This document shows, piece by piece, positions 1 to 64,000 of a DNA stretch of 64,000 nt. Position 1 is the first letter of the stretch; every line of letters begins with the position of its first letter. The DNA is from a virus, in the IMG/VR virus record IMGVR_UViG_3300023084_000017, positions 1-64,000 of that record; one strand, given 5' to 3'. Both the position numbers and the translations under genes were made by a program. The notes beneath the pieces were generated by a model. The model was not told the origin of the DNA and did not search any database. It worked only from the letters and a program-made list of their open reading frames with translations.

Positions 1-123
1 TCCAGCTACAGAAGTTAAAGCATCTCTCTCTGCGGTTGTATAAGATTTTAATTGTAAAGAATTATCCATTGCGACATTATTACCGCTTCTTGTTTCTATG
101 TTATCTACTTTTAATCTACTCAT
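1..123 (-). CDS. Tail fibre paralogue, N-terminal fragment
   Basis: Only the first 41 codons are inside the window; the gene runs off the left edge. The start is MSRLKVDNIE and the fragment contains GNNVAMDNSLQLKSYTT, the N-terminal module shared with the four fibre genes just upstream (130-4087). It is therefore another member of the same tandem fibre family. The remainder is probably a glycine-rich domain, but that cannot be seen here. Confidence 0.8.
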   Translation of the reverse strand, partial: MSRLKVDNIETRSGNNVAMDNSLQLKSYTTAERDALTSVAG

Positions 124-129
124 ATTATC

Positions 130-1191
130 CTAACTAAAACTGATTGTTCCTGTTCCTGCTGTAAATATTTCATATTTAAAACCTGTTGAAGTTGCACTTG
201 ATGAAGTTAAACCTGCTCCAATAGAAATAGTATAAGTATTTGGATATTTTATTATTACAACTCCAGAACCACCTGCACCTGATGTAAAAGCACCTCCACC
301 ACCAGAGCCTCCACCACCACCTGTGTTAGCTGTTCCTGAAACACCTGCATTTGATGAGCCACCTCCTGTGCCTCCACCTCCTGTGCCTCCTGCACCACCA
401 GAAGCTCCATTATTATCTCCACCACCACCACCTCCTGCATAATAAACATCAGTAGAAACTACTTGTCCAACAGAAGCAGATGTTGCTTGAGTTGAATCAA
501 TTATATTAGAAATAACTCCAATTCCTCCTGCTCCACCATCACTTCCAGAAGTTACACTTGTTCCAGCAGCTCCTGCACCTCCTCCACCACCACCTGTGTT
601 AGATTGAGTAGAGCCTCCACCAGAAAAACCCTGATTTGTCATTCCTGCACCACCATTACCTGTAGTACCACAACCTCCGCCACCAGAGCCACCAAATTTT
701 CCATTTAAATCCCCAGCAGCTTCTGCACCACCTCCACCACCAACTGAGGTAATAGAAGCAAAAATACTACAAGTTCCATTATATCCCTTAACAACATTAG
801 GAGTTTCTGATGCACCACCTGCACCAACTAAAACTGTATAATTAACTCCTGTATCTAAAAATATTGAACTTTCTAAAGAACCTCCACCACCAGTATTCCC
901 TACAGTTGAACGAAGTCCTCCAGCACCACCACCACCAGTTCCATTAGTTCCACCAGAACCACCACCTGCTACTACTAAATAATCTATTTCTATTGGACTA
1001 CTTAAAGCAACCCAAGCAGAACCATTATAAATTTCTGGTATATTGTCAGTAGAATTATAAATCATATCTCCAGCAACAGAAGTTAAAGCATCTCTTTGAG
1101 CAGTTGTATATGACTTTAATCCAAGTGCATTATCTATAGCTACATTGTTTTGGTCATTTGTTGAAATCTTATTTGTTTTTAATTCACTCAT
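130..1191 (-). CDS. Glycine-rich tail fibre/adhesin paralogue
   Basis: 353 residues. Residues 1-62 form the family's N-terminal module (DNALGLKSYTTAQRDALTS, then MIYNSTDN and YNGSAW). From about residue 70 to 320 it is dominated by glycine runs (GGGGSGG types) between short beta-like segments such as DYLVVAGGGSGG and VTSVGGGGGAEA. This resembles glycine-rich phage fibre domains and the polyglycine-II adhesins of Gp38 type, so receptor binding at the tail tip is likely. The C-terminus is a short beta segment (YTISIGAGL). The start overlaps the stop of the upstream paralogue by 4 bases (ATGA), implying translational coupling. Fibre identity is inferred from composition, position and paralogy. 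Confidence 0.8.
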   Translation of the reverse strand: MSELKTNKISTNDQNNVAIDNALGLKSYTTAQRDALTSVAGDMIYNSTDNIPEIYNGSAWVALSSPIEIDYLVVAGGGSGGTNGTGGGGAGGLRSTVGNTGGGGSLESSIFLDTGVNYTVLVGAGGASETPNVVKGYNGTCSIFASITSVGGGGGAEAAGDLNGKFGGSGGGGCGTTGNGGAGMTNQGFSGGGSTQSNTGGGGGGAGAAGTSVTSGSDGGAGGIGVISNIIDSTQATSASVGQVVSTDVYYAGGGGGGDNNGASGGAGGTGGGGTGGGSSNAGVSGTANTGGGGGSGGGGAFTSGAGGSGVVIIKYPNTYTISIGAGLTSSSATSTGFKYEIFTAGTGTISFS

Positions 1192-2237
1192 ATTATTTTC
1201 ACATTTCCAGTTCCACCTGTTATTGTAACAACTGTATCAGAACCATCTGTAGTAGAAGAAGTTATTAAACCTGCTCCTACAGCTAAACTTCCTGTAGAAG
1301 TTGTATATCTTAAAATTATTACACCGCTACCACCATTTCCACCAGCTTGTATACCACCATTGACAGAACCACCACCGCCTCCAGAACCTGTGTTTACTGT
1401 AGCAGCAGCACCTGTATTTCCACCATTTCCACCACCACCAGAACCTCCAGAACCAGCACCAGATTGTAGGTCATATACAGAACCACCACCTCCACCTGCT
1501 CTAGTTACACTAGAACCTGTGATAGATGAAGCTACACCTGTACCACCATTACCAGCAGCAGAACCAGAACCATTACCTCCAACAGCACCTGCTCCACCAC
1601 CGCCACCAGTACCATATCTTGAAGCAGTATAAGTACCATTACCACCTGCATAACCTTGATTAGCTGTTCCTACACCACCACTTGTAGCACTTGGTTGCCT
1701 AGAACCTCCACCACCAGAACCACCATCCAGACCTGTATTTTGTAAACCACTACCAGCAACACCACCTCCACCACCTCCAACTGAAGTAACAGAACTAAAT
1801 ATTGAATTACTACCACTATTTGTGTATGGAGATGAATTTGTACCAGAACCTCCAGCTCCTATTGTTACTGAATAATCAGTATTTTTATTTAAAGTTAAAG
1901 ATGTTTCTGATGAACCTCCACCACCAGATGTTTCAGAGTTATATGAATTTCTATAACCACCAGCTCCTCCTCCACCACCATCTGCACCACCAGAACCACC
2001 ACCAGCAATTACTAAATAGTGCATTGTAAAACTACTTGTATCAAGACCTAAACTTTCCCAAGATGAACCATTATATACCTGTGCTCTGTTATCTGTACTA
2101 TTGTATATAATATCCCCAGCAGCACTCGTAAGTGCATCTCTTTCTGCTGTAGTGTATGACTTTAAATTTAAAGCATCATCAATAGAAACATTATTACCAG
2201 AGTATTTACCTATAGAGTTTGTTTCTAGTGTAGACAT
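1188..2237 (-). CDS. Glycine-rich tail fibre/adhesin paralogue
   Basis: 349 residues with the same plan as its neighbours: an N-terminal module (residues 1-65: NNVSIDDALNLKSYTTAERD, IIYNSTDN, YNGSSW), then a glycine-rich domain opening with HYLVIAGGGSGGADG and containing VTIGAGGSG and VTSVGGGGGG. The C-terminal tail TVVTITGGTGNVKII differs from that of 130-1191 but resembles the end of 3026-4087. It is expected to be a virion surface adhesin. It overlaps the flanking paralogues by 4 bases on one side and 1 base on the other, so the array is probably translated from one mRNA. Confidence 0.8.
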   Translation of the reverse strand: MSTLETNSIGKYSGNNVSIDDALNLKSYTTAERDALTSAAGDIIYNSTDNRAQVYNGSSWESLGLDTSSFTMHYLVIAGGGSGGADGGGGGAGGYRNSYNSETSGGGGSSETSLTLNKNTDYSVTIGAGGSGTNSSPYTNSGSNSIFSSVTSVGGGGGGVAGSGLQNTGLDGGSGGGGSRQPSATSGGVGTANQGYAGGNGTYTASRYGTGGGGGAGAVGGNGSGSAAGNGGTGVASSITGSSVTRAGGGGGSVYDLQSGAGSGGSGGGGNGGNTGAAATVNTGSGGGGGSVNGGIQAGGNGGSGVIILRYTTSTGSLAVGAGLITSSTTDGSDTVVTITGGTGNVKII

Positions 2238-2428
2238 TATAAATCATTCCAGCTTGTCCCATTATAAAATTGTACTTTATTAGTTGTACTATTATAGATT
2301 ACATCTCCAGCAGAAGAAGTTAATAAATCTCTATCTGAAGTTGTATAGGATTTTACATTTATAGGACATTGCATTGCAATATTATTTCCTGTAGATGTAG
2401 CTATAGTATTTACTTTTAATGTCGCCAT
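2237..2428 (-). CDS. Stand-alone fibre N-terminal module
   Basis: 63 residues comprising only the shared module: NNIAMQCPINVKSYTTSDRD, VIYNSTTN, FYNGTSWNDL, then stop. No glycine-rich part follows. It could be a truncated paralogue whose adhesin was lost, or a small partner capping or attaching the other fibres. Both ends overlap neighbours by one base (TAATG type), so it appears to remain translated rather than being a decayed remnant. Confidence 0.65.
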   Translation of the reverse strand: MATLKVNTIATSTGNNIAMQCPINVKSYTTSDRDLLTSSAGDVIYNSTTNKVQFYNGTSWNDL

Positions 2429-3024
2429 TATATAATCACCATTGTCCCGTTATTTGTTACTGTGCCAGTAATAGTTACTGGTCCTGCTAATAATGTTCCT
2501 TCGTCAGAAGGTATTGTAAAAGTTGCAGCTTGTGTTTGATTATGTCTAAACATACCGCCATTTGTTGTTAAAGCGATACCACCTGCATCTTGCACAGCAA
2601 CCTCTGTTCCTGCAACATCATATCTAATTTTATCTTCATCAACGCCACCTTCATCTACTTGTATTTTAGTATCATTATCTGCGTCTAAAATAGCATCTGA
2701 AGATACTGATACAGTTGCATCTATTGCACCATCACCTGCGTCATCGTATGCAAAAGATATACCTGTATGAGTACCGTTAGTAACAAGCATATCACCAACA
2801 ATATCTTCAATATTTTCTGTTGTATTACCTACTACTTCCCAAGAAGAACCATTATATATTTTAATTTTATTGTCGGTAGAATTGTATATCATCTCCCCTT
2901 CAGTTGTACCTGTAGGGTCAGAACTATGTACTGGAAGCAATACTGTATCAGAGTTAGTAAACTCTGCTAAACCATCTGTATCTCCAGCAGTTCTTGTTAC
3001 ATGTAATAATCTATAAGTTGCCAT
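2428..3024 (-). CDS. Tail fibre-related protein, non-glycine-rich
   Basis: 198 residues. The first half carries the EMIYNSTDNKIKIYNGSSW segment of the fibre family. The second half (ILDADNDTKIQVDE, GGMFRHNQTQAATFTIP, EGTLLAGPVTITGTV) matches in pattern the last 90 residues of the giant fibre at 4195-9738 (TDADNDTKIQVEE, GGFFTHQLTMD, EGTVAAGPLDIQGTV). It therefore joins the N-module to a C-terminal module from the long fibre, a mosaic typical of fibre-gene recombination. It is likely a structural or attachment protein; its exact role is unknown. Confidence 0.65.
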   Translation of the reverse strand: MATYRLLHVTRTAGDTDGLAEFTNSDTVLLPVHSSDPTGTTEGEMIYNSTDNKIKIYNGSSWEVVGNTTENIEDIVGDMLVTNGTHTGISFAYDDAGDGAIDATVSVSSDAILDADNDTKIQVDEGGVDEDKIRYDVAGTEVAVQDAGGIALTTNGGMFRHNQTQAATFTIPSDEGTLLAGPVTITGTVTNNGTMVII

Positions 3025-3025
3025 A

Positions 3026-4087
3026 TTAACTCCAGCTTACATTTCCTGTACCAGCAGTTATTGTTGCTACTGTATCTGAACCATCAGAAGCAGTAGTTAA
3101 AGATAAACCTGTTTGTGATATTGTGTAAGTATTTGGATAACGAAGTATAACTAATCCAGAGCCACCACTAGCACCAAAATTTGTACTATTAGCAGAAGCT
3201 CCACCTCCACCACCTGTATTAGCAGTTCCAGCAGTAGGTGTTCCTCCATCACTACCAGCTCCACCTCCACCTGTTCCACCAGAGCCACCAGCAGTTGTTC
3301 CAGCACCTCCACCACCACCTGCTCTTGTTGCAGAACTACCAGTTATAGAAGATGCTTTACCTGCACCACCTGCACCACCAGTTCCAGATGAACCATTAGA
3401 ACCAGCAGCACCAGCTCCACCTCCACCTCCACCTGCATTAGGTGCTGTAGCAGCAGTACCAGTCCAGTTTCCACCATTACTTCCTTGTGCATATAAACCA
3501 GCAGCTCCATCACCACCAGAACCACCATCTGGATTATATCGTGGTCCTCCTCCACCACCAGAACCACCCCTTCTTGCAGCAGGAAATGATTTTGCACCAC
3601 CTCCACCACCAAAAGCATATAAAGAACCTACATAACTTGGGAAACCATCATTTGATGAACTAAAATCGTGATTATTTCCTGTTCCTCCTGCACCTATAGT
3701 TACTGGATAATTAGTAGATGGAATAACATAAAAAGAATTTAAAGTTACAGAGCCACCACCAGAAGTTTCAGAATTAAATTTACATAAGTAACCACCTGCT
3801 CCACCACCACCAGATGCTTCTACACCTGAACCAGAAGCACCATATCCACCTGCTCCTCCACCAGCAATAATTAAATATTCTAATTCAAAAACATTACCAC
3901 CAGATTGCCAAGATGTACCATTGTAATGTTCTACTTGTCCAGTAGTTGAATTATATATAATATCTCCAGTAGTTGAAGTCAAAGCATCTCTTTCTACTGT
4001 GGTATAAGATTTTAAATTTAAAGCGTTATCCATAGCAACGCTATTACCTGTGCTTTTTTCTATGCTGTCTACTTGTAATCTACTCAT
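3026..4087 (-). CDS. Glycine-rich tail fibre/adhesin paralogue
   Basis: 353 residues. The N-module (residues 1-65: NSVAMDNALNLKSYTTVERD, IIYNSTTGQ, YNGTSW) is followed by a glycine-rich region from YLIIAGGGAGGYG to about residue 315, with repeated GGGGAG/GGSGG runs and VTIGAGGTG. It ends in a beta-rich tail (ITAGTGNVSWS). This is the first of the tandem adhesin genes to be transcribed. Its ATG overlaps the stop of the 35-residue gene at 4084-4191 (ATGA). Receptor-binding function is inferred from the adhesin-like composition. Confidence 0.8.
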   Translation of the reverse strand: MSRLQVDSIEKSTGNSVAMDNALNLKSYTTVERDALTSTTGDIIYNSTTGQVEHYNGTSWQSGGNVFELEYLIIAGGGAGGYGASGSGVEASGGGGAGGYLCKFNSETSGGGSVTLNSFYVIPSTNYPVTIGAGGTGNNHDFSSSNDGFPSYVGSLYAFGGGGGAKSFPAARRGGSGGGGGPRYNPDGGSGGDGAAGLYAQGSNGGNWTGTAATAPNAGGGGGGAGAAGSNGSSGTGGAGGAGKASSITGSSATRAGGGGGAGTTAGGSGGTGGGGAGSDGGTPTAGTANTGGGGGASANSTNFGASGGSGLVILRYPNTYTISQTGLSLTTASDGSDTVATITAGTGNVSWS

Positions 4088-4191
4088 TCTGTTCCTTCTG
4101 GTTTAAAATAATTTTCTGGGTCATAAGGACTATTAATAATATCCTCCAGACTTTTCTCTATTTCATTATAATCGATATTATTTTCCTCCAT
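4084..4191 (-). CDS. Small acidic protein between fibre genes
   Basis: 35 residues starting MEENNIDYNEIEK and ending FKPEGTE. It begins 4 bases after the giant fibre gene stops and overlaps the next fibre start by 4 bases, so it fills the only gap in an otherwise back-to-back operon, which supports real translation. Acidic, no recognisable domain. It could be a linker or chaperone-like peptide; its function is unknown. Confidence 0.55.
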   Translation of the reverse strand: MEENNIDYNEIEKSLEDIINSPYDPENYFKPEGTE

Positions 4192-4194
4192 AGC

Positions 4195-7100
4195 TTATAA
4201 TACCACCAAACTTCCTTGAACATCTACAGTTCCTTGTATATCTAAAGGACCAGCAGCAACAGTTCCTTCTGTTGAAGCGATTGTAAATGTTTCATTTGAA
4301 TCCATTGTTAATTGATGTGTAAAGAAACCACCTCTAGCTGACATAGAAACATTATTATCTATTGTTAATCTTTCTTGCCCATCAGTATCTACTCTAATAA
4401 TATCTTCATCTGATGATTCTTCTACTTGAATTTTTGTATCATTATCAGCGTCAGTTATTGAATTAGAGCTTAAACTTCCTACAGCAGTGTCTACATAAGC
4501 AGTAGTAGCTACATTAGTTGAGTTATCGCCTTGTGTTTGAGTTGCAGCTTTAAGAGATGCTTCAGTAAGAGTTAAGCTAGAAGAAGCTGAACCATCTGTT
4601 GCAGTTGTACCAGCTACCCAAGCATCTTCTGATTCATCCCAAACAAATGCTGCATTATCTCCAGTAGAACCTCTTTCTACTATCATTCCAGCATCTGTGG
4701 TCAATTCAGTACCATCAGCATTTAATTCAAATAATGTATCCGTTACTTTTAATTCATTAGCTTGTACAGAGTTACCAGTAACAGTTAAGTTAGTTATTGT
4801 TACACCAGAACTTGTTGCAGTTAATACATCTGTACCACCAGCTTTAATATAAACTGTATCGTTATCTGTAGTTCTTTCTACTTCTATAGAAGTATCAGCA
4901 TCATTATCAGCGAAAGCTGTAACTGCTTGTTGTGTTGAACCTAGTTGAATATTATCTGTAGTTCCATCGAAAGATGTAAATGGTATTGCACCAGCTACTG
5001 TTATATCTGATAATGTTATAGGGTCAGAAGTAGAACCAGCAAGTATAACTGGAAGACTTCCTCCACCACCACCAGAAGAAGTAAATGTTATTGTATCTGT
5101 ACTTGCATCTGTGGTAATAGTCATACCTGTTCCAGCTGCAAGTGTTAAGGTATCTGTTTCAGAATCAGCTACAACATTTGATTGCCCAGAAACTGCTAAG
5201 GTTGAGAAAGCATTTGCTGCACCACCAGTTGCGGCTATTGTAATTGTATCTGTTGAAGCATCAGTAGTAAGAGTAATATTTGCACCAGCAGCAAAGTTAA
5301 GTGTATCTGTTGTACTATCTGGAACAACATCTGATTGTCCAGAAACTGCTATTGTTTGGAAATAATTAGTAGATGAAGCTACAGTACCCGGTTCAAATTC
5401 ACTATTAGCAGCATTCCATACAAGTGCTTGTCCATCAGTAGGAGCAGCTGTTGTTATATCTACATCTGATAAATCTCCTATACTTGCAGCAGCAATTCTT
5501 GCGTCTGCTCTAGCATCTGTATAATAAAGATTTGTACCTTCTGTTAAATCTGTTGTAGTTTTTCCACTAAAGTCTGTATCAAATAATGAAGATGAATAAT
5601 AAAGGTTAGTTGAACCTTCTGTTAAATTATCAGTTGTTTTTGTAGCTAATTGTGTATCAAATGTTGTATTAAAACTAGCAGTAACAGCTTGATTAGAAGC
5701 ATTACCTATAAAAATATCTCCATCATCTAAGTTAGGTACTGCGTTACTTCTACCAGCACCTTGAACAAATATTGCACCATCTGTTGCGTGGCTTCTTGTT
5801 ACCTTTGCAATCTTTTGTAGTGAAGCTGTTTCGCCAGTTGGAGCTGTATTTGTTAATATTCCAGTTGTAGATACATACAATTCATCACCCACTGAGAATG
5901 AGGAAGTGTCTAAACCTACAAATTTACCAAAAGTTAATATTGATACTGCTGAATTATTAGTAGCTGAAGCAGTTGTTATACCAATTGCTGGCATTGTTCC
6001 AGAACCATCTGCATCTGCTGGTGCTACTGTAAATTCTGTTCCAGAACCAGATTGTCCAGATATATACACTGGTACACCTGCACCAATTGTAGAACCTGTT
6101 TCATTCTTACCAGATAGTATTATTGCACCATCAATATCTCCTGTTACATCACCTGTAACATTTCCAGTTAAGTTTCCAATAAATGTTTGAGCAACTAAGT
6201 CGTAAGCACCTACTGTCCATCTGTCATTGGCTTCATCCCACAAGAAAGATACATTAGTACTTGTACCTCTTTCAATTTCAATACCACCATTCTGTGAAGG
6301 TGTTCCTGTTTCGTTTGAATTAAGAAGTATTGTGTTATCAGCTAAATTAATTGTTTCAGTATTAACAGTAGTTGTTGTTCCAGAAACAGTTAAGTTACCT
6401 GTAACAGTCAAATCATTTCCTATTGTTACATCACTTGGTAATCCTATGGTTAATGAATCACCGCTAACAAGTACTTCTACTTCATTAGTTGTTCCATTAA
6501 ATGTTAAAGTATCTGAATCAATAATTGTTGAAGTGTTAGAACCATCAGATATTGTAAAGCTGGACATATTACCAACACCAACAGCACTATTTTCCCATTG
6601 CCCTGTTGAAGAGTTATAAACTAATGCTTCTCCATTTGAAGGGCTAGAAATTGTTGTATCTGTTAATGCAGATAATGTACTTGAAATATTACCCGGTTCC
6701 CAAACACTGTTTACACTATCCCAAACAAGAGCTTGACCATTTGTAGGAGCAACACTTGAAGTATCTACATCGGATAGTTCATCAATACTAAGTGAATTAA
6801 TGTTTTCTAAATATGTACCTAAATCTGTTATTTGAGATTCAGTAATACTTAATGCTGCTTCGTGCTGTGTAACAGATGTTTGTGTAATATTTGCGTCTGG
6901 TACATTTGCCCAAGTAACTGCGGCAGTTAAATCATTAGTTTCTGTAAAACTTGTTAAATATCCAGCAGCTGAATGGTCTCCCCATCCATAAGCAGTATCC
7001 CAGTTTGTAGAGTTATTAGTTGTTGTGTACCAACTAGAAGCTGTATATATTGGGTCTGTTTCTGTATAGCTTGTTAAGTAACCAGCTGAAGCATGGTCAC

Positions 7101-9738
7101 CCCAACTATATGCTGTATCCCATTGACCGACTTTTGTATCGGTAATAACATTAACACCCATATCAATAGTGTTACCGTTAGCATCAAGAGTTCCACCTAA
7201 TTGAGGTGTTAAGTCTTCTACTAAGTTTTCTAAGAAATTGCTTGTAAATGTTATTTGAGATTCGTTTATTGCTAAAGCAGCTTGATGTTGAGTTACAGAA
7301 CTTTGTGTAATGTTAGCGTCTGGAACATTAGCCCAAGTTACAGCAGCTGTTAAATCATTTGTTTCAACAGTTAAGTAAGATTGTAAGTCGGATATCTGAC
7401 TTTCTGTAATTGTAAGTGCAGCTTCGTGTTGTGTAACAGCACTTTCAGTAACAGTTGTAGATAAAGCTACTGCACCTGTACCATCAAAGCTAATTGCTGT
7501 TGCGGTTACATCACCAGTTAAAGAAAAGTTTTGTGCAGAAGCTAAAGAAGTTGCTGTATCTGCATTACCAGTTAACGCACCAGTAATATCACCTTCAATG
7601 TTGGCTACTAATGTAGCTTTTGTATAAGAAGCATCAGCTGTATCTACAGTACCTGTTGGTTCTACAGTTAAGCTATCAAATAATTTAAATTTATTTTGAC
7701 CTACACCTGGGTCCCAATGTAAACCTACATATTTAGTTGTTGAAGATTGAACAACTTTACCATATATACCAATGTCAGTTGAATTTCCAGTGTTTCCACT
7801 AGCTAACTTAATCATATTTTCTTCAGTAGAAACTGTGTCAGTATTTAGTGTTGTAGTTGTTCCTTGTACTGTTAAGTCTCCTGTAACTACTAAATCATTA
7901 GAAACTGTCATAGTTGTAGCTGTTATGTCATCAGAGTTCAATACTCCATCAACAGTTACATTATTAAATGTTACATTGTCAGTTGTTCCTACTGCTTGTC
8001 CTATTGATATAACACCAGAGGAGAAACTAACACCTGTTCCACCAGATAAATATGCCTCGACATCTGAATCAGCGTACTGTGTAATTGTTGTAGCTATAAC
8101 ACCTGCACCAGAAACTGTAATACCAGTTCCTCCAGATATGTGTGCTAATACTTCAGCTTGGCTTGGTCCTGTATAAGTAATAACACCTGTTGTGTTGTCG
8201 TAACTTAAAGAACCATCACCGCCACTATCTGTTACTGAGATATCTGTTAAATCTATATAGTTAGCATTATTAGTAAGCTCTGTAATGTTATCGCCAGATT
8301 GTAAAGCACTATCAGCTAATGTTCCTTGTGCTGATGTAGCAAATCCTGTGCTATCAATACCATCTAAAGTATCTGCATCTACATTAAGTGCATCAATAAA
8401 TGCTTTATCTACTCTTGTATCTATAGCAGAATTTGCTCTTGTATCTGTGTAATAAATATTTGTAGAACCTTCAGATAGGTCATCTGTATCAGCAGCTGCT
8501 AACTTAGTATCAAAATCTGTATTAGCTCTTGCTGTTGTGTAATAAAGATTTGTACCTTCTGTTAAATCTGTTGTACTTTTTCCTGCAAAGCTTGTATCAA
8601 ATCTACCTTCTGTATAAAAAAGATTTGTTGTTCCCTCTACTAAGTCATCAGTATCAAACTCAGTAAAGTCAATAGATAATGCTAACGTATTGGCTGCATC
8701 ATCATAAGTAGCTGTAATTCCTGTACCACCACTAAATAAACCTTGTACATTATCTTGTAATGATTCAACTATTTCTGTTAAGTCAACACTTAAGGTAAGT
8801 TGATTACCAGCATCATCATAGCTAACATCAATACCTTCAGTATTAGCATCTACTAATAGTGCAGATATTCTGTCATCTACTCTTTCGTCTGTAAAGAAAA
8901 GATTAGAACCTTCTGTAATAGAACCAGTATCAAATTCAGAAAAGTCTATGGCCAGTTCTAATTGATTACTTGCATCGTTATAAGTTGCAGAAACACCAGT
9001 TCCTCCAACAAACAGTCCTTCTACATTGTCTTGTAGTGATTCAATTATTTCTGATAAATCAGTTGATATTGTTAAAGAGTTGGATACATCATCATAACTT
9101 ATATCTATTCCAGAAGTTGTAGAATCAATAAGTAACGCAGCTACTCTATCGTCTACTCTTTCATTTGTAAAATATAAATTAGTTGCACCTTCAGTTAAAT
9201 CGTCAGTATCGAAGTTTGAAATGGAAGATATAGTACCAGTGACGTTACCTTCTAAGTTTGCGACTATTGTTCCTGCTGTACCTGAAAATGTTTCAGCTGC
9301 ATTTATAGCATCAGGTATAAAAGTAAATTTACCAGTGCTATCATCAAAACCAAAGAAACCTAATTTAGAACCTGTCCCATCATGCCACCTAAATTCAATA
9401 CCTCTATCTTTATTGTCATCAGCAGCTAATTCTGCATCACCACCAAGAGTAAATATTGGGTCGTCTATTGTTACAGTTGTAGAGTTTACAGTTGTTGTTG
9501 TTCCGTCAACTGTTAAGTTTCCACCAATTGTTACATTACCACTAGTAATAAGACCAGTAAACGTTGGAGTATCTCCAGTACCTAATCCTACCCCAGAAAG
9601 TAATTCAGCTAAACTTGCATAAGAACCGCCAGTTCCACCATCATCTAAGCCGATGAAGTCATCAGCTTGAAACTCAGCAAAACCTATGGGGTTATTGCTA
9701 CCGTCATAATTAACTCTTACTGGTGTTTTTTCTGCCAT
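4195..9738 (-). CDS. Giant repetitive tail fibre protein
   Basis: 1847 residues built of recurring modules: VTIGGNLTVDGTTTT-type beta repeats; three blocks of SLQDNVxGLF, GGTGxxATYxDA and TDERVDDR; many LTEGTNLYYT/TxxRA units; TQHEAAL-xITESQI units; NDLTAAVTWANVPDANITQ units; and VSGQS-xxxDSxTDTL near residues 1400-1530. Such beta-solenoid, low-complexity repeats are typical of long phage side-tail fibres. The last 90 residues form a module shared with the 198-residue protein at 2428-3024. It is coupled to the upstream fibre gene by a one-base overlap. Fibre identity is confident from repeats and position; the receptor is unknown. Confidence 0.85.
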   Translation of the reverse strand: MAEKTPVRVNYDGSNNPIGFAEFQADDFIGLDDGGTGGSYASLAELLSGVGLGTGDTPTFTGLITSGNVTIGGNLTVDGTTTTVNSTTVTIDDPIFTLGGDAELAADDNKDRGIEFRWHDGTGSKLGFFGFDDSTGKFTFIPDAINAAETFSGTAGTIVANLEGNVTGTISSISNFDTDDLTEGATNLYFTNERVDDRVAALLIDSTTSGIDISYDDVSNSLTISTDLSEIIESLQDNVEGLFVGGTGVSATYNDASNQLELAIDFSEFDTGSITEGSNLFFTDERVDDRISALLVDANTEGIDVSYDDAGNQLTLSVDLTEIVESLQDNVQGLFSGGTGITATYDDAANTLALSIDFTEFDTDDLVEGTTNLFYTEGRFDTSFAGKSTTDLTEGTNLYYTTARANTDFDTKLAAADTDDLSEGSTNIYYTDTRANSAIDTRVDKAFIDALNVDADTLDGIDSTGFATSAQGTLADSALQSGDNITELTNNANYIDLTDISVTDSGGDGSLSYDNTTGVITYTGPSQAEVLAHISGGTGITVSGAGVIATTITQYADSDVEAYLSGGTGVSFSSGVISIGQAVGTTDNVTFNNVTVDGVLNSDDITATTMTVSNDLVVTGDLTVQGTTTTLNTDTVSTEENMIKLASGNTGNSTDIGIYGKVVQSSTTKYVGLHWDPGVGQNKFKLFDSLTVEPTGTVDTADASYTKATLVANIEGDITGALTGNADTATSLASAQNFSLTGDVTATAISFDGTGAVALSTTVTESAVTQHEAALTITESQISDLQSYLTVETNDLTAAVTWANVPDANITQSSVTQHQAALAINESQITFTSNFLENLVEDLTPQLGGTLDANGNTIDMGVNVITDTKVGQWDTAYSWGDHASAGYLTSYTETDPIYTASSWYTTTNNSTNWDTAYGWGDHSAAGYLTSFTETNDLTAAVTWANVPDANITQTSVTQHEAALSITESQITDLGTYLENINSLSIDELSDVDTSSVAPTNGQALVWDSVNSVWEPGNISSTLSALTDTTISSPSNGEALVYNSSTGQWENSAVGVGNMSSFTISDGSNTSTIIDSDTLTFNGTTNEVEVLVSGDSLTIGLPSDVTIGNDLTVTGNLTVSGTTTTVNTETINLADNTILLNSNETGTPSQNGGIEIERGTSTNVSFLWDEANDRWTVGAYDLVAQTFIGNLTGNVTGDVTGDIDGAIILSGKNETGSTIGAGVPVYISGQSGSGTEFTVAPADADGSGTMPAIGITTASATNNSAVSILTFGKFVGLDTSSFSVGDELYVSTTGILTNTAPTGETASLQKIAKVTRSHATDGAIFVQGAGRSNAVPNLDDGDIFIGNASNQAVTASFNTTFDTQLATKTTDNLTEGSTNLYYSSSLFDTDFSGKTTTDLTEGTNLYYTDARADARIAAASIGDLSDVDITTAAPTDGQALVWNAANSEFEPGTVASSTNYFQTIAVSGQSDVVPDSTTDTLNFAAGANITLTTDASTDTITIAATGGAANAFSTLAVSGQSNVVADSETDTLTLAAGTGMTITTDASTDTITFTSSGGGGGSLPVILAGSTSDPITLSDITVAGAIPFTSFDGTTDNIQLGSTQQAVTAFADNDADTSIEVERTTDNDTVYIKAGGTDVLTATSSGVTITNLTVTGNSVQANELKVTDTLFELNADGTELTTDAGMIVERGSTGDNAAFVWDESEDAWVAGTTATDGSASSSLTLTEASLKAATQTQGDNSTNVATTAYVDTAVGSLSSNSITDADNDTKIQVEESSDEDIIRVDTDGQERLTIDNNVSMSARGGFFTHQLTMDSNETFTIASTEGTVAAGPLDIQGTVDVQGSLVVL

Positions 9739-10892
9739 TATTCAGCTACTTCCATATCTAATATTTGGTCGGTTCCTGAGGAATTTACTAATGTTAATTG
9801 TAGCGTACTGTTATCGGATTTCGCTGGCATTAATATATCGGAAGTTGTACCATCACTTTGCAATAAAGGTAAACTTCTCGTGCTAACACCTACATATCCC
9901 CCACTTCCAGAAACTGGGTCTGAAGTAGCTACATTAAAAAATTTATTGCGCAAAGGCATTCCTTGTGCAATTCCTGCCTCATTCACAAGAGGAACTTTAC
10001 TTGCCATAGAAAATGTTTTAGGAGTATTAGTTACAACTTTTACTTGATTCTGTGTATTGTCTGTTGTAATTGTTACTTTATCTCTATTACTGTCATATCT
10101 ACTATCTAAAGAAGTATCATCTTCAGATTCAAATGATAAAGTATCAGAAGCAGAACTTGCCGATAAAGTATTTTGATTAGTACTTGAAACAGCTGTAAAC
10201 GCATTCTGATTTAATTCACCATCAGTGTTTGCATTGATTGTTATTGAATCAGCAGCCGTATCTACAGTAAATGACACATTAGTACCAGCATTTAAGGTTA
10301 ATGTGTCTGTAGAACTGTCAGCAACTATCTCCTGACTATCAACTAAAAACTTTCTGAATGCCTCTCGGCCTGTATTTGTTGATGTATTTGTAATGGTTAT
10401 AGTATCTGTACTAGCATCTGTTGTTACAGATATGCCTGTACCAGCTGCGATATTTAGTGTATCACCAGCTTGGTCTGCTTCAATATCAGACTGTCCTGAT
10501 ACAGAAAGTGTTTTAAAACCGCTCTCTTGTGTAATAGGGGAAGACCAAGAGATATTACCAAAACCATCTGTAGTTAATACTTGTCCTGATGCACCTGTAT
10601 TTCCATTAATTAAAAGCTTTGCAGATAAGATATCAAGAGCACCATCTGTTGTTATTTGTAATCTCTCTGTATCATCAACACCAAATATAAGTTTCTTACT
10701 TGCACTTGTATTGATTACTAATGTTCCATCAGAAACAATTGATTGACCATCTAAGGCTAGGGTATGTTCGGAATCTATTAATTGGAGTACAGCATTACTT
10801 ATTGCGTATCCATAAGAACCATCGAGAATATGTTCGGCGAGAGCGTCGCCTGACATTTGGCTGCTAGATGTATGCGTTTGTATAACAGCCAA
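9738..10892 (-). CDS. Tail fibre protein
   Basis: 384 residues. The central region has two VSGQS-type repeats (TLSVSGQSDIEADQAGDTL followed by TDASTDTITI), the same repeat seen several times in the giant fibre immediately downstream. The N-terminus (MAVIQTHTSSSQMSGDALAE) is distinct and probably docks to the tail. The C-terminus (about 280-384) is non-repetitive. It probably forms the fibre base or a proximal segment for the giant fibre. Confidence 0.75.
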   Translation of the reverse strand: MAVIQTHTSSSQMSGDALAEHILDGSYGYAISNAVLQLIDSEHTLALDGQSIVSDGTLVINTSASKKLIFGVDDTERLQITTDGALDILSAKLLINGNTGASGQVLTTDGFGNISWSSPITQESGFKTLSVSGQSDIEADQAGDTLNIAAGTGISVTTDASTDTITITNTSTNTGREAFRKFLVDSQEIVADSSTDTLTLNAGTNVSFTVDTAADSITINANTDGELNQNAFTAVSSTNQNTLSASSASDTLSFESEDDTSLDSRYDSNRDKVTITTDNTQNQVKVVTNTPKTFSMASKVPLVNEAGIAQGMPLRNKFFNVATSDPVSGSGGYVGVSTRSLPLLQSDGTTSDILMPAKSDNSTLQLTLVNSSGTDQILDMEVAE

Positions 10893-10893
10893 T

Positions 10894-11163
10894 TTATCCT
10901 ACTCCTGGTATCTCACTTCCAAATGTTCCTCCCAATTGTTTGTATAAAAACTCCATTCTTCCTATTTCTGCTTTCACTTCTTGTACTGCTGACCACCACT
11001 CAGTGTACTCAGCATGGTTTTCATCTAGCCTGTCAACCATTAATGCAAAATGCTCTCTTTCTAAATCTTCAATTCTTCTTAGAACATAAGCTATTTTGTA
11101 ATTATGGTCGATAAACTTATAAGATATATTTAGTTCGTCTTTTTTTTGATTATCTTCAGGCAT
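10894..11163 (-). CDS. Small coiled-coil protein in tail region
   Basis: 89 residues, mostly charged alpha-helix. The central part LEREHFALMVDRLDENHAEY followed by EWWSAVQEVKAEIGRMEFLYKQLGG has heptad-like spacing. It aligns in pattern with the adjacent 65-residue protein (YDEWQANIAAKQAEIDALE then YVELEG) and, more weakly, with the early protein at 52682-52906 (HFAM). Probably a tail-associated or assembly helper protein; function unknown. Confidence 0.65.
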   Translation of the reverse strand: MPEDNQKKDELNISYKFIDHNYKIAYVLRRIEDLEREHFALMVDRLDENHAEYTEWWSAVQEVKAEIGRMEFLYKQLGGTFGSEIPGVG

Positions 11164-11165
11164 TA

Positions 11166-11363
11166 CTAACCTTCTAGTTCAACATAAGTTGCTTCAAGTG
11201 CATCTATTTCAGCTTGTTTAGCAGCTATGTTTGCTTGCCATTCATCATAATTAGAATCAGACTCTGTATAATTTTTTAATTCTAAATCAAATAAATCAAG
11301 TCTCAATATTCTTATTTTTTCAGATAAATGATTTAATTTATCTTGGTTGCTTAAATTTGGCAT
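11166..11363 (-). CDS. Small coiled-coil protein in tail region
   Basis: 65 residues; predicted single long helix with leucines and isoleucines at heptad positions (LNHLSEKIRILRLDLFDLEL, EIDALEATYVELEG). It overlaps the stop of the giant S74 protein gene by one base. Paralogous in pattern to its downstream neighbour (10894-11163), suggesting a local duplication. Could bind the hub or fibre trimers. Confidence 0.65.
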   Translation of the reverse strand: MPNLSNQDKLNHLSEKIRILRLDLFDLELKNYTESDSNYDEWQANIAAKQAEIDALEATYVELEG

Positions 11364-14300
11364 TATCCCTCCAACGCTTCGATTCTAGCAGTTAAATCTG
11401 AAATCTGTGTGCTTAGTTCTTGTACTGCTTTTACTAATGGACCTATCAATTGGTCATAATCCATAAAGTATCTATCAATTGTCGAATCGTGATTTACTAA
11501 TCTATAATCATCTAATGCTATTTGTTCATTAACATCTTGTGCTACAAATCCAAAATAGTATTCATTACTAGGGTCTAAAGGAACAGTTTGTTCAGTTCTA
11601 ATACAAGTACCTTCACCTTCTGTTTCACAATAATTACAAAGAGCATTTGGGTCTGAAGAACTGTCGCCACTTTCTCCACATACATAAACTGTTTCTGTGC
11701 CTAATTTATATTTTTTAGGACTTAATGTATTTATAAAATCTAATCCGTAATCTATATCTGCAATATCTGTTTTGAATCTTTCATCAGAACTTGTTACTTG
11801 ACCAGATGTTAACCAAAGAGAAGTCCATCTTTGTCCAGCAGTTCCTAAAGAATATGAATTGTTTGAACGAGGATTTACATTATAAGCATTAAAATTACCT
11901 AAGCTAAATGTATTAGTTGAAGAAGTAGTAGCAGACCAAGTAAAAGTATTTCCACTTCTTGATAGTCCAGAAAATAAACCGAAAAATGTACCAGATGTAG
12001 AAAAACTTATCGATGGACCAGTAGCTGTTCCAGCAAATGATATATCTGTTAATGCTGAAGTAACGAAACCACTATGACTGTGGTCACTCTCATTTACATA
12101 CCTTGCGTCACCCTCTGATTCAGTTAAATATTCTGAAGGTATAGAAGTCAAAAAACCGCTATGACTATGGTCTGTTTCGTTAACATATCTTGAGTCAGCT
12201 GTAGATTGAGTAAGAAAACTTGTATGGTCACTATCTGGATGTGTACCACCAGCAGTAACCCACTCAAGACCATTTGCTGTTTTACCTAATACTTCACCAT
12301 TTGAACCTACACCACCATATACACTTATATTTGAAGCATCTATGTGTAAGTAGGAATCATTTGACTCTGTATGTAATATATTATTTAAGCCATTTGTTAA
12401 ATATAAAGAGGATTTACTACCAAGAAAATCATTTTCTACATAAAAACCTGCATCAGTACCACCACTTGGATTATATGCTTGTTCTAAATAAAGAGATGGA
12501 TTAGAAGAACTACCGCTTGCGTTTATTGCTAATTGGTCTTGAATACTCACATAGTTGGTAGAACTTATAAGATTTAAACCTGTAGTTGTATTATTGTATA
12601 TAAAAGAATTTCCTAAAGATATAACATCATTACCACCGCCAGTAGGTGTAGTGCTTCTAGAAGGTAATCTAATAGTTATTGAATTAAATTCTGCATCACC
12701 ATCTGCATCTATTGCCCATCCAGATGAACCAGCAGTATAGTTTCCTGATATTGTTCCATTGTCATATAAAGTTATATATTGACCACTACCATTTTCTGCT
12801 CTTAAATAATTAGAGCTTATTTCCCAACCACCTATTTCTCCAGATGTAGCTGTTATTGCTCCTGCATTAGATACTTGAAATGGAGCTGAACCAATGCTTC
12901 CTGCACCGAGCCACATATTTCCATCAGTATCTACATGAAAACTTGTACTATCACTTCCACCAATATCAATAGTTCCGCCAGAAATATTTGAACCAGATAA
13001 ATCACCAGTAAATGTACCACTAGCACCAGAAATATCTCCACTAAAGTCTCCTCCAGCTGCACTCAAATCTCCAGAGAACGTACCTCCAGCACCACTTAAG
13101 TCACCTGAGAATGTTCCTCCTGCTGCACTTAAATCACCTGAGAATGTTCCACTAGCACCTGTGATATCTCCTCTAAAGTTTCCTGATTCAAATTCAGCTG
13201 TACCATCAGCATCTATTTTCCAACCAGCGGAACCAGGGAAATAGTTACTAGATTTAATAATTGCACTATCAGAAGTATTGGTTCCAACAATTATTTCTTG
13301 ACCTGCAATAGTTCCAGCAGTTATTTTTCCAGCAGTAAGTGTATCTATCTTTGCATCTGTTACTGCAAGGTTTTGTATTTTAGCAGTTGTAATAGCAGCA
13401 TCAGATATATTTGCAGTAGCTACTAAATTACCATTAGCTGATTGTTCATCAGAAGGGTCAGACTCATTACCAGCATTATCTACAGCTGTAAATCTCCAGT
13501 AATGTGTATCACCATTCGCAACTTGAACTTCTCCAATTACAGGTATTTGATTTCTTATCGAAGAAGCACCAACTAATAATTCTCCTACTAAATATTGTTC
13601 TTTATCATTTTGTGTAGACAGTGAAAAGCCAGAAGTTGTAGAAGCGTAAACATTTAAATGATGTGTATCTCTTTGTAATGTGTAATCAACTATAGAAGCT
13701 ATAGGGTTTCCATCATCATCTTCAGCTCTACCTAGGTTGTGAATAATCTGAACTCTTAATGCACCTGCCGCAACGGTATTAGCAGGACCAGGTTTAGAAG
13801 GTGCAGCAGTATCAATAGCTGTTGTTATAGTTCCAGTTGCTGGTGTGTCAGACGTATTAGCGTTAGTCAGTATTGGTGAAACTCTAACTGTGTAGTTAGT
13901 TGCTAATTGTAATCCTTCTATTGTAAAGTTGTTATCTGTATTCCAGTTAACAAATGAAGACTGGTATTCACCAGAACTATTAGTAGGTTTCCATTGAATT
14001 TGATACTGTAAACCATTTTGTATAGGAGTCCCATTATCGTACGTTGGTTCTTCCCATTCAACAAATATTATTGCATTGTCTCGACCTTGTGCATCTTGAA
14101 GTGTTGCAGATGTAAGTTTTAAATCTCCTTCAACTCCTGTGTCAGGATGCTTAGGTCTAAGTGGTGCATATTGTCTGTTGCCAGTAGTAATACCTGTAAC
14201 AGCAGAACTAAATCTTAAATCTTCTCCTAATCGTTTGTCTAAGTCACCAATGTCTAGCTGTGTGTTTCCTGATTCCCAAGATACATAATCTGTTAAGTCA

Positions 14301-16756
14301 ATATATTCAACTCTATAAGGTGCAGTAGTTCTTACTTTTCTTAGATAAACTCCATATCCATCTTTAACAGGCCATGTAATACCAGTTATTCTTATTTTCT
14401 CAGGATTGATGATTTGACCACGATATGCAACTTCATGTAAAGAACTTCTACCATCTTCTATTCTTTTTGCTTCTGTATCTTCAAACTTAATCTCTGGGTC
14501 ATAGACATATATCATGTCACCAATATTGAAGTCACCTTGAATCTCGTATTGTTCAAGTGATAAACTTAAAGTCTTTTTAATTTTCTTTAGTTCATTGAGA
14601 TAAGCTTGTGCTCTAGATTGTCTTTGCACATTAGGTATGTCGTTCTCACCTATGAACTGTACCCTCTCTAAAGGAGCACCATATAAATCTCTGTAAGGTG
14701 TATTTTCATCAAAAGCTTCTGCGTGGTCTGCTGATTGAGAAGAACCTTCAGCTTGTGTTAATAACTCTACACCAGAAACATAGTCTTCCGCATCGAATGT
14801 AGATGTAATAGATTCAGGTATTAAACCAACTATTGCTGGGTCTTCACCTGATGTGTCTCTAACTATAATTGCAGGTGGTTCATCTGAACCATGTCCTTGA
14901 AATAATACTTCTTTAAGGCCAGCATCTAATGTGGCATCAGTATTTATTCTATATTCTGTACCTAATTGTTCTGATACTTTATTTATTGCAGAATAAACAG
15001 ACTCAACATAATGGTCGCCATTATAAAGACCAGTAGTACTTGTTGTACTTAGTGTTGATGAAGGTGCTGTAAAATCCTCTGTATATAACGCAGAGCCTTT
15101 AGTAATTCTAAAATCATCAATATATCCATAAAAGTAATCAGCTCCCTGTGACCTACCTATTGAAAATTTAAGAGTTCCATCTCTAGTATTTCTTGTTAAA
15201 GCTTTGTTAGATGTCCATTGAGAAACCTTAGTTCCATTTTTAAATGTTCTAAATACATTACCACTTCTAGTAATTGCAAAGTGATTCCATTGACCATAGT
15301 CAATCGTTCCTAATGATTTACCATCAGCAATATCCCATATACCAGAATCAACATTGTTTGATATAGAGCTTTGTCCGAGCGTACTACGCATATACACTTT
15401 AGAAGTTCCACTTCCATCTTCATTCAGACCTAATATGAATGCAGGAGTTTGTCCATCGGGATTAGTTGCAAATACTGCACCATGTTTTGTTGCACTTCTA
15501 GGTGATGCTGAAACTTGGTTTCCATGATAAAACTTTTCATTCGGTTGCCAAAACTTTGAATAGTATTTTTGATACAGAGGGTCGTTCTGATAGAATGTTG
15601 AACTTCCTGGTTCGCTATCGTATATAGACCTATTACCTGTATAAATATCTGCAAAGTCAATTCCAGTATCAACTTGCTTTAAAGCAGACAATGGTCCTGT
15701 GTGAAAATCAACAGAAGGAGTTATAGCATCTAATGTTTCTTCACTTACTATAGTTCTCTTACTTGAATTAAATGCACCTAAGGAACCATCTAAACCAAAG
15801 TCAGTGTTTTTAATATCAGAAAAGTAGTCAGTAGATATTTCTACACCTTGATACCAGTCTGGGTCATTTAAAGGATTGAGTCCAGTAGGGAATGTTCTTG
15901 AAGCGTCTGTTCCTACTAGTTCATCAATATCATTATTTCTTCTATCTATTTGAGGTTGAACCCAGTAATACGTTCCATCGTAACCAACAGATGCTAACCA
16001 CATTATTGCGTATGCTGCGTCATTATAAGCAGTTAAGTCTGCAATAGCACTTACAGAAGTTCCATCAACATCCTTGTACAAAGAAACAAAGTATGAATAT
16101 TCAAAACTATCTGTACCTTGATGGAAGCAAAGACTAACCATCATATCAAAATGTTGTTGAGCTAAAGTTGTGTCATAAGGAAATGAATCTTCATGTCCAC
16201 TAAACACCGATTTAACTTTTGCGACAGATGCTGCTAATTTATCTTGAAGTAAATCTTCAGCTAAAGATTCAGAGAATACCATATTACTATCAGAGGAATC
16301 ATCACCTGTATATTTAATCCTTATTGCTTTACCAGTTTGTTGAGTACCTCCACTGTCTTTAAAGAAACCACCAGTAGAGTTTGTAGCATGTGCTTCTGTA
16401 AACTCAGCAGGAAAAGTATATGTAGTTCCACCAATGTCTATACCGTCTGTGTAAACTTGATGATATAAATTATCTTTTAATGGTTTACCATCAAAGGTTG
16501 TACCGTAACCAATCGTTAATGTTCCTCTTATCTTTGTATGAAAACCAGGTTCATAAGGAACTCTTCCGTAAAATTCAGATATGTAATTCGTTGAAGCAGA
16601 AGGTGGTTTAGAATCATTATCTTCATAGTCAACACCTGTTACAGATATTATTGGATAGCCATCGTCATATACGAATGGTATAAACTTTTCAGCATCTTTT
16701 ATTTTAGTTAAACCTGATGCAGATAAGCTTGCGTTAGTTAAATCAAATTGTGGCAT
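11363..16756 (-). CDS. Tail hub C-part: GH24 lysozyme, half LamG, hub, FN3, S74 chaperone
   Basis: 1797 residues. Residues 14-260: GH24 (T4-type) lysozyme, with KDAEKFIPFVYDD (Glu23, Asp31/32) and LTIGYGTTF. Residues 416-570: the second half of a LamG/concanavalin-type domain (YGQWNHFAITR, FSIGRSQG, GYIDDFRITKGSALY). Residues 575-810: tail-hub core (YLNELKKIKKTLSLSLEQ, GDFNIGDMIYVYD). Residues 870-1110: two fibronectin-III-like domains. Residues 1185-1260: GTFSGDLS-type repeats. Residues 1655-1797: intramolecular chaperone/peptidase S74 (SSDERFKTDI) ending in a coiled coil (ISDLTARIEALEG). The first LamG half lies at the end of the upstream gene. A cysteine-rich insert (four Cys, residues 1693-1718) sits inside S74. 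Probable roles are cell-wall penetration and adsorption at the tail tip. Confidence 0.8.
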   Translation of the reverse strand: MPQFDLTNASLSASGLTKIKDAEKFIPFVYDDGYPIISVTGVDYEDNDSKPPSASTNYISEFYGRVPYEPGFHTKIRGTLTIGYGTTFDGKPLKDNLYHQVYTDGIDIGGTTYTFPAEFTEAHATNSTGGFFKDSGGTQQTGKAIRIKYTGDDSSDSNMVFSESLAEDLLQDKLAASVAKVKSVFSGHEDSFPYDTTLAQQHFDMMVSLCFHQGTDSFEYSYFVSLYKDVDGTSVSAIADLTAYNDAAYAIMWLASVGYDGTYYWVQPQIDRRNNDIDELVGTDASRTFPTGLNPLNDPDWYQGVEISTDYFSDIKNTDFGLDGSLGAFNSSKRTIVSEETLDAITPSVDFHTGPLSALKQVDTGIDFADIYTGNRSIYDSEPGSSTFYQNDPLYQKYYSKFWQPNEKFYHGNQVSASPRSATKHGAVFATNPDGQTPAFILGLNEDGSGTSKVYMRSTLGQSSISNNVDSGIWDIADGKSLGTIDYGQWNHFAITRSGNVFRTFKNGTKVSQWTSNKALTRNTRDGTLKFSIGRSQGADYFYGYIDDFRITKGSALYTEDFTAPSSTLSTTSTTGLYNGDHYVESVYSAINKVSEQLGTEYRINTDATLDAGLKEVLFQGHGSDEPPAIIVRDTSGEDPAIVGLIPESITSTFDAEDYVSGVELLTQAEGSSQSADHAEAFDENTPYRDLYGAPLERVQFIGENDIPNVQRQSRAQAYLNELKKIKKTLSLSLEQYEIQGDFNIGDMIYVYDPEIKFEDTEAKRIEDGRSSLHEVAYRGQIINPEKIRITGITWPVKDGYGVYLRKVRTTAPYRVEYIDLTDYVSWESGNTQLDIGDLDKRLGEDLRFSSAVTGITTGNRQYAPLRPKHPDTGVEGDLKLTSATLQDAQGRDNAIIFVEWEEPTYDNGTPIQNGLQYQIQWKPTNSSGEYQSSFVNWNTDNNFTIEGLQLATNYTVRVSPILTNANTSDTPATGTITTAIDTAAPSKPGPANTVAAGALRVQIIHNLGRAEDDDGNPIASIVDYTLQRDTHHLNVYASTTSGFSLSTQNDKEQYLVGELLVGASSIRNQIPVIGEVQVANGDTHYWRFTAVDNAGNESDPSDEQSANGNLVATANISDAAITTAKIQNLAVTDAKIDTLTAGKITAGTIAGQEIIVGTNTSDSAIIKSSNYFPGSAGWKIDADGTAEFESGNFRGDITGASGTFSGDLSAAGGTFSGDLSGAGGTFSGDLSAAGGDFSGDISGASGTFTGDLSGSNISGGTIDIGGSDSTSFHVDTDGNMWLGAGSIGSAPFQVSNAGAITATSGEIGGWEISSNYLRAENGSGQYITLYDNGTISGNYTAGSSGWAIDADGDAEFNSITIRLPSRSTTPTGGGNDVISLGNSFIYNNTTTGLNLISSTNYVSIQDQLAINASGSSSNPSLYLEQAYNPSGGTDAGFYVENDFLGSKSSLYLTNGLNNILHTESNDSYLHIDASNISVYGGVGSNGEVLGKTANGLEWVTAGGTHPDSDHTSFLTQSTADSRYVNETDHSHSGFLTSIPSEYLTESEGDARYVNESDHSHSGFVTSALTDISFAGTATGPSISFSTSGTFFGLFSGLSRSGNTFTWSATTSSTNTFSLGNFNAYNVNPRSNNSYSLGTAGQRWTSLWLTSGQVTSSDERFKTDIADIDYGLDFINTLSPKKYKLGTETVYVCGESGDSSSDPNALCNYCETEGEGTCIRTEQTVPLDPSNEYYFGFVAQDVNEQIALDDYRLVNHDSTIDRYFMDYDQLIGPLVKAVQELSTQISDLTARIEALEG

Positions 16757-16760
16757 ACTA

Positions 16761-17453
16761 TCACGGAGTTAACCTATACTCCCACCATTCGATTGTAAAA
16801 TCTCTATCATCTAAATTTAATTCATCTTTGTAATCAATTAATACATGGTCTGATTCACCAGATAGATATAGAGAGCTACTTCCATATTTGCTTTCATCTG
16901 TAGATATTTCGGCATTATCCAAAAATGTAAATGTATTATCTGTATCAGAACCATCTGTTGTTGTTGTGGCACCATCTATGCCTTCAAAGTTCATTAAAAG
17001 TTTTGTGTTTTCTTTGGTAGGGTTAGTAATTGTTCCCGCTCTAATAGCTCTTTTCTTTCCTTCTGTTCCTTCTCTAAGTAATCCAAATGGTGAACCAGTA
17101 TCATTATCTAAAACATAAGATAATGTTTTTTCTTGATAAGACCTTTTAGCTGATAACCCACCTTTCTCTGCCACAGGCAATCCTCTAGTATCGTTATCAC
17201 CTAAGTATGAAACTAAACCAGCACCTTCTATTTCTACTGTTTCTTCCTCTATAGAAAGCTGATTAATAATACCAACATACTCTGCACTACTAAGCATAGA
17301 AGAATCATCTAACTCATCTTCTGAAACTCTCGCTGGCATAATGACCACATGTTCCCACGGTTCAATGCTATTTATAATAGAGTTAGGTACAAGGTTTATA
17401 TCTAAAGATACATTGAAGACTCCAGGAGCCATCAACTTTTCAGTTACGCTCAT
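16761..17453 (-). CDS. Tail hub N-part ending in half a LamG domain
   Basis: 230 residues. Residues 1-145 look like the N-terminal half of a siphovirus hub/minor tail protein (APGVFNVSLDINLVP, PWEHVVIMPARV, LSIEEETVEIEGAGLVSYLG, and a GTIT end). Residues 150-230 are the first half of a LamG domain (LLMNFEG, YGSSSLYLSG, LDDRDFTIEWWEY). The frame ends abruptly in two stops (TGA TAG) after RLTP. The remaining LamG half resumes at residue 416 of the next protein. The hub therefore looks split in two by an inserted lysozyme segment, and the two polypeptides may reassemble. Confidence 0.7.
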   Translation of the reverse strand: MSVTEKLMAPGVFNVSLDINLVPNSIINSIEPWEHVVIMPARVSEDELDDSSMLSSAEYVGIINQLSIEEETVEIEGAGLVSYLGDNDTRGLPVAEKGGLSAKRSYQEKTLSYVLDNDTGSPFGLLREGTEGKKRAIRAGTITNPTKENTKLLMNFEGIDGATTTTDGSDTDNTFTFLDNAEISTDESKYGSSSLYLSGESDHVLIDYKDELNLDDRDFTIEWWEYRLTP

Positions 17454-18724
17454 GCTTTCACCACCTTACAGTATTCAGATACATTATCTAAGTATTGGTC
17501 TCTTACGCTGTCACCTGTATTTTGTGAGAACACTGATAAGTCTGATTCATATAATTCATATCCTATAAAAGCTTTTAACTGTGTACCACCAGAAGTAGGA
17601 TAAATTAAACCTCTGACTAAATCTTCTGTAAATGAAGAAGGTGAACCAAGTAACCATTTGTTACCATCATCATCAACTGCACCTGCTTTTATATAACCTG
17701 TTGCAGTGTCTGCATCAGATGAAGGGTCTTCACTTAAACTTATATTTAATCTTGAACTTATAGGTGATTGATTTAATATCAATGAAGCATGGTGAGCACC
17801 TCTTCTTAAAGAAATGTCTAATGTAAGTCTATCTTGACCACTAGCTTGATAGTGAGAAGTTAATCTAATAATTCCAAGCTCTGGAGTATTTCTTAATATT
17901 TGTATAGTTTTCCAACCTCTAAATTCAGTAGCTAGCTGATTAGAACCAGATGGTGTTCCTCTGTGTATTGCCCACTCTGTTTCACTACCATAGCTAGTTG
18001 TATCCCACAAATAAGAAACAATTCTTGATTGTGTAGTATTTGAGCCAACTCTAATTTTAACAATTCCATTTTCAAGTATTGCACCAGCTGACACATTAGG
18101 AGATGCTAAGCCATTTCTTACTTGAGAGTCAGTAGTTATCCTGACAGAGCCTTTATAAAAGTCTGCTGGGTCAACATGAAACTGTGCATTACTTCCTCTA
18201 AGATTATTATCTCTTTTTATTCTCATTGTAACTGTATCGCTAGCAGTAGTTGTAGTTAAATCTCCAGCAACTCTAGTGCCATCTGTTGGGTTACTTTGGT
18301 GAAAGTAGTTGTAATGATTTCCTGGTGGACTATGAAACTGTTGTGATGTAGATGTAATAGAATGCGCATTATCTAATAGCTTTCCTGTTAACACAGACTC
18401 TTTTACAACTTCACCTACCTTTCCTAAGTATTCCATATCTAATGAGTAATTAAATCCACCCATTGAATACCTTGCAATATCTACTGAGCTATCAGTTAAG
18501 TAAACATATCCGTCAAAAGTAGAATCTCCATCGTATCTAAAAGGAACATATACTCCAGCTTGTGCCATAGAAACTAATTCATCTCTAATATATTTGACTG
18601 TGTCTAAATCTGTTTCAGCAATCTTTCCTTGTATTCTTAATTGCCTATCTCCACCACCACCAGAAAAATCTAATGATGCAGGAGAAGTGATATCTAATCT
18701 ACCTATGTGAACTTGATGTGCCAC
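17450..18724 (-). CDS. Distal tail protein-like baseplate component
   Basis: 424 residues located directly after the tape measure gene, the usual place of the distal tail protein. The N-terminal 125 residues include FSGGGGDRQLRIQGKIAET, YIRDELVSMAQAG, and VYLTDSSVDIARY followed by FNYSLDMEYLG, which fit a Dit/tail-tip fold. Residues 130-380 look like a beta-rich insertion (for example TVTMRIKRDNN, RGWKTIQILRN), possibly a carbohydrate-binding module. The C-terminus returns to ELYESDLSVFSQ. The start overlaps the tape measure stop by one base. Confidence 0.65.
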   Translation of the reverse strand: MAHQVHIGRLDITSPASLDFSGGGGDRQLRIQGKIAETDLDTVKYIRDELVSMAQAGVYVPFRYDGDSTFDGYVYLTDSSVDIARYSMGGFNYSLDMEYLGKVGEVVKESVLTGKLLDNAHSITSTSQQFHSPPGNHYNYFHQSNPTDGTRVAGDLTTTTASDTVTMRIKRDNNLRGSNAQFHVDPADFYKGSVRITTDSQVRNGLASPNVSAGAILENGIVKIRVGSNTTQSRIVSYLWDTTSYGSETEWAIHRGTPSGSNQLATEFRGWKTIQILRNTPELGIIRLTSHYQASGQDRLTLDISLRRGAHHASLILNQSPISSRLNISLSEDPSSDADTATGYIKAGAVDDDGNKWLLGSPSSFTEDLVRGLIYPTSGGTQLKAFIGYELYESDLSVFSQNTGDSVRDQYLDNVSEYCKVVKA

Positions 18725-21700
18725 TAATTTCTCCTAAGACCTGTACCAGATGAACCCTCTTTATCTAACTTCTTTAGTGCTTTACTAATTTGAACCGCCG
18801 CCTTTCTTGCAGATATTGGGTCTGAAGGAACTCCAGTAACATTTACATTTAAGTTATTTACTACTGTACCAGATTTTCCAGTACCTAAAGGTTTTACCAT
18901 AAATCCATTTCCAGGAATAAACTTCACTTCTTCTGGTCCATACTCACCAACAAGAGCACGAGTCATTGGGTCTCCACGACCACCATATTTATATTTCTTA
19001 ACCCTTCCACCCATACCATAATCAGGTAGAACAAATGGTTCTGTGGGCATAAGTGAATTGAAATAGTCTCTAAAGTTTGTATGAAAATTTTGGAAAGTTC
19101 CAGAGTCAAAAGTACCTGCTGTAGTTGATTTACCTGATTGGTCACTTAAGGCATTCATGAAAGTATTGTATTCTCCTGAACCCATAAAGTTAGTTAAGGT
19201 AGCCATGTATATACCCATTTCCATAACACCACCTTTGAGTTGTCCAAGAGTCTCAGCTAGTGCTTCTTTAATTTGTGGGGTAGTTGAAAGAACGGTTGTT
19301 AATAATGTGTTTTGTGCTGCTATAACTTCATTTACAGCACCAGATATACCACCATACATAGTTTCAATATTGGATAGATTATTTAAAAACTCTCCGTCGT
19401 AAGCTATTTCTTGATTAAGAGTAGCTAGTGCCTCATTGTATTTAAGTTGTGCATCTACTGTTCTTTCTTTTGCGGAAGCCATATTATCTTCTGATATTTT
19501 CAAGTTGCTATCAAGTAATAGTTTTTCATTTTCTAAGTCTATTACTTTCTGTCTTGCGCTAATCAAGGCATCATCTGTTTCTAAAGCTTCTTCTCTTGCT
19601 TTAGTTAAATCTCTTTCGGTAGCAGTCAATTCTAAAATTGCTAATTTTCTTTCATCTTCTGTTATGTCTTCACCTTTCAAAGCTGCTAATCTTTCTTCCG
19701 CCGCTTGAAGCTCGAGATTACTGATAACTCCTTTAGCACCCATAGCACGTAAGTCTTGTATATTTTCTTCGGCTCTCTGTATTTCTAGTAGTTCTTGAGC
19801 AGATTTATTACCACCTGCTTTCTTGATTTTATCTTCTAAAGATATTTTTTTTCTAAGTAAACTAATTTCTTCATCAAGAGTTATAACACCTTTTCTACCT
19901 GTTATTTCGAGTTCTGCTACTTCTTTTAGACCTTTAAGATATCTGTCGTTGAAAGAAGCAGCATCTCTACGAGCAGAATTTAAGGCTATTTGTGTTTGTA
20001 GCTCCGCTCTTTGCGCTTGTATTACACCTCTTTGTGCATCTTTGAAATCTGTATAAATTCTTAAGTCATCTCTATATCCACTAAATAATCCCATTAATGC
20101 ATTAGATGATTCTTTAGCTAGCATTGATTGTCTATCGTGAATACCTAGAATTATTCCATCAATTAAAGCATGTCCAATATTTTTTCTTGTCCATTCAGAT
20201 GGAGATTTGATTCCATATTTATATAGTATCTCCTGTATTGCATCGTCTATAACGCCTGTAAATGTTTGAGTTAATTCAGGTGCTTTATCCTTAACACCTT
20301 TTACTATTCCATCTCCTAAGTCTTCACCAGCTTCTTCAAATTCATTTTTATTATCTTTAATCATCTTGGCAGCTTGTTGAGCAAGTTCAGGTCCCACAAC
20401 TTTAGATAGTTGCTCTTCTAATGAACCTGCCATCATAGGTGCTGCTAAAAAGTCATTAAGAACATTCATTGCTTCAGGTCCTACTGATGCTAATTGTCTA
20501 GCTACTAATGGAGAGACTTCTGATAGTTCTAGTATTCCTTTTTCAAACTGTTCTTGTATCTTAAGATTTTCTACTAAGTTTTTAGAAAATTCAATAGCAG
20601 TAATTCTTGCTGCTTCTGGTAATTGTTGCATTCCGTTTATTGCATTTTCTAATGACTGAGATAGAGACTCGTCAATTGCCTCTGAAAGTGATTGAATAGC
20701 TATTTCTGAATTCATAAATTCTTCATTCATGTCTCCCATAACTTCCTCGACAGTTCCAGTTTCTTCGGCAAGATTTCTCATAACTAAAGCCTGTGCTCTT
20801 TCAAAATTTTGTGCATTTGTTGCATCGATTTTTTGTGCTTCTGTAATAGCACCCCTAGTTATTAATAGTTCTTGAACATCGTTTAAAAATTTAGCTTTGC
20901 CTTGAAGTAGTATCGCTGAATCTTTTATGATGTCACTATCTGCTAAATTCATAATTTTATCGTCTAGGACTATATCAAAAACATCTTTATAAAGTCGGAG
21001 AATACTATTTACTTCATCTATTTGACCAGCGTCTATGTCTATATCTCCAGTGAGGAATGGTACTGTAGCTCCTGATTGCATTGCTTTAAGTAACCCAAAT
21101 GATTCCTCAATATTAGTAAGTGCTCTATTGATTTCTTCATCTCCAAAGTCTGTGCTCAGTACAGATTCAATTAAATCACCAACAGTGGTTTTTTTACCTG
21201 ATGCAACATCTGTGACTAATTCACTTAAGCCTCCAAAGATTTGCTTTTCTAATTCATCTTTGTCTAAACCAAAATCATCTGCAACATTTTCAAGTCTATT
21301 CTCTAAACCTTTACCACCTTTCTGACCAAATACTAAAGTTTCTAAATTAGCACCAGCAGACAATTTGAAAGCAGCTTGCATACCTCTTACAGATTTACTT
21401 AATGATTCTATTTTTTCTTCTACTGCTTCGATAGTCTTTGCATCTGCTCCATCACCAATCAAATTTTCTCTAAGATTACCCAATGCTTCTAGTTGTGTTC
21501 TTGACTTTTCTAACTCTATAAAACTTTCTGTTAATGAATTCATATTATTTGCAAACTCATCCATGCTTCTTCTTCTAGCACCAATTCTTTCTATAGCACT
21601 GAATATTAATTGAAATGCTCCCATAAATACTAAAGCTTTTCCTATTGCGAGACCTACACCTTTTATTGCTACACCTACTGCCCTAGCAGCTTGTGCAAGA

Positions 21701-23487
21701 CCCATCATTCCACCTCTAAGCTGATTTGTTAATAGAATTGTTTGACCAGAAGTTGCATTGTAATTTTTAATAGCGTTAGTAATATTTTCTAAAAATTTTC
21801 CAGAATCTCTAAAAGCTAAGTTCTGTCTTAAAAATTGTATTCTGTTTGTTCCAGCACTTTTAGCAAGTTTTTTTAAAGCTTCATTAGTTTGTAAAAATGA
21901 CTGACTTAATCTTGTAGATTGTACAGTAACGGTTTCTTTTAGTAATCCTTCACCAGCTTGACCTATAGCAAAAGGGCCTCTAGTAATAGGAACTTGTATA
22001 TCTTGCTGACCAGCAAAACCAGTTTTAATACCACCCATAGGATTGAACATCAACCCTCCCATTCCTTTACTTTGTGATTGGAAAAGCATTGCATTTTGTG
22101 CGTCAGTAAGTCCAGTTACACCAGAACGAGCCATATTTGTTGCAGCGGCATATTCTAAAGTACCAGCAGTCATAGCTTTGAAAGCAGTAACTACACCATA
22201 AACAGTTGCTCCCAACGCAGTAAGTGGTATTCCTATATTACGCAAACCTTTAACTCTTTTGTCAAAGTTAGTGACAGATGTTAAAACATTAGCCAAAGCT
22301 TGAACAACATTATTTATAGAAGGTAAGAATTTTTCACCAAAAGTTATACCTGCTTCGTTTACTATGTTTCTTAAAACTTTTACCTGAGAAGCTACAGTTT
22401 CATATCTTCTTTCTGCTTCAGTAAGTAAAGCAGTATTTTCTGCAAACTCTGTATTAGCCATACCTAATGCTTCAGTAAGTAATCCCATACCTCCGTCACC
22501 TTCAGCACGACTTAATGCCATGATTGCTCTTCTAGTACGTATTTGTCCTAGACCTATTTGTTCTAGTATTGCTATAGCATCTCCGCCTGATTTCTCTATG
22601 TCACCCAAACCTTCAATAAATTTAGTTAATCCTAAAGCTGGGTCTATAGCAGATAATTCTTGAAATGCCTCAGATGTCATTCCAGCTGTAGCTGCTACCG
22701 TTTCTAAATCTGCTCCTCCAATACTTACAAGTCTATCCACTACTTGAGTAAGTCTAATAATAGCTGTGGCACCAGCTTGTGCTGGCTGACCAACAGCTCT
22801 TAATGCAGTAGCAAATGCTAATGCGTCAGTTGCAGCATTGTTGAATTCTGTAGCAGTACCAGCAGTAGCAGTAGCAATCTGAGTAGCGGCAGTAATAATT
22901 TCAGATTCAGTAGTAGCAAAGTTATTACCTAACTTGACAATTACAGATGCTAAGTTGTCTATATCTCCAGAAGCTAAACCAGTAATCTTTTGTAATCTTG
23001 CTAATGATAAAGCAGCTTGTTCTGCTGATAAGTTTGTAGCTACTGTGAGCTTTTGTATTGTGTCTGTAAACTTTACTATTTCATCTGCGGATATACCTAA
23101 CTGTCCACCAACGGCAGCTATCTGAGTTAGTTCAGCTATGCTCGCAGGTGTAAATTTTGCTAAGTTTCTTAATTGAAGTGCAATATTCTTGAATTGTTTT
23201 TCAGCAGCTGCACCTTCTGCTGATACATCTAACGTTTTCTTTACAGCAGCAAATTGTTCTTCAAACCTTACTGCGGCAGCACCACCAAAAGCAAAGGCTC
23301 CAGCTAAAGCAGCACCTAAAGGTAGTATTGCAGTTGCTGTGGCAAGTTGAACTCCTTTCTGTGCTTCCTTTATTCTGTTGGTCATCATTTGCATGTTTCG
23401 ACCAACTTCACGTACAGCACCGTTCATAGCTCCTTTGTCGAAGCCAGCCCTTAGCTTGATGTCTATTATACCTGCTGTATTAGCCAT
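18724..23487 (-). CDS. Tape measure protein
   Basis: 1587 residues, the standard large tail gene between the frameshifted chaperone and the distal tail protein. N-terminal region: coiled coil and hydrophobic segment (TATAILPLGAALAGAFAFGG), then the TMP core (FKNIALQLRNLAKFTPASIA, GQLGISADEIVKF). Hydrophobic stretches near residues 410-430 and 610-650 could form membrane segments. Long coiled-coil helices span about 1150-1450. The C-terminus (VKKYKYGGRG, LVGEYGPEEVKFIPG, VVNNLNVNVTGVPSD) is typical of actinophage and siphophage tape measures. At about 1.5 angstrom per residue the tail would be roughly 240 nm long (inference). Confidence 0.9.
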   Translation of the reverse strand: MANTAGIIDIKLRAGFDKGAMNGAVREVGRNMQMMTNRIKEAQKGVQLATATAILPLGAALAGAFAFGGAAAVRFEEQFAAVKKTLDVSAEGAAAEKQFKNIALQLRNLAKFTPASIAELTQIAAVGGQLGISADEIVKFTDTIQKLTVATNLSAEQAALSLARLQKITGLASGDIDNLASVIVKLGNNFATTESEIITAATQIATATAGTATEFNNAATDALAFATALRAVGQPAQAGATAIIRLTQVVDRLVSIGGADLETVAATAGMTSEAFQELSAIDPALGLTKFIEGLGDIEKSGGDAIAILEQIGLGQIRTRRAIMALSRAEGDGGMGLLTEALGMANTEFAENTALLTEAERRYETVASQVKVLRNIVNEAGITFGEKFLPSINNVVQALANVLTSVTNFDKRVKGLRNIGIPLTALGATVYGVVTAFKAMTAGTLEYAAATNMARSGVTGLTDAQNAMLFQSQSKGMGGLMFNPMGGIKTGFAGQQDIQVPITRGPFAIGQAGEGLLKETVTVQSTRLSQSFLQTNEALKKLAKSAGTNRIQFLRQNLAFRDSGKFLENITNAIKNYNATSGQTILLTNQLRGGMMGLAQAARAVGVAIKGVGLAIGKALVFMGAFQLIFSAIERIGARRRSMDEFANNMNSLTESFIELEKSRTQLEALGNLRENLIGDGADAKTIEAVEEKIESLSKSVRGMQAAFKLSAGANLETLVFGQKGGKGLENRLENVADDFGLDKDELEKQIFGGLSELVTDVASGKKTTVGDLIESVLSTDFGDEEINRALTNIEESFGLLKAMQSGATVPFLTGDIDIDAGQIDEVNSILRLYKDVFDIVLDDKIMNLADSDIIKDSAILLQGKAKFLNDVQELLITRGAITEAQKIDATNAQNFERAQALVMRNLAEETGTVEEVMGDMNEEFMNSEIAIQSLSEAIDESLSQSLENAINGMQQLPEAARITAIEFSKNLVENLKIQEQFEKGILELSEVSPLVARQLASVGPEAMNVLNDFLAAPMMAGSLEEQLSKVVGPELAQQAAKMIKDNKNEFEEAGEDLGDGIVKGVKDKAPELTQTFTGVIDDAIQEILYKYGIKSPSEWTRKNIGHALIDGIILGIHDRQSMLAKESSNALMGLFSGYRDDLRIYTDFKDAQRGVIQAQRAELQTQIALNSARRDAASFNDRYLKGLKEVAELEITGRKGVITLDEEISLLRKKISLEDKIKKAGGNKSAQELLEIQRAEENIQDLRAMGAKGVISNLELQAAEERLAALKGEDITEDERKLAILELTATERDLTKAREEALETDDALISARQKVIDLENEKLLLDSNLKISEDNMASAKERTVDAQLKYNEALATLNQEIAYDGEFLNNLSNIETMYGGISGAVNEVIAAQNTLLTTVLSTTPQIKEALAETLGQLKGGVMEMGIYMATLTNFMGSGEYNTFMNALSDQSGKSTTAGTFDSGTFQNFHTNFRDYFNSLMPTEPFVLPDYGMGGRVKKYKYGGRGDPMTRALVGEYGPEEVKFIPGNGFMVKPLGTGKSGTVVNNLNVNVTGVPSDPISARKAAVQISKALKKLDKEGSSGTGLRRN

Positions 23488-23489
23488 AA

Positions 23490-24166
23490 TTACCTTTGAT
23501 TCATGTCATTCATAAATTGTTCTAATGACATTGTAGTACGAGGTCTATTTCTTCCTCGTCTTCTGTCTAGTTCCTTCTTCCACCAACCTTTTTGAGGTTG
23601 TGAAGTATCTTCAGGAGTTGTATACTCTTCTCCATTTACAGCAGCATTATAAATAGGTTGATAAAATTGAGACTTATCTACAGGTAAGTACGAAAGATAT
23701 ACCATAAATATTCTCCAATTTAGAGACGCTGGGTTATCAATATTATAGAATCTTTTAAAATCCGCTACTATTGGTGACCATCTATAAAATATGTCTCTAA
23801 AGGAGAAACTTATTTTGGGCTATCATCACCTTCTTCATTTGCAGATTCTAATTCTTCATCACTACTAATACCATATTTTTCTAGTAGCCATGTAAGAAGT
23901 TCTTCTAATTGAGGCCATGTCGCCCCATTCGTAATCAACTCTTCTAGTACATCTTTTCCTAAAAGAGCATCCAACCATTCAGGAATTACAGATGTTGGCA
24001 CTACGCCTGTTTCATCCATAAATCTCATTTGAGTTAAAATAACTCTAGCTGGTATCTGTGCAGGTAAAGAGTATGCTTTACCCCTCATTGTAAATTCTAA
24101 TTTCTCATCACTATTTGTTACAAGTGCGTCGAAATCTTTATAATTGTCAGCCACGCCGACCTCCAT
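23490..24166 (-). CDS. Tail assembly chaperone, frameshifted long form (gpGT-like)
   Basis: Predicted 225-residue product made when ribosomes shift -1 at C CCA AAA (23819-23813), just before the TAA stop of the short form. After the shift the reading frame continues through ISFSFRDIFYRWSPIVADF and FYNIDNP into MVYLSYLPVDKSQFYQ and ends MTLEQFMNDMNQ-like (MSLEQFMNDMNQR). The downstream frame is open across the whole interval and has no convincing independent ribosome site. This is the conserved G/GT arrangement immediately before the tape measure gene in siphoviruses. Confidence 0.85.
23810..24166 (-). CDS. Tail assembly chaperone, short form (gpG-like)
   Basis: 118 residues, between the tail tube and tape measure genes. 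Contains FTMRGKAYSLPAQIPARVIL and an acidic C-terminus (SSDEELESANEEGDDSPK). The position, the size and the frameshift signal in the last codons identify it as the short tail assembly chaperone. It should coat the tape measure protein during tail polymerisation. Confidence 0.85.
   Translation of the reverse strand: MEVGVADNYKDFDALVTNSDEKLEFTMRGKAYSLPAQIPARVILTQMRFMDETGVVPTSVIPEWLDALLGKDVLEELITNGATWPQLEELLTWLLEKYGISSDEELESANEEGDDSPK
23813..23819 (-). promoter_or_regulatory. -1 ribosomal frameshift slippery heptamer
   Basis: Read on the minus strand, the 0-frame codons are AGC CCA AAA TAA, giving the canonical X XXY YYZ heptamer C CCA AAA two codons before the stop. A -1 shift moves into a 106-codon open frame. 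Such heptamers are the known signal for G-GT tail chaperone frameshifting. Confidence 0.85.
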
Positions 24167-24187
24167 TCTTATCCATAATTATTATTT

Positions 24188-24835
24188 TTAGTTAATGTCA
24201 AATACGTCGCTATCGTTTGTATTATCAACAATTCTGAACAAGTCTAAGAATTGATTTGTTGATTGTACAGACTTTGGCTTAAGTACTTTAAATTCAGTTG
24301 CAACTACAACCTTCTGTGGGGCTTTTTGATGAGCCATAGAGAAAGCTCCAACGTTAATAGCACGTGGAATTTCTACATGTCTATCAGCACCAGCAGGACC
24401 GTCAACAATTAACAATAATGATTTCTCATCAAAGTCATCTGTTGAAGGTGGTTTTAAGCTGTCATAACCTGATGCATAATCAGCATCATCTTCTGTGAAA
24501 GTACCACCACCAAGAGCAATTTGAAGGTTGCTCATAGATGCTTGTGCTAATTCACCAGTTAATCTAACTTCTTGTGCAGTCTTAAATGTTGCAATTGGGT
24601 CAATTTCTTCAGCGACCATAATATCTTCAAATGTTTTATCCATTTCAAGAGTCCAGCCGTCTTCAGAATATCCAACGTCAACCCAGTCAGAAGCTGGGTC
24701 AGCCCATGCTCCTGAGTTATCAGCTGGGAAAGCTATATAGTCCCCAGATGCGTTACCGTCATTGGATATTGCTGCAACGTAAAGTACACCAGTACCAACA
24801 ATAACTTCAGATATTGTACCATTTGTGCTTGGCAT
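24188..24835 (-). CDS. Major tail tube protein
   Basis: 215 residues. Starts MPSTNGTISEVIVGTGVLYV; contains WVDVGYSEDGWTLEMDKTFE, MVAEEIDPIATFKTAQEVRL, and AFSMAHQKAPQKVVVATEFK. This pattern (an early G-x-L-Y-VA strand, a 'vGyteDG' loop, a polarity loop and a C-terminal beta strand) is typical of siphovirus tail tube proteins. It sits upstream of the tail chaperone. The start is preceded by GGAG at a normal distance. Confidence 0.85.
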   Translation of the reverse strand: MPSTNGTISEVIVGTGVLYVAAISNDGNASGDYIAFPADNSGAWADPASDWVDVGYSEDGWTLEMDKTFEDIMVAEEIDPIATFKTAQEVRLTGELAQASMSNLQIALGGGTFTEDDADYASGYDSLKPPSTDDFDEKSLLLIVDGPAGADRHVEIPRAINVGAFSMAHQKAPQKVVVATEFKVLKPKSVQSTNQFLDLFRIVDNTNDSDVFDIN

Positions 24836-24848
24836 AATTTATCTCCTG

Positions 24849-25157
24849 TTATTCTTCTTCGCTTATACTGTCTTGCAAGACACTCTCGGCTTCGAGAGAA
24901 TCCTCAACGTCGACTTCCCACTGAGCATCTTCAGGTTCATTGTCTTCCACTGAAGACTCTGAATCTACTAAAATGAGTAAGGGATAAGCATCTCCTTTGA
25001 GATACCATTGTTTATCCTTTAATCTATTCCAGTCGGATTCTCCAATCTCCTTCGCATCAATTTGATTAAACATAATACCAGTAACTACATCTCTCGCTTG
25101 ATTGCGAGAAAATAGTGGATTAAGTTTTACCAAAACTTTCTTTTCATTCTTTGCCAT
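24849..25157 (-). CDS. Hypothetical tail-region protein
   Basis: 102 residues. N-terminus basic and globular (KKVLVKLNPLFSRNQARDVV, WYLKGDAYPLLILVD). The last 35 residues are strongly acidic (EDNEPEDAQWEVDVEDS and so on). No family recognised. It lies between the tail terminator and tube genes with short gaps, so it is part of the late tail operon and may be a small tail-assembly factor. Confidence 0.6.
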   Translation of the reverse strand: MAKNEKKVLVKLNPLFSRNQARDVVTGIMFNQIDAKEIGESDWNRLKDKQWYLKGDAYPLLILVDSESSVEDNEPEDAQWEVDVEDSLEAESVLQDSISEEE

Positions 25158-25165
25158 ATCTATTC

Positions 25166-25648
25166 CTATACACCTCTATACGTCATAGCTAAAGCAATTG
25201 AGTACCTGCCAAGACCAGTTGAAACTTCTTCAATTCTTGTAGGGAATTGAACTATCTCAAAACTATATATCTTAGCTCTAGTAGTACTATCGCTTGTAGT
25301 TATATACCCATTAGCATAGTTGAAAGCAGACTCAATAACGGCATTTGCTAAAGACATAGCTGTGCTGTAATCTGCAAAAGGTTTGTCATTTCCAGAACCA
25401 CCCCATCTACCTGCGTAACATTCCATAGGAATCAAAGCATTTTGTATATGAACGTCGCTTCTTGGATTTACTAATGCACCGCCTGCCCTGAATAACGTTA
25501 GAAAAGGCAAGCTTGACCCTCTAGGTAATCTCGTAGCTACATTAGTACCACATATGTCTGTAATCTTAGTTTGTTCTAAAGCCCATTGCCTTGCGATAAT
25601 TTCCGCATCAGGTGGTGCTGGTTGGTTTTGGTCTCTTGTATTTGGCAT
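25166..25648 (-). CDS. Tail terminator-like protein
   Basis: 160 residues. The pattern DAEIIARQWALEQTKITDIC near the start, LPFLTLFRAGG, IQNALIPMECYAG in the middle and a C-terminal beta strand (GRYSIALAMTYRG) fits the tail terminator family, in which a minor tail protein caps the tube and joins it to the neck. Its place just before the tube gene agrees. The family assignment is by fold-like pattern and synteny, not a firm motif. Confidence 0.65.
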   Translation of the reverse strand: MPNTRDQNQPAPPDAEIIARQWALEQTKITDICGTNVATRLPRGSSLPFLTLFRAGGALVNPRSDVHIQNALIPMECYAGRWGGSGNDKPFADYSTAMSLANAVIESAFNYANGYITTSDSTTRAKIYSFEIVQFPTRIEEVSTGLGRYSIALAMTYRGV

Positions 25649-25685
25649 AAGTTTATACTAGTTGAATAAATCTAGAGTTATTGTA

Positions 25686-28600
25686 TTAAGAGTCTCCATC
25701 GTCGAATAGGTCTGGGTCATCAAAAGTATCATCCTTGAATCGAATGTTTCCTGTAGGGAACTTAACATCTAGGAATTGTCTCAAAACATTCAAGTCTCTA
25801 CCATTTAGACCTAGTTTTTTAGGAAGTGTATCTCTTTGCATATACTGATAAAACGCTTCTTTTATTTCAGGTCTTGAAGAAGCTTTAAGTAATATATCTC
25901 TTTTTGAGTTATTGATGTCTCTAGATTGTTCTATTCTCTTAAGCTCTGATTCAACATATGCTATTTGTTTGCTTAAGCTACCTTTGTTAAGTTGGAATTT
26001 ATTTACATCAGCTCTTGCTTTAGTTGCTATATCTTTGTCACTACCAATTATGTTTACATTGTTAGTTTCAAAGTTATAATTTCCTGCACCAGACTTACCA
26101 TAAGAAGCCATAGTTGTTCCTCTTGGAATTCTATTTCTCTTCTTTTCAAAAACCTTTGGTGTAGGAAGTGGATTACCTTCAGTATTAATAATATTATCTC
26201 TTACAAAAATACTTGTTTGTGCTTTACCTTTTCTTGCTAGCTTTGCTGCTGCTTGTGCAGAATCTATTTGTCCTGAGTTTAATTGGGTAATAACATCTTT
26301 CATATTAGATGGGACTACAACATCTTCTAAATCACTATCTAGCAAAAACATACCTATACCTCTTGCAGTTATAGATGCGTCTAGTAAAGCTTTGTCCCTA
26401 TCAGCTTGCCCTTCAAAATTAACTGTAATTTTATCAACGCCAGTTCTACCATCTTCTACAATCTTTCTACCTCTTTTACCTTGTGTGTAGTTAAATGGAT
26501 AAGGACCTGTTTGTTTAATTACAGCTTCAATATTTTTTAAAGCTTGGTCAGTTGATTCTTTTATTACTTGTACTGCTTGGGGTGTAATTAATATTCCACC
26601 TATCTGAGCCTCTCCTTCCAAGTCTTTTATAATTTTATTTGCCAATCTATCAGTAAAGTCGTTTATCTCTTTATTACTGAAACCCATATTGGAAGATAGA
26701 GTTCTTCTTAGTTCATCTTTAATTTCATTTGTAAATTGTTCTGCTTGCAGCTGTCTATTAGTAATAGACCTAAGATTAACTGTTAAGAATTCAGGGTCAC
26801 CAGGTTTAATATCTTTACCGAATTTTTGGCGTAACATATCCATATCTTTTAATATGTCTAAGTCTTCTGCTACACCAGTTTGACTCATATCAAAAGAGTC
26901 ATAACTAGTAACATTTTTTCTTGTATATCTATTTATACTGTTACCAACTAAGAATGCTTTACCATCTGCATCTTGTGGAAATTCATCTGTTTCAAATCTA
27001 TATCTGGTGATTTTTTGACCAACTACTTTTCCACCCTCATCTAGTACTTCTTCTACGTCAAATATTCTTGTGTCAAGATTTACATCTGGCTTGAACTCCA
27101 TTCCAACAAATATTTCATTACCTCTTTGCGTACTAGGAATGCCTTGTTTATATATACCTTCCTCTTTCATGAATCTATTTATCTGTCTGTCGTAGTTCAT
27201 AACGTCATCATCAATAACTCTTTCAAAACCTCTTCTGCCACCAAATGATGTTTTATTTATTCTCCTCATTACATCAGCACCACCAAATATTGTGTCGTCT
27301 AGAGTTTCAGAAAGTAAATCTAAAGTTGTAGATTCATAAGCGCTCCTAAGTACTTTATTTTTGTTTAAAAGAACTTGACCATTTCTTACAACAGGATTGT
27401 TATTTTGTTTTACAGACTTTTCATATATTTCATCGAGTATTTTTTTCTGCTTAGCATTTGGTGCAGACATTCCTCTAGTCTTAATGAATACATCCATATT
27501 AGAAGTAGAACCAGGTATTTTTAAATTAGACATACCACCAACAACATGTCCAGCTATATTTCTACCAGAGCTAACTCCCAAGCCAAATTTTGTTGCAGCA
27601 CCCACAGCACTTCTATACATGAATAAAGATGGAGTATAAACAAAAGCATCTGTTCTATTTGTTAGTACTTTATTTTTGTCAGTAGCTGGTCCACCATATT
27701 CTATTTGATAAGCGTCTCTTATAGCATTTGCTTTTTTATCTTTTTTTGTTTTACCACCAAATCCGACTGCATAAACAACTGTAGCTTTAGTGTCACTGTA
27801 ATCAGGGTCCATAGCATGAATAGCTGACTGTATTTGTCTTCTGTTTGATACATAGTTATGTCTTTGAGGATTGTCTGAAAAATTTTGCTCTAAATAGTTT
27901 TCTCTATTAATCAAAGATTCATTTAACATTTGAATTTGTTGTTTTTGATATTTAAGATTTCCAACTTTACTAGGAATGCTTTTCTGTACAGTTTCTACCC
28001 TTGGAACTCTTTTCTTTCTTGTTTCAACTCTTTTTAATGTTCCTTGCTGAATAGAAGCCAACTCAGGTGGAACATATCCAAGTTTTCTTATTTGATTCCT
28101 GATTTCTTTGTCAATAGATGGGTCGGTAGTAATTTCTGTAACTGTTTTCGCTTCTACATCATATTGCTGAACTTTATCATAAACAAGTTTGTCTTGAGAA
28201 ATAGAACGTGGATTATTTTTATCATATATGTTTAAGCTTCTATTAGAAATTGTTTTATAACTTTTACCTTGATTAGCTATTTCATTATCGTCACCATGAA
28301 TATATCTAAGAACACCAGTCATCTTACCTATTTCATTTACTGCTTGGTCTCCTAGCCTCATTCTTATTTCTTGTATTTTTGTAGCAACAATCATTTTCAT
28401 ATTGTCTGAAGTAGTAGCACCTTCTATATTCTCTCCATACCTATCAGCAGTAGCAAGTATGTTTGCTGCAAATTCTGCGATTACCTCAGATTCAGATGTA
28501 TTAATAGGACTTCCAAATCCATAGACAACTCCTTCTGATATGTCTTTTATAAAATCATCATTTCTCAATTCTTGTAAGTAATCTAAGGAATCTCTTTTAC

Positions 28601-29453
28601 CTTCTCTTGAAAAAGCATTGCTCTTTATATCATTACCCAAACCCCTGGAATTGGTAACATATAATGATTCGTTTATTCTTCCATTTCTAAAAGAATTAAT
28701 AGGAGAATTGATTGTCATTCTATCTAATCCATAACCACCACGAACTGCGTTTTGACCCATAATATCTACAATATCTTTTCTAGACATTAAAGACTCTATT
28801 GTTTCGTCAGGCATTGTCTGAAGTGAAAATGAAGAGAGCACGCCATCTTTTTCGTCTCCCAGTTCCATTTGTCCTCTTTGTCTATTATATTTGTTAACAG
28901 CATATGGGTCTGGTGCGTTAGCTATAGCTATTGCTTGCATAGCTAATTGTATTTTTCTAAAATCTATTCCAACTTGAGATGTTGGATTTTGTACATATTT
29001 GTCTATCTTTTTAGCGTCTAATCTAAAATCTCCATAAAGCATTCCTTTTACTTTAGTATCGAAAGCTCTTAAAGCTCTAGCAGATGTTCTACCACCAACT
29101 ACTCTTAAATATCTTCCTATTAAACCAGTACCAGTTGGGAGAAATGAATTCATAGCCATACCAGCTCCTCTTGCAGCAACTTTATATAAACCTCTTCTTG
29201 CTAGTGACCTTGAAGTTCCTACTTGTTTATTTGTCAAGGAACGCATTGTGTTTCTTGCATCTAATGAATCATAGAGCTTACTTCTAACTCCACCAGTCTT
29301 AGCACCAGTAAGAGCGGAAAAAGTTCCTAAGTTATAAGCAAACCTATAGCCTTTTTCTTGAAATGAAGGTGTGTCTCTTAAAGACTTGTACATTGTGCCT
29401 CTAGCACGAAAGACACTTGAAGTATCAGATGACTGGCTTTTGAAAATAGCCAT
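25686..29453 (-). CDS. Giant neck-region protein with gp10-like segment
   Basis: 1255 residues, where an HK97 gp10-type neck protein of roughly 120-150 residues is expected. Around residues 555-625 a gp10-like pattern appears: TVVYAVGFGG, AYQIEYGGP, TDAFVYTPSLFMYRSAVGAA. The rest is not recognised: basic N-terminus (SLARRGLYKVAARGAGMAM), long charged helical regions (about 480-545) and an acidic C-terminus (DDTFDDPDLFDDGDS). No nuclease or peptidase motif is evident. It may be a virion or internal protein fused to the tail-completion domain. Expected coupling: 3 bases after the adaptor gene. Confidence 0.6.
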   Translation of the reverse strand: MAIFKSQSSDTSSVFRARGTMYKSLRDTPSFQEKGYRFAYNLGTFSALTGAKTGGVRSKLYDSLDARNTMRSLTNKQVGTSRSLARRGLYKVAARGAGMAMNSFLPTGTGLIGRYLRVVGGRTSARALRAFDTKVKGMLYGDFRLDAKKIDKYVQNPTSQVGIDFRKIQLAMQAIAIANAPDPYAVNKYNRQRGQMELGDEKDGVLSSFSLQTMPDETIESLMSRKDIVDIMGQNAVRGGYGLDRMTINSPINSFRNGRINESLYVTNSRGLGNDIKSNAFSREGKRDSLDYLQELRNDDFIKDISEGVVYGFGSPINTSESEVIAEFAANILATADRYGENIEGATTSDNMKMIVATKIQEIRMRLGDQAVNEIGKMTGVLRYIHGDDNEIANQGKSYKTISNRSLNIYDKNNPRSISQDKLVYDKVQQYDVEAKTVTEITTDPSIDKEIRNQIRKLGYVPPELASIQQGTLKRVETRKKRVPRVETVQKSIPSKVGNLKYQKQQIQMLNESLINRENYLEQNFSDNPQRHNYVSNRRQIQSAIHAMDPDYSDTKATVVYAVGFGGKTKKDKKANAIRDAYQIEYGGPATDKNKVLTNRTDAFVYTPSLFMYRSAVGAATKFGLGVSSGRNIAGHVVGGMSNLKIPGSTSNMDVFIKTRGMSAPNAKQKKILDEIYEKSVKQNNNPVVRNGQVLLNKNKVLRSAYESTTLDLLSETLDDTIFGGADVMRRINKTSFGGRRGFERVIDDDVMNYDRQINRFMKEEGIYKQGIPSTQRGNEIFVGMEFKPDVNLDTRIFDVEEVLDEGGKVVGQKITRYRFETDEFPQDADGKAFLVGNSINRYTRKNVTSYDSFDMSQTGVAEDLDILKDMDMLRQKFGKDIKPGDPEFLTVNLRSITNRQLQAEQFTNEIKDELRRTLSSNMGFSNKEINDFTDRLANKIIKDLEGEAQIGGILITPQAVQVIKESTDQALKNIEAVIKQTGPYPFNYTQGKRGRKIVEDGRTGVDKITVNFEGQADRDKALLDASITARGIGMFLLDSDLEDVVVPSNMKDVITQLNSGQIDSAQAAAKLARKGKAQTSIFVRDNIINTEGNPLPTPKVFEKKRNRIPRGTTMASYGKSGAGNYNFETNNVNIIGSDKDIATKARADVNKFQLNKGSLSKQIAYVESELKRIEQSRDINNSKRDILLKASSRPEIKEAFYQYMQRDTLPKKLGLNGRDLNVLRQFLDVKFPTGNIRFKDDTFDDPDLFDDGDS

Positions 29454-29455
29454 TG

Positions 29456-29800
29456 TTATTCTCTATATAATAAACTCAAACTCTTGTAGTAAATACCACC
29501 ATCCATTTTCCTACCTTCTGAAATAGAGTTTATTTCAAAGTATTTACCTGAAGATGGTTCGTAAATTCTATCTGAGGCTTTAACATCCGCATTATCTGGT
29601 AAAACAAGATTATAATTTTTTACTACCGTATTTCTTCCATCTCTATCTTCTGATTCGCTTATGAGAGTTAATCTAGCTTTTGAAGAAGATTGGTCCGCCC
29701 ATGTTTCACTTTCTATACCTCTTTCATCTACAGAACTACCTGAAGTACGTTGTATAGTGACTGTGTCTATTAATAACCTACGAGGAAAGCGAGCTGGCAT
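29456..29800 (-). CDS. Head-tail adaptor/stopper protein
   Basis: 114 residues. Matches the phage head-tail joining family in pattern: LIDTVTIQRTSG near the start, DERGIESETWAD, RNTVVKNYNLVLPDNADV, and DRIYEPSSGKYFEINSI. Such proteins close the portal channel and bind the tail neck. Overlaps the upstream connector gene by one base. Confidence 0.8.
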   Translation of the reverse strand: MPARFPRRLLIDTVTIQRTSGSSVDERGIESETWADQSSSKARLTLISESEDRDGRNTVVKNYNLVLPDNADVKASDRIYEPSSGKYFEINSISEGRKMDGGIYYKSLSLLYRE

Positions 29801-30456
29801 TATACAAAGAACTGCCTTCTAAATGGCGCTAACAATGTTAAGTCACTAGCTGTTAATACTGTTGCAGCATTTAGTGATAAACCACCTGGATAACTTATTG
29901 AGTAATCTCCTACTCTCTGGCTATCAGATAGAACAAAGTTTGAAACATCTGATGAAGTCTGTCCTTTTATTTCAGCAGCTTCTTGCTGTGATGCAATAAT
30001 TAATGTTGACTCGAGTATTCTTGCTGCTGACCTTTCAGTTACTGATTTAAATTGTATTGGTAACTCTGGATTACTACCAGAACCTCTTGCGTAATATCCT
30101 GCATTGTAAGTTACAGTTATATTCAAAGGTCTTGCATAAGACCATCTTGTTCCAATACGAGTAATTCTTCCATTGGAATATTTAACAAAATCTTTAGAGT
30201 TACCTTCTTCTAGTGTTGTGTCGTCTTCTACTATTGAAGTAATTGAATTAATAGGAAGGTGTGTTAAAAATATATCTTTTGTTTGGTCACCTGTAAAAGT
30301 TTCAGTATGTGATGCTTGTTCAACATCATATCCTACATACTCTTTTATAGCAGCTTCTACAAGTGGAATAATGTTATCTGTAAGATGTGATTCTAAATCT
30401 GAAGATAATGCAAATTGAACATACTGTTCTACATTTGCAGCTGTACAGAAAGCCAT
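29800..30456 (-). CDS. Head-tail connector (gp6-like)
   Basis: 218 residues. Helical N-terminus (CTAANVEQYVQFALSSDLES, IIPLVEAAIKEYVGYD), then beta-rich parts (FLTHLPINSITSIVED, PLNITVTYNAGYY), as in DNA-packaging connector proteins that dock on the portal. It lies between capsid genes and the adaptor, the canonical location. The C-terminus APFRRQFFV may insert into the neck. Confidence 0.8.
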   Translation of the reverse strand: MAFCTAANVEQYVQFALSSDLESHLTDNIIPLVEAAIKEYVGYDVEQASHTETFTGDQTKDIFLTHLPINSITSIVEDDTTLEEGNSKDFVKYSNGRITRIGTRWSYARPLNITVTYNAGYYARGSGSNPELPIQFKSVTERSAARILESTLIIASQQEAAEIKGQTSSDVSNFVLSDSQRVGDYSISYPGGLSLNAATVLTASDLTLLAPFRRQFFV

Positions 30457-30473
30457 GAGTTAGACCTCCTGTG

Positions 30474-30737
30474 TTACTTGTCTTCTGATTTAGATTCTTC
30501 TACTTTGACAGATTTATTTTCTACTGGCTTTTGTGCTTTTGCTTTTGCTGGAGCAGCTTTCTTAGCAGGAGCTTTCTTTTCTTCTAAAGCACCTTGCTCT
30601 TTTAACCACTCAGTTGGGTATTCTTTACCAGCTTTAGCAATTAAATCTGCTTGAGCAAATGGTAAATCAGCAGGGGCACCTTTCCAGATTTTTCCGTCAG
30701 GTAGTCTATAAACGTTCTCTTCTAATACTGTGTACAT
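30474..30737 (-). CDS. Small lysine/alanine-rich protein
   Basis: 87 residues. Residues 1-50 are compact (TVLEENVYRLPDGKIWKGAP, EYPTEWLKEQGALEE). Residues 51-87 are low-complexity KAPAKKAAPAKAK followed by acidic residues. Such K/A tails occur in nucleic-acid-binding or capsid-associated proteins. It sits downstream of the capsid gene and upstream of the connector; capsid decoration or a head-assembly role is possible but unproven. Confidence 0.6.
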   Translation of the reverse strand: MYTVLEENVYRLPDGKIWKGAPADLPFAQADLIAKAGKEYPTEWLKEQGALEEKKAPAKKAAPAKAKAQKPVENKSVKVEESKSEDK

Positions 30738-30753
30738 AATAATCTATCCTACC

Positions 30754-30810
30754 TTACTTTCTTGGCTTCTTTGGTTTTTTACTCTTCTTCGGCTTCTTGT
30801 GGTAAGGCAT
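30754..30810 (-). CDS. Tiny basic peptide overlapping its neighbour
   Basis: 18 codons encoding MPYHKKPKKSKKPKKPRK. The ATG is preceded by AGGAG at 6-7 bases, stronger than needed by chance, and it overlaps the 3' end of the 53-residue gene in another frame. Similar tiny lysine-rich peptides occur near phage capsid genes. Possibly DNA-condensing or capsid-associated. Translation is likely; function is unknown. Confidence 0.45.
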   Translation of the reverse strand: MPYHKKPKKSKKPKKPRK

Positions 30811-30940
30811 TTTTCTCCTGTGTTAATTCAGGCTCCACTTTCCTGAAACTGTCAATAATCTCTTGAGACTTATCAAAGAACTCTTTATCTCTTTGTATCA
30901 TCCCAAAAGGATTTAATCTTGTTCTTGGGTTTTGTTCCAT
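30779..30940 (-). CDS. Small head-region protein
   Basis: 53 residues: MEQNPRTRLNPFGMIQRD then a charged helix and a C-terminus ending EAEEE. Preceded by GGAG seven bases from the ATG and located just downstream of the capsid terminator hairpin. No family recognised; a small head-assembly protein is plausible. Confidence 0.55.
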   Translation of the reverse strand: MEQNPRTRLNPFGMIQRDKEFFDKSQEIIDSFRKVEPELTQEKNALPQEAEEE

Positions 30941-30956
30941 CTTTTACTCCTTAATG

Positions 30957-30988
30957 TTTTTGGGGGCAGTACGAACCACCCCCAAAAA
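30957..30988 (-). terminator. Terminator-like hairpin after capsid gene
   Basis: Ten-base perfect stem TTTTTGGGGG / CCCCCAAAAA with a 12-base loop, starting 12 bases after the major capsid stop. It is stable and flanked by A/T runs, so it could terminate or attenuate transcription in either direction, or protect the capsid mRNA 3' end. Partial read-through would raise capsid expression relative to tail genes. Confidence 0.75.
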
Positions 30989-30999
30989 ACAAATACTAA

Positions 31000-32235
31000 T
31001 TACATATTTGTAATTGAGCAGAATGCGGTTGGTCTGTAAATTGCAAAACCTAAACGCATTGTCAATCTAATTGCCAATTGATTCTTCGCAAAGAAATCTG
31101 AATGGCTATCAGAAACAGCAAGGTCAACGCCTTCTCTCATAATTACTTGAGCTGCGTCTCCACCGCCGAATTTACCTACTAATACTGTTCCAGCAGCAAT
31201 AACTGTTGAAGGAACAACATTAAGTCCCCATAGTTTTGGAGAAGGTGCATCACCGAATCCACCAGCAACAACAAATAATGGGTTCTTAGAACCGCTTGTT
31301 GTTATATCAGTAACTGATGTAACTAGGTCATACCAGTCTGATGGGTGCATTACGATTGCATCTGGTTCAACAAATGCATCTTTTCTGATTTCGGTAATAG
31401 CTTGGTAAATTTGACCTAACTTTCCAAGTTCCCCACCATATGGGTCACCTGTATAGTCAAATGTGTTAATTCCTGATTTTTGTAACACACCTGTCAAGTT
31501 AGGAGCTGAACCGCTACCATTGATTAATTGGTTGTCAAGATTCAATTTCATCATTGTTGATAATCTTGAATTGACATATCCTTGAATTCCAGCAACATCA
31601 GCTAACAATTCGTCAGTTACAGGTAAGAATGTAGCCATCTTTCTGATGGATTCTGTTCTTTCTGTAAATGCTAAAGCACCTTCATTAGATGTACTAATGT
31701 CAGCAGCTTCAGCAACTGCACCAGCATTGTTGGTGAATGTTGTTTCTTCTAAATACACATATGCATTTTGGTTAGTTTGAATTTGGTCAAACAATCCAAT
31801 AACGCTATCTGGATTACGAAGAGCTGTCTCCAAGATTCCTGGAGCTCTAAGGCTCTCAGGAGCATATCCTGTTGTATTCAAAGTTGTTTTGAATTCAACA
31901 TTGGAATCTACACCTTTTACGCCATTGTCATTGTATGCTTTATAAGCATCAGTTCCAACAAACAATTCACCGATGGATTTTACTCCAGCTTTTTGAACGT
32001 CTGCATTTGGAATAGCGTTAACAGGTGTATCATTGATTTCCATTGCTTTTTCGTTTTGAGCTTTTGCTTCTTCAATTTTTAAATCATCAACAAGTCCAGC
32101 TAGTTCAGTGTTGAGACCTTTGATTTTTTCTTTGGCCTCAGCAGAGTACTTGCCGTCTTCTTGTGAATCAAAAGCAGCTTTAAGCTCTTCACGAGATTTA
32201 GCAATTTGTTCTTTGAGTTCTTTTGGTCTACTCAT
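31000..32235 (-). CDS. Major capsid protein, HK97 fold
   Basis: 411 residues. Residues 1-75 are a coiled-coil, delta-domain-like N-terminus (KELKEQIAKSREELKAAFDS) presumably removed by the prohead protease. The body has HK97 capsid features: a G-domain/E-loop region (SVIGLFDQIQTNQNAYVYLE), FLPVTDELLADVAGIQGYVN, LINGSGSAPNLTGVLQ, an ITEIRKDAFVEPDAIVMHPS spine and a C-terminal strand (MRLGFAIYRPTAFCSI). Gene order protease-capsid-terminator is classical. Confidence 0.93.
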   Translation of the reverse strand: MSRPKELKEQIAKSREELKAAFDSQEDGKYSAEAKEKIKGLNTELAGLVDDLKIEEAKAQNEKAMEINDTPVNAIPNADVQKAGVKSIGELFVGTDAYKAYNDNGVKGVDSNVEFKTTLNTTGYAPESLRAPGILETALRNPDSVIGLFDQIQTNQNAYVYLEETTFTNNAGAVAEAADISTSNEGALAFTERTESIRKMATFLPVTDELLADVAGIQGYVNSRLSTMMKLNLDNQLINGSGSAPNLTGVLQKSGINTFDYTGDPYGGELGKLGQIYQAITEIRKDAFVEPDAIVMHPSDWYDLVTSVTDITTSGSKNPLFVVAGGFGDAPSPKLWGLNVVPSTVIAAGTVLVGKFGGGDAAQVIMREGVDLAVSDSHSDFFAKNQLAIRLTMRLGFAIYRPTAFCSITNM

Positions 32236-32267
32236 TTTTTAACTTAATCTCCTGTTATATATTTTGA

Positions 32268-33821
32268 TTATTCTTCGATTAAGTCGGCTTCCAAAGATTC
32301 TGCAATTAATGCTTGACCTTCAGCCCATAGTGCATCTGATTCTTCATCAATAATCTCTTCTTCAGTATCAGCAGAGACTTCTTCTTCGGTTTCAGCTGTA
32401 GCAGGAGCTAACTCCTCTTCAACCTCTTCCTCAGTTTCTTCCTCTTCAATTACTTCAGGTTCGATTACTTCGACTTCATCAACAGGTTCTTCTGTCACTT
32501 CAGTCTCGACTTCTTCTACATCAGAAGCTTCTTCCTCAGCAGATTCCTCTACTTCGGTTTCTAGTTCTTCTACAGCAGCAGAATCAGCAGCACCGAATTC
32601 AGTTATGAATTCATCGACTTCAGACCAGGCATCTTGTAAATCTTCCTGTACCGCTCTAAGAGCGTCAGTAGCTTTCATACCTAGTTTCCTTCCATCCTTA
32701 GCACGTAACATCGCAATGGCGGTAGCTCGTGCCATCAAGTCGTTAAATGCAGCAAGCACATCTTTGACTTGTTGTGAAAAAGAAACATTATCTTGCGTTT
32801 CTTCTTCAACACTTTCACTTACTTTGTAATAAGACTTACCTTCAGATTCAACAATTGTTATTGTCTTTCCTTCAGCTTCTGCTTCAGCTAATGCTTTTGC
32901 AGGGTCTTCATACACTTGTTCTAATACTTTTTCTGGCTTAGGTTCTACAAGATTATCTTTAGCCACTTTCATTTTTTCAGCTATTTCTCTGAGCATATCT
33001 ACCCACCATTGTGGTAAGTCTGCATCTTCGTCTTTAGGAATAGCAGCAAGAATTTCTTTCATTTCTTGTGTGATATTTCCTAATGCTTCCATAGCAGCGT
33101 GTTGCTCTGTATGAGTTTTAGCTTCTTTCATGTCGTCAGCATCATCATCACCGTTTATAGCATCTTCATATTCTTCATGTGTTTTACATGGCATATAGAT
33201 AGTTTTTCCATCTTCATCATGAGAATGTATACCATCGCAACCCATTTCTTTAGCTCTTTCCATAGCTTCACCTGGATTGTCAAACATATCTTTACCTACA
33301 GATGCCTTACCTTCTTTTGCAATTTCTTTTAATAACTCGTTATTAGATTTAATTGATAATGTATAAGTATCTTGATTAGCACCAACTAGTACTGGAGATA
33401 CTTCAAATACAGTTAAATCTTTTAAATATCTTGCATCAACTTCTTCATTTGATTTCATATCTTTATGCTTACCAAACTCAGAATCATTGACTCTATATCC
33501 GAATGACCATTGTTGAAGGTCACCCATGTTCTTTACTAACTTGTAGGCTTCTTGTCCTGAATCTGTGTCCATGAAAAACTCACCAACAAATGTAGCTTTG
33601 TCACCATCTTCTCTAATGTAACCTTTTCCAATTGGCATATCCCATTTATGAGCCCATACCATAGGTACATCACCAGACTTGAAACCTGATTTTATTGAAC
33701 CTGGGAGAACAATGTCTCCATCGGAATCTAGATTATTGAAAACAGAAAAGACAGCAGAGACTTTACCTTCGGAGTCTTCATCAAATTTAAAGTCTATATT
33801 CTTTACTTCTCTTTCTTGCAT
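32268..33821 (-). CDS. Prohead protease with acidic C-terminal extension
   Basis: 517 residues. Residues 1-160 match HK97-type prohead protease (S78/U35): FSVFNNLDSDGDIVLPGSI, MVWAHKWDMPIG (catalytic His) and LQQWSFGYRV (catalytic Ser), then LTVFEVSPVLVGANQDT. Residues 165-517 are helical and extremely acidic near the end (Glu/Val-rich repeats), as in scaffold domains. A fused protease-scaffold is likely: the tail scaffolds capsid assembly and is digested during maturation. Confidence 0.88.
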   Translation of the reverse strand: MQEREVKNIDFKFDEDSEGKVSAVFSVFNNLDSDGDIVLPGSIKSGFKSGDVPMVWAHKWDMPIGKGYIREDGDKATFVGEFFMDTDSGQEAYKLVKNMGDLQQWSFGYRVNDSEFGKHKDMKSNEEVDARYLKDLTVFEVSPVLVGANQDTYTLSIKSNNELLKEIAKEGKASVGKDMFDNPGEAMERAKEMGCDGIHSHDEDGKTIYMPCKTHEEYEDAINGDDDADDMKEAKTHTEQHAAMEALGNITQEMKEILAAIPKDEDADLPQWWVDMLREIAEKMKVAKDNLVEPKPEKVLEQVYEDPAKALAEAEAEGKTITIVESEGKSYYKVSESVEEETQDNVSFSQQVKDVLAAFNDLMARATAIAMLRAKDGRKLGMKATDALRAVQEDLQDAWSEVDEFITEFGAADSAAVEELETEVEESAEEEASDVEEVETEVTEEPVDEVEVIEPEVIEEEETEEEVEEELAPATAETEEEVSADTEEEIIDEESDALWAEGQALIAESLEADLIEE

Positions 33822-33860
33822 GCAAATGCTCCTCTGTAATTACAGTTATATAAGATTATT

Positions 33861-36482
33861 TTAAACAGAGGTGTTTGAATTTAGTGTCTTTTCTTTTGTT
33901 ATATCTTTAATTACAGTTAGCTTTGATATTGGCATGGTTACACTTCTATCTGTTTTTTTGTGTTTACCATTTTCTAATATTGCCCAAACCTGCATTGTAG
34001 CTTCTTTACCATCGACTGATATTACTACACCATGTACTGTTGAAGGTGGGTCGGGGTCCTTATTTATTGACCAACTGACAGATTGACCAACTCTAACGCT
34101 TGATGCTTTCTCCCCACTTTTTTTAGATGAGAGAGGGTGTGAAGAAGGCAGCAAGTCGGTATCGTATGGTTTTCTCTTAAACTTACCAGTTCTCAATGCA
34201 TGAAGGAACCCGTTTACACGTGCTATTCCCCATTGGTCAGCAGATGTTACATTACCTCTTACTGAGCCAGGGTTAGTACGATAAGCACCTACACCTCTAT
34301 TGAACACAGAAACTAAAGTTCTAAGATTTGTTTTATACTTAGGACTTCCATCGTTATGTTCTTTAACCTTGTTAGTAAGTATCTTTCTGACATTAGCAGA
34401 AACCTTTGATGCAAATGCTTCATCAAGTATTTCATTTGCAACTTCTAAACTTTTCTTTCTTCTTCTACGAACTAATTCTTTTCTTTCATTAATTATTTTT
34501 TTCATAGCAGGAACGCCAATATTAGAAACACCACCCCATTTAATGTTTGCTATTGTTCCATTAAGTCTTGTATTACCTTGATGTCTTCCCATGTATCGTT
34601 CTCTTCTACGAACCCAGCTAAGAACTGCTTCACTTCTATCGCCAGCTTTATATTTAGCCCAGTTTCTGTAAGCATCATTACCTGTAAAAGATGTTGGAGG
34701 ATTACCACCGTTACCAGCTAATCTCCAAATCTCAGGCCAGTTCTCTTTTAAATCTTTTGCATAAGCAAATGGAAACTCTTTGTATTTAGAATTAGATATT
34801 CTTACTGCTCTATCATCTCCAGGGCTAGGAAAGTTTGTTCTATCTTTTTTTGGTTTTTCTTTCTTCTCACTACGCCATGAATCAGAATCAATCTCTTCCA
34901 ATGCTTCAGCTTCTTCTGTAGAAACTTTTATTTCTTCCATTTCTGCTAAAGCTTTTTTCATACTTGCTAAAAACTTTTCAGCTTCAGCTCTTGTTTTAAA
35001 ACATTTAATTACTTCATTGTCATAATGACTCACTACACAAAATGCACCGTTAGGCATTTCAGCAATATATTTATCTTCTGATATTCTTTGTGGTGATTCA
35101 ACAACGTCTTGTCTTGTAGACTCTGGTGGCAATGCAACAGAACCTAGTAAAGCTTTTCCTTCATCTGGAGAAAATCTATCTCTTTCTAATAATGGTTGTC
35201 CATCTTCAGTAATCTGTACTGTATTAAGAGGTCTTAAATAAATATCATGTCTGTCGTCTGCTTCAAGTCCTACAACTTTTCTAGCTTCACCAATAGTTAT
35301 CCAGCCACCTTGAACACCAGTGTTTACTCTCTTGTAAAGTTCATCCATATCTTCTGATAATGCTCTTACTTTTGTGTAATCAAATTCGCAAACACCACCA
35401 TCAGTTATTCCATAATCTGGTTCTAATAGTTGATGAGTTAATTCTGAAGAAACCATTTTCCATAAAGGTATGAGTTTTTGTTCTGTAAAGAACTCTCTTA
35501 ATTCTCTTGTATTGTTATAAGTTGCTGAATCTAAACCAGCACCAAGACCAGCAAGAATTGCAGGAACACCCAACACAGCAGATATTCTTTCTTCTGGTAA
35601 TCTTCTTAATTCTTGTAGTTTCATTTGGTCAGGTGAGAAAGAAACAATATCTACATTCATAGAACCAGACAAAACCATTGGAGCACCTCTATTAGCACCA
35701 CCAAATTTTTGCTTATAAGATTCTGATATAGCTTCGGCTTCTTCTCTTGTTGGACCTCCAAGAGAATCGTTACGTGGAGAAAGAACAACACCTGGTACAG
35801 CCATATTGTGCAATAAGGCAGCTGACCATTGTCCTGCTGATTCATCACCTAGTATTTCTCTCAACACACCTTTAAGGGGAGCATGTCCTCTTCGATGGTC
35901 GTTAGGGTCTATTCCTTGTCGGATATGTACTATGTCATCTACTGGAATCTTTAAATTTTCTCCACCTTTACCATTCTGATAATATTCATAATGTGTAATT
36001 AGTTCGTTTTCGTTTCCCCTTACCTCAACTAAGTTAGGCATAATAGGAACAAGTTGTACTACTTTACCACTTGAGTTTCTGTTTTTATAAAGAAAAGCAT
36101 CTCCGATTGTATTTATTGCTAAAACTATATAGTGAGATAAAAGACCAGCAGACATAAAAGGATTAGGTCTCTTGTATAAATTAGTTATAGGATGATTTGT
36201 CTGTACATCTCTATTACCAAAACTATCTGTCTTAACAACTTGCAATGTTGGTTCTGAAAATGCTGTAGATAAAACATTTAAACAAGCAATAACTGCGGAG
36301 TTAGCAGAGCCATCGCCTATTTCTCTTAGCTTATCTGATTCCCAGAATCCTGCTGTAGTATTGTATCCATATACAGACAAATCAGTACCATAAGTTTGGT
36401 TATAATTCGCTGCAGTTTTGCTTCCGATGTCCCTACCTGTTAAGGCATCGAAGGCTTTTTGAAATCTATTTCTTTCTGCCAT
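33861..36482 (-). CDS. Portal protein with long C-terminal extension
   Basis: 873 residues, about twice a normal HK97 portal. Residues 1-420 are the portal: VIACLNVLSTAFSEPTLQVV, NTIGDAFLYKN, DDIVHIRQGIDPNDHRRGHA, RRLPEERISAVLGVPAILAG and LIPLWKMVSSEL. Residues 440-873 form an extra region with LEVANEILDEAF, FNRGVGAYRTNPGSVRGNVT (DUF5824-like), DTDLLPSSHPLS and a Hva1-TUDOR-like end (VRVGQSVSWSINKD, HGVVISVDGKEATMQVW). The fusion may bring an internal head or DNA-associated function to the portal vertex. Confidence 0.88.
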   Translation of the reverse strand: MAERNRFQKAFDALTGRDIGSKTAANYNQTYGTDLSVYGYNTTAGFWESDKLREIGDGSANSAVIACLNVLSTAFSEPTLQVVKTDSFGNRDVQTNHPITNLYKRPNPFMSAGLLSHYIVLAINTIGDAFLYKNRNSSGKVVQLVPIMPNLVEVRGNENELITHYEYYQNGKGGENLKIPVDDIVHIRQGIDPNDHRRGHAPLKGVLREILGDESAGQWSAALLHNMAVPGVVLSPRNDSLGGPTREEAEAISESYKQKFGGANRGAPMVLSGSMNVDIVSFSPDQMKLQELRRLPEERISAVLGVPAILAGLGAGLDSATYNNTRELREFFTEQKLIPLWKMVSSELTHQLLEPDYGITDGGVCEFDYTKVRALSEDMDELYKRVNTGVQGGWITIGEARKVVGLEADDRHDIYLRPLNTVQITEDGQPLLERDRFSPDEGKALLGSVALPPESTRQDVVESPQRISEDKYIAEMPNGAFCVVSHYDNEVIKCFKTRAEAEKFLASMKKALAEMEEIKVSTEEAEALEEIDSDSWRSEKKEKPKKDRTNFPSPGDDRAVRISNSKYKEFPFAYAKDLKENWPEIWRLAGNGGNPPTSFTGNDAYRNWAKYKAGDRSEAVLSWVRRRERYMGRHQGNTRLNGTIANIKWGGVSNIGVPAMKKIINERKELVRRRRKKSLEVANEILDEAFASKVSANVRKILTNKVKEHNDGSPKYKTNLRTLVSVFNRGVGAYRTNPGSVRGNVTSADQWGIARVNGFLHALRTGKFKRKPYDTDLLPSSHPLSSKKSGEKASSVRVGQSVSWSINKDPDPPSTVHGVVISVDGKEATMQVWAILENGKHKKTDRSVTMPISKLTVIKDITKEKTLNSNTSV

Positions 36483-36485
36483 TTA

Positions 36486-37703
36486 TTAATACGCTTCCCA
36501 GACGCGTTTTTTTTGCATCTCTTGAGCTCCAAGTGCCATAGCGTCTACCATGTCATCATGCGAACCTAGCGGAAATGCAAGGAGCTCACGCTCTAGGTTC
36601 GGTAGCCATGGTGCTTCCGCTTTTAAAAGTACATCTCCAGACTCCATCCTAGCCGATAAAGGTAAAGCTTTGGTTATTTTATCCTTATCTGCTTTCATTT
36701 CTTGTACCCTATATCCCTCTCTTTGAAGCATTTGAGAAACTGTTTTAGATAAGCCGACATTCTCAATACAAACATGTGACCAGTTATATCTATCGTACAT
36801 ATTTCTTATTTCTGGAAATAAATCAGGTCCTTCTACTTTAATTTGTTTTACATCATTAACAAACAATGTACCATCGTTATGTTTAGCAAAATCTACTAGT
36901 GCTGTATGGTCTGAAGAAGTAGCAGTAGTTACAGCAATATCAACTGCACCAAAGTGTTGTAGTTCTAATGGGTCCCATGAACCACCACCACCTACCCATA
37001 AACCATCTTCACTTTTTTGAAAATAATTCAACCAATGAGGTTTAAATAGAGACTGACCATCTTCAACAAACTCTGCTAAATACTCTTGCGTATATATAAT
37101 AGAACCAACTTCTTTCTTGGCAATTTCTAATTCGTCAGGGTCAATAGCTGGGTTGTCTAATGTAGAAAATCTAAATGTTTCCCAATTATCATCATCTTGT
37201 GCATTTTGCCATAAATCATAAAACCAATTGTTCATACCCATTGGAGTACTAATAAATAAACCTTTACCTTTTCTTTCTGTAAGTGTTGGTCTTAGAACTT
37301 CTCTCCACACTTCTGGTTTTACAAAAGCTGCTTCATCCATAACTAGAAAGTCAAGACCTTCACCTCTTAATCTTTGTGGATTATCAGCAGATTTAGCAGC
37401 AATAAAACCACCATTTTCAAAATGAACTTCCATGTTTGCAATAGAAACTTTAGGTCTTATCTTTTCGGGGAACGACATAGCTGCTGCTTCAATAGCTCTC
37501 CAACCTACACGAGCAATTGCGAATGTTGGTGCAACCCACCAAGCTCTTTTACCTTCTAAAGCATTTTCCATACACATCTGTACACCAAGACGTGTCTTAC
37601 CAAATCTTCGACCAGCACAAAGAACTTTCCACCTAGCTTCAGATTCCGCTACAGTTTTCTGTGCTTCATGAAGTGCAGGGAGAACACCCTTGTATTTAAC
37701 CAT
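36486..37703 (-). CDS. terL: Large terminase subunit
   Basis: 405 residues. ATPase: Walker A CAGRRFGKTRLG (near residue 30) and Walker B LDFLVMDEAAF (near 118). Coupling motif FISTPMGMNNWFYD. Nuclease domain: GAVDIAVTTATSSDHTALVD, ICIENV-like VCIENVGL, and the C-terminal SHDDMVDAMALG. It packages DNA through the portal encoded next. The start overlaps the preceding gene's stop. Confidence 0.94.
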   Translation of the reverse strand: MVKYKGVLPALHEAQKTVAESEARWKVLCAGRRFGKTRLGVQMCMENALEGKRAWWVAPTFAIARVGWRAIEAAAMSFPEKIRPKVSIANMEVHFENGGFIAAKSADNPQRLRGEGLDFLVMDEAAFVKPEVWREVLRPTLTERKGKGLFISTPMGMNNWFYDLWQNAQDDDNWETFRFSTLDNPAIDPDELEIAKKEVGSIIYTQEYLAEFVEDGQSLFKPHWLNYFQKSEDGLWVGGGGSWDPLELQHFGAVDIAVTTATSSDHTALVDFAKHNDGTLFVNDVKQIKVEGPDLFPEIRNMYDRYNWSHVCIENVGLSKTVSQMLQREGYRVQEMKADKDKITKALPLSARMESGDVLLKAEAPWLPNLERELLAFPLGSHDDMVDAMALGAQEMQKKRVWEAY

Positions 37704-38197
37704 TACTCTTCATCGTACTCTTCCCACGTTTCAAGCAACGCAAATACTGTTTCCTCCAATCTGTCTAACTCCATAACTACTAAACCATCAGAAGTTCCAT
37801 CAGGCATTGCAACAAATACAAATGGTTTGTTACTACCTATTGCTGTATTGTTAGAATCTGATTGTGCTTTAGCATTTTTAAATTTAGTCCATAAGGTCTG
37901 AACTTGCTTTCCAGCTTTTACTTCAACTCTTACTTGACCTAACCAACTTTCTTCATGTCCCATCATCGACCTGAACTTAGTATTTGGTATCTTTAATTTT
38001 TTACGAGCAAGGTTTTGTTTTCTTCTACCTTTGTTTCTATTACGACGAGCTCTTTGAGCCGCTTCACTTTTAGCTGGGTCATCAGGATTATATCTTTTTT
38101 GTCCCATAGCTACATGAAACCCTGGACCTTTCTCTCTAAGTTTTCTTGATTTGTATTCAGAATATGTTTCATCATCTCTCATGTCAAAGCCTGACAT
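37703..38197 (-). CDS. Nuclease-like protein upstream of terL
   Basis: 164 residues from MSGFDMRDDETYSEYK. This start is chosen because AGGTGG lies seven bases upstream and it follows the zinc-ribbon stop directly; an in-frame start further upstream would overlap that gene by about 65 bases. Basic middle (RARRNRNKGRRKQNLARKKL). Residues 88-150 (LGQVRVEVKAGKQVQ, KPFVFVAMPDGTSDGLVVME) recall a PD-(D/E)xK core with an E-x-K signature. It may be a packaging-associated or Holliday-junction-type nuclease; the family is tentative. Confidence 0.6.
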   Translation of the reverse strand: MSGFDMRDDETYSEYKSRKLREKGPGFHVAMGQKRYNPDDPAKSEAAQRARRNRNKGRRKQNLARKKLKIPNTKFRSMMGHEESWLGQVRVEVKAGKQVQTLWTKFKNAKAQSDSNNTAIGSNKPFVFVAMPDGTSDGLVVMELDRLEETVFALLETWEEYDEE

Positions 38198-38198
38198 A

Positions 38199-38444
38199 TT
38201 ACCACCTAAACTTTCTTTTCTTTGCTTCACTATATTTCTTATATGAAGTGACTGATAAATCACTTGGGTCTTTTTCCCATTCTACATCAACAGGAGTTTC
38301 AAACATAACGTTTCTAGAAATTTGTCTTTGTGTAGGACTAGAACACTTAGGACAATTTATTTGAGGTTCTTCTTTAATTCCATAAGTAACTTCAAAAAGA
38401 AATTCGCAAATATCTTTAATACATTTATGTTCATATCTAGGCAT
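38199..38444 (-). CDS. FmdB-like zinc-ribbon protein
   Basis: 81 residues. N-terminus MPRYEHKCIKDICEFLFEVT followed by NCPKCSSPTQRQIS matches the small FmdB-type regulatory zinc ribbon (metal site: His/Cys pair plus C-x2-C). Proteins of this family occur in many phages without a proven role. Precedes the nuclease-like gene with no gap. Confidence 0.75.
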   Translation of the reverse strand: MPRYEHKCIKDICEFLFEVTYGIKEEPQINCPKCSSPTQRQISRNVMFETPVDVEWEKDPSDLSVTSYKKYSEAKKRKFRW

Positions 38445-38472
38445 AGAGTAATTATAGTAGTAATTTTGAATA

Positions 38473-38524
38473 CGGCTATCCTATGGACAGCCGATGATGG
38501 GAGGAGGTCGGTGTGGATGCCGAC
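38473..38524 (-). other. Two intergenic hairpins
   Basis: Two stems in the 89-base gap between the 67-residue gene and the FmdB-like gene: CGGCTATCC/GGACAGCCG (one mismatch, 3-base loop, 38473-38493) and GTCGG/CCGAC (38507-38524). No U-tract follows. These could be mRNA processing or attenuation elements for the packaging genes downstream. Confidence 0.45.
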
Positions 38525-38533
38525 ATCTTTATA

Positions 38534-38737
38534 TTACTTATTCTTAATATACCTTGTGGTATTTGACTGTCTAATAAATTTATTAAGGTAAGCATCGATG
38601 TAATCAAAAATATTTATTTCGTTTGGGATTATCATCTGTTGAACTGCTTCGTTCTTTTCAAACATAATTACAAGAGTTTCATTCTTAAGAGTTTCTTTTT
38701 TAAATCTGTAACCTGCGTATATAAAATCTTGAATCAT
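38534..38737 (-). CDS. Small hypothetical protein
   Basis: 67 residues, IQDFIYAGYRFKKETLKNET then basic C-terminus (RQSNTTRYIKNK). No family recognised. It stands alone between the terminator after the AIPR-like gene and the hairpins before the zinc-ribbon gene. Confidence 0.5.
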   Translation of the reverse strand: MIQDFIYAGYRFKKETLKNETLVIMFEKNEAVQQMIIPNEINIFDYIDAYLNKFIRQSNTTRYIKNK

Positions 38738-38774
38738 GGTTCTATAAATATACCATAGGGGTTTGGTATTTAAA

Positions 38775-38809
38775 TAAGATGGCCGCCTCGCAGGACGGCC
38801 TTAATCTTA
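38775..38809 (-). terminator. Terminator-like hairpin after AIPR-like gene
   Basis: Stem TAAGAT-GGCCG / CGGCC-(TTA)-ATCTTA with a 10-base loop, 60 bases after the AIPR-like stop. It is GC-rich against the AT-rich background. With the promoter at 40110-40137 it makes that gene an isolated transcription unit. Confidence 0.6.
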
Positions 38810-38871
38810 TGACTGAAAAGTATTCTTCCTATGAACAAGTCCATAGACGATTACGATTCTAGTATATCAAC

Positions 38872-40035
38872 TTATGCAGATAGTCTACTTTGTTTTAAAG
38901 ATTGTAATTCTTCTCCTACATCTTCAAACATCTCTGACCACATTGGTTGCCAGTAACCTACTGGTCTTAATTGGTCAAACTGTCTAGCTACTCTGACACC
39001 TTTTTGCATCAGCTTAACTCCAATATTATCCCAAACAGTTTTAGCCTTGTGAAAGTCGAACTTCTTTTCCATTGCAATCATTGTTCTGAAAGAAGCAAGA
39101 ACAGGAACGAGTACTGCTTGTTGTAGTACGTATTCCATTTCTTTATCATCTTCAATGAATAGTGTTTGGTTTTTATTGTTAGACCATTTGGAAAATATAA
39201 ATGGAGTATCATCTATAGTTTCGCCTGTAGCCTCACACCACATTGGATAAGAAGTTTCTTGTACATAGTCTTTGAATTTATATATAGCTTTTAGACTAGA
39301 CTCAAACTTCTTGTATTCTGCTTTAGATTCCTCATAACGTGCAACAATTTTATTTTTGCCACCATAAGCCCATACTTTATTTATAGGTTTAGTTGTTAAT
39401 TCAGAACCATCTGGGATTAATGAATATACAGTAGAAAGAATATCTCTAACTTTTATAGTACCTTCATCTCCTTGGAAATAGACTATTGAATCTTCATAAG
39501 GCGTATTCTTGAAACCTTTTTTAATCCATTCAAATTCTCCCTTATGGTTCAACAATGATTCATCACTGACTTGTAATGAGTTGTTGAGACCAATAGAGAT
39601 ATTTAGTCTTGTGCTTTCATCTGTAACACCAGTCATAATAAACACTCTAACTAGCCTATCTTCTGGAATAGAATTACTATTCTCTCTAATAGCACCATAC
39701 AAGTGTCCACCATTAACAACACCATCTTTGTTTGATAGCGTAAGTGTTATTGAATTATCTTCTACTACTGCATCAGTAGCAAAGATATGTATGCCAAGTG
39801 CTGCAAACATAAATAAGTCTGGCGTCTCTTGCTCATCAGTAAGAGCTGCAACCATTTCTTTATATGATGCTTTGTCAGCTATTGGCTTTCTTGGATTTGG
39901 ATTATCTGGTAATTCATCAGCTTCAGCTAAATCCTTACATTTGATATATCCATAGTATTCTTTAACATTCTTATCAGTTAAAGAAGTTAGTGTACGAATT
40001 GCCTGAATAGGCAGTGTGATTTTTGCATTACGCAT
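38872..40035 (-). CDS. AIPR-like protein
   Basis: 387 residues from MRNAKITLPIQAIRTLTSL, chosen because AGAGGA lies at ribosome-site distance; an in-frame TTG 54 bases upstream lacks one. Core motifs: DGVVNGGHLYGAIRENSNS, RVFIMTGVTDE, RLNISIGLNNSLQVSDESLL then EFEWIKKGF. These resemble the AIPR (abortive-infection phage-resistance) family, where an NGGQT-like motif is followed by a duty segment with N-x-Q/L-V. It has its own sigma70-like promoter and terminator inside the late region. A phage copy could act in superinfection exclusion; the biochemical activity is unknown. Confidence 0.6.
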   Translation of the reverse strand: MRNAKITLPIQAIRTLTSLTDKNVKEYYGYIKCKDLAEADELPDNPNPRKPIADKASYKEMVAALTDEQETPDLFMFAALGIHIFATDAVVEDNSITLTLSNKDGVVNGGHLYGAIRENSNSIPEDRLVRVFIMTGVTDESTRLNISIGLNNSLQVSDESLLNHKGEFEWIKKGFKNTPYEDSIVYFQGDEGTIKVRDILSTVYSLIPDGSELTTKPINKVWAYGGKNKIVARYEESKAEYKKFESSLKAIYKFKDYVQETSYPMWCEATGETIDDTPFIFSKWSNNKNQTLFIEDDKEMEYVLQQAVLVPVLASFRTMIAMEKKFDFHKAKTVWDNIGVKLMQKGVRVARQFDQLRPVGYWQPMWSEMFEDVGEELQSLKQSRLSA

Positions 40036-40109
40036 TTTATCCTCTTTCTTTTTTGAGATATCCTTTTGATAATCTCTCTTACCACGCAACTTTTGTTGGT
40101 GTATAAGAA

Positions 40110-40137
40110 ATATTAGACAATATAAAAATTAAGTCAA
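40110..40137 (-). promoter_or_regulatory. Sigma70-like promoter for the AIPR-like gene
   Basis: Minus strand TTGACT (40137-40132), 16-base spacer, TAATAT (40115-40110), a near-consensus housekeeping promoter. The predicted start is about 65 bases upstream of the ATG at 40035. It differs from the TGTAAC-N18-TCTAA elements of the early operons. Confidence 0.7.
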
Positions 40138-40142
40138 GAACC

Positions 40143-40718
40143 TTATACGAAAATCCAAGCAGGTTTTTCGTTTATGTATTTAAAAATCTTTGCCAACATA
40201 CGAACATCTTCAATAGCAGAGTGTGCTTTATACTCCTCATCTAACATCCACTTTGCTACATCAACTTGACTATGAGCTTTATCTGGATACATTTGCTTAA
40301 TCTCCGCTTTAGTATCCCTCCATTTACATAATGGAACTAGAGTTTGATACTTCTCGCAGGTTTGTTCCATAACTTGCTGGTCAAAAACAAAAGCATTATG
40401 TGCAACAGCAGTCTTACCTGTAAGAACTTTCTGTATTTCTGGGTAGATATCTTCCCATTTCTGTAAATCATTACGTTTAACAAAGTCATCTTTCTCAAAT
40501 CCATGGATATCAGTAGCCCAAGGTATGCCTTCTTTAATAAAATCTGTGTGTGGTTCTATGAAATAATGGTACTCTTGGTCACTAGATAAATCTATCATGG
40601 CAAATTCAATAGGGTCATACCATAGTTTTGACTTAAAATATCCATTCATTACAGGGGGTGTGTGTAATATATCTGCACCTGTGGTCTCAAAATCTAGTAT
40701 TACGAACTTATCTTCCAT
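40143..40718 (-). CDS. DEDDh 3'-5' exonuclease (DnaQ-like)
   Basis: 191 residues. Exo I FVILDFETTGADI (Asp, Glu), Exo II TAVAHNAFVFDQQVMEQT (Asp), Exo III AHSAIEDVRMLAKIF (His, Asp). This is a complete catalytic set for an epsilon-type RNase T/DNA exonuclease. Related by pattern to the plus-strand exonuclease at 41992-42573 (HNAFxFD, EQT, DTKxE, YPDKxH). Last gene of the WhiB transcription group. May degrade nucleic acid or proofread a polymerase encoded elsewhere. Confidence 0.85.
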   Translation of the reverse strand: MEDKFVILDFETTGADILHTPPVMNGYFKSKLWYDPIEFAMIDLSSDQEYHYFIEPHTDFIKEGIPWATDIHGFEKDDFVKRNDLQKWEDIYPEIQKVLTGKTAVAHNAFVFDQQVMEQTCEKYQTLVPLCKWRDTKAEIKQMYPDKAHSQVDVAKWMLDEEYKAHSAIEDVRMLAKIFKYINEKPAWIFV

Positions 40719-40941
40719 CTGGTCTTAGCCTTTTAATCTTATAGGGTATTTCATACCCCTGTGTTTCTAGGTAGTAGAACATTTCATGTCTTGTAAATGG
40801 TCCAAATAGCATTGGGTCATCTCCCTTAGTCAATATTATCTCCCAGTAATAAACAGGAACTTTAAAACTTTTCGCCTTTTTTTCTTCGTTCTCGTCTAAT
40901 GGCTCTGCGTTCTCGTTCAGATTTACCACCCCATATTCCAA
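40708..40941 (-). CDS. Small hypothetical protein downstream of WhiB
   Basis: 77 residues if the TTG at 40941 is used; that overlaps whiB by 80 bases, so the real start may be later (a non-ATG codon). Conserved-looking part: VPVYYWEIILTKGDDPMLFG then PFTRHEMFYYLETQGYEIPY. It overlaps the exonuclease start by 11 bases. No family recognised. Confidence 0.5.
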   Translation of the reverse strand: MEYGVVNLNENAEPLDENEEKKAKSFKVPVYYWEIILTKGDDPMLFGPFTRHEMFYYLETQGYEIPYKIKRLRPDGR

Positions 40942-41170
40942 ATCGTTCTTTTCTTACTACTGCAAATTCTAGACACTCTTCTCGAACTTTACATTCTTTA
41001 CAAATTGCCTTTGCAATTACAGTACTACTACCTCTCTCTGGAAAAAACTCATCTTGGTCTGTACCAACACAGTTAGCATCTTTGTACCAATCTGGAATCT
41101 GTAGGATATCAGCAAGCGTCGCTATAAAACTCTCCCTTATTGCTGTATATATACTAAAGACATTAACCAT
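40862..41170 (-). CDS. whiB: WhiB-family iron-sulfur regulator
   Basis: 102 residues with the four cluster cysteines (Cys34, 57, 60, 66 in CVGTDQDEFFP, AICKECKVREECL) and the GIWGG turn (78-82) followed by a basic C-terminus (SERERRAIRRERRKK). WhiB proteins are confined to Actinobacteria and their phages; they bind a [4Fe-4S] cluster and sigma region 4 to steer transcription. A LexA-type box lies about 108 bases upstream. The phage copy may redirect host RNA polymerase or repress host WhiB targets. Confidence 0.92.
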   Translation of the reverse strand: MVNVFSIYTAIRESFIATLADILQIPDWYKDANCVGTDQDEFFPERGSSTVIAKAICKECKVREECLEFAVVRKERFGIWGGKSERERRAIRRERRKKGEKF

Positions 41171-41277
41171 CCTTTAATACATTTATAAAGATACACACCA
41201 TAACCATCCCTAAAGGCTTTATTCTTTTGATATATTTCCATCTTTAGGATAGTAGGAGGTAAAAAAATTTTTTTTCT

Positions 41278-41290
41278 CGAACATATGTTC
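41278..41290. promoter_or_regulatory. LexA/SOS box (actinobacterial type)
   Basis: CGAACATATGTTC contains the perfect palindrome GAACATATGTTC and fits the Gram-positive/actinobacterial LexA consensus CGAACRNRYGTTY. Located in the 193-base gap upstream of whiB (minus strand), it suggests that DNA damage or LexA status controls the whiB-exonuclease unit. Confidence 0.65.
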
Positions 41291-41363
41291 TATACGGGGT
41301 TTTGTATAGGTGAAATGAGGGTCAAAAACCTGATATGTGTGTGGGCAAGTAAGCTCCTACCCC

Positions 41364-41804
41364 TTATTCCCCATACTCTATCTGGAACTGTATCTCCTCT
41401 TCTTCCCCAGCTACGATATCGAGAGCAGAACGTTTACCCCATTTTTTAGGCATCGACCTCTCGAGCCACCAGGCACTAGCCTGCCATGACCCATTGTCAG
41501 CAGCCTTCCTTATATTCCTTATATGAGCACCCTCTGCTTCGGCTCTTGCTCTTTTTATAGCGTCCGAAAACTCCGAATACATATTAACAACCTCAACTTC
41601 ACCATCCTCTTGTATTGCTGGTAAGGAATCAGATTGACCTGACTCTAGGGCTTTTTGATGCTCTTCACCCTTTTTCATCCAGTCATAGTAGGTAGAAGTA
41701 GAGATACCTGCCATAGTGGCAGCGTCTTCTTGGTAGTAGCCGAGCTTAAGCCAGTTACAGATATCCTCAATCAACTGAGGTGTTAATTTAGTAGGTCTTG
41801 CCAT
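41364..41804 (-). CDS. terS: Small terminase subunit-like HTH protein
   Basis: 146 residues. N-terminal helix-turn-helix: LTPQLIEDICNWLKLGYYQE then AATMAGISTSTYYDWMKKGEE, a typical terminase-small/HTH start. Central helices (FSDAIKRARAEAEGAHIRNI, WQASAWWLERSMPKKWGKRS) also match small terminases. It is separated from terL by several genes, unusual but known. Leads the minus-strand group. Confidence 0.7.
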   Translation of the reverse strand: MARPTKLTPQLIEDICNWLKLGYYQEDAATMAGISTSTYYDWMKKGEEHQKALESGQSDSLPAIQEDGEVEVVNMYSEFSDAIKRARAEAEGAHIRNIRKAADNGSWQASAWWLERSMPKKWGKRSALDIVAGEEEEIQFQIEYGE

Positions 41805-41991
41805 AAGGGAATTCTACCATGATATAGGTAGAGAGTAGGGGATAGGGGAGTGTAGGTATGACCTATACATCAAAAACTAGAAAAAAATTTACGGGGAGCC
41901 AAGTGTATAAAAGGATATATTTTTTTTGATTTTAGACCCCCCTACCCAAGGGTGGCAATGATGATGAAGTATATATATAGAAAGGATACTA

Positions 41992-42573
41992 ATGAGTACA
42001 AATGTATTCACTATTGACTTTGAAACAGTAGCTCCAGAGAACTACTTTGAAATCAGAGACTTTAGTGACATATGGCAAATTGGTATTACTAGAGTTAGTG
42101 ATGGTGAGACAAGAGTATGGGATGTCAAACCTCATGAAAAACATTATTCATTACCATATACAGAATGGTTTGAATATAGAAAGTACTCTAGAAATACTAA
42201 GTCTAAGTTAGCTAATGCTAAATCACTAGTAGATATCTATTCTGAAATTATAGAGTTTATTGGTACAGATGGTGTACTAATAGCACATAATGCATTCAGA
42301 TTTGATAAACCTGCTTGGGAGCAAACTCTCGAATTACATAACTTAGAGACAACTAATCATATCTGGTTAGATACAAAGCATGAGTATGCCAAAGTATATC
42401 CAGATAAGAAACACAGACTCAAAAATATGGTAGAAGAATATACAAATCTAACATATGATGAATCTAAAGAAGGTGATGCACATAATGCAGGATGGGATAG
42501 TTATGCTCTATATGAAGTATATAGAACTATATCTGGTCTAGATGCATTTGATTATCACTGGACACAACAATAG
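41992..42573 (+). CDS. DEDDh exonuclease, early copy
   Basis: 193 residues. FTIDFETVAPE (Asp, Glu), VLIAHNAFRFDKPAWEQT (Asp), DAHNAGWDSYALYEVY (His, Asp) give a full DEDDh site. Paralogue of 40143-40718 on the opposite strand. First gene of the plus-strand early cluster; start follows AAAGGA. Confidence 0.82.
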   Translation: MSTNVFTIDFETVAPENYFEIRDFSDIWQIGITRVSDGETRVWDVKPHEKHYSLPYTEWFEYRKYSRNTKSKLANAKSLVDIYSEIIEFIGTDGVLIAHNAFRFDKPAWEQTLELHNLETTNHIWLDTKHEYAKVYPDKKHRLKNMVEEYTNLTYDESKEGDAHNAGWDSYALYEVYRTISGLDAFDYHWTQQ

Positions 42574-42587
42574 GGAAAGGAGAGAAT

Positions 42588-42752
42588 ATGACACAGTCAG
42601 ACCCAATTTATGGGGTAATTGCTATGTCATTTCTGTTTGGCTTAGGGGTAACACTCTTAGCTGGATGGGTATGGCTATATGCAACTGAGTGGCTAATGGC
42701 AAAGTTCAATGTATCTGACCCATTAGACAGACACTACAAGAACTTGTTCTAG
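42588..42752 (+). CDS. Small single-pass membrane protein
   Basis: 54 residues: MTQSDPIYG, a transmembrane helix (about 9-33, AMSFLFGLGVTLLAGWVWLY), then a charged C-terminus (LDRHYKNLF). AGGAG precedes the ATG. Size and topology would suit an accessory holin or membrane-targeting protein, but its early position is not typical of a holin. Confidence 0.6.
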   Translation: MTQSDPIYGVIAMSFLFGLGVTLLAGWVWLYATEWLMAKFNVSDPLDRHYKNLF

Positions 42753-42797
42753 TAGATAAATCAAGCTCATCTTAACAGGTGGGCTTGGACTTATCTA
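42753..42797 (+). other. Intercistronic hairpin
   Basis: Outer stem TAGATAA/TTATCTA and inner 10-pair stem CAAGCTCATC/GGTGGGCTTG (with G-U pairs), 6-base loop. Between the membrane-protein gene and the 33-residue gene. Same design as hairpins at 43133-43177 and 44645-44666. Confidence 0.6.
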
Positions 42798-42827
42798 TAA
42801 AGATAAGAGAATAGAAAGGAGAGACCA

Positions 42828-42929
42828 ATGTCTAGTCTTAACGTTGGGATTGATTGGCTAAATCCTTGTGAAAAATGTTCAACAGAAAATGAACAAACAT
42901 TTCACAATGATGGTAATGAGTGTGCATAA
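42828..42929 (+). CDS. Small cysteine-containing protein
   Basis: 33 residues: MSSLNVGIDWLNPCEKCSTE then a C-terminal Cys (NECA). C-x2-C plus one Cys suggests metal binding. AAAGGAGA lies 8 bases upstream. Overlaps the next start (TAATG). Unknown function. Confidence 0.5.
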   Translation: MSSLNVGIDWLNPCEKCSTENEQTFHNDGNECA

Positions 42930-42991
42930 TGGCAGACTCTAAACAATGCACATGTGACCCAGTTCATGTGTGCAAACTACTTAATAAATAG
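42929..42991 (+). CDS. Mini-protein with CxCDPVHVC motif
   Basis: 20 residues, MADSKQCTCDPVHVCKLLNK. Translation is probably coupled to the 33-residue gene (TAATG). The CxCDPVHVC motif recurs exactly at the C-terminus of the 82-residue protein at 43532-43780 (CSCDPVHVC), which supports a real peptide. The clustered Cys/His residues could bind zinc. Confidence 0.5.
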   Translation: MADSKQCTCDPVHVCKLLNK

Positions 42992-43003
42992 AAAGGAGAC
43001 TAC

Positions 43004-43135
43004 ATGATAAGGCGTATATTGTCTTATTGGAGAATACGTAATCTCATACTTGCACTTCTATATCAACGCAGAAATAGATTTGTTAGCAGAATTGCTTTCA
43101 AGTTATGGCTGTATGTAGATGAAGTAGGCGTGTAG
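43004..43135 (+). CDS. Small basic protein
   Basis: 43 residues: MIRRILSYWRIRNLILALLY, QRRNRFVSRIAFKLWLYVDE. Highly basic with amphipathic/hydrophobic stretches; AAAGGAG seven bases upstream. May bind membrane or nucleic acid; no family recognised. Confidence 0.5.
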   Translation: MIRRILSYWRIRNLILALLYQRRNRFVSRIAFKLWLYVDEVGV

Positions 43136-43177
43136 ATAGATAATGCCCATGGGAAACTGTGGGCATTGACCTATCTA
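43133..43177 (+). other. Intercistronic hairpin
   Basis: Outer stem TAGATAG/CTATCTA and inner stem ATGCCCA/TGGGCAT. It begins at the stop codon of the 43-residue gene and ends 27 bases before the next start. An ATG inside the hairpin (43159) would give a longer reading frame, but the ribosome site favours the start at 43204. Confidence 0.6.
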
Positions 43178-43203
43178 TGTGGATAGGAGAAACGGAGAAG
43201 CTA

Positions 43204-43464
43204 ATGGCTAGAAACCATGAGCGTAATAGTTCTGTAGCTGAGTCTATAGATACTGCTAATGAATCAGGAGACTGGATGAGCAGTTATCTTAGAGGAGATA
43301 TAGAGCTAGTCGGTGGCAATGGTAAGTTCAGAAGAACTGAAGATGCTACTACTAAACAAACTAAAGATAAAAACAACATTACTGAGGAAGACTTAGTCAA
43401 TGAATTAGAGAATGATGGTGATTTCTTTAATGAAATGATGAACGCTTTTAAGAGTAATGAATAG
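43204..43464 (+). CDS. Hypothetical acidic protein
   Basis: 86 residues from MARNHERNSSVAESIDTANE. Start chosen because GGAG is 8-9 bases upstream and the upstream ATG is buried in the hairpin. Central WMSSYLRGDIELVGGNGKFR; acidic helical C-terminus (EEDLVNELENDGDFFNEMMN). No family recognised. Confidence 0.55.
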   Translation: MARNHERNSSVAESIDTANESGDWMSSYLRGDIELVGGNGKFRRTEDATTKQTKDKNNITEEDLVNELENDGDFFNEMMNAFKSNE

Positions 43465-43478
43465 ACAATACTATGACT

Positions 43479-43509
43479 GGACGGCTGAGATTGACGAACT
43501 CGGCTGTCC
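43479..43509 (+). other. Intercistronic hairpin
   Basis: Eleven-pair stem GGACGGCTGAG/CTCGGCTGTCC (two G-U pairs) with a 9-base loop, between the 86- and 82-residue genes and 22 bases before the next start. No U-tract follows, so processing or mRNA stabilisation is more likely than termination. Confidence 0.6.
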
Positions 43510-43531
43510 TGTTGGATAGAAAGGAGAATAT

Positions 43532-43780
43532 ATGAGCGAGAGCTTGCTCAATTTAGATGAAGATACCATCTTAAGTATCAGAAATCGATATAGAGGAATA
43601 GTTCAAGTATTAGAACGAACTCCTGAACAGCAAGAATTCTTTGCTGAGAAAAAGAAATACTATGAAGAACAGGAAGCATTGGGTAATGATAACCCATTGC
43701 CTTATCTGCACTATCTAAAGAGAAAGAAATACAGAGAAATGCTAGGCACATGTTCATGTGACCCAGTACACGTCTGTTAG
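43532..43780 (+). CDS. Hypothetical protein with C-terminal CSCDPVHVC
   Basis: 82 residues. Helical and charged (DEDTILSIRNRYRGIVQVLE, EQQEFFAEKKKYYEEQEALG), ending GTCSCDPVHVC. The C-terminal Cys-rich motif is shared with the 20-residue peptide at 42929-42991. AAAGGAG upstream. Confidence 0.55.
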   Translation: MSESLLNLDEDTILSIRNRYRGIVQVLERTPEQQEFFAEKKKYYEEQEALGNDNPLPYLHYLKRKKYREMLGTCSCDPVHVC

Positions 43781-43791
43781 AAAGGAGAGAT

Positions 43792-44130
43792 ATGACTGAA
43801 CTATTTGAAATCAAGTATCACAACTCAATATTTAATGTTGAGTTATGTGAACACCCAGATAGTTATTCATACCAAACATATGTTACTCACGGAAGTAGTG
43901 GTGACTTGTTAATGGGAGGATTTGAAACAATCAATGAGTGTATTGATTACATTAAATCTGAATGTAAAGCAAGTTCTGAACATTACGTAAGTGAATGGCA
44001 TTCAATGTTAGAACCATATGGAACAACCTGTTTCTGTTTAGAAGATAACTGGAAAGATATTCCAGAAGGAACAATGTTAAACAACATTAACAGAGAAAGG
44101 TTAGGAAACACTTATACAGTGTTTGAATAG
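43792..44130 (+). CDS. Hypothetical protein
   Basis: 112 residues: TELFEIKYHNSIFNVELCEH, YVTHGSSGDLLMGGFETINE, WHSMLEPYGTTCFCLEDNW. Mixed alpha/beta, no known motif; contains CFC. AAAGGAGA precedes the ATG. Part of the small early gene cluster. Confidence 0.55.
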   Translation: MTELFEIKYHNSIFNVELCEHPDSYSYQTYVTHGSSGDLLMGGFETINECIDYIKSECKASSEHYVSEWHSMLEPYGTTCFCLEDNWKDIPEGTMLNNINRERLGNTYTVFE

Positions 44131-44140
44131 AAAGGAGAGT

Positions 44141-44284
44141 ATGAAGTACTTACTATATAGGCTATTGCCTTTATTTGTACTAGAACGATTGGCTGAAAGG
44201 AAGTATCAAAGGGAAACCTTAATAGATACAACCTATGATTCAATCATAGATAAGTCCTACTTTACAGTAGGAAGAAAGGGGTAG
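44141..44284 (+). CDS. Small hypothetical protein
   Basis: 47 residues: MKYLLYRLLPLFVLERLAER then DTTYDSIIDKSYFTVGRKG. A hydrophobic N-terminus could associate with membrane. AAAGGAG six bases upstream. Its 3' half contains two short stem-loops (44232-44249, 44255-44272) just before the next start. Confidence 0.5.
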   Translation: MKYLLYRLLPLFVLERLAERKYQRETLIDTTYDSIIDKSYFTVGRKG

Positions 44285-44285
44285 G

Positions 44286-44414
44286 ATGCAAGAACTACTC
44301 AAGACCGAAGATACTTTAAGTATTAACGGTTCAATATATAGGGAGATGGTAGATTCGTTTACCATCCCCTTCTTAGTAACAGAAGACATTGAAATCATAA
44401 AGGAGGATAAATAA
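44286..44414 (+). CDS. Small hypothetical protein
   Basis: 42 residues: MQELLKTEDTLSINGSIYRE, DSFTIPFLVTEDIEIIKEDK. AAAGGGGTAGG directly precedes the ATG. Ends in TAATG shared with the next gene. A hairpin (44341-44369, GATGGTA/TACCATC) lies inside the frame. Confidence 0.45.
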   Translation: MQELLKTEDTLSINGSIYREMVDSFTIPFLVTEDIEIIKEDK

Positions 44415-44638
44415 TGTCACAGGTACGTTGGGCAAAAGCCCTTTCTCAACTCGAGAAGAAAATGGAAGATAACAAAGTAGAATATCAAATCGCTGATGAG
44501 GTAAAGCTCAGCATTGAAGCGAACGATGCAAGAGACGATGATTCTGTAAAGGCAATCATTGAGGAAGTATGTTTCGCTTTTGGCGGTGGAGATGTTGTTA
44601 CTATCTTCGACATAGTGAAAGAAGACCAAGAGTCTTAA
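44414..44638 (+). CDS. Hypothetical helical protein
   Basis: 74 residues: QVRWAKALSQLEKKMEDNKV, VKAIIEEVCFAFGGGDVVTI. Coiled-coil N-terminus. AGGAGG precedes the ATG. No family recognised. Confidence 0.55.
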   Translation: MSQVRWAKALSQLEKKMEDNKVEYQIADEVKLSIEANDARDDDSVKAIIEEVCFAFGGGDVVTIFDIVKEDQES

Positions 44639-44644
44639 TAGCTC

Positions 44645-44666
44645 GGAGCCCATTACGGTGGGCTCT
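44645..44666 (+). other. Intercistronic hairpin
   Basis: Stem GGAGCCCA/TGGGCTCT, 6-base loop, seven bases after the preceding stop. The GCCCA...TGGGC core matches the 43133-43177 hairpin. Confidence 0.6.
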
Positions 44667-44703
44667 AGGGTATTGGGATGGTCCTAATATCAGAAAGGTA
44701 ATC

Positions 44704-44829
44704 ATGGATATTAAAACTGATTATGACTTACTTGTTAAAGATGGTGAGTCAGATGATGTTATAAAAGAAATCTTACACTTAATCTGGATTCCAGAGGTAG
44801 TGGAGGAGTTCTTTAAAAATAAAAAATAA
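44704..44829 (+). CDS. Small acidic protein
   Basis: 41 residues: MDIKTDYDLLVKDGESDDVI then EVVEEFFKNKK. Start chosen at the ATG following AGAAAGG; an in-frame upstream start would overlap the 74-residue gene. Last gene before the amidoligase operon. Confidence 0.5.
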   Translation: MDIKTDYDLLVKDGESDDVIKEILHLIWIPEVVEEFFKNKK

Positions 44830-44835
44830 ATACCG

Positions 44836-44867
44836 TGTAACCAAATCTCCTATTGGAAGGTCTAATA
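44836..44867 (+). promoter_or_regulatory. Phage early promoter (TGTAACC-N18-TCTAA), amidoligase operon
   Basis: TAACC at 44838-44842, 18-base spacer, TCTAA at 44861-44865. Overlaps nested stems TACCGT/ACGGTA (44831-44878) and CTCCTATT/AATAGGGG. A further stem lies near 44886-44910 before the ATG at 44925. One of seven copies with identical spacing. Confidence 0.7.
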
Positions 44868-44924
44868 GGGGAACGGTACAGACATTGCTACATCAGAAAT
44901 GAGTAGCAGAAGGAGGAAGGATAA

Positions 44925-46835
44925 ATGAAAGTATTGCAATTGGCTGAGGCCAACGCAATTGCTGATGCACAACCCGACATCAATCATGCACCTAATTTTA
45001 GGTATGGTGATTATGACGGACTTGTGTTCCTATGTGACGTTAACGAAATCGTCACTCAAACACATATAAGTAACTGTGGTCAAACAGAATACTTGTATTC
45101 AATACTGGAACCTTATCTTCAATTATTTGATGATAAAGGTTATGACATACTTGATTGGATAGAAGAACTAGACAATCAAATGAATCAAGTAGCTAATTCC
45201 TTACACCTAAAGGACTGGGTCTTAACAAAAGAAACAGATTCTATTAACCAAGGTGTGATGATTGGTATTTACCAAATGGATACTACTGTATTCGGTGGTT
45301 ATGCGAACCATGAGTGGCAAACCTACTTTACCAACAATGATGGTAAGGTTACTAACTATGGTCGTCGTATGGCCATGGAGAAAAGTAGCAGTAGGTTCAT
45401 GCCACTTCGTGACTTAGAACAGAACATTGGTGCTCGATACACTAAGTGTGTCATGTGTCAATGCTTCAACAAAGTCAGAACACACATGGTACCAATACGA
45501 CATGCTAAGCCTGGTGCAAGGCAAGCTTGGAGCAACAGAAAGAATGTATGTATATCATGCATCAAGTATGTTGCCAAAGACCAACTTGTATCACAGAACA
45601 GACCAAATCTAAGATTGTGGCAAGGTTCAGTAGGATTCGATGGCATAGACCAACTATTCTACAACCCTTCACGAGATGATTGGTCATGGAATGATACTTG
45701 GGGAACTGATGTATTCGAGAATGCAAATGCTGAATACAAAAGATTCTTCCGCAAGTTAGATGAAGATACCATCTTCAGAATCAGAATGATTGAACGAATT
45801 GATATTCCTAGATGGACATTTAGATTCGATACAACATTCCACAATTGGAACTACAGGTTCCCTGTGAGATTAGTAGGAGTTAGAGAAGATGGATTGATAG
45901 AATCAGACAGTCCTGGTGGAAATTACCAAGATACTGATTGGTTCTACAACACAGGTCCTTACTATGGTATGGAGTTTGAATGCTTTGTCAGAAATGACAG
46001 AAGTGATTACAGAGATTCCAACATAGTAATGGAAGATACAATCCGTATGTTCCACGATACTGATTATCCAAAGGCACATATGGAGTTCTATGATGGTGAG
46101 CATCAACTGTTGTACAGAAAACATGATGGTAGCTTAAGAGATGGTATAGGAGTTGAGTTTGTATCTCAACCACTTAGCTATGACTACTGGATGAAAGAAA
46201 TACCACAGAGATTCTGGGATTATTTCCAGAACAATTTCAGAGCTAGGAACTCTGAGGAATGTGGAATACACATTCATATTGGATGGGATAGTATGCAAGT
46301 TGCAGAACGTTATGTATTCCTTAAGATACTAAACGAGCTCAACAAGAAACGAAGCCCATTACTTGCAGCTATTGCAGGTAGAGATAGTACATACTATGCA
46401 ACATGGAACACTCTGTTCTATCAAGGTAGTGCAGATACAGCATTCATGGTTGCAATGGAAAAGAAGCAGACAAGTCAGTCTTCTACTCCTAAGTACAATG
46501 CTATCAATACATTGCATGACAGCACTATAGAGTTGAGATACTTTCAGGGTAATACAGGTAGAAAATCTATCTTAGGTATTGTCCAGTTTGTTGACTTAAT
46601 CTACAGACATGCTGTTGATGTAATACATTCTGACACACATAGTGAAGGTACTAGATGGGACTACTCGCAAGAAGGTCCACGTACATTCCTACAAAGTCAG
46701 TTAGACAAAATAAACAACAATGTGGATGAGTACTTACTAGATGTACTCAGTAACTATCCGAACGACAGGATTAATTACTTAGTCCACAGATTAGAAATGG
46801 CAGACTACGAGTTGCCAGAAAACATAAACATATAA
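44925..46835 (+). CDS. Amidoligase-family enzyme 1
   Basis: 636 residues. Residues 340-560 hold the amidoligase (GCS/glutamine-synthetase-like COOH-NH2 ligase) signature: YYGMEFECFVR (Glu350, Glu352), KHDGSLRDGIGVEFVSQP (399-416), ECGIHIHIGW (445-454) and LHDSTIELRYFQGN (530-543). Residues 165-215 form a zinc-ribbon-like unit (KCVMCQC, VCISCIKY). The first 160 residues are unassigned. Such enzymes use ATP to form amide bonds. Next to a class II glutamine amidotransferase and a second amidoligase, it probably forms an amide on an unknown carboxylate (peptide, wall or protein). Confidence 0.82.
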   Translation: MKVLQLAEANAIADAQPDINHAPNFRYGDYDGLVFLCDVNEIVTQTHISNCGQTEYLYSILEPYLQLFDDKGYDILDWIEELDNQMNQVANSLHLKDWVLTKETDSINQGVMIGIYQMDTTVFGGYANHEWQTYFTNNDGKVTNYGRRMAMEKSSSRFMPLRDLEQNIGARYTKCVMCQCFNKVRTHMVPIRHAKPGARQAWSNRKNVCISCIKYVAKDQLVSQNRPNLRLWQGSVGFDGIDQLFYNPSRDDWSWNDTWGTDVFENANAEYKRFFRKLDEDTIFRIRMIERIDIPRWTFRFDTTFHNWNYRFPVRLVGVREDGLIESDSPGGNYQDTDWFYNTGPYYGMEFECFVRNDRSDYRDSNIVMEDTIRMFHDTDYPKAHMEFYDGEHQLLYRKHDGSLRDGIGVEFVSQPLSYDYWMKEIPQRFWDYFQNNFRARNSEECGIHIHIGWDSMQVAERYVFLKILNELNKKRSPLLAAIAGRDSTYYATWNTLFYQGSADTAFMVAMEKKQTSQSSTPKYNAINTLHDSTIELRYFQGNTGRKSILGIVQFVDLIYRHAVDVIHSDTHSEGTRWDYSQEGPRTFLQSQLDKINNNVDEYLLDVLSNYPNDRINYLVHRLEMADYELPENINI

Positions 46836-46848
46836 AGAAAGGAAATAT

Positions 46849-47787
46849 ATGTGCGTAATAGCAAGCGTCCCTGCGACGAAAAACATAGATAACAATACCC
46901 TTGACCAAATGTGGAAGAGAAACCCAGATGGTGGAGGTATTGCTTGGATAGATGAGAATGGAAAGGTTCAAGTCTACAAGACAATGAAACTCAAGAGCTT
47001 CAAGCAGAAGTTCAAAGAGGTGGTAGCTAAGTATGGTAAGTCAGACATACTTGTACACATGAGAATAGCAACTCATGGTTCTGTATGTATTGATAACAAC
47101 CATCCATTCCACATCGACCCTAATACGGTCTTTGCACACAATGGAATCATGCCTAGTGAGTTCCATCCACCTGCTAAGTCAGATATGTCTGATACAAGAT
47201 ACTTCAATCAAGTATTCTTGCAGAATGTCAAGCCGACTGCATTTGATGATGAGCAGTTCAGAACAGCACTTGGAGATATCGTAGGCTTCAACAAGCTAGT
47301 GATACTCTCAGCCAACAAGAGACTGAAGAAAGAATCGTACATTATCAATGAGCATATGGGTTCATGGGAGAAAGGTGTTTGGTATTCCAATACACATCAC
47401 AAACCATACAAGAAACCTACAAGCATAATCGGCAGCACAACTATACAGCCAAGGTTGTTAGACACAACTGAGGATGCATGCTTCATCAATGAAGATACTG
47501 GTGACATCTGGTATGAAGATGCTCATGACATTATTTACTCAGAGTTTATACCTGAGGATATGTTAGATGATGTTGAGTTGCAGGACAAGATAACAGTAAT
47601 GCTAGAAAATTCAGTGATGGATTACTACACAGTAGATGACCTAATCATTGACTATGCATTACAGTTTGTTCCTGAGACCAAGTCATTCCAATGTGAAGAA
47701 TGTGGAGCAGAGGTTGACGACAAGCTTAAGAGAGCATGTAACAAAGAATGTGAGTGTCAATACTTACAAGAAATGACAAGGAGGTAA
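46849..47787 (+). CDS. Class II glutamine amidotransferase
   Basis: 312 residues. Begins MCVIASVP; removal of Met exposes Cys2, the N-terminal nucleophile. Other Ntn-amidotransferase marks: NPDGGGIAWIDENGKV, HMRIATHGS (Arg), NNHPFHI and VFAHNGIMP. It should release ammonia from glutamine. The C-terminus has a zinc-ribbon-like FQCEECGAEVDD with CNKECEC. Starts 13 bases after amidoligase 1, suggesting it supplies ammonia to it. Confidence 0.85.
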   Translation: MCVIASVPATKNIDNNTLDQMWKRNPDGGGIAWIDENGKVQVYKTMKLKSFKQKFKEVVAKYGKSDILVHMRIATHGSVCIDNNHPFHIDPNTVFAHNGIMPSEFHPPAKSDMSDTRYFNQVFLQNVKPTAFDDEQFRTALGDIVGFNKLVILSANKRLKKESYIINEHMGSWEKGVWYSNTHHKPYKKPTSIIGSTTIQPRLLDTTEDACFINEDTGDIWYEDAHDIIYSEFIPEDMLDDVELQDKITVMLENSVMDYYTVDDLIIDYALQFVPETKSFQCEECGAEVDDKLKRACNKECECQYLQEMTRR

Positions 47788-47788
47788 C

Positions 47789-48178
47789 GTGGTAGTTCCT
47801 GACTGGAATAGAGTAGGTTCGCAAGAGCCTACTCAATCTATTGGTAACAACGAGTCATATCCTTTATATCAGAGAGAAGAAGATGATATAGAAAATAGAC
47901 GAGTAAGAATAACAACTGAACATGTAGGTAGAGTAACTTACACAGAGAATGGTTATACAACTTATAACATGAGTGAAGTACTTGACTATGCAGTTGAAGT
48001 GGGATACTTAGGTTCCACTGACAGACTAGCTGGTAACCTACCTTTAGATAACGTATTGAGAGAGTGGGCTCAAGAATTATTTGAAGAGAATTGGGATATT
48101 GACGATTATGAAAACTACGAAACTGGTGATGATTATGAACAACAAGATTCATACATCGAAGACGTAGAAATTATATAA
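47789..48178 (+). CDS. Acidic PxWN-family protein 1
   Basis: 129 residues, GTG start one base after the amidotransferase stop, with AAGGAGG upstream. N-terminus MVVPDWNR shares P-x-W-N with proteins at 49443, 50161 and 54611-55093. Middle VGRVTYTENGYTTYNMSEVL, then a highly acidic, tyrosine-rich tail (DDYENYETGDDYEQQDS). It may be a regulator or a substrate of the ligases. Confidence 0.6.
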   Translation: MVVPDWNRVGSQEPTQSIGNNESYPLYQREEDDIENRRVRITTEHVGRVTYTENGYTTYNMSEVLDYAVEVGYLGSTDRLAGNLPLDNVLREWAQELFEENWDIDDYENYETGDDYEQQDSYIEDVEII

Positions 48179-48192
48179 GAAAGGAGATTACA

Positions 48193-49263
48193 TTGGACGA
48201 CCAACGTAAATCAGAAATCAAAAGAAAAATAACATACAACATGGACATGGATGTTCATGGATATGGTTACAAACCAAGCGTCTACTTTATTGGTAGAAAC
48301 TTAGTGCAGTCTGCACTTGCAAGTAAGGAAGCTCAAGCAGAGCATGCATTCTTTACACTAGAAGGTCTGCCTATGGGTATGGAGTTGGAAGTTGAATACA
48401 GAAGAGATGTCTACTGTGACATTGAAGATGTAATTCATACTATCAACAAGGAAGCTATGAGTAGAGCCTATGTAGATAGGTTCAATGAGTACGACAATGA
48501 TGTTCTTACTCACCATACTGTATCACCAGTACAGTTCTTCATAGCTAAGACTGACGGTTCACTAAGTGATGGTATTGAGTTTGTATCTCAACCAATGTCA
48601 CTTGGTGTATGGAGAGACATACCATTGGTGTTCGAGGACTACAATGATGTCTTTGCTGCATTCCACAGACGAACTACTGGATTGCACATTCATGTACCGA
48701 AAGCTGCATTTACAGATTCACATCTATTCACATGGATGTTGTTGATGCAGACACTTGGTAAAACAAGTATCAATCACAATACAACAGGCTCACTATTGTC
48801 CCTTATTGGTCAGAGAAGATTCAATAACTGGGCAAGGTTTGAACAACCAACAGTGAGTGCAGAAGTTAAATCTAAGTTAGCACAAGTTGCAATCGATAGA
48901 ACGAATACTGATGGACAAAGATATAAGTATCTCAATCTACATCCGCAACACACAATAGAACTTAGGTTCTTCAAAGCTAACCTTAAGACAAATCGACTAC
49001 TCAAGAACTTAGAGTTTGTCGATTCAACTTATGAATACACAAAGATGCTTGACACAACTAAGGATAGTATGACAATACTAGACAGTGTGTTGAGTGCTAG
49101 TGATTGGTATGAGTACATTCAACAAGAGAAGTACTCAAACTTAACAGAGTATCTAAGACCATACGAACACAGATTCGGTAGTCAATTAGATGCATTAGAT
49201 ACTAGATACGACTTGGACAATGAGTTTGACCAAGAAGTTCTAGCACATATGAAAGGAGAATAG
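48193..49263 (+). CDS. Amidoligase-family enzyme 2
   Basis: 356 residues, TTG start with AAAGGAG seven bases upstream. Same signature as enzyme 1 without its long N-terminus: MGMELEVEYR (62-66), AKTDGSLSDGIEFVSQP (118-134), TGLHIHVPKA (162-171), HPQHTIELRFFKANL (250-264). Probably a paralogue. Two such ligases with one amidotransferase could act as a heteromer or on successive carboxylates. Confidence 0.8.
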   Translation: MDDQRKSEIKRKITYNMDMDVHGYGYKPSVYFIGRNLVQSALASKEAQAEHAFFTLEGLPMGMELEVEYRRDVYCDIEDVIHTINKEAMSRAYVDRFNEYDNDVLTHHTVSPVQFFIAKTDGSLSDGIEFVSQPMSLGVWRDIPLVFEDYNDVFAAFHRRTTGLHIHVPKAAFTDSHLFTWMLLMQTLGKTSINHNTTGSLLSLIGQRRFNNWARFEQPTVSAEVKSKLAQVAIDRTNTDGQRYKYLNLHPQHTIELRFFKANLKTNRLLKNLEFVDSTYEYTKMLDTTKDSMTILDSVLSASDWYEYIQQEKYSNLTEYLRPYEHRFGSQLDALDTRYDLDNEFDQEVLAHMKGE

Positions 49264-49442
49264 TGGACAAAAAATATAGAGTCCTGTATTGGGACGTTAG
49301 AGAACGTGATAAAGATATTATCACTACAACTATCGACCATTACGCAGATGCATACAACTTCGCTTTTAACAGAGGCGGAGTTGTATTAGAGGAAGTAGTA
49401 AGCTTCGTTAGTTTATATGACGAAGGATTGGAGGAAGAATAA
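49263..49442 (+). CDS. Small hypothetical protein
   Basis: 59 residues from a GTG overlapping the ligase stop: MDKKYRVLYWDVRERDKDII, NRGGVVLEEVVSFVSLYD, ending EGLEEE. GAAAGGAG upstream. The terminal glutamates are encoded by the Shine-Dalgarno of the next gene. Confidence 0.55.
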   Translation: MDKKYRVLYWDVRERDKDIITTTIDHYADAYNFAFNRGGVVLEEVVSFVSLYDEGLEEE

Positions 49443-49859
49443 ATGGCAACTGTACCAGCTTGGAACAGAATCAAAACAAGACTTGAGGAGTTAGGCTATA
49501 GCCTAACCCTCGAGCAGTTTAAAAACCTAGAGATAGATATCAGAATCATAGAGACTGGAACATGTGTTTACACACAGGAATCTAGAATCAGAGGTGACTT
49601 AGACACCTTAGTAGATATAGATGATGTGTTAGATTACGACGCTGATGAATATGCTTTAGGTGACAGAATATCTGATTCACTTAGAGATACAGGTGAAATC
49701 TATGAAGGAAGCGTTACCAATGTTGAGTATGAAGACCATGATGTAGATGAATGCTACATTGAGAATATCTATTACTCAGTAACCATGGAAGATGGTGAGG
49801 TTGTTAACTTAAACAAATCTGACATAACAGAACTATTACAAACACTAGGGAGGGAATAA
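49443..49859 (+). CDS. Acidic PxWN-family protein 2
   Basis: 138 residues: MATVPAWNRIKTRLEELGYS, then an acidic body (DDVLDYDADEYALGDRISDS, EDHDVDECYIENIYYSV). A perfect 18-base palindrome (49490-49507) lies near its 5' end. Coupled to the previous gene by an immediately adjacent start. Unknown function. Confidence 0.58.
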   Translation: MATVPAWNRIKTRLEELGYSLTLEQFKNLEIDIRIIETGTCVYTQESRIRGDLDTLVDIDDVLDYDADEYALGDRISDSLRDTGEIYEGSVTNVEYEDHDVDECYIENIYYSVTMEDGEVVNLNKSDITELLQTLGRE

Positions 49860-49951
49860 TGGATAATTATCAATACAATTATTTACATGAAGAATACGTC
49901 AATCCATTTGACGCAGAAAATATGTACGAAGATAGTTTAGAAGAGGAGTAG
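49859..49951 (+). CDS. Small acidic tyrosine-rich peptide
   Basis: 30 residues: MDNYQYNYLHEEYVNPFDAE then NMYEDSLEEE. TAATG overlap with the previous gene and AGGGAGG upstream support translation. Unknown. Confidence 0.45.
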   Translation: MDNYQYNYLHEEYVNPFDAENMYEDSLEEE

Positions 49952-49953
49952 TA

Positions 49954-50160
49954 ATGAAAAATTTATGCCCACACAGGTACGAAGTTGCTCTCAGCTTTGC
50001 TCTTATCGGTATTGGTAAGAACAAAGAGGAGGCTATAGAAGAAGCATTGACTTGGGGTTTCCCCGATAGTAGTGCTGATATTAGAGATATGATTACAGTA
50101 AACAATGTAGAACAATCATGGGATATGGACACATGTGATATATGTGAGGAGGAGGAATAA
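49954..50160 (+). CDS. Small cysteine-containing protein
   Basis: 68 residues: LCPHRYEVALSFALIGIGKN, DMDTCDICEEEE. An N-terminal C-x2-H and a C-terminal C-x2-C could form a zinc site. AGAGGAG upstream; the glutamate tail doubles as the ribosome site of the next gene. Confidence 0.52.
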   Translation: MKNLCPHRYEVALSFALIGIGKNKEEAIEEALTWGFPDSSADIRDMITVNNVEQSWDMDTCDICEEEE

Positions 50161-50556
50161 ATGACGATACCAAAATGGAATCAAACAGAAACAACACTAT
50201 CTAACGATAGATTAAGTATGAGTAGTGCTGGAGATACAGAATACTACATAGATGTACAACGAGATATTGTTAGAAGTGTACGATACCATCAGTCTGCTGC
50301 TTTGTATGTCACATTGCAACAACTGATTGAACTAGATTACCTACCAAGTTCAGCGTATCATTATGAAGAAGATGGTATGGGTGGATTTGATGTAGAGATT
50401 ACAGACCAACATGCAATGAATGTTGCATTAGAAGAATATGCATCAGACCAAGATGCTGATGATACATTCTTTGAAGCATATGAAGAAGAAGCATATGACT
50501 CTGGTGATGTTATTAGTACAACTGATACAGAGGTATATGAGTGGGGTGTTAACTAA
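50161..50556 (+). CDS. Acidic PxWN-family protein 3
   Basis: 131 residues: MTIPKWNQTETTLSNDRLSM, then VRSVRYHQSAALYVTLQQLI, acidic tail (EEEAYDSGDVISTTDTEVYE). Resembles protein 1 (VTYTEN...TYNMSEVLDYA) in middle layout. Starts immediately after the preceding stop. Confidence 0.58.
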   Translation: MTIPKWNQTETTLSNDRLSMSSAGDTEYYIDVQRDIVRSVRYHQSAALYVTLQQLIELDYLPSSAYHYEEDGMGGFDVEITDQHAMNVALEEYASDQDADDTFFEAYEEEAYDSGDVISTTDTEVYEWGVN

Positions 50557-50571
50557 AGAAAGGAGATTGTC

Positions 50572-50694
50572 ATACAAATACTTAATCTTGAGTTTGTAAA
50601 ATGGTTGATTGTAATGCTTATATCAATACCAATTACATTCTTATTAATAATAGCACTTGTAGTTACTGTAGATAACTACACTCTAGACGACTAG
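50572..50694 (+). CDS. Possible small membrane protein, non-ATG start
   Basis: About 40 residues if an ATA start at normal distance from AAAGGAG is used (other possible starts: ATT at 50566, internal ATG at 50614). Sequence contains ILNLEFVKWLIVMLISIPIT and LLIIALVVTVDN, a clear transmembrane helix, and ends TLDD. Last gene of the amidoligase operon. Start codon uncertain. Confidence 0.4.
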   Translation: MQILNLEFVKWLIVMLISIPITFLLIIALVVTVDNYTLDD

Positions 50695-50704
50695 AGGTTA
50701 TATT

Positions 50705-50728
50705 GAGAGCATCGTAACTGGTGCTCTC
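50705..50728 (+). terminator. Terminator-like hairpin ending the amidoligase operon
   Basis: Nine-pair stem GAGAGCATC/GGTGCTCTC (one G-U), 6-base loop, followed by TCTTATG. Eleven bases after the small membrane protein stop. The U-tract is weak, so termination is probable rather than certain. Confidence 0.6.
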
Positions 50729-50985
50729 TCTTATGACCTAAAGTTAACCTAAACTAGCTACAGTCTTTATTGGCCCCATCGGGAGAGGTCTATTCTAAGA
50801 ATCAAAGAGTAGTCCTTTTTTCTCGCCTTTCTCCCCGCCACCCCTAAAGATGTAGAGATATATGGGAACTTTGCCACCGCAGAACTCTAATGTTTTTTGC
50901 CATCTGGTTTTGCATCTGAGTCTGGGCTGGGACTTCATTACACACACGCCAATGATTTCTTTTTTACGCCAAATAAATTTATTAA
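50729..50985. other. Non-coding interval
   Basis: About 250 bases with no supported gene, part of the 351-base gap 50695-51045. It is unusually C-rich for this window (ctccccgccacccct near 50832) and carries short T-runs. A 47-codon frame on the minus strand lacks a ribosome site. No tRNA fold found by eye. Could hold an unrecognised RNA. Confidence 0.4.
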
Positions 50986-50988
50986 GTG

Positions 50989-51020
50989 TGTAACCTTTTC
51001 TGGTGTCTGGTTGTCTAAGT
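50989..51020 (+). promoter_or_regulatory. Phage early promoter (TGTAACC-N18-TCTAA)
   Basis: TAACC at 50991-50995, 18-base spacer, TCTAA at 51014-51018; ATG at 51046. Preceded by AAATAAATT like the copy at 59374. Confidence 0.7.
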
Positions 51021-51045
51021 GTTGTAAGCTATTGAAAGGATTACA

Positions 51046-51264
51046 ATGACTATATATAAAGTATCTGGCTATTACTTGGACAATAAGCAAGAGATTACTG
51101 ATTGTTTGATTACTGATACTGACGATTGTATTAAAGACTTATATGGCGAGGAAGTTGATTTGCCTATGGGTTTGACTGATGATGACATCTTTTATTATGG
51201 AATGGATGTTCCAGTAGAGATGGGTAATGACGAGTTTAAGATTACAAAGTGGGAGGTTGTGTAA
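51046..51264 (+). CDS. Hypothetical acidic protein
   Basis: 72 residues: TIYKVSGYYLDNKQEITDCL, DIFYYGMDVPVEMGNDEFKI. Beta-rich, acidic. Leads the four-gene group 51.0-52.0 kb; AAAGG upstream; TAATG overlap with the next gene. Confidence 0.55.
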   Translation: MTIYKVSGYYLDNKQEITDCLITDTDDCIKDLYGEEVDLPMGLTDDDIFYYGMDVPVEMGNDEFKITKWEVV

Positions 51265-51473
51265 TGGAATTAACATTAAAAGATGTGATGGACTATTTAC
51301 AAAAAGAGATTGTAGATATTTGTTTGGAAGCACAAGAAGAAACTGATTTACCAATGCCTAAGATTGGTGAGCAATGGGAAGACAACGTTAGCTTTTATGC
51401 GGGGTATTTCAACGCATTAACTAATGTAGTTTCAGATTTAAGAGACGGTAGTAAATTTATTAAGGGAGAGTAA
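51264..51473 (+). CDS. Hypothetical helical protein
   Basis: 69 residues from MELTLKDVMDYLQKEIVDIC; the ATG overlaps the preceding stop and follows GGGAGG. Then EQWEDNVSFYAGYFNALTNV. Similar in layout to small phage proteins of unknown function. Confidence 0.52.
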   Translation: MELTLKDVMDYLQKEIVDICLEAQEETDLPMPKIGEQWEDNVSFYAGYFNALTNVVSDLRDGSKFIKGE

Positions 51474-51625
51474 TGGAAGTATTCAGTAGTTGGGTATTAG
51501 GTTGGTTTGCTACGACTATTCCTTGGGGTCTGGTAAAAGAAGATGTTGCAGAGATTGTTGAAGAAACGGCAATCTATTACACATCAACCAATGATTTGTC
51601 CTTTTGGTATAAGGAGAATGTGTAA
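51473..51625 (+). CDS. Small hypothetical protein
   Basis: 50 residues: MEVFSSWVLGWFATTIPWGL then EIVEETAIYYTSTNDLSFWY. A hydrophobic N-terminal segment may be membrane-associated. GGGAG upstream, TAATG overlap. Confidence 0.48.
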   Translation: MEVFSSWVLGWFATTIPWGLVKEDVAEIVEETAIYYTSTNDLSFWYKENV

Positions 51626-51643
51626 TGGGTAGAAGGGGACTAT

Positions 51644-51982
51644 ATGTTGTATGCTGATAAAAAGATTGTGAAATTATTCACTTATGTCTATTACACACAA
51701 GCAAAGTATTGGTACTTTAGATACAGATGTAATAACATTTATAATAATTTTCTGGCTGATTACTTTCCAAATTTCTGGAGAGCAGAAAGAAGATATCTTA
51801 AAGGCATAGTTTATCGTTACCGATTACACAAAAAACTTGGTGTATGGTTTAGACCAATCGTAAAAAATAAAAGAAGTGATGTCTTATTTCACAATGTCAA
51901 TGTGTATCTAAGTATGTGGGAGTATTACTCTGGTAAAAAATACTACCTCAGTCGTTATCTTAAGAAAGCTATAACTTCCTAA
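51644..51982 (+). CDS. Basic tyrosine-rich protein
   Basis: 112 residues, strongly basic and aromatic: LFTYVYYTQAKYWYFRYRCN, YFPNFWRAERRYLKGIVYRY. Likely nucleic-acid binding; AAGGGG upstream of ATG. No family recognised. Confidence 0.5.
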   Translation: MLYADKKIVKLFTYVYYTQAKYWYFRYRCNNIYNNFLADYFPNFWRAERRYLKGIVYRYRLHKKLGVWFRPIVKNKRSDVLFHNVNVYLSMWEYYSGKKYYLSRYLKKAITS

Positions 51983-52060
51983 CGTTAGTCGCCATAAAAG
52001 GTAACAACACCTACCTCAGTTTTTCTATCAATCTATGAGGACAACTAACGCTAGGAACTT
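51973..52060. repeat. Imperfect inverted repeat between convergent genes
   Basis: 17-base arms 51973-51989 (contains TTCCTAACGTTAGT) and 52044-52060 (contains ACTAACGCTAGGAA), two mismatches, enclosing 54 bases that include GGTAACAACACC. Spans the junction where plus- and minus-strand operons converge; possible bidirectional terminator. Confidence 0.55.
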
Positions 52061-52682
52061 ACAACATCTCTATTTGTAATTGTTGAGCAATCCATAAAGC
52101 TATTTCATCTTTTTCTTTTCCTACTTGTGACTGAACCATCAATGCCCATTGGTCATAAGCATCTTGTGAAACTTTTAACTTATACTTACCTACCTTTATC
52201 GTTACATCTTCTTTCTCTTGTGTAATAGGTTCTTCCATCGTCTTTAAAATATCATCCATATCATCTAAATCCCAACCTGTTCCATCTAAAGAACCTGTTT
52301 CTTGCAGTATGTTGTGTAATGATTCCAGAAGAAGGTCATCATTCCAACCACCTAGTTCTGTTAATCTATTATCGGCAATGAGATATGCCTCTGCTTCTCC
52401 GTCATTTTCCATATCTATTTCATGGCATGGCACTAACCATGTTTCATTATCTACAAATATGTTCTTTGGTGCGTCATAGTTACCTTCTTTCAAGGTCTTT
52501 AATGCTTTGATTCTTCCATGACCTGCAAGTAATTTATTTGTTTTTTTATCTATTAATACTGGTTGTGTGTAACCAAATCTAATCATTGACTCTGTTAAAG
52601 TTCCAATGTCGTGGTCTTTAGCATTCCTATCTGCCTCTTGTACTTCGTATATATCTACGTACTTATACCACTTCTTATCCAT
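52059..52682 (-). CDS. ParB N-terminal-fold protein
   Basis: 207 residues. Residues 5-110 match the ParB/sulfiredoxin-like fold: VDIYEVQEADRNAKDHDIGT, SMIRFGYTQPVLIDKKTNKL, LAGHGRIKALKTL (the GHGR-type motif) and EAEAYLIADNRLTELGGW. In phages such domains often accompany DNA methyltransferases; none is adjacent. The C-terminal 60 residues are unassigned. May bind or nick DNA. Confidence 0.75.
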   Translation of the reverse strand: MDKKWYKYVDIYEVQEADRNAKDHDIGTLTESMIRFGYTQPVLIDKKTNKLLAGHGRIKALKTLKEGNYDAPKNIFVDNETWLVPCHEIDMENDGEAEAYLIADNRLTELGGWNDDLLLESLHNILQETGSLDGTGWDLDDMDDILKTMEEPITQEKEDVTIKVGKYKLKVSQDAYDQWALMVQSQVGKEKDEIALWIAQQLQIEML

Positions 52683-52906
52683 TACTCTTCTTCAACTCCT
52701 GCACTTAACTCCATTTGTTTTTGGCGTAACTTCTTAATACTACTTTCTAAAGACATAAGTTGTTGTTGCCAAACTAAATGTTGGTCTTGTTGTTGAAACT
52801 TAGATGGCTCAATCAATGTCATAGCAAAGTGATTACCTTCTAATTCTTTCAACTGTTTAGAAACAATTGTTGCCTTGTCTCTTTCTGATATATAAATATA
52901 ATCCAT
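52682..52906 (-). CDS. Small coiled-coil protein
   Basis: 74 residues: KQLKELEGNHFAMTLIEPSK then LMSLESSIKKLRQKQMELSA. Shares the LExxHFA signature and length with the tail-region protein at 10894-11163. Overlaps neighbours by one base on each side. Confidence 0.58.
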   Translation of the reverse strand: MDYIYISERDKATIVSKQLKELEGNHFAMTLIEPSKFQQQDQHLVWQQQLMSLESSIKKLRQKQMELSAGVEEE

Positions 52907-52992
52907 TACTCCTCCTCACATGCGCACTTATAAGTATCACACCAACTACACCATACATTAATTGATGCATAATCAAGTTGATATTTAGCCAT
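52906..52992 (-). CDS. Mini zinc-knuckle peptide
   Basis: 28 residues: MAKYQLDYASINVWCSWCDT then YKCACEEE. C-x2-C followed by C-x-C suggests one metal site. TAATG overlap with the next gene; EEE tail encodes its ribosome site. Overlaps the upstream gene end by 8 bases. Confidence 0.48.
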   Translation of the reverse strand: MAKYQLDYASINVWCSWCDTYKCACEEE

Positions 52993-53161
52993 CTTCTCTG
53001 AATACATTTGGTGCAATCCTCCTAAGTACTTCCATATCTTTTTTTAATTCTAATTGTTGTTGCATTTTTTCATTAGCTTGTTGTTTAAGTTTTCTGTCAT
53101 ACCAAAACAAAAATATTTTATCGTCTATCTTACTGTAAAGTTTTATTATGTAATCAAACAT
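52985..53161 (-). CDS. Small basic helical protein
   Basis: 58 residues from MFDYIIKLYSKIDDKIFLFW; this start follows AGGGAG and overlaps the previous stop by 8 bases. Then KQQANEKMQQQLELKKDMEV, a coiled coil. Unknown. Confidence 0.5.
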   Translation of the reverse strand: MFDYIIKLYSKIDDKIFLFWYDRKLKQQANEKMQQQLELKKDMEVLRRIAPNVFREDG

Positions 53162-53501
53162 CTTTGACTCCCTTAAAAACATATTTGTATTGTGGTGATT
53201 GATGGTTGTGTAATGGTTCATCACAACGCTCTTTATCAATTACCCAATCATATTCGTGTCTTAAGGTCCATATCAATGCACCAAATCTTGGTATGTAATG
53301 TTCCATAAAGTCAGAATGACACACATCTCTTTGTGTATAAAACAACTTCATTACTTTATCCATTTGTGTAACAGGTTCTATAGGGACGTTAGTTGGCTCA
53401 CTGAGGAAGAAAGTTTTTTGGGCGTAAGATTCCTCTTCCTCAGTAATACCATCATCAGCCCACTCTGTTAAAAAGTTACTAACTTCATACTGAGTAGACA
53501 T
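53154..53501 (-). CDS. Winged-helix-like protein
   Basis: 115 residues. Residues 45-110: MDKVMKLFYTQRDVCHSDFM, EHYIPRFGALIWTLRHEYDW, VIDKERCDEPLHNHQ then YKYVF. This layout resembles small phage winged-helix proteins of the recombination/replication region. Located downstream of SSB. Confidence 0.58.
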   Translation of the reverse strand: MSTQYEVSNFLTEWADDGITEEEESYAQKTFFLSEPTNVPIEPVTQMDKVMKLFYTQRDVCHSDFMEHYIPRFGALIWTLRHEYDWVIDKERCDEPLHNHQSPQYKYVFKGVKDV

Positions 53502-53509
53502 AATTCTCC

Positions 53510-53986
53510 TTAGAACGGTGCTTCGTTCTCTCCGTAGTCAGTTCTTGCTACGGGTTCTGGTTGTTTCTCCACCGCACCTAAAACTTCTTTAGCGCCATCG
53601 ATTCCGCTTTTATATGTGTTAGATTCTTGAACAGAGCCATCACCTTGATATCTCACGCCACCTACTGTTTGCCAATCCAAAAGAACTGCAACTGTATCAG
53701 CAGTGATAACCATTTGAGTTTTCTCGTTACCATCTTGACCAGTCCATTTTTCTTCTGTTAATCTACCTTTAACATCAACACGCATTGTGTTTTTATCATC
53801 GGGCCATGAAGCCATTAAGTTCTCACCTAAAGCACCCCACATCTTTACAGTTACCCACATATCATCTTTATCACCATATGTTTTTATAACCATTCTTGTT
53901 GAAGTAATCGACTTGCCTGTGCCTGTCATTCTTACTTCTGGTTTTGTCATATTGCCTTGCAATAACACTTGATTATTACTTGCCAT
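53510..53986 (-). CDS. ssb: Single-stranded DNA-binding protein
   Basis: 158 residues. OB-fold pattern: NNQVLLQGNMTKPEVRMTG, STRMVIKTYG, WVTVKMWGALGENL, MRVDVKGRLTEEKWTGQDGN, QMVITADTVAVLLDW. Flexible tail ending ENEAPF, close to the acidic SSB tip. Protects ssDNA during phage replication. Overlaps the upstream gene stop by 11 bases. Confidence 0.85.
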   Translation of the reverse strand: MASNNQVLLQGNMTKPEVRMTGTGKSITSTRMVIKTYGDKDDMWVTVKMWGALGENLMASWPDDKNTMRVDVKGRLTEEKWTGQDGNEKTQMVITADTVAVLLDWQTVGGVRYQGDGSVQESNTYKSGIDGAKEVLGAVEKQPEPVARTDYGENEAPF

Positions 53987-54524
53987 TACTACTCTCCCTC
54001 GTATTTTTTAATTGTTCCAACGGCTTATGTATTGGAAACCACTCTAGAAATTTTGGCTTAGCTGATTCCCATGGTTCATCTAAATCCCATCGACTAGAGT
54101 CCTCATGTTTTTCTGCTTTTCCATTTTTAAATCGTGTAATCATTTTATCATAAACTGCATGTGCAAAACTATCGTATCCATTTAATTCAAGATACTCTAT
54201 TAAACCACCTGCATTTTTTTGAAAGTAATCAGTACCACTGGGTAATTGATTATGTGATTCAGCTTCTTCTTCAAATCTTTTCCATGTCTCGTGACACACT
54301 TGAAAGAACTTAGGTAAAGAAAAAAATTCTGAACTACTTTTATAGTATAAGAATAATGAATCCCAAATAACTTTTTTTGGAATTAGTTTGTAGTCATCAA
54401 AGATAGAAACTACTTCGTCATCTGACCAGTTAACAGGCCAACGAGTGTTTATCCATTGTACTATTGCAACCCAGTCTTGTTTGGTAATTGTTTCGTTTAA
54501 CTCATTTGTATTACTATCACTCAC
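53976..54524 (-). CDS. Hypothetical replication-region protein
   Basis: 182 residues, helical, aromatic-rich: WVAIVQWINTRWPVNWSDDE, VVSIFDDYKLIPKKVIWDSL, FFSLPKFFQVCHETWKRFEE. C-terminus basic/acidic mixed. Could be a helicase-loader or DNA-interaction factor by position, but no motif proves it. Confidence 0.5.
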   Translation of the reverse strand: MSDSNTNELNETITKQDWVAIVQWINTRWPVNWSDDEVVSIFDDYKLIPKKVIWDSLFLYYKSSSEFFSLPKFFQVCHETWKRFEEEAESHNQLPSGTDYFQKNAGGLIEYLELNGYDSFAHAVYDKMITRFKNGKAEKHEDSSRWDLDEPWESAKPKFLEWFPIHKPLEQLKNTRESSNGK

Positions 54525-54560
54525 TGTATTCTCCTTTATAATTTATTGTAACTAACAAGC

Positions 54561-54597
54561 GTGGATATTTCACGTCCACTTTGTAGGAACAGTTCCT
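54561..54597 (-). other. Two hairpins in leader of the SSB gene group
   Basis: GTGGA/TCCAC stem with a 9-base loop (54561-54579) and perfect palindrome-like AGGAAC-A-GTTCCT (54585-54597), in the 86-base gap upstream of the 182-residue gene. Possibly mRNA leader structure or an operator. Confidence 0.45.
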
Positions 54598-54610
54598 TTT
54601 AATAGATTTA

Positions 54611-55093
54611 TTAAGCGACATTTGCACCACTCCTTATACAGTTAGCACATTTTTGTGTTCTTATATTTTTTAAACCACCACAGTCACATTGTTCAAATTT
54701 GTTTAGTAAATCATCTGCCCAAAGCTTTGTATCTTCTAACCCTAATAGATATGAGTCAACTAAATAGAACTCATCCCAACTAGGTCGATTTACTTCAGAA
54801 AAGTCTGTACCTAAATCAATCTGTTTTTGTCTGATATCAGCTCTTATGTCTTCACTTAAATTATAGTCATCGATATCACGACAATCTCTGTGGTGTTGCT
54901 CTAAGCTTTCAGCTGAACAATCTAAAATATACTCAAACCACATGTAGTCTTCGTAATCTTCTTGTGGAACTGCCCAATTGCAATTGGTGTGCAGTAGTCT
55001 AAGTTGTTTTATATAAAACATTCTGAATACTGTATCAAATTTTTCTTTGATTAAAGCAGTAGCATAATGTTCAGTGTTCCAATTAGGTATCAT
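54611..55093 (-). CDS. PxWN-family protein with zinc ribbon
   Basis: 160 residues: MIPNWNTEHYATALIKEKFD, WAVPQEDYEDYMWFEYILD, HHRDCRDIDDYNLSEDIRAD, C-terminal CDCGG...CANC zinc ribbon. Shares the N-terminal P-x-W-N with three proteins of the amidoligase operon, though on the opposite strand. Overlaps the upstream stop by one base. Confidence 0.55.
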   Translation of the reverse strand: MIPNWNTEHYATALIKEKFDTVFRMFYIKQLRLLHTNCNWAVPQEDYEDYMWFEYILDCSAESLEQHHRDCRDIDDYNLSEDIRADIRQKQIDLGTDFSEVNRPSWDEFYLVDSYLLGLEDTKLWADDLLNKFEQCDCGGLKNIRTQKCANCIRSGANVA

Positions 55094-55401
55094 TACTTAA
55101 TCTCCAGTATCTCTTTCGTATCTAATTCATTAAAGATAGACTCAGCAACTATATAGTCATAAAAGCTAAGGCCTGCATCTATAAATCTTTTTCTACTAAA
55201 TCTTTTAGTATCTTTTTCTGCATATCTTTGAATGTTAAAAAACAATTCTGCGCTTTTAGTTAATAATTTTTCGATACTATCTCTATCAAGTTCACAAGCA
55301 ACACCTGTCAACGCCATGTGTAATGACGCTGACCTGGTGCCACCATTTGAATGCACATTATTGTTATCAATATATTTTTGTAAAAGTTCTATACAGTTCA
55401 T
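55093..55401 (-). CDS. Hypothetical protein
   Basis: 102 residues: NCIELLQKYIDNNNVHSNGG, GVACELDRDSIEKLLTKSAE, RYAEKDTKRFSRKRFIDAGL. Helical. Overlaps DUF932 gene by 4 bases. No family recognised. Confidence 0.52.
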   Translation of the reverse strand: MNCIELLQKYIDNNNVHSNGGTRSASLHMALTGVACELDRDSIEKLLTKSAELFFNIQRYAEKDTKRFSRKRFIDAGLSFYDYIVAESIFNELDTKEILEIK

Positions 55402-56372
55402 TGTGTTACCAACCTACTGTAAACTTTATCAGTCAATGGACTCTGACTACCCTTGATAGTCCTCATCGCTATGACTTCCTCCCTTTTATATTTTCTAACT
55501 GGTGCATACCATTGTTCGTATTCACTATAAGCGTTCAACAAAGCCCATGCTGATTTATCGTGTTCTGAAAACTCTGGGTTTAAAAACCTTTGTGTAATAG
55601 CAAATCTTGCTTGCTCACGATTCTGAACTTGTGAAGCATTTGTTTTATCTTCATTAAGTTCTACTGTGGGAACCATGCTATCTAAGATTTCATAGAATGA
55701 ATCTTTAGTTACTTGTTGTTCAATTAGTTTTTCCATTTCTTCTTGGAATGAATCAACATATTTGTAGTTTATTTCTAATAACTTTCTAGCTTGGTCAATC
55801 TTTGAATGCACATTGTTAGTGTGTCTGAAACCAAAGCTTGTTGCGTTATCTTTTAGAGCTAGTGCTAATGTATTAGAACATACAACTCTAATAGGTGTAG
55901 TCATCCCTTTTATAGCAGTACTACCATCATGACTGTTTGTTAATAGCAAGTAAGGAATTGTTTTGTCTTCACCAACAACAATATCTTTACCTAAATTAAT
56001 TAACATCCATACAATCTTTCCACCATACAAACTTCCTGCTGTTTCATACTTAGCCTCACTGTCGTCTAGTACTGTGTCTAAGAAATCAAAACATTCTATA
56101 TTCTGTATTGGTGTGTAACGATTACCCACAACGCCAAGAACTCTATCATCAGAATTTCTAACGGTTGCATAATGGTCTGGAACATCAATAAGACTTGATA
56201 CATCTGTATTGTTGTCTTCTTGAAATGTTGCTAGTTCTCTTAGGCTTACTGTCCAATCAAGACCTGCTTTTACTATTGCTTCAGAAGAAGTTAAAGCTCC
56301 TTCAGTTACATTACCTATTCTGTGCCATGGAATTTCCCTAGCACTAAACATTGTTTCTACTTCTGCGGGCAT
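55398..56372 (-). CDS. DUF932 protein
   Basis: 324 residues. Typical DUF932/TIGR03299 phage-plasmid features: MFSAREIPWHRIGNVTEGAL, YATVRNSDDRVLGVVGNRYT, FLDTVLDDSEAKYETAGSLY, PIRVVCSNTLALAL. Proteins of this family are widespread in phages and plasmids; the function is unproven, possibly ssDNA- or recombination-related. Middle of the minus-strand early operon. Confidence 0.85.
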   Translation of the reverse strand: MPAEVETMFSAREIPWHRIGNVTEGALTSSEAIVKAGLDWTVSLRELATFQEDNNTDVSSLIDVPDHYATVRNSDDRVLGVVGNRYTPIQNIECFDFLDTVLDDSEAKYETAGSLYGGKIVWMLINLGKDIVVGEDKTIPYLLLTNSHDGSTAIKGMTTPIRVVCSNTLALALKDNATSFGFRHTNNVHSKIDQARKLLEINYKYVDSFQEEMEKLIEQQVTKDSFYEILDSMVPTVELNEDKTNASQVQNREQARFAITQRFLNPEFSEHDKSAWALLNAYSEYEQWYAPVRKYKREEVIAMRTIKGSQSPLTDKVYSRLVTQ

Positions 56373-56626
56373 TACTTACCTTCTTTCTCGTGTTCTATTA
56401 TTTCTTTCATCCAACTAAGTGCTTCTATCCAACCGAAATATAATGGCAATACTTTTGTATTGTTATCTAAGTCTCCATAAGATATTTCCTCTGCCATAAG
56501 CTTTAGTTTTTTAATAGGCGTTTCTCTACTCACACCTGTGTTGTGTTCCATCAACTCTCTCACTTCCCAATCTTGTTTCTCTAAATCAACGATGAGATTG
56601 TTGAGAGTTTTATTTATTTTTGTCAT
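56372..56626 (-). CDS. Hypothetical protein
   Basis: 84 residues from MTKINKTLNNLIVDLEKQDW (start after GGAG; overlaps the upstream gene by 17 bases). Then EISYGDLDNNTKVLPLYFGW and EIIEHEKEGK. Helical. Unknown. Confidence 0.52.
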   Translation of the reverse strand: MTKINKTLNNLIVDLEKQDWEVRELMEHNTGVSRETPIKKLKLMAEEISYGDLDNNTKVLPLYFGWIEALSWMKEIIEHEKEGK

Positions 56627-57176
56627 ATAAATCTTTCTCCTCCCCATTTTCCAGTGCTTGCAAATACTTTGGTGCTTTGCTCTCTGGAAGAATAGTTACA
56701 TTGTTGTTTGTTACTTCTTTATAAAACAAAGACTCGACAATTGTGTTTGGGTCTTGGCCTCTTTCAGTAGCTACTGCTTTTATACCAGTCAGTCTGAACT
56801 CTGGTCGAACAACTGCTCTCCAGTCTTCTCCCAAATAGTCAAGAACTTTTTCCTTATCGTAAGGCTTGTAAGTAGTACTAGGCCTGCCGACAATAACTTT
56901 TTCATTAATCTTGATAGCTTTTCCTTCATATCTTTCTCCTAATTCAATTGTCATTCTCTCTTTTATTTTTCTCCCTGCTGTAATAACATCCTCTATTTTC
57001 CTCATAAGAGTCATAAATTCTGCTATGTCCTCTGGAAATTCTATATCCATAACGTCAGATTCTTCTATGTTTGAGTCATCATTGTTATAAGTTAGTTCAA
57101 GATTCTTTGCTGTAAACTTTACTCTATTTACAGCATCGTCTAGAATTTCATTGTAGGACGATTGGTTATTATCCAA
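56610..57176 (-). CDS. Hypothetical recombination-region protein
   Basis: 188 residues, TTG start. Acidic N-terminal half (DDSNIEESDVMDIEFPEDIA), middle RKIEDVITAGRKIKERMTIE, AIKINEKVIVGRPSTTYKPY, YLGEDWRAVVRPEFRLTGIK. No known motif; upstream of DUF932, so possibly a partner. Confidence 0.52.
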   Translation of the reverse strand: MDNNQSSYNEILDDAVNRVKFTAKNLELTYNNDDSNIEESDVMDIEFPEDIAEFMTLMRKIEDVITAGRKIKERMTIELGERYEGKAIKINEKVIVGRPSTTYKPYDKEKVLDYLGEDWRAVVRPEFRLTGIKAVATERGQDPNTIVESLFYKEVTNNNVTILPESKAPKYLQALENGEEKDLYDKNK

Positions 57177-57375
57177 TTGTATCCTCCTTGTTAGTACCCA
57201 ATGAAGAGAGACTTCGGTCTCTCTTCAACTCAATAGAAAAAGATTGTAATTTTTTATTGGATACATCTCCAGTCATTACATCTTCATCCATTGTAAAAGT
57301 TGTATGATATTTAAGTGTCCAGTCTTTCATACTGAATACATCTTTACTTTTCATATCTTTACGCTTTATTGCCAT
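57169..57375 (-). CDS. Small hypothetical protein
   Basis: 68 residues: MAIKRKDMKSKDVFSMKDWT, TFTMDEDVMTGDVSNKKLQS. First gene after an early promoter (57395-57426). A perfect 10-pair hairpin (57203-57226, loop TTCG on the plus strand) lies in its 3' end. Confidence 0.55.
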   Translation of the reverse strand: MAIKRKDMKSKDVFSMKDWTLKYHTTFTMDEDVMTGDVSNKKLQSFSIELKRDRSLSSLGTNKEDTIG

Positions 57376-57394
57376 AAATTTTTTCTCCTTCCCC

Positions 57395-57426
57395 TATTAG
57401 ACCTAAATAAATCTATAAAGGTTACA
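57395..57426 (-). promoter_or_regulatory. Phage early promoter (TGTAACC-N18-TCTAA)
   Basis: Minus strand TAACC 57424-57420, 18-base spacer, TCTAA 57401-57397, then ATAGGGGAAGGAG and the ATG at 57375. Leader about 15 bases. Confidence 0.72.
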
Positions 57427-57531
57427 TAAAATATTATCTTTTTCCTTTTACGTATTTGTAGAACCATCTAGTCCTCATTTCAATGACGTATGTGTAATCA
57501 ATAAGCTTCCACAGTAGCCTCCTAATTACTC

Positions 57532-57903
57532 TCATTCTTCCTGCTCACTACTGAAGGTCCACTCTTCTTTTGCGTTAAACTTAGACCATACATCCCACTG
57601 TTTCATTGTTTCATCTCCATATTTAACACTCCATACTTTATTCATATTTTTAATCTGCTCTTTAGATTGCTCATAATCTTTTCGACTATTGTTCCTACCA
57701 GTTGCATTAGCCCAATCAATTACGGTTTTAGTCTTCCATAATTTAGTTCTACCTTTATTGATAGAAGCATCTGGCTTTGGTAACACATACCTTTGTTGCC
57801 ATTGAGATACAGTAGAAGGTTTAACACCTAATACTTCTGCTATCTCATTAACTCCCAGTGGGTAATCCTCGAAAGAATATTCCTCTGCGTTTTGATTGCT
57901 CAT
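57532..57903 (-). CDS. HTH DNA-binding protein
   Basis: 123 residues from MSNQNAEEYSFEDYPLGVNE (start after GGAGGAA; a longer frame would overlap the zinc-finger gene heavily). LGVNEIAEVLGVKPSTVSQW then RYVLPKPDASINKGRTKLWK is a clear helix-turn-helix with wing (AlpA/MerR-like). Probable regulator of early genes. It overlaps the upstream zinc-finger gene by about 55 bases. Confidence 0.72.
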   Translation of the reverse strand: MSNQNAEEYSFEDYPLGVNEIAEVLGVKPSTVSQWQQRYVLPKPDASINKGRTKLWKTKTVIDWANATGRNNSRKDYEQSKEQIKNMNKVWSVKYGDETMKQWDVWSKFNAKEEWTFSSEQEE

Positions 57904-58987
57904 TATTTCCTCCAATATATATTTTGTAAAATTCTTCTGGACTCTTTTGATTGTATTTATCATACGAACAGTCCCATCTGTATTTATTAATAAATGATTG
58001 TGCATTATCAAATCTGCTACCGACTTCTTTAATACAGAACCTACAATAATCAGTGACATGTGGTCTGTGTTGTGGATAAGGTCTTACTAAGTAATAATCC
58101 CAATAATCAACAGTGGTACAGCCTTCTGTTTTACATTCTTTGTTTACAGCTAAATCAAAGTCTATAAATTTTTGTTTTCTTTTCTTGTTCGACATTTGAA
58201 ATCTTTCCATACATTGTCGACAGTTAGACTGAAGACCACCACTTTGACGTTTAGATAAATCAAAATATCTCCTATGCTTTACGACTTTACAAGCTGTACA
58301 TTTTTTTTCACTAGCAATTTTTGTTGGGTCGTATTCTTCTTTTCTTTTCTCATAGTAAGCACTCACTTGTGCAATACTACATTCTTTACAAGTTCTAGAA
58401 TATCCATGTCTTGTCTTTTCAGAATTATGAAAATCTGCAACTGGCAATGTTAATTTACATCTGTAACATTTTAAAGTTTCTGGATTGTCTAATTTATGTT
58501 CTCTTATTCTTATTGCTTCATCAAACATATCAGCAACTTTTTGATTCCTAATTTTCCAATACTGAACATAGTTCTCATTGACATCAACAAAAGCAAAAAT
58601 ACTCTTCATAGCAACGTAAGGTTTGTTAGCCAATATGTCTGTATACTCTTTTATCTTTTCAAAGTTTGGTGACTCACCATATGTAGAAATCATTCTATCC
58701 CTACCCATGTCTGTACCAAATGTTTTTTTATACAATATTCTTACGGCCTCTCTCGTTGTTTTGAAAACATCAGCCCAAGCTTGTATTGTATAATCGGGAT
58801 AGATTTCAATTAAGACTTTAAATGTATCTGCATCGGGTAATCTCTCATGTCTCATCTTGTGAATTGGACATATCATCATCTTCTTACTTAAAGATACTGA
58901 ATCATCGTGTATCATTTCACAATCAATATAAAAATATTTATATATTTCTTTTATTTGTTCGTCGTTAAATTGAGCCATTGCGGGCAT
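57848..58987 (-). CDS. Multi-zinc-finger DNA-binding protein
   Basis: 379 residues. Residues 40-110 include CPIHKMRH and an HTH-like DYTIQAWADVFKTTREAVRI. Residues 175-300 hold zinc pairs: CYRC...CKEC, CTAC...CRQC and CKTEGC...CRFC, the spacing seen before HNH nuclease domains. No HNH catalytic core is visible, so it may be a regulator or a degenerate homing-type protein. Driven by its own early promoter (59007-59038). Confidence 0.65.
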   Translation of the reverse strand: MPAMAQFNDEQIKEIYKYFYIDCEMIHDDSVSLSKKMMICPIHKMRHERLPDADTFKVLIEIYPDYTIQAWADVFKTTREAVRILYKKTFGTDMGRDRMISTYGESPNFEKIKEYTDILANKPYVAMKSIFAFVDVNENYVQYWKIRNQKVADMFDEAIRIREHKLDNPETLKCYRCKLTLPVADFHNSEKTRHGYSRTCKECSIAQVSAYYEKRKEEYDPTKIASEKKCTACKVVKHRRYFDLSKRQSGGLQSNCRQCMERFQMSNKKRKQKFIDFDLAVNKECKTEGCTTVDYWDYYLVRPYPQHRPHVTDYCRFCIKEVGSRFDNAQSFINKYRWDCSYDKYNQKSPEEFYKIYIGGNNEQSKRRGIFFRGLPTGS

Positions 58988-59006
58988 ATATTCCTCCTTT
59001 TTCCCC

Positions 59007-59038
59007 TATTAGACCTTAATGTTTTCAAAAAGGTTACA
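59007..59038 (-). promoter_or_regulatory. Phage early promoter (TGTAACC-N18-TCTAA)
   Basis: Minus strand TAACC 59036-59032, 18-base spacer, TCTAA 59013-59009, then ATAGGGGAAAAAGGAGG and the ATG at 58987. Nearly identical in its 3' part to the copy at 57395. Confidence 0.72.
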
Positions 59039-59144
59039 TAATAATTTTATGTACTTGTATAGATTAAACTGTATACCCCACCTTGTCAAGGATTTAAATT
59101 AAAAACCTTTCTTTTTTCTGTATGAGTATTAAAATAAGTATGAG

Positions 59145-59378
59145 ATGAGAGAACAACTTAATACTCTAAATGAAAGCTTTAGCTTTTACTTTAGTGACCA
59201 CAGGGTTGATGTAGAACCTAGCGTTGATGGTGTGCTTTACAATGCACACATCTACAGAGTTATGGGTGGTAATGATTACCCTCTTGACTTTGCTTACGTT
59301 GAGACAATTACATCAATAGCAATTGAGGAAGCTGGAGAAAAAGCTAGGCAATATATATTAAATAAATTAACTGTGTAA
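59145..59378 (+). CDS. Small hypothetical protein
   Basis: 77 residues: REQLNTLNESFSFYFSDHRV, IYRVMGGNDYPLDFAYVETI, AGEKARQYILNKLTV. Weak ribosome site; start chosen at the only in-frame ATG. In the divergent gap upstream, CCTTG-T-CAAGG (59081-59091) is a possible operator. Confidence 0.52.
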   Translation: MREQLNTLNESFSFYFSDHRVDVEPSVDGVLYNAHIYRVMGGNDYPLDFAYVETITSIAIEEAGEKARQYILNKLTV

Positions 59379-59405
59379 CCTTTTGTTTACTTAGTTGGTC
59401 TAAGT
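59374..59405 (+). promoter_or_regulatory. Phage early promoter (TGTAACC-N18-TCTAA)
   Basis: TAACC 59376-59380, 18-base spacer, TCTAA 59399-59403; followed by AGAAGGAG and the TTG start at 59432. The TAA of the preceding gene overlaps the element. Confidence 0.72.
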
Positions 59406-59431
59406 AGCAAAAGAACAGAAGGAGATTTATT

Positions 59432-59977
59432 TTGATTGCAGAATGTATGCTATTTTTAGCATTGAGTACTGTACCTTCAGTTGGGCAGGAAACACAATTT
59501 ATAAACACTCACATGGAATGTCGTGATGAAATTCCAAATTCTATGACACAATATTCCGACTTATACTTAGAACATTTTGACTTTGATAATATAGACACAG
59601 CTGTACGTATAGGTTGGTGTGAATCAAGAGGTAAATCAAACGCATATAGGACTGACAATAAAGATACTGGTGTTATGCAATTCGTGCCTTGGACATGGAA
59701 CTGGGTTGCAGAAACCTACGACCTACCAATGTGGGACGAGTGGATAATACTTCGTTGGGGTAGACCTTATGATTTTAAAGGTAAGACATATCGTACTAAT
59801 ATAGGTTTTGAACAAATAAGAGTTCAGTACTCTCCGTACTACAATATATTGTTTGCTTCAATTTTAGCAGAAGATATTTATGGTAGAACACAATGGAAAG
59901 ATTGGAACTCTAGTAAATGGTGTTGGGAAGATGTAGATAAGTGGGAAAGAAAATGGAAAGCAGAGATATCACAATAG
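59432..59977 (+). CDS. Lytic transglycosylase (SLT-like) with export signal
   Basis: 181 residues, TTG start after GGAG. N-terminal hydrophobic stretch (ECMLFLALSTVPSVGQE) looks like a signal peptide. The catalytic region is IGWCESRGKSNAYRTDNKDT with GVMQFVPWTWNW: the Glu of ESRG and the GVMQF turn are typical of lysozyme-like transglycosylases. Probably cleaves peptidoglycan during lysis or from outside. A second muralytic domain lies in the tail (16.7 kb). Confidence 0.75.
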   Translation: MIAECMLFLALSTVPSVGQETQFINTHMECRDEIPNSMTQYSDLYLEHFDFDNIDTAVRIGWCESRGKSNAYRTDNKDTGVMQFVPWTWNWVAETYDLPMWDEWIILRWGRPYDFKGKTYRTNIGFEQIRVQYSPYYNILFASILAEDIYGRTQWKDWNSSKWCWEDVDKWERKWKAEISQ

Positions 59978-60081
59978 TATTTTGTCGTGTTTGTAAAAAC
60001 GAATTAGTACCAAGTGATGTAACAACTATTTGTGATGGCTGTCTATTTAGTTTAGGTGATAGGGAAAATGGAAGAAGATAA
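59953..60081 (+). CDS. Small zinc-ribbon protein
   Basis: 42 residues: MESRDITIVFCRVCKNELVP then TTICDGCLFSLGDRENGRR. Two C-x2-C pairs 13 residues apart. Overlaps the transglycosylase end by 25 bases in another frame. Short, but the Cys pattern supports it. Confidence 0.52.
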   Translation: MESRDITIVFCRVCKNELVPSDVTTICDGCLFSLGDRENGRR

Positions 60082-60133
60082 ATCTTATTACGATGATGAC
60101 TATGGGTTTGATGATTTAGACTATGAACTATAG
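60068..60133 (+). CDS. Tiny acidic peptide
   Basis: 21 residues: MEEDKSYYDDDYGFDDLDYE then Leu. Overlaps both neighbours; GGG lies upstream. Acidic Asp/Tyr-rich like other early peptides here. Translation uncertain. Confidence 0.35.
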   Translation: MEEDKSYYDDDYGFDDLDYEL

Positions 60134-60428
60134 ACCATTACCAGACGAAGTAAGTATAAAGAAATCTAACATAGAAGGCTTAGGTTTGTTTAGTACTTGC
60201 GCAATAAAAGAAGGTAAGAACTTAGGTATGACTCACTATAAAGCACCAGAACTAGAGAATGGTTTATGTAGAACACCACTAGGTGGTTTTATAAATCACA
60301 GTGACACACCTAATTGTGAGTTGATAGGAATAGGAAAAGGTAAGTATTTAATTACATTAAAAGATATAATGCCAGACGAAGAGATAACTCTTGAATACAC
60401 AATGTATAAAGTTGATAAGGTATTATAG
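60123..60428 (+). CDS. Minimal SET-domain protein
   Basis: 101 residues with core SET motifs: SIKKSNIEGLGLFSTCAIKE, LGGFINHSDTPNCELIGIG, YLITLKDIMPDEEITLEYTM. The N-H-S-x2-P-N and E-E-I-T-x-E-Y blocks are the AdoMet and active-site Tyr regions of SET lysine methyltransferases. No pre- or post-SET regions. A possible target is a host or phage lysine; unverified. Confidence 0.72.
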   Translation: MNYRPLPDEVSIKKSNIEGLGLFSTCAIKEGKNLGMTHYKAPELENGLCRTPLGGFINHSDTPNCELIGIGKGKYLITLKDIMPDEEITLEYTMYKVDKVL

Positions 60429-60431
60429 GAT

Positions 60432-60842
60432 ATGGACAAAAACAATTCATTCGACGGAATATTTTTTGAGATGATGAAAGAAGCAATTAAACAGGCTTCT
60501 TTTGAAATGTTTGCTGAATCCCAACAATCATTTGATGTATCTCAACAAGAAATGGAGAAACAACTTAACGCAATTATACAAGAAGTTGATGAACCAAAAT
60601 CATTAACTATAGAAAGAATGCAAGAAATTGTTGAAGACTATAGAGAGATGGGTGAGTTCGCAAGTGTAATGGATGGTATTGGTTATTTTAAAAAACCAAA
60701 AGATGTCATTGACTTGCTACTAAAACCAGAGATGTACAGACAACAATACTTTCTTTGGGTTGAATTAGGTAGACCAAAGAAGAAGGATGAGATGTACGAA
60801 AAATTTGGCCAAGCAGTTTGGTCAAGAGAAAGTAAAGAGTGA
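60432..60842 (+). CDS. Hypothetical helical protein
   Basis: 136 residues: FDGIFFEMMKEAIKQASFEM, LTIERMQEIVEDYREMGEFA, FKKPKDVIDLLLKPEMYRQQ. Helical, acidic; between SET and initiator genes. Unknown. Confidence 0.52.
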   Translation: MDKNNSFDGIFFEMMKEAIKQASFEMFAESQQSFDVSQQEMEKQLNAIIQEVDEPKSLTIERMQEIVEDYREMGEFASVMDGIGYFKKPKDVIDLLLKPEMYRQQYFLWVELGRPKKKDEMYEKFGQAVWSRESKE

Positions 60843-60898
60843 TTTGCAATTTTAAATTCAATTCACTAGGGTAACAATGTTAGACAAGGAGGAATAAA

Positions 60899-61789
60899 AT
60901 GGCTTGGATAAAGTCAGAACAAGCATTAGCAACACACCCTAAGTTGTTACTGCTTTCAAAAGATTTAGGGGTATCAGTACCATCAACAGTAGGACACCTT
61001 CATTTATTATGGTGGTGGGCTTTAGATTATTGTCAAGATGGAGTTCTTACAAAGTATAGAGACTTCATTCCTTTGGCCGCACAATGGGAAGGTGATAAAG
61101 AACTTTTCATTGATAGTCTTATAAAGCATGGTTGGTTAGACTTAATAAATTTAGCAGAGGGTTCTGATAAAGAAGATTTAGTCATACACGACTGGATGGA
61201 TTACACAGGCAATTTAATTATTGTAAGAGAAAAAGATAGAGAGCGTAAGAGAAAAGCTAGAACATCTAAGAACTCTAAGAATTCTAATAACAAAGATGAC
61301 TGGGAAGTATCTGAATCGCTTAATAAATCTACTAAGCCTGTCCAGAGGACGTCCGTCGGACATCCAGAGGACGTCCAGACACCGTCCGCCGTGAGAGGAG
61401 AAGAGAGGAGAGGAGATGAGAGTAGAGGAGAAGAGATTATATTAGCTTCTAACGAAGCAGAAATAATAGAACCAACTTCAATAAGAACAGTATTTAGTGC
61501 ATTGTGTAATGCATTTGGGTATAACTCATCAGATTTAACTCAATCTTCTAGGGGTATGTTGAATAAAGTAGCTAAAGAATTATCAGAAGTAGGTGCAACT
61601 GCGTGGGATATAGAGCAAAGAATGAAGAATTATGCTTTGACTTACGGTAAGAAACCTACACCAACTGCTTTAGCTAAGCATTGGACTGATATGATTCAAG
61701 CAAATCCACAGATAGATAGTAGAACTCTTAGCAAGTTGCAATCAAGTGCTATAAGTAAAAGCAATCTACAAAAGTGGGCAGAAAATTAA
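60899..61789 (+). CDS. Replication initiator-like protein
   Basis: 296 residues. Residues 1-115: AWIKSEQALATHPKLLLLSK, GHLHLLWWWALDYCQDGVLT, FIDSLIKHGWLDL, VIHDWMDYTGNL, matching the winged-helix N-domain of phage replisome organisers. Residues 120-185: charged low-complexity linker. C-terminal domain (TVFSALCNAFGYNSSDL, KPTPTALAKHWTDMI) is helicase-loader-like. The linker DNA holds iteron-like repeats (61341-61376), as in lambda O. AGGAGG upstream. Confidence 0.68.
   Translation: MAWIKSEQALATHPKLLLLSKDLGVSVPSTVGHLHLLWWWALDYCQDGVLTKYRDFIPLAAQWEGDKELFIDSLIKHGWLDLINLAEGSDKEDLVIHDWMDYTGNLIIVREKDRERKRKARTSKNSKNSNNKDDWEVSESLNKSTKPVQRTSVGHPEDVQTPSAVRGEERRGDESRGEEIILASNEAEIIEPTSIRTVFSALCNAFGYNSSDLTQSSRGMLNKVAKELSEVGATAWDIEQRMKNYALTYGKKPTPTALAKHWTDMIQANPQIDSRTLSKLQSSAISKSNLQKWAEN
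61341..61376 (+). repeat. Iteron-like repeats, candidate replication origin
   Basis: Two exact copies of TCCAGAGGACGTCC (61341-61354, 61363-61376), start-to-start 22 bases (two helical turns), each with palindromic GGACGTCC, separated by GTCGGACA and followed by a purine tract (61391-61436) and AT-rich DNA. Lies in the linker of the initiator gene. Confidence 0.5.
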
Positions 61790-61796
61790 AATAACC

Positions 61797-61828
61797 TGTA
61801 ACTAATTGTAAACACAGGTTGTCTAAGT
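61797..61828 (+). promoter_or_regulatory. Phage early promoter (TGTAACT-N18-TCTAA)
   Basis: TAACT 61799-61803, 18-base spacer, TCTAA 61822-61826, then AGGAGG and the ATG at 61846. Also contains AACCTGT/ACAGGTT. Confidence 0.68.
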
Positions 61829-61845
61829 AACTATAGGAGGAAATT

Positions 61846-62298
61846 ATGGAACAATTATTTGAACTCTCGAGAACATTTCCCGAGAAGTTTATTCACAAAA
61901 ACCCTACAGGGTTTGGAGATTACATACAGCATTCAGTAATTAGACAAAGATTATTAAGTGTTGTAGGGCCTTATTCGCAGGAAGTAAAACACATCATTCG
62001 TGAGACACTTACTGATAAGCAAGGTAAAGATAAAGAAGTTATTACAGGCGTAGTGCTTGCATTAACTGTAGAAATTGATGGAGAGGTTGTAACTGTTGAG
62101 GAAGCAGGAGATGTAGAACAACCATTTAACTGGAAGACTGATGGTGCTCGTATGAAAGATGCAATATCAGATGCAGTTAAAAGATGTGCAATGGCTATGG
62201 GTGTAGGTCTACATTTATGGGCTCAGTTTGATGGGCAATCAGAATACTTTCTTGATAAACAATTAGAGAAAGGTATCGAAGATGGAAAATCAAATTGA
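61846..62298 (+). CDS. Rad52/Sak-like single-strand annealing protein
   Basis: 150 residues: QHSVIRQRLLSVVGPYSQEV, TGVVLALTVEIDGEVVTVEE, WKTDGARMKDAISDAVKRCA, MAMGVGLHLWA. The 'DGxxxKDAxSDAxKRCAxxxGxGxxLW' pattern is the Rad52-superfamily annealing signature. Works with the SSB gene (53.5 kb) in recombination. Own promoter. Confidence 0.78.
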   Translation: MEQLFELSRTFPEKFIHKNPTGFGDYIQHSVIRQRLLSVVGPYSQEVKHIIRETLTDKQGKDKEVITGVVLALTVEIDGEVVTVEEAGDVEQPFNWKTDGARMKDAISDAVKRCAMAMGVGLHLWAQFDGQSEYFLDKQLEKGIEDGKSN

Positions 62299-62512
62299 GG
62301 AAGTTGAACAAATATTAATTGATACTTTAGATACATTAGTCACGACTTATAAAGGTACAGGACTTTACGCAGATGACGATGTAAGAATTGACATTGCCAT
62401 GAAAGTTGTAAAGATACTTGAAGGCCTTAATAATTTAGAGATGATGTATGGAATGAAGTTCGAGTTTGACATGGATATGTTAGATGAGGAAGGGGAAAGC
62501 GAAGATGAGTAA
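62282..62512 (+). CDS. Hypothetical acidic protein
   Basis: 76 residues: VEQILIDTLDTLVTTYKGTG, IDIAMKVVKILEGLNNLEMM, acidic C-terminus (DEEGESEDE). Overlaps both neighbours; GAAGATGG near start. Confidence 0.52.
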   Translation: MENQIEEVEQILIDTLDTLVTTYKGTGLYADDDVRIDIAMKVVKILEGLNNLEMMYGMKFEFDMDMLDEEGESEDE

Positions 62513-62687
62513 TACAAATTTGTATCCAACCAATGGGTTCGTGATACAAGACAGAGAAGGGTTTAGAACTTTTCAATATGAAGAGACTGTAAAGATTCTT
62601 AAAAAGAAAAACAGTCCTAAGTTAAAAGACCAAGAGTATATGAAAAGACTGAAGTTAAATATTTACGGTCAGAATTGGAAAGGTTAA
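62505..62687 (+). CDS. Small hypothetical protein
   Basis: 60 residues from MSNTNLYPTNGFVIQDREGF; start after GGGGAAAGCG. Then FQYEETVKILKKKNSPKLKD. Basic. Unknown. Confidence 0.5.
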   Translation: MSNTNLYPTNGFVIQDREGFRTFQYEETVKILKKKNSPKLKDQEYMKRLKLNIYGQNWKG

Positions 62688-62688
62688 T

Positions 62689-62889
62689 ATGCCTACTCAA
62701 TATTTAAGTGGTAGTAAAACTAAATATGCTACTCGTAAAAGTAAGCAATATGAAAAAGGTAGGGTATGTAGCAATGTTAATTGTGATGTGACATTGTCTT
62801 TGTACAACCACAGAACAGAATGTTTTAATCACTACGGGTTTAAGCAACCAAGAGTTCGTGGTAGACAACACCCAAGTCAAAAGAAATAA
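62689..62889 (+). CDS. Small zinc-finger-like basic protein
   Basis: 66 residues: GRVCSNVNCDVTLSLYNHRT, ECFNHYGFKQPRVRGRQHP. Cys/His residues (C-x5-C, H, C-x2-H) form a plausible metal site. Basic throughout, so DNA/RNA binding is likely. Confidence 0.58.
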   Translation: MPTQYLSGSKTKYATRKSKQYEKGRVCSNVNCDVTLSLYNHRTECFNHYGFKQPRVRGRQHPSQKK

Positions 62890-62897
62890 GGAGAGTT

Positions 62898-63110
62898 ATG
62901 GACGACAAAAAAATTGCGGAAGAAGAAGGTGTTTACATCTATGAAACAGAAGACCCAAAGCAGAAATTTAATGAATTGTCTGTAACCTTTTACTTCCCAA
63001 TAGGGTCTAAGTTACAAGGAGCTATAGGAAAAGTATTGGGAGAGTTAGTTAACTGTACTGATATCGAATATTCTATAGACATGTGGACGAAAGTTGAGGA
63101 AAATGAATAG
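62898..63110 (+). CDS. Hypothetical protein carrying an internal promoter element
   Basis: 70 residues: DDKKIAEEEGVYIYETEDPK, NELSVTFYFPIGSKLQGAIG, CTDIEYSIDMWTKVEENE. Beta-rich. The seventh TGTAACC-N18-TCTAA copy lies inside this frame. AAGGAGAG upstream. Confidence 0.55.
   Translation: MDDKKIAEEEGVYIYETEDPKQKFNELSVTFYFPIGSKLQGAIGKVLGELVNCTDIEYSIDMWTKVEENE
62981..63012 (+). promoter_or_regulatory. Phage early promoter element, intragenic copy
   Basis: TAACC 62983-62987, 18-base spacer, TCTAA 63006-63010, inside the 70-residue gene. Could drive the genes at 63103 and 63218. Confidence 0.6.
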
Positions 63111-63207
63111 AGCTGAAAGAAGAGCTAACAAGTCTAAAAAAGGCGGGAAATATATAGGCCTTAATAAAAATAGACAGACACAAGTTGGAAGACTAAAAAA
63201 ATATTAG
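63103..63207 (+). CDS. Small basic peptide
   Basis: 34 residues: MNRAERRANKSKKGGKYIGL, NKNRQTQVGRLKKY. Overlaps the previous gene end; GAGGAAA upstream. Highly basic, may bind nucleic acid. 'MNRAERR' starts are common in small actinophage proteins (from memory). Confidence 0.48.
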   Translation: MNRAERRANKSKKGGKYIGLNKNRQTQVGRLKKY

Positions 63208-63217
63208 AGGAGGAATA

Positions 63218-63835
63218 ATGCCTAACTGGGTAGATAATAAGTTAACAATTGAAGCAGATAAACAAACAATAGATAATATTTTCAATAAGATTAAATCACA
63301 ACAGTTAAATGATTCTAAAGTTTATCAAATAGCTTTGGGTTTATATCCAATGCCTAATGATATTACTTATGTCATGGGTACTGGTGGCAGTGAACAATAT
63401 GCAGTATTGCAAGATAAAATTGTAAGGCCACCATCAGTTACTAACCTTGTTGATAAAAATTATGATGAAAGATTAGAATTTGTAGACCTTACAGAAGTTC
63501 AGAAAAGAGATTTGAATGAAAAACATGGTGCTACTAATTGGTATGACTGGAATGTAAAAAACTATGGAACTAAGTGGGGTGACTGTAGAACAGAGTTGAT
63601 TAATCACGAAGAGTCTAAATTGGAATTTGTGTTTGAATCCCCATGGAGTCATAGTGCGGTGTTAGCACAAAGAATATCAGAAGATTATAAAGCATCAGTG
63701 GAACTTAAGCATTACTCAATAGAGAATTGGGAGAAGGGTATGTTCTTATTTGAAGAAGGTACTTTACATAAGTCTGAGTATGAATTACTTGGAGACCCCG
63801 ATGAAGTATTAGTACCAGTGAGTGAAGAAGAGTAA
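63218..63835 (+). CDS. YubB ferredoxin-like (DUF1281-type) protein
   Basis: 205 residues. MPNWVDNKLTIEADKQTIDN, LYPMPNDITYVMGTGG, HGATNWYDWNVKNYGTKWGD, FVFESPWSHSAVLAQRISED, GMFLFEEG. The MPNWxxNxLTI start, WYxWxxxNxGTKW and aromatic C-part are the marks of YubB/Api92-like proteins found in plasmids and phages; function unknown. AGGAGG upstream. Confidence 0.78.
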   Translation: MPNWVDNKLTIEADKQTIDNIFNKIKSQQLNDSKVYQIALGLYPMPNDITYVMGTGGSEQYAVLQDKIVRPPSVTNLVDKNYDERLEFVDLTEVQKRDLNEKHGATNWYDWNVKNYGTKWGDCRTELINHEESKLEFVFESPWSHSAVLAQRISEDYKASVELKHYSIENWEKGMFLFEEGTLHKSEYELLGDPDEVLVPVSEEE

Positions 63836-63880
63836 TACAGATGATGGGTAAAGTTTCTAGTAGAATAGTAGGTAGCTTTA

Positions 63881-63951
63881 GGGCGGTATGTTTCGCCACG
63901 GGGTTCGCCTCCTTTCCTCGGGGAATTTTATACCGCCCATCTTTATTTTTA
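63881..63951 (+). terminator. Strong GC-rich hairpin with U-tract
   Basis: Nine-pair perfect stem GGGCGGTAT/ATACCGCCC (63881-63889 and 63930-63938) enclosing 40 bases, followed by ATCTTTATTTTTA. GC-rich relative to its surroundings. It begins 46 bases after the YubB-like gene; a factor-independent terminator is likely. The large loop could contain a structured RNA, but it is too short for a tRNA. Confidence 0.65.
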
Positions 63952-64000
63952 GGGGGTGACAGGGATAGACTTATTGTTTTGCGGGACAGCGTTACAAGAA

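Follow-up and report, generated by a model that had tools for sequence, protein, structure and literature searches.

A duplicated-ligase variant of the phage amidoligase–glutamine amidotransferase cassette, a probable glutamine-dependent amidation module

Gene cassettes that combine an amidoligase with a class II glutamine amidotransferase (GAT) have been described in phiEco32, LUZ24-like phages, PSA-HP1/RIO-1, Marvin and OM43 phages, with Iyer 2009 and Mageeney 2012 (Marvin) as the founding papers. In the portions of this literature available to us, published cassettes often add a gamma-glutamyl cyclotransferase (GGCT) and an ATP-grasp enzyme, some hold two amidoligases of different families, and modification of the host envelope figures solely as a proposal. 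The cassettes are widespread in phages; we found no demonstration of a target in the literature on them, nor of an activity or target in that on PF12224 phage enzymes. Here, we describe a locus in a viral window of 64,000 nucleotides (positions 1 to 64,000 of IMG/VR record IMGVR_UViG_3300023084_000017) that is likely to be a phage glutamine-dependent amidation module, a duplicated-ligase variant of the amidoligase/class II GAT/GGCT cassettes; this judgement applies to the identity of the enzymes and of the module rather than to its target. An earlier note on this DNA held that the arrangement matches no described phage system. That was wrong, and a system without precedent is rejected, since amidoligase–GAT cassettes, two-ligase ones included, have been published. 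The cassette type is already known, and the novelty is the variant: a duplicated PF12224-type ligase, one copy of which is without the N-terminal Cys4 region. For two such paralogues flanking a single GAT, with Cys4 missing from one, we found no description in the literature on phage amidoligase cassettes.

The module spans positions 44925-49263 and encodes on one strand, closely spaced, a first ligase (LIG1), GAT, a small acidic protein and a second ligase (LIG2). Motifs and coordinates of two amidoligases flanking a Cys2-type GAT, as first noticed from the sequence alone, were all verified. LIG1 (44925..46835, + strand, 636 aa) is assigned as an amidoligase from PF12224 (24.6 bits, above the cut-off of 22), its conserved residues (E350, E352, D401, S403, E411, H449, H451, R486, N528, E536 and R538) and an AlphaFold (AF2) model. 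It consists of an N-terminal region (about residues 1-335) and a catalytic domain (about 336-602). The catalytic part of the model is confident, with YbdK as its best PDB match (E 8.6e-5); the model of the N-terminal region is mostly below pLDDT 50, and structure comparison gave no identity for it. This region carries a Cys4 motif, C175-x2-C178 ... C209-x2-C212, that is probably a zinc ribbon.

GAT (46849..47787, + strand, 312 aa) is a class II (Ntn) glutamine amidotransferase by PF13230 (31.5 bits; cut-off 23) and by alignment with the glutaminase domain of GlmS, in which R72, T75, H76, G77, N98, G99 and D115 are kept. The nucleophile is Cys2, and C2, R72, T75-H76-G77, N98-G99 and D115 are invariant across nine GATs, consistent with GlmS. 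Judging from this alignment, GAT carries the full class II glutaminase active site; at its C-terminus it has a Cys4 motif of its own (C282, C285, C297 and C301).

LIG2 (48193..49263, + strand, 356 aa, TTG start) consists of the catalytic domain and lacks the N-terminal Cys4 part. It scores 16.1 bits against PF12224, below the cut-off of 22, as does gp105 of Marvin (19.5 bits). The family placement of LIG2 therefore relies on homology to LIG1 (E 2e-17, 27% identity between the cores), on residues and on fold instead of the Pfam score; the proposed profile check bore out LIG1 and GAT and left LIG2 under threshold. LIG2 also matches PHROG 22302 (E 9e-14) and PHROG 16683 (E 4e-12); Pfam and PF14395 searches do not support its being a PF14395 ligase. 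The AF2 model of LIG2 (pLDDT 90, pTM 0.92) has the predicted fold of a glutamine-synthetase-like carboxylate-amine ligase. Its six PDB matches with E<=0.001 are all YbdK-type, PafA or Dop; TM-scores to solved structures are low (~0.3), and the fold match rests on the E-values and the type of hits. Gamma-glutamylmethylamide synthetase and glutamate-cysteine ligase are also among the fold matches, and the viral structure matches are phage amidoligases, including that of Mycobacterium phage Tesla. A sequence search for solved-structure relatives of LIG2 returned nothing convincing.

Compared with 149 other phage ligases, both LIG1 and LIG2 keep the conserved acidic, His and Arg columns, the catalytic Glu and His positions among them. 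The corresponding LIG2 residues are E64, E66, D121, S123, E129, H165, H167, R208, N248, E256 and R258; deviations fall in minor columns (K instead of R at LIG1 523, Y instead of A at LIG2 246). With LIG2 matching YbdK, PafA and Dop and the LIG1 catalytic domain YbdK, the amidoligase fold claimed for the two proteins holds. The assignment of two ATP-dependent amidoligases and a glutaminase feeding them is supported at the level of family profile, active-site residues, fold and conserved gene order, and a chance motif match is ruled out by profiles, fold and synteny.

A survey of gene neighbourhoods, which had been proposed as a check, found an adjacent LIG–GAT pair at more than 140 loci of viruses, phages and plasmids, and LIG1, LIG2 and GAT together in 14 further virus contigs. 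Viral scans with single proteins added nothing beyond another contig of this virus. In a scan of host genomes the one hit was a single-ligase pair on a contig of a flavobacterial MAG, probably a phage sequence assigned to that bin. The host of the virus is probably an actinobacterium; the lineage that bears the module encodes WhiB. PADLOC gave no match for the module proteins, and the module as a known defence system is rejected on that basis.

LIG1 and LIG2 group in one clade of the ligase tree (support 100/98), and tree tests did not reject a single LIG1 clade or a single LIG2 clade (p-AU 0.33 and 0.31). Two CxxC motifs precede the catalytic domain in 13/13 LIG1, 0/13 LIG2 and 140/150 other ligases. 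Between the two viruses most closely related to the window, dN/dS is 0.38 for LIG1, 0.13 for GAT and 0.18 for LIG2. As read from their sequences, both ligases evolve under purifying selection, and the ligase gene has been duplicated, with both copies and GAT retained intact across the lineage. LIG1 could in principle be the sole catalytic ligase and LIG2 a regulatory or structural paralogue in the complex. LIG2 is without the N-terminal Cys4 region found in nearly all other phage ligases, and a conserved Asn column is altered in the LIG2 of L094, L100 and L102; yet all 13 LIG2 examined retain the acidic, His and Arg columns, the one conserved His changed to Asn is in LIG1 (L099-L102), and purifying selection acts on LIG2, all of which makes a non-catalytic LIG2 quite improbable. 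A degenerate copy is likewise unsupported, given the intact active-site columns.

The signals around the operon are modest. A sequence resembling a ribosome-binding site lies upstream of both LIG1 (ATG) and LIG2 (TTG). The claim that the unit has its own promoter and terminator is unsupported: no sigma-70-like site was found in the gap upstream of 44925, promoter-like sites in the region are rarer than in shuffled DNA (16 vs 37.1, sd 5.9), and the sole + strand terminator-like site near the operon end (50681-50696) is weak.

Mechanistically, GAT would hydrolyse glutamine and pass the ammonia to the ligases, which would use ATP to activate a carboxylate for amide formation or for coupling to a different amine. 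In this scheme LIG1 would represent the ordinary enzyme, its zinc-ribbon-like part binding substrate or a partner, and LIG2, lacking that part, may add a further specificity or serve as another subunit. As to the target, we tentatively favour, following the proposal made for phiEco32-type cassettes, that the module modifies carboxylates of the host envelope (e.g. peptidoglycan peptides) during infection and thereby hinders competing phages. Module genes diverge faster than packaging genes, which suggests a role in conflict and fits no particular target. Alternatively, host proteins such as transcription or translation factors could be amidated or capped at carboxylates for host takeover; the zinc-ribbon-type Cys4 motifs of LIG1 and GAT could bind proteins, and the operon lies outside the virion block on the strand opposite that of the structural genes, but GGCT partners favour gamma-glutamyl or peptide chemistry, and we regard this as unlikely.

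The GGCT of this virus (PF06094, 75.9 bits) is encoded at 64613-64987 of the record, just beyond the window end. The segment at 51.6-65.0 kb is possibly inverted. In G016, G012 and G014, too, a GGCT lies close to the module; none was seen in 13/16 related records, which are fragments. A GGCT in the genome, together with gamma-glutamylmethylamide synthetase and glutamate-cysteine ligase among the fold matches, would suit a module that makes a small gamma-glutamyl amide metabolite (a signal, osmolyte or nitrogen store) recycled by the cyclotransferase; the ligase duplication, the Cys4 motifs and the rapid change would all be out of character for an enzyme dedicated to a single small, conserved compound, and we consider such a product improbable.

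The acidic partner genes noticed beside the ligases are real, and comprise three paralogues sharing a 'PxWN' motif: the small protein between GAT and LIG2 (47789..48178, 129 aa; leave-one-out HMM E 4e-12), a second at 49443..49859 (138 aa; E 5e-8) and a third at 50161..50556 (131 aa; E 1e-11), all on the + strand and with net charges of about -23, -23 and -24. They had no match in Pfam, PHROG or named phages, and a sequence search against solved structures gave nothing convincing (best E 0.045). Homologues occur in L090-L093, one to three paralogues adjoining the ligases there and in the window, and perhaps in L094; orthologues of the third directly follow LIG2 in L091 and L092. This proximity, their strong acidity and the presence of PafA, with Pup, among the best LIG2 fold matches would be expected if they were substrates, amidated or conjugated at Asp/Glu side chains or C-termini in the manner of Pup–PafA or an amino-group carrier protein. 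On the other hand, conservation does not extend to their C-termini, the proteins evolve very fast (48% identity in a pair of viruses with GATs 96% identical), and they are absent from the two-ligase loci L096 and L103, while L099 and L100 encode a different acidic protein; because of this absence they are poor candidates for a general substrate, and the idea is rather doubtful. Equally speculative, and if anything a longer shot, is a two-target system, in which LIG1 and LIG2 would share one ammonia source and act on different carboxylates, with the PxWN proteins as dedicated substrates or adaptors, ribosomally encoded proteins amidated for use against the host or rival phages.

The favoured envelope role has cellular parallels. 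LtsA/AsnB amidates peptidoglycan; the relatives of MurT are Mur ligases, and GatD belongs to the class I amidotransferases. In MurT/GatD and LtsA/AsnB, as proposed here, cell-wall peptides are amidated with glutamine nitrogen. The comparison with MurT/GatD, for which the available part of the source describes peptidoglycan amidation (PMC3267633), is one of functional analogy only. Among phages, the phiEco32 cassette (gp77-gp86) comprises GGCT, an ATP-grasp enzyme, a class II GAT, a PF12224 amidoligase and a PF14395 COOH-NH2 ligase. phiEco32, LUZ24-like UFV-P2 and Pseudoalteromonas PSA-HP1 share with our locus a PF12224-type ligase adjoining a class II GAT, and phiEco32-type cassettes also share a GGCT in the genome, two ligases overall and a location in a non-structural gene region. 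Their second ligase is PF14395 (phiEco32, UFV-P2), whereas both ligases here are PF12224-type paralogues; a PF14395 search of G000 was negative at E<=1, so the module is a relative of the phiEco32-type cassette and not its full form. phiEco32-type cassettes include an ATP-grasp enzyme; none was evident among the window proteins covered by Pfam scans, and phiEco32 gp80 itself is barely detectable with Pfam. Prophages of Clostridium clostridioforme (PMC11318856) resemble the locus in having two PHROG 2443 amidoligases and a gamma-glutamyl cyclotransferase, but differ in their firmicute host, and a class II GAT is not named in the accessible part of that report. The OM43 phages MEP401/MEP402 and the spring-water phage ctgrD200 likewise have adjacent amidoligase and GAT genes, but one ligase and different hosts. 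The closest named homologues are Marvin gp105-gp106 and mycobacterial plasmid pairs (NZ_CP015269, NZ_CP025548), which share the ligase–GAT order, about 30% (ligase) and about 32% (GAT) identity and actinobacterial hosts, but have one ligase, without LIG2 or PxWN proteins. Comparing the paralogues with and without the N-terminal Cys4 region offers a natural way to learn what the region recognises; as the nearest tractable relative, Marvin gp105-gp106 allows direct testing in Mycobacterium smegmatis.

The virus record (65,040 bases, including the window) encodes WhiB (77.5 bits) along with capsid, protease, portal and terminase proteins of the HK97 type, and thus belongs to a tailed phage that very probably infects an actinobacterium. 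The GC content is ~36%; marine, low-GC Actinomarinales phages that carry WhiB and have genomes of 33.6-36.5% GC are known (PMC7771536) and would fit this value. Elsewhere in this phage genome, three paralogous glycine-rich-domain proteins (PF21722) cluster where the structural block ends (130-1191, 1188-2237 and 3026-4087). An AIPR-family protein (PF10592, 48 bits; 38872-40089), near the WhiB and terminase genes, has homologues at the same place in the viral contigs L180 and L186; L177 and L178, the window's closest relatives, lack one. A Stc1-type zinc domain protein (57848-58987; PF12898, 32 bits) has further matches among the restriction-alleviation and endonuclease VII PHROGs, and a 101-aa SET-domain-like protein (60123-60428; PF00856, 38.7 bits) matches PHROG 28741 (function unknown).

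The predicted amidation module lies outside the structural block on the + strand and comprises the amidoligase LIG1 (44925-46835), the class II glutamine amidotransferase GAT (46849-47787), a small acidic protein (47789-48178) and a second amidoligase, LIG2 (48193-49263), separated by gaps of 1-14 bases. Ribosome-binding-site-like sequences lie 5' of LIG1 (ATG start) and LIG2 (TTG start); two further acidic proteins, each preceded by one small open frame, are encoded 3' of LIG2 on the same strand (49443-49859 and 50161-50556). The earlier note had assigned the operon its own promoter and terminator; a promoter search lent the former no support, and the sole + strand terminator-like site near the operon end is weak. 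In HMM searches, LIG1 scores over the PF12224 cut-off and GAT over the PF13230 cut-off. LIG2 falls under the PF12224 cut-off but matches phage PHROGs 22302 and 16683 (E 9e-14 and 4e-12) and LIG1 (2e-17). An alignment with 149 other phage ligases collected in the analysis shows that both ligases keep the conserved acidic, His and Arg columns (conserved columns, in LIG2 numbering: G62, E64, E66, D121, S123, G127, E129, P134, G163, H165, H167, R208, N248, T254, E256, R258 and F260).

LIG2 gave a confident AlphaFold model, for which the only PDB matches at E<=0.001 belong to gamma-glutamyl ligases of the YbdK type, to the Pup ligase PafA and to the depupylase Dop; because TM-scores reach only ~0.3, the fold is alike in kind but not closely matched. 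YbdK is also the first structural match of the LIG1 catalytic part. In GAT, the residues typical of a class II glutaminase (C2, R72, T75, H76, G77, N98, G99 and D115) are retained, so the enzyme should release ammonia. Judging from family chemistry, this ammonia would derive from glutamine, and the ligases, using ATP, would join ammonia or another amine to carboxylates.

The order LIG1-GAT-LIG2 or GAT-LIG1-LIG2 recurs in another 14 virus contigs (L090, L091, L092, L093, L094, L096, L097, L098, L099, L100, L101, L102, L103 and L181), some of them near-copies, leaving fewer than 14 independent lineages. All 14 have WhiB in their records (which were reached via L177-L186 and L099-L102), and the two-ligase viruses therefore form one actinophage lineage. 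In a tree, LIG1 and LIG2 form a single clade against other phage ligases (100/98 support), and a topology with one clade of LIG1 and one of LIG2 is not rejected; most simply, a single duplication would have been followed by joint inheritance. Among the proteins examined, two CxxC pairs precede the catalytic domain in 13/13 LIG1, 140/150 other ligases and 0/13 LIG2. LIG1 is thus the usual form, and LIG2 a pared-down one that retains its active site. Minor exceptions are LIG1 of L099-L102, with Asn in place of one conserved His, and LIG2 of L094, L100 and L102, in which one conserved Asn is altered. Between the close viruses L177 and L178, dN/dS values of 0.38 (LIG1), 0.13 (GAT) and 0.18 (LIG2) show that all three genes are maintained.

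An N-terminal (V/I)-P-x-W-N motif is common to the three acidic proteins, which form one family with homologues in L090-L093 (leave-one-out HMM E 1e-4 to 5e-16); a candidate from L094 reaches only 0.009. Searches of Pfam, PHROGs, PDB sequences and named phages gave no match. The proteins are absent from other two-ligase loci and are therefore not a general requirement of the module. They diverge rapidly, with 48% identity where the adjoining GATs are 96% identical. Between the window and L177/L178, identity is 77-92% for the small-terminase, exonuclease, portal and terminase-region proteins, versus 45-47% for LIG1, 62-63% for GAT, 53-54% for LIG2 and 31-43% for the acidic proteins. Such fast change with active sites kept would fit a role in conflict; recombination between lineages would look similar. 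Modification of the host envelope is a candidate role proposed in the literature. Both isolates from directed evolution of an unrelated Pseudomonas phage had missense mutations in the amidoligase and the adjoining glutaminase-like gene (PMC11450229), a hint, no more, that the cassette may matter for host interaction.

A whole-record search located a gamma-glutamyl cyclotransferase (GGCT; PF06094, 75.9 bits) just outside the window, at record positions 64613-64987. An exact 59-base inverted repeat occurs at 51587-51645 and at record 64982-65040; 59 is also a k-mer size used by one common assembler. In G016, another contig from this virus (99.97% identity across 21.6 kb), 51645 is joined to the reverse complement of 65040. 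Because 51.6-65.0 kb is thus inverted across the repeat relative to the given record, GGCT there lies ~2.4 kb after LIG2, in convergent orientation; the stretch either is invertible in the virus or is an artefact of the assembly graph. In the related records G012 and G014, GGCT follows LIG2 by ~0.8 kb. GGCT ties the locus to known amidoligase/GAT/cyclotransferase cassettes.

Two viral scans with alignments yielded 160 loci; because the ranking followed resemblance to the query, they are not a random sample. In nearly all, a ligase directly adjoins a GAT, usually one of each. Such pairs occur in the named phages Marvin and its relatives, in spring-water phage ctgrD200 and in OM43 phages, as well as on two Mycobacterium plasmids, possibly phage-plasmids (L169, 4851-6523; L170, 4713-6367). 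Another virus contig (L158, 4319-9175) carries a tandem ligase-GAT-ligase-GAT array, a whole-pair duplication and a different route to two ligases. Amidoligase-GAT pairs have been described in phiEco32, LUZ24-like and PSA-HP1 phages, and published cassettes usually include GGCT and an ATP-grasp partner and in some cases a second ligase (PMC3890496, PMC5498523, PMC10580990). The phiEco32 genome, checked directly, encodes one PF12224 ligase, one PF14395 ligase, a GAT and a GGCT. The contention that the arrangement matches no described phage system was therefore wrong.
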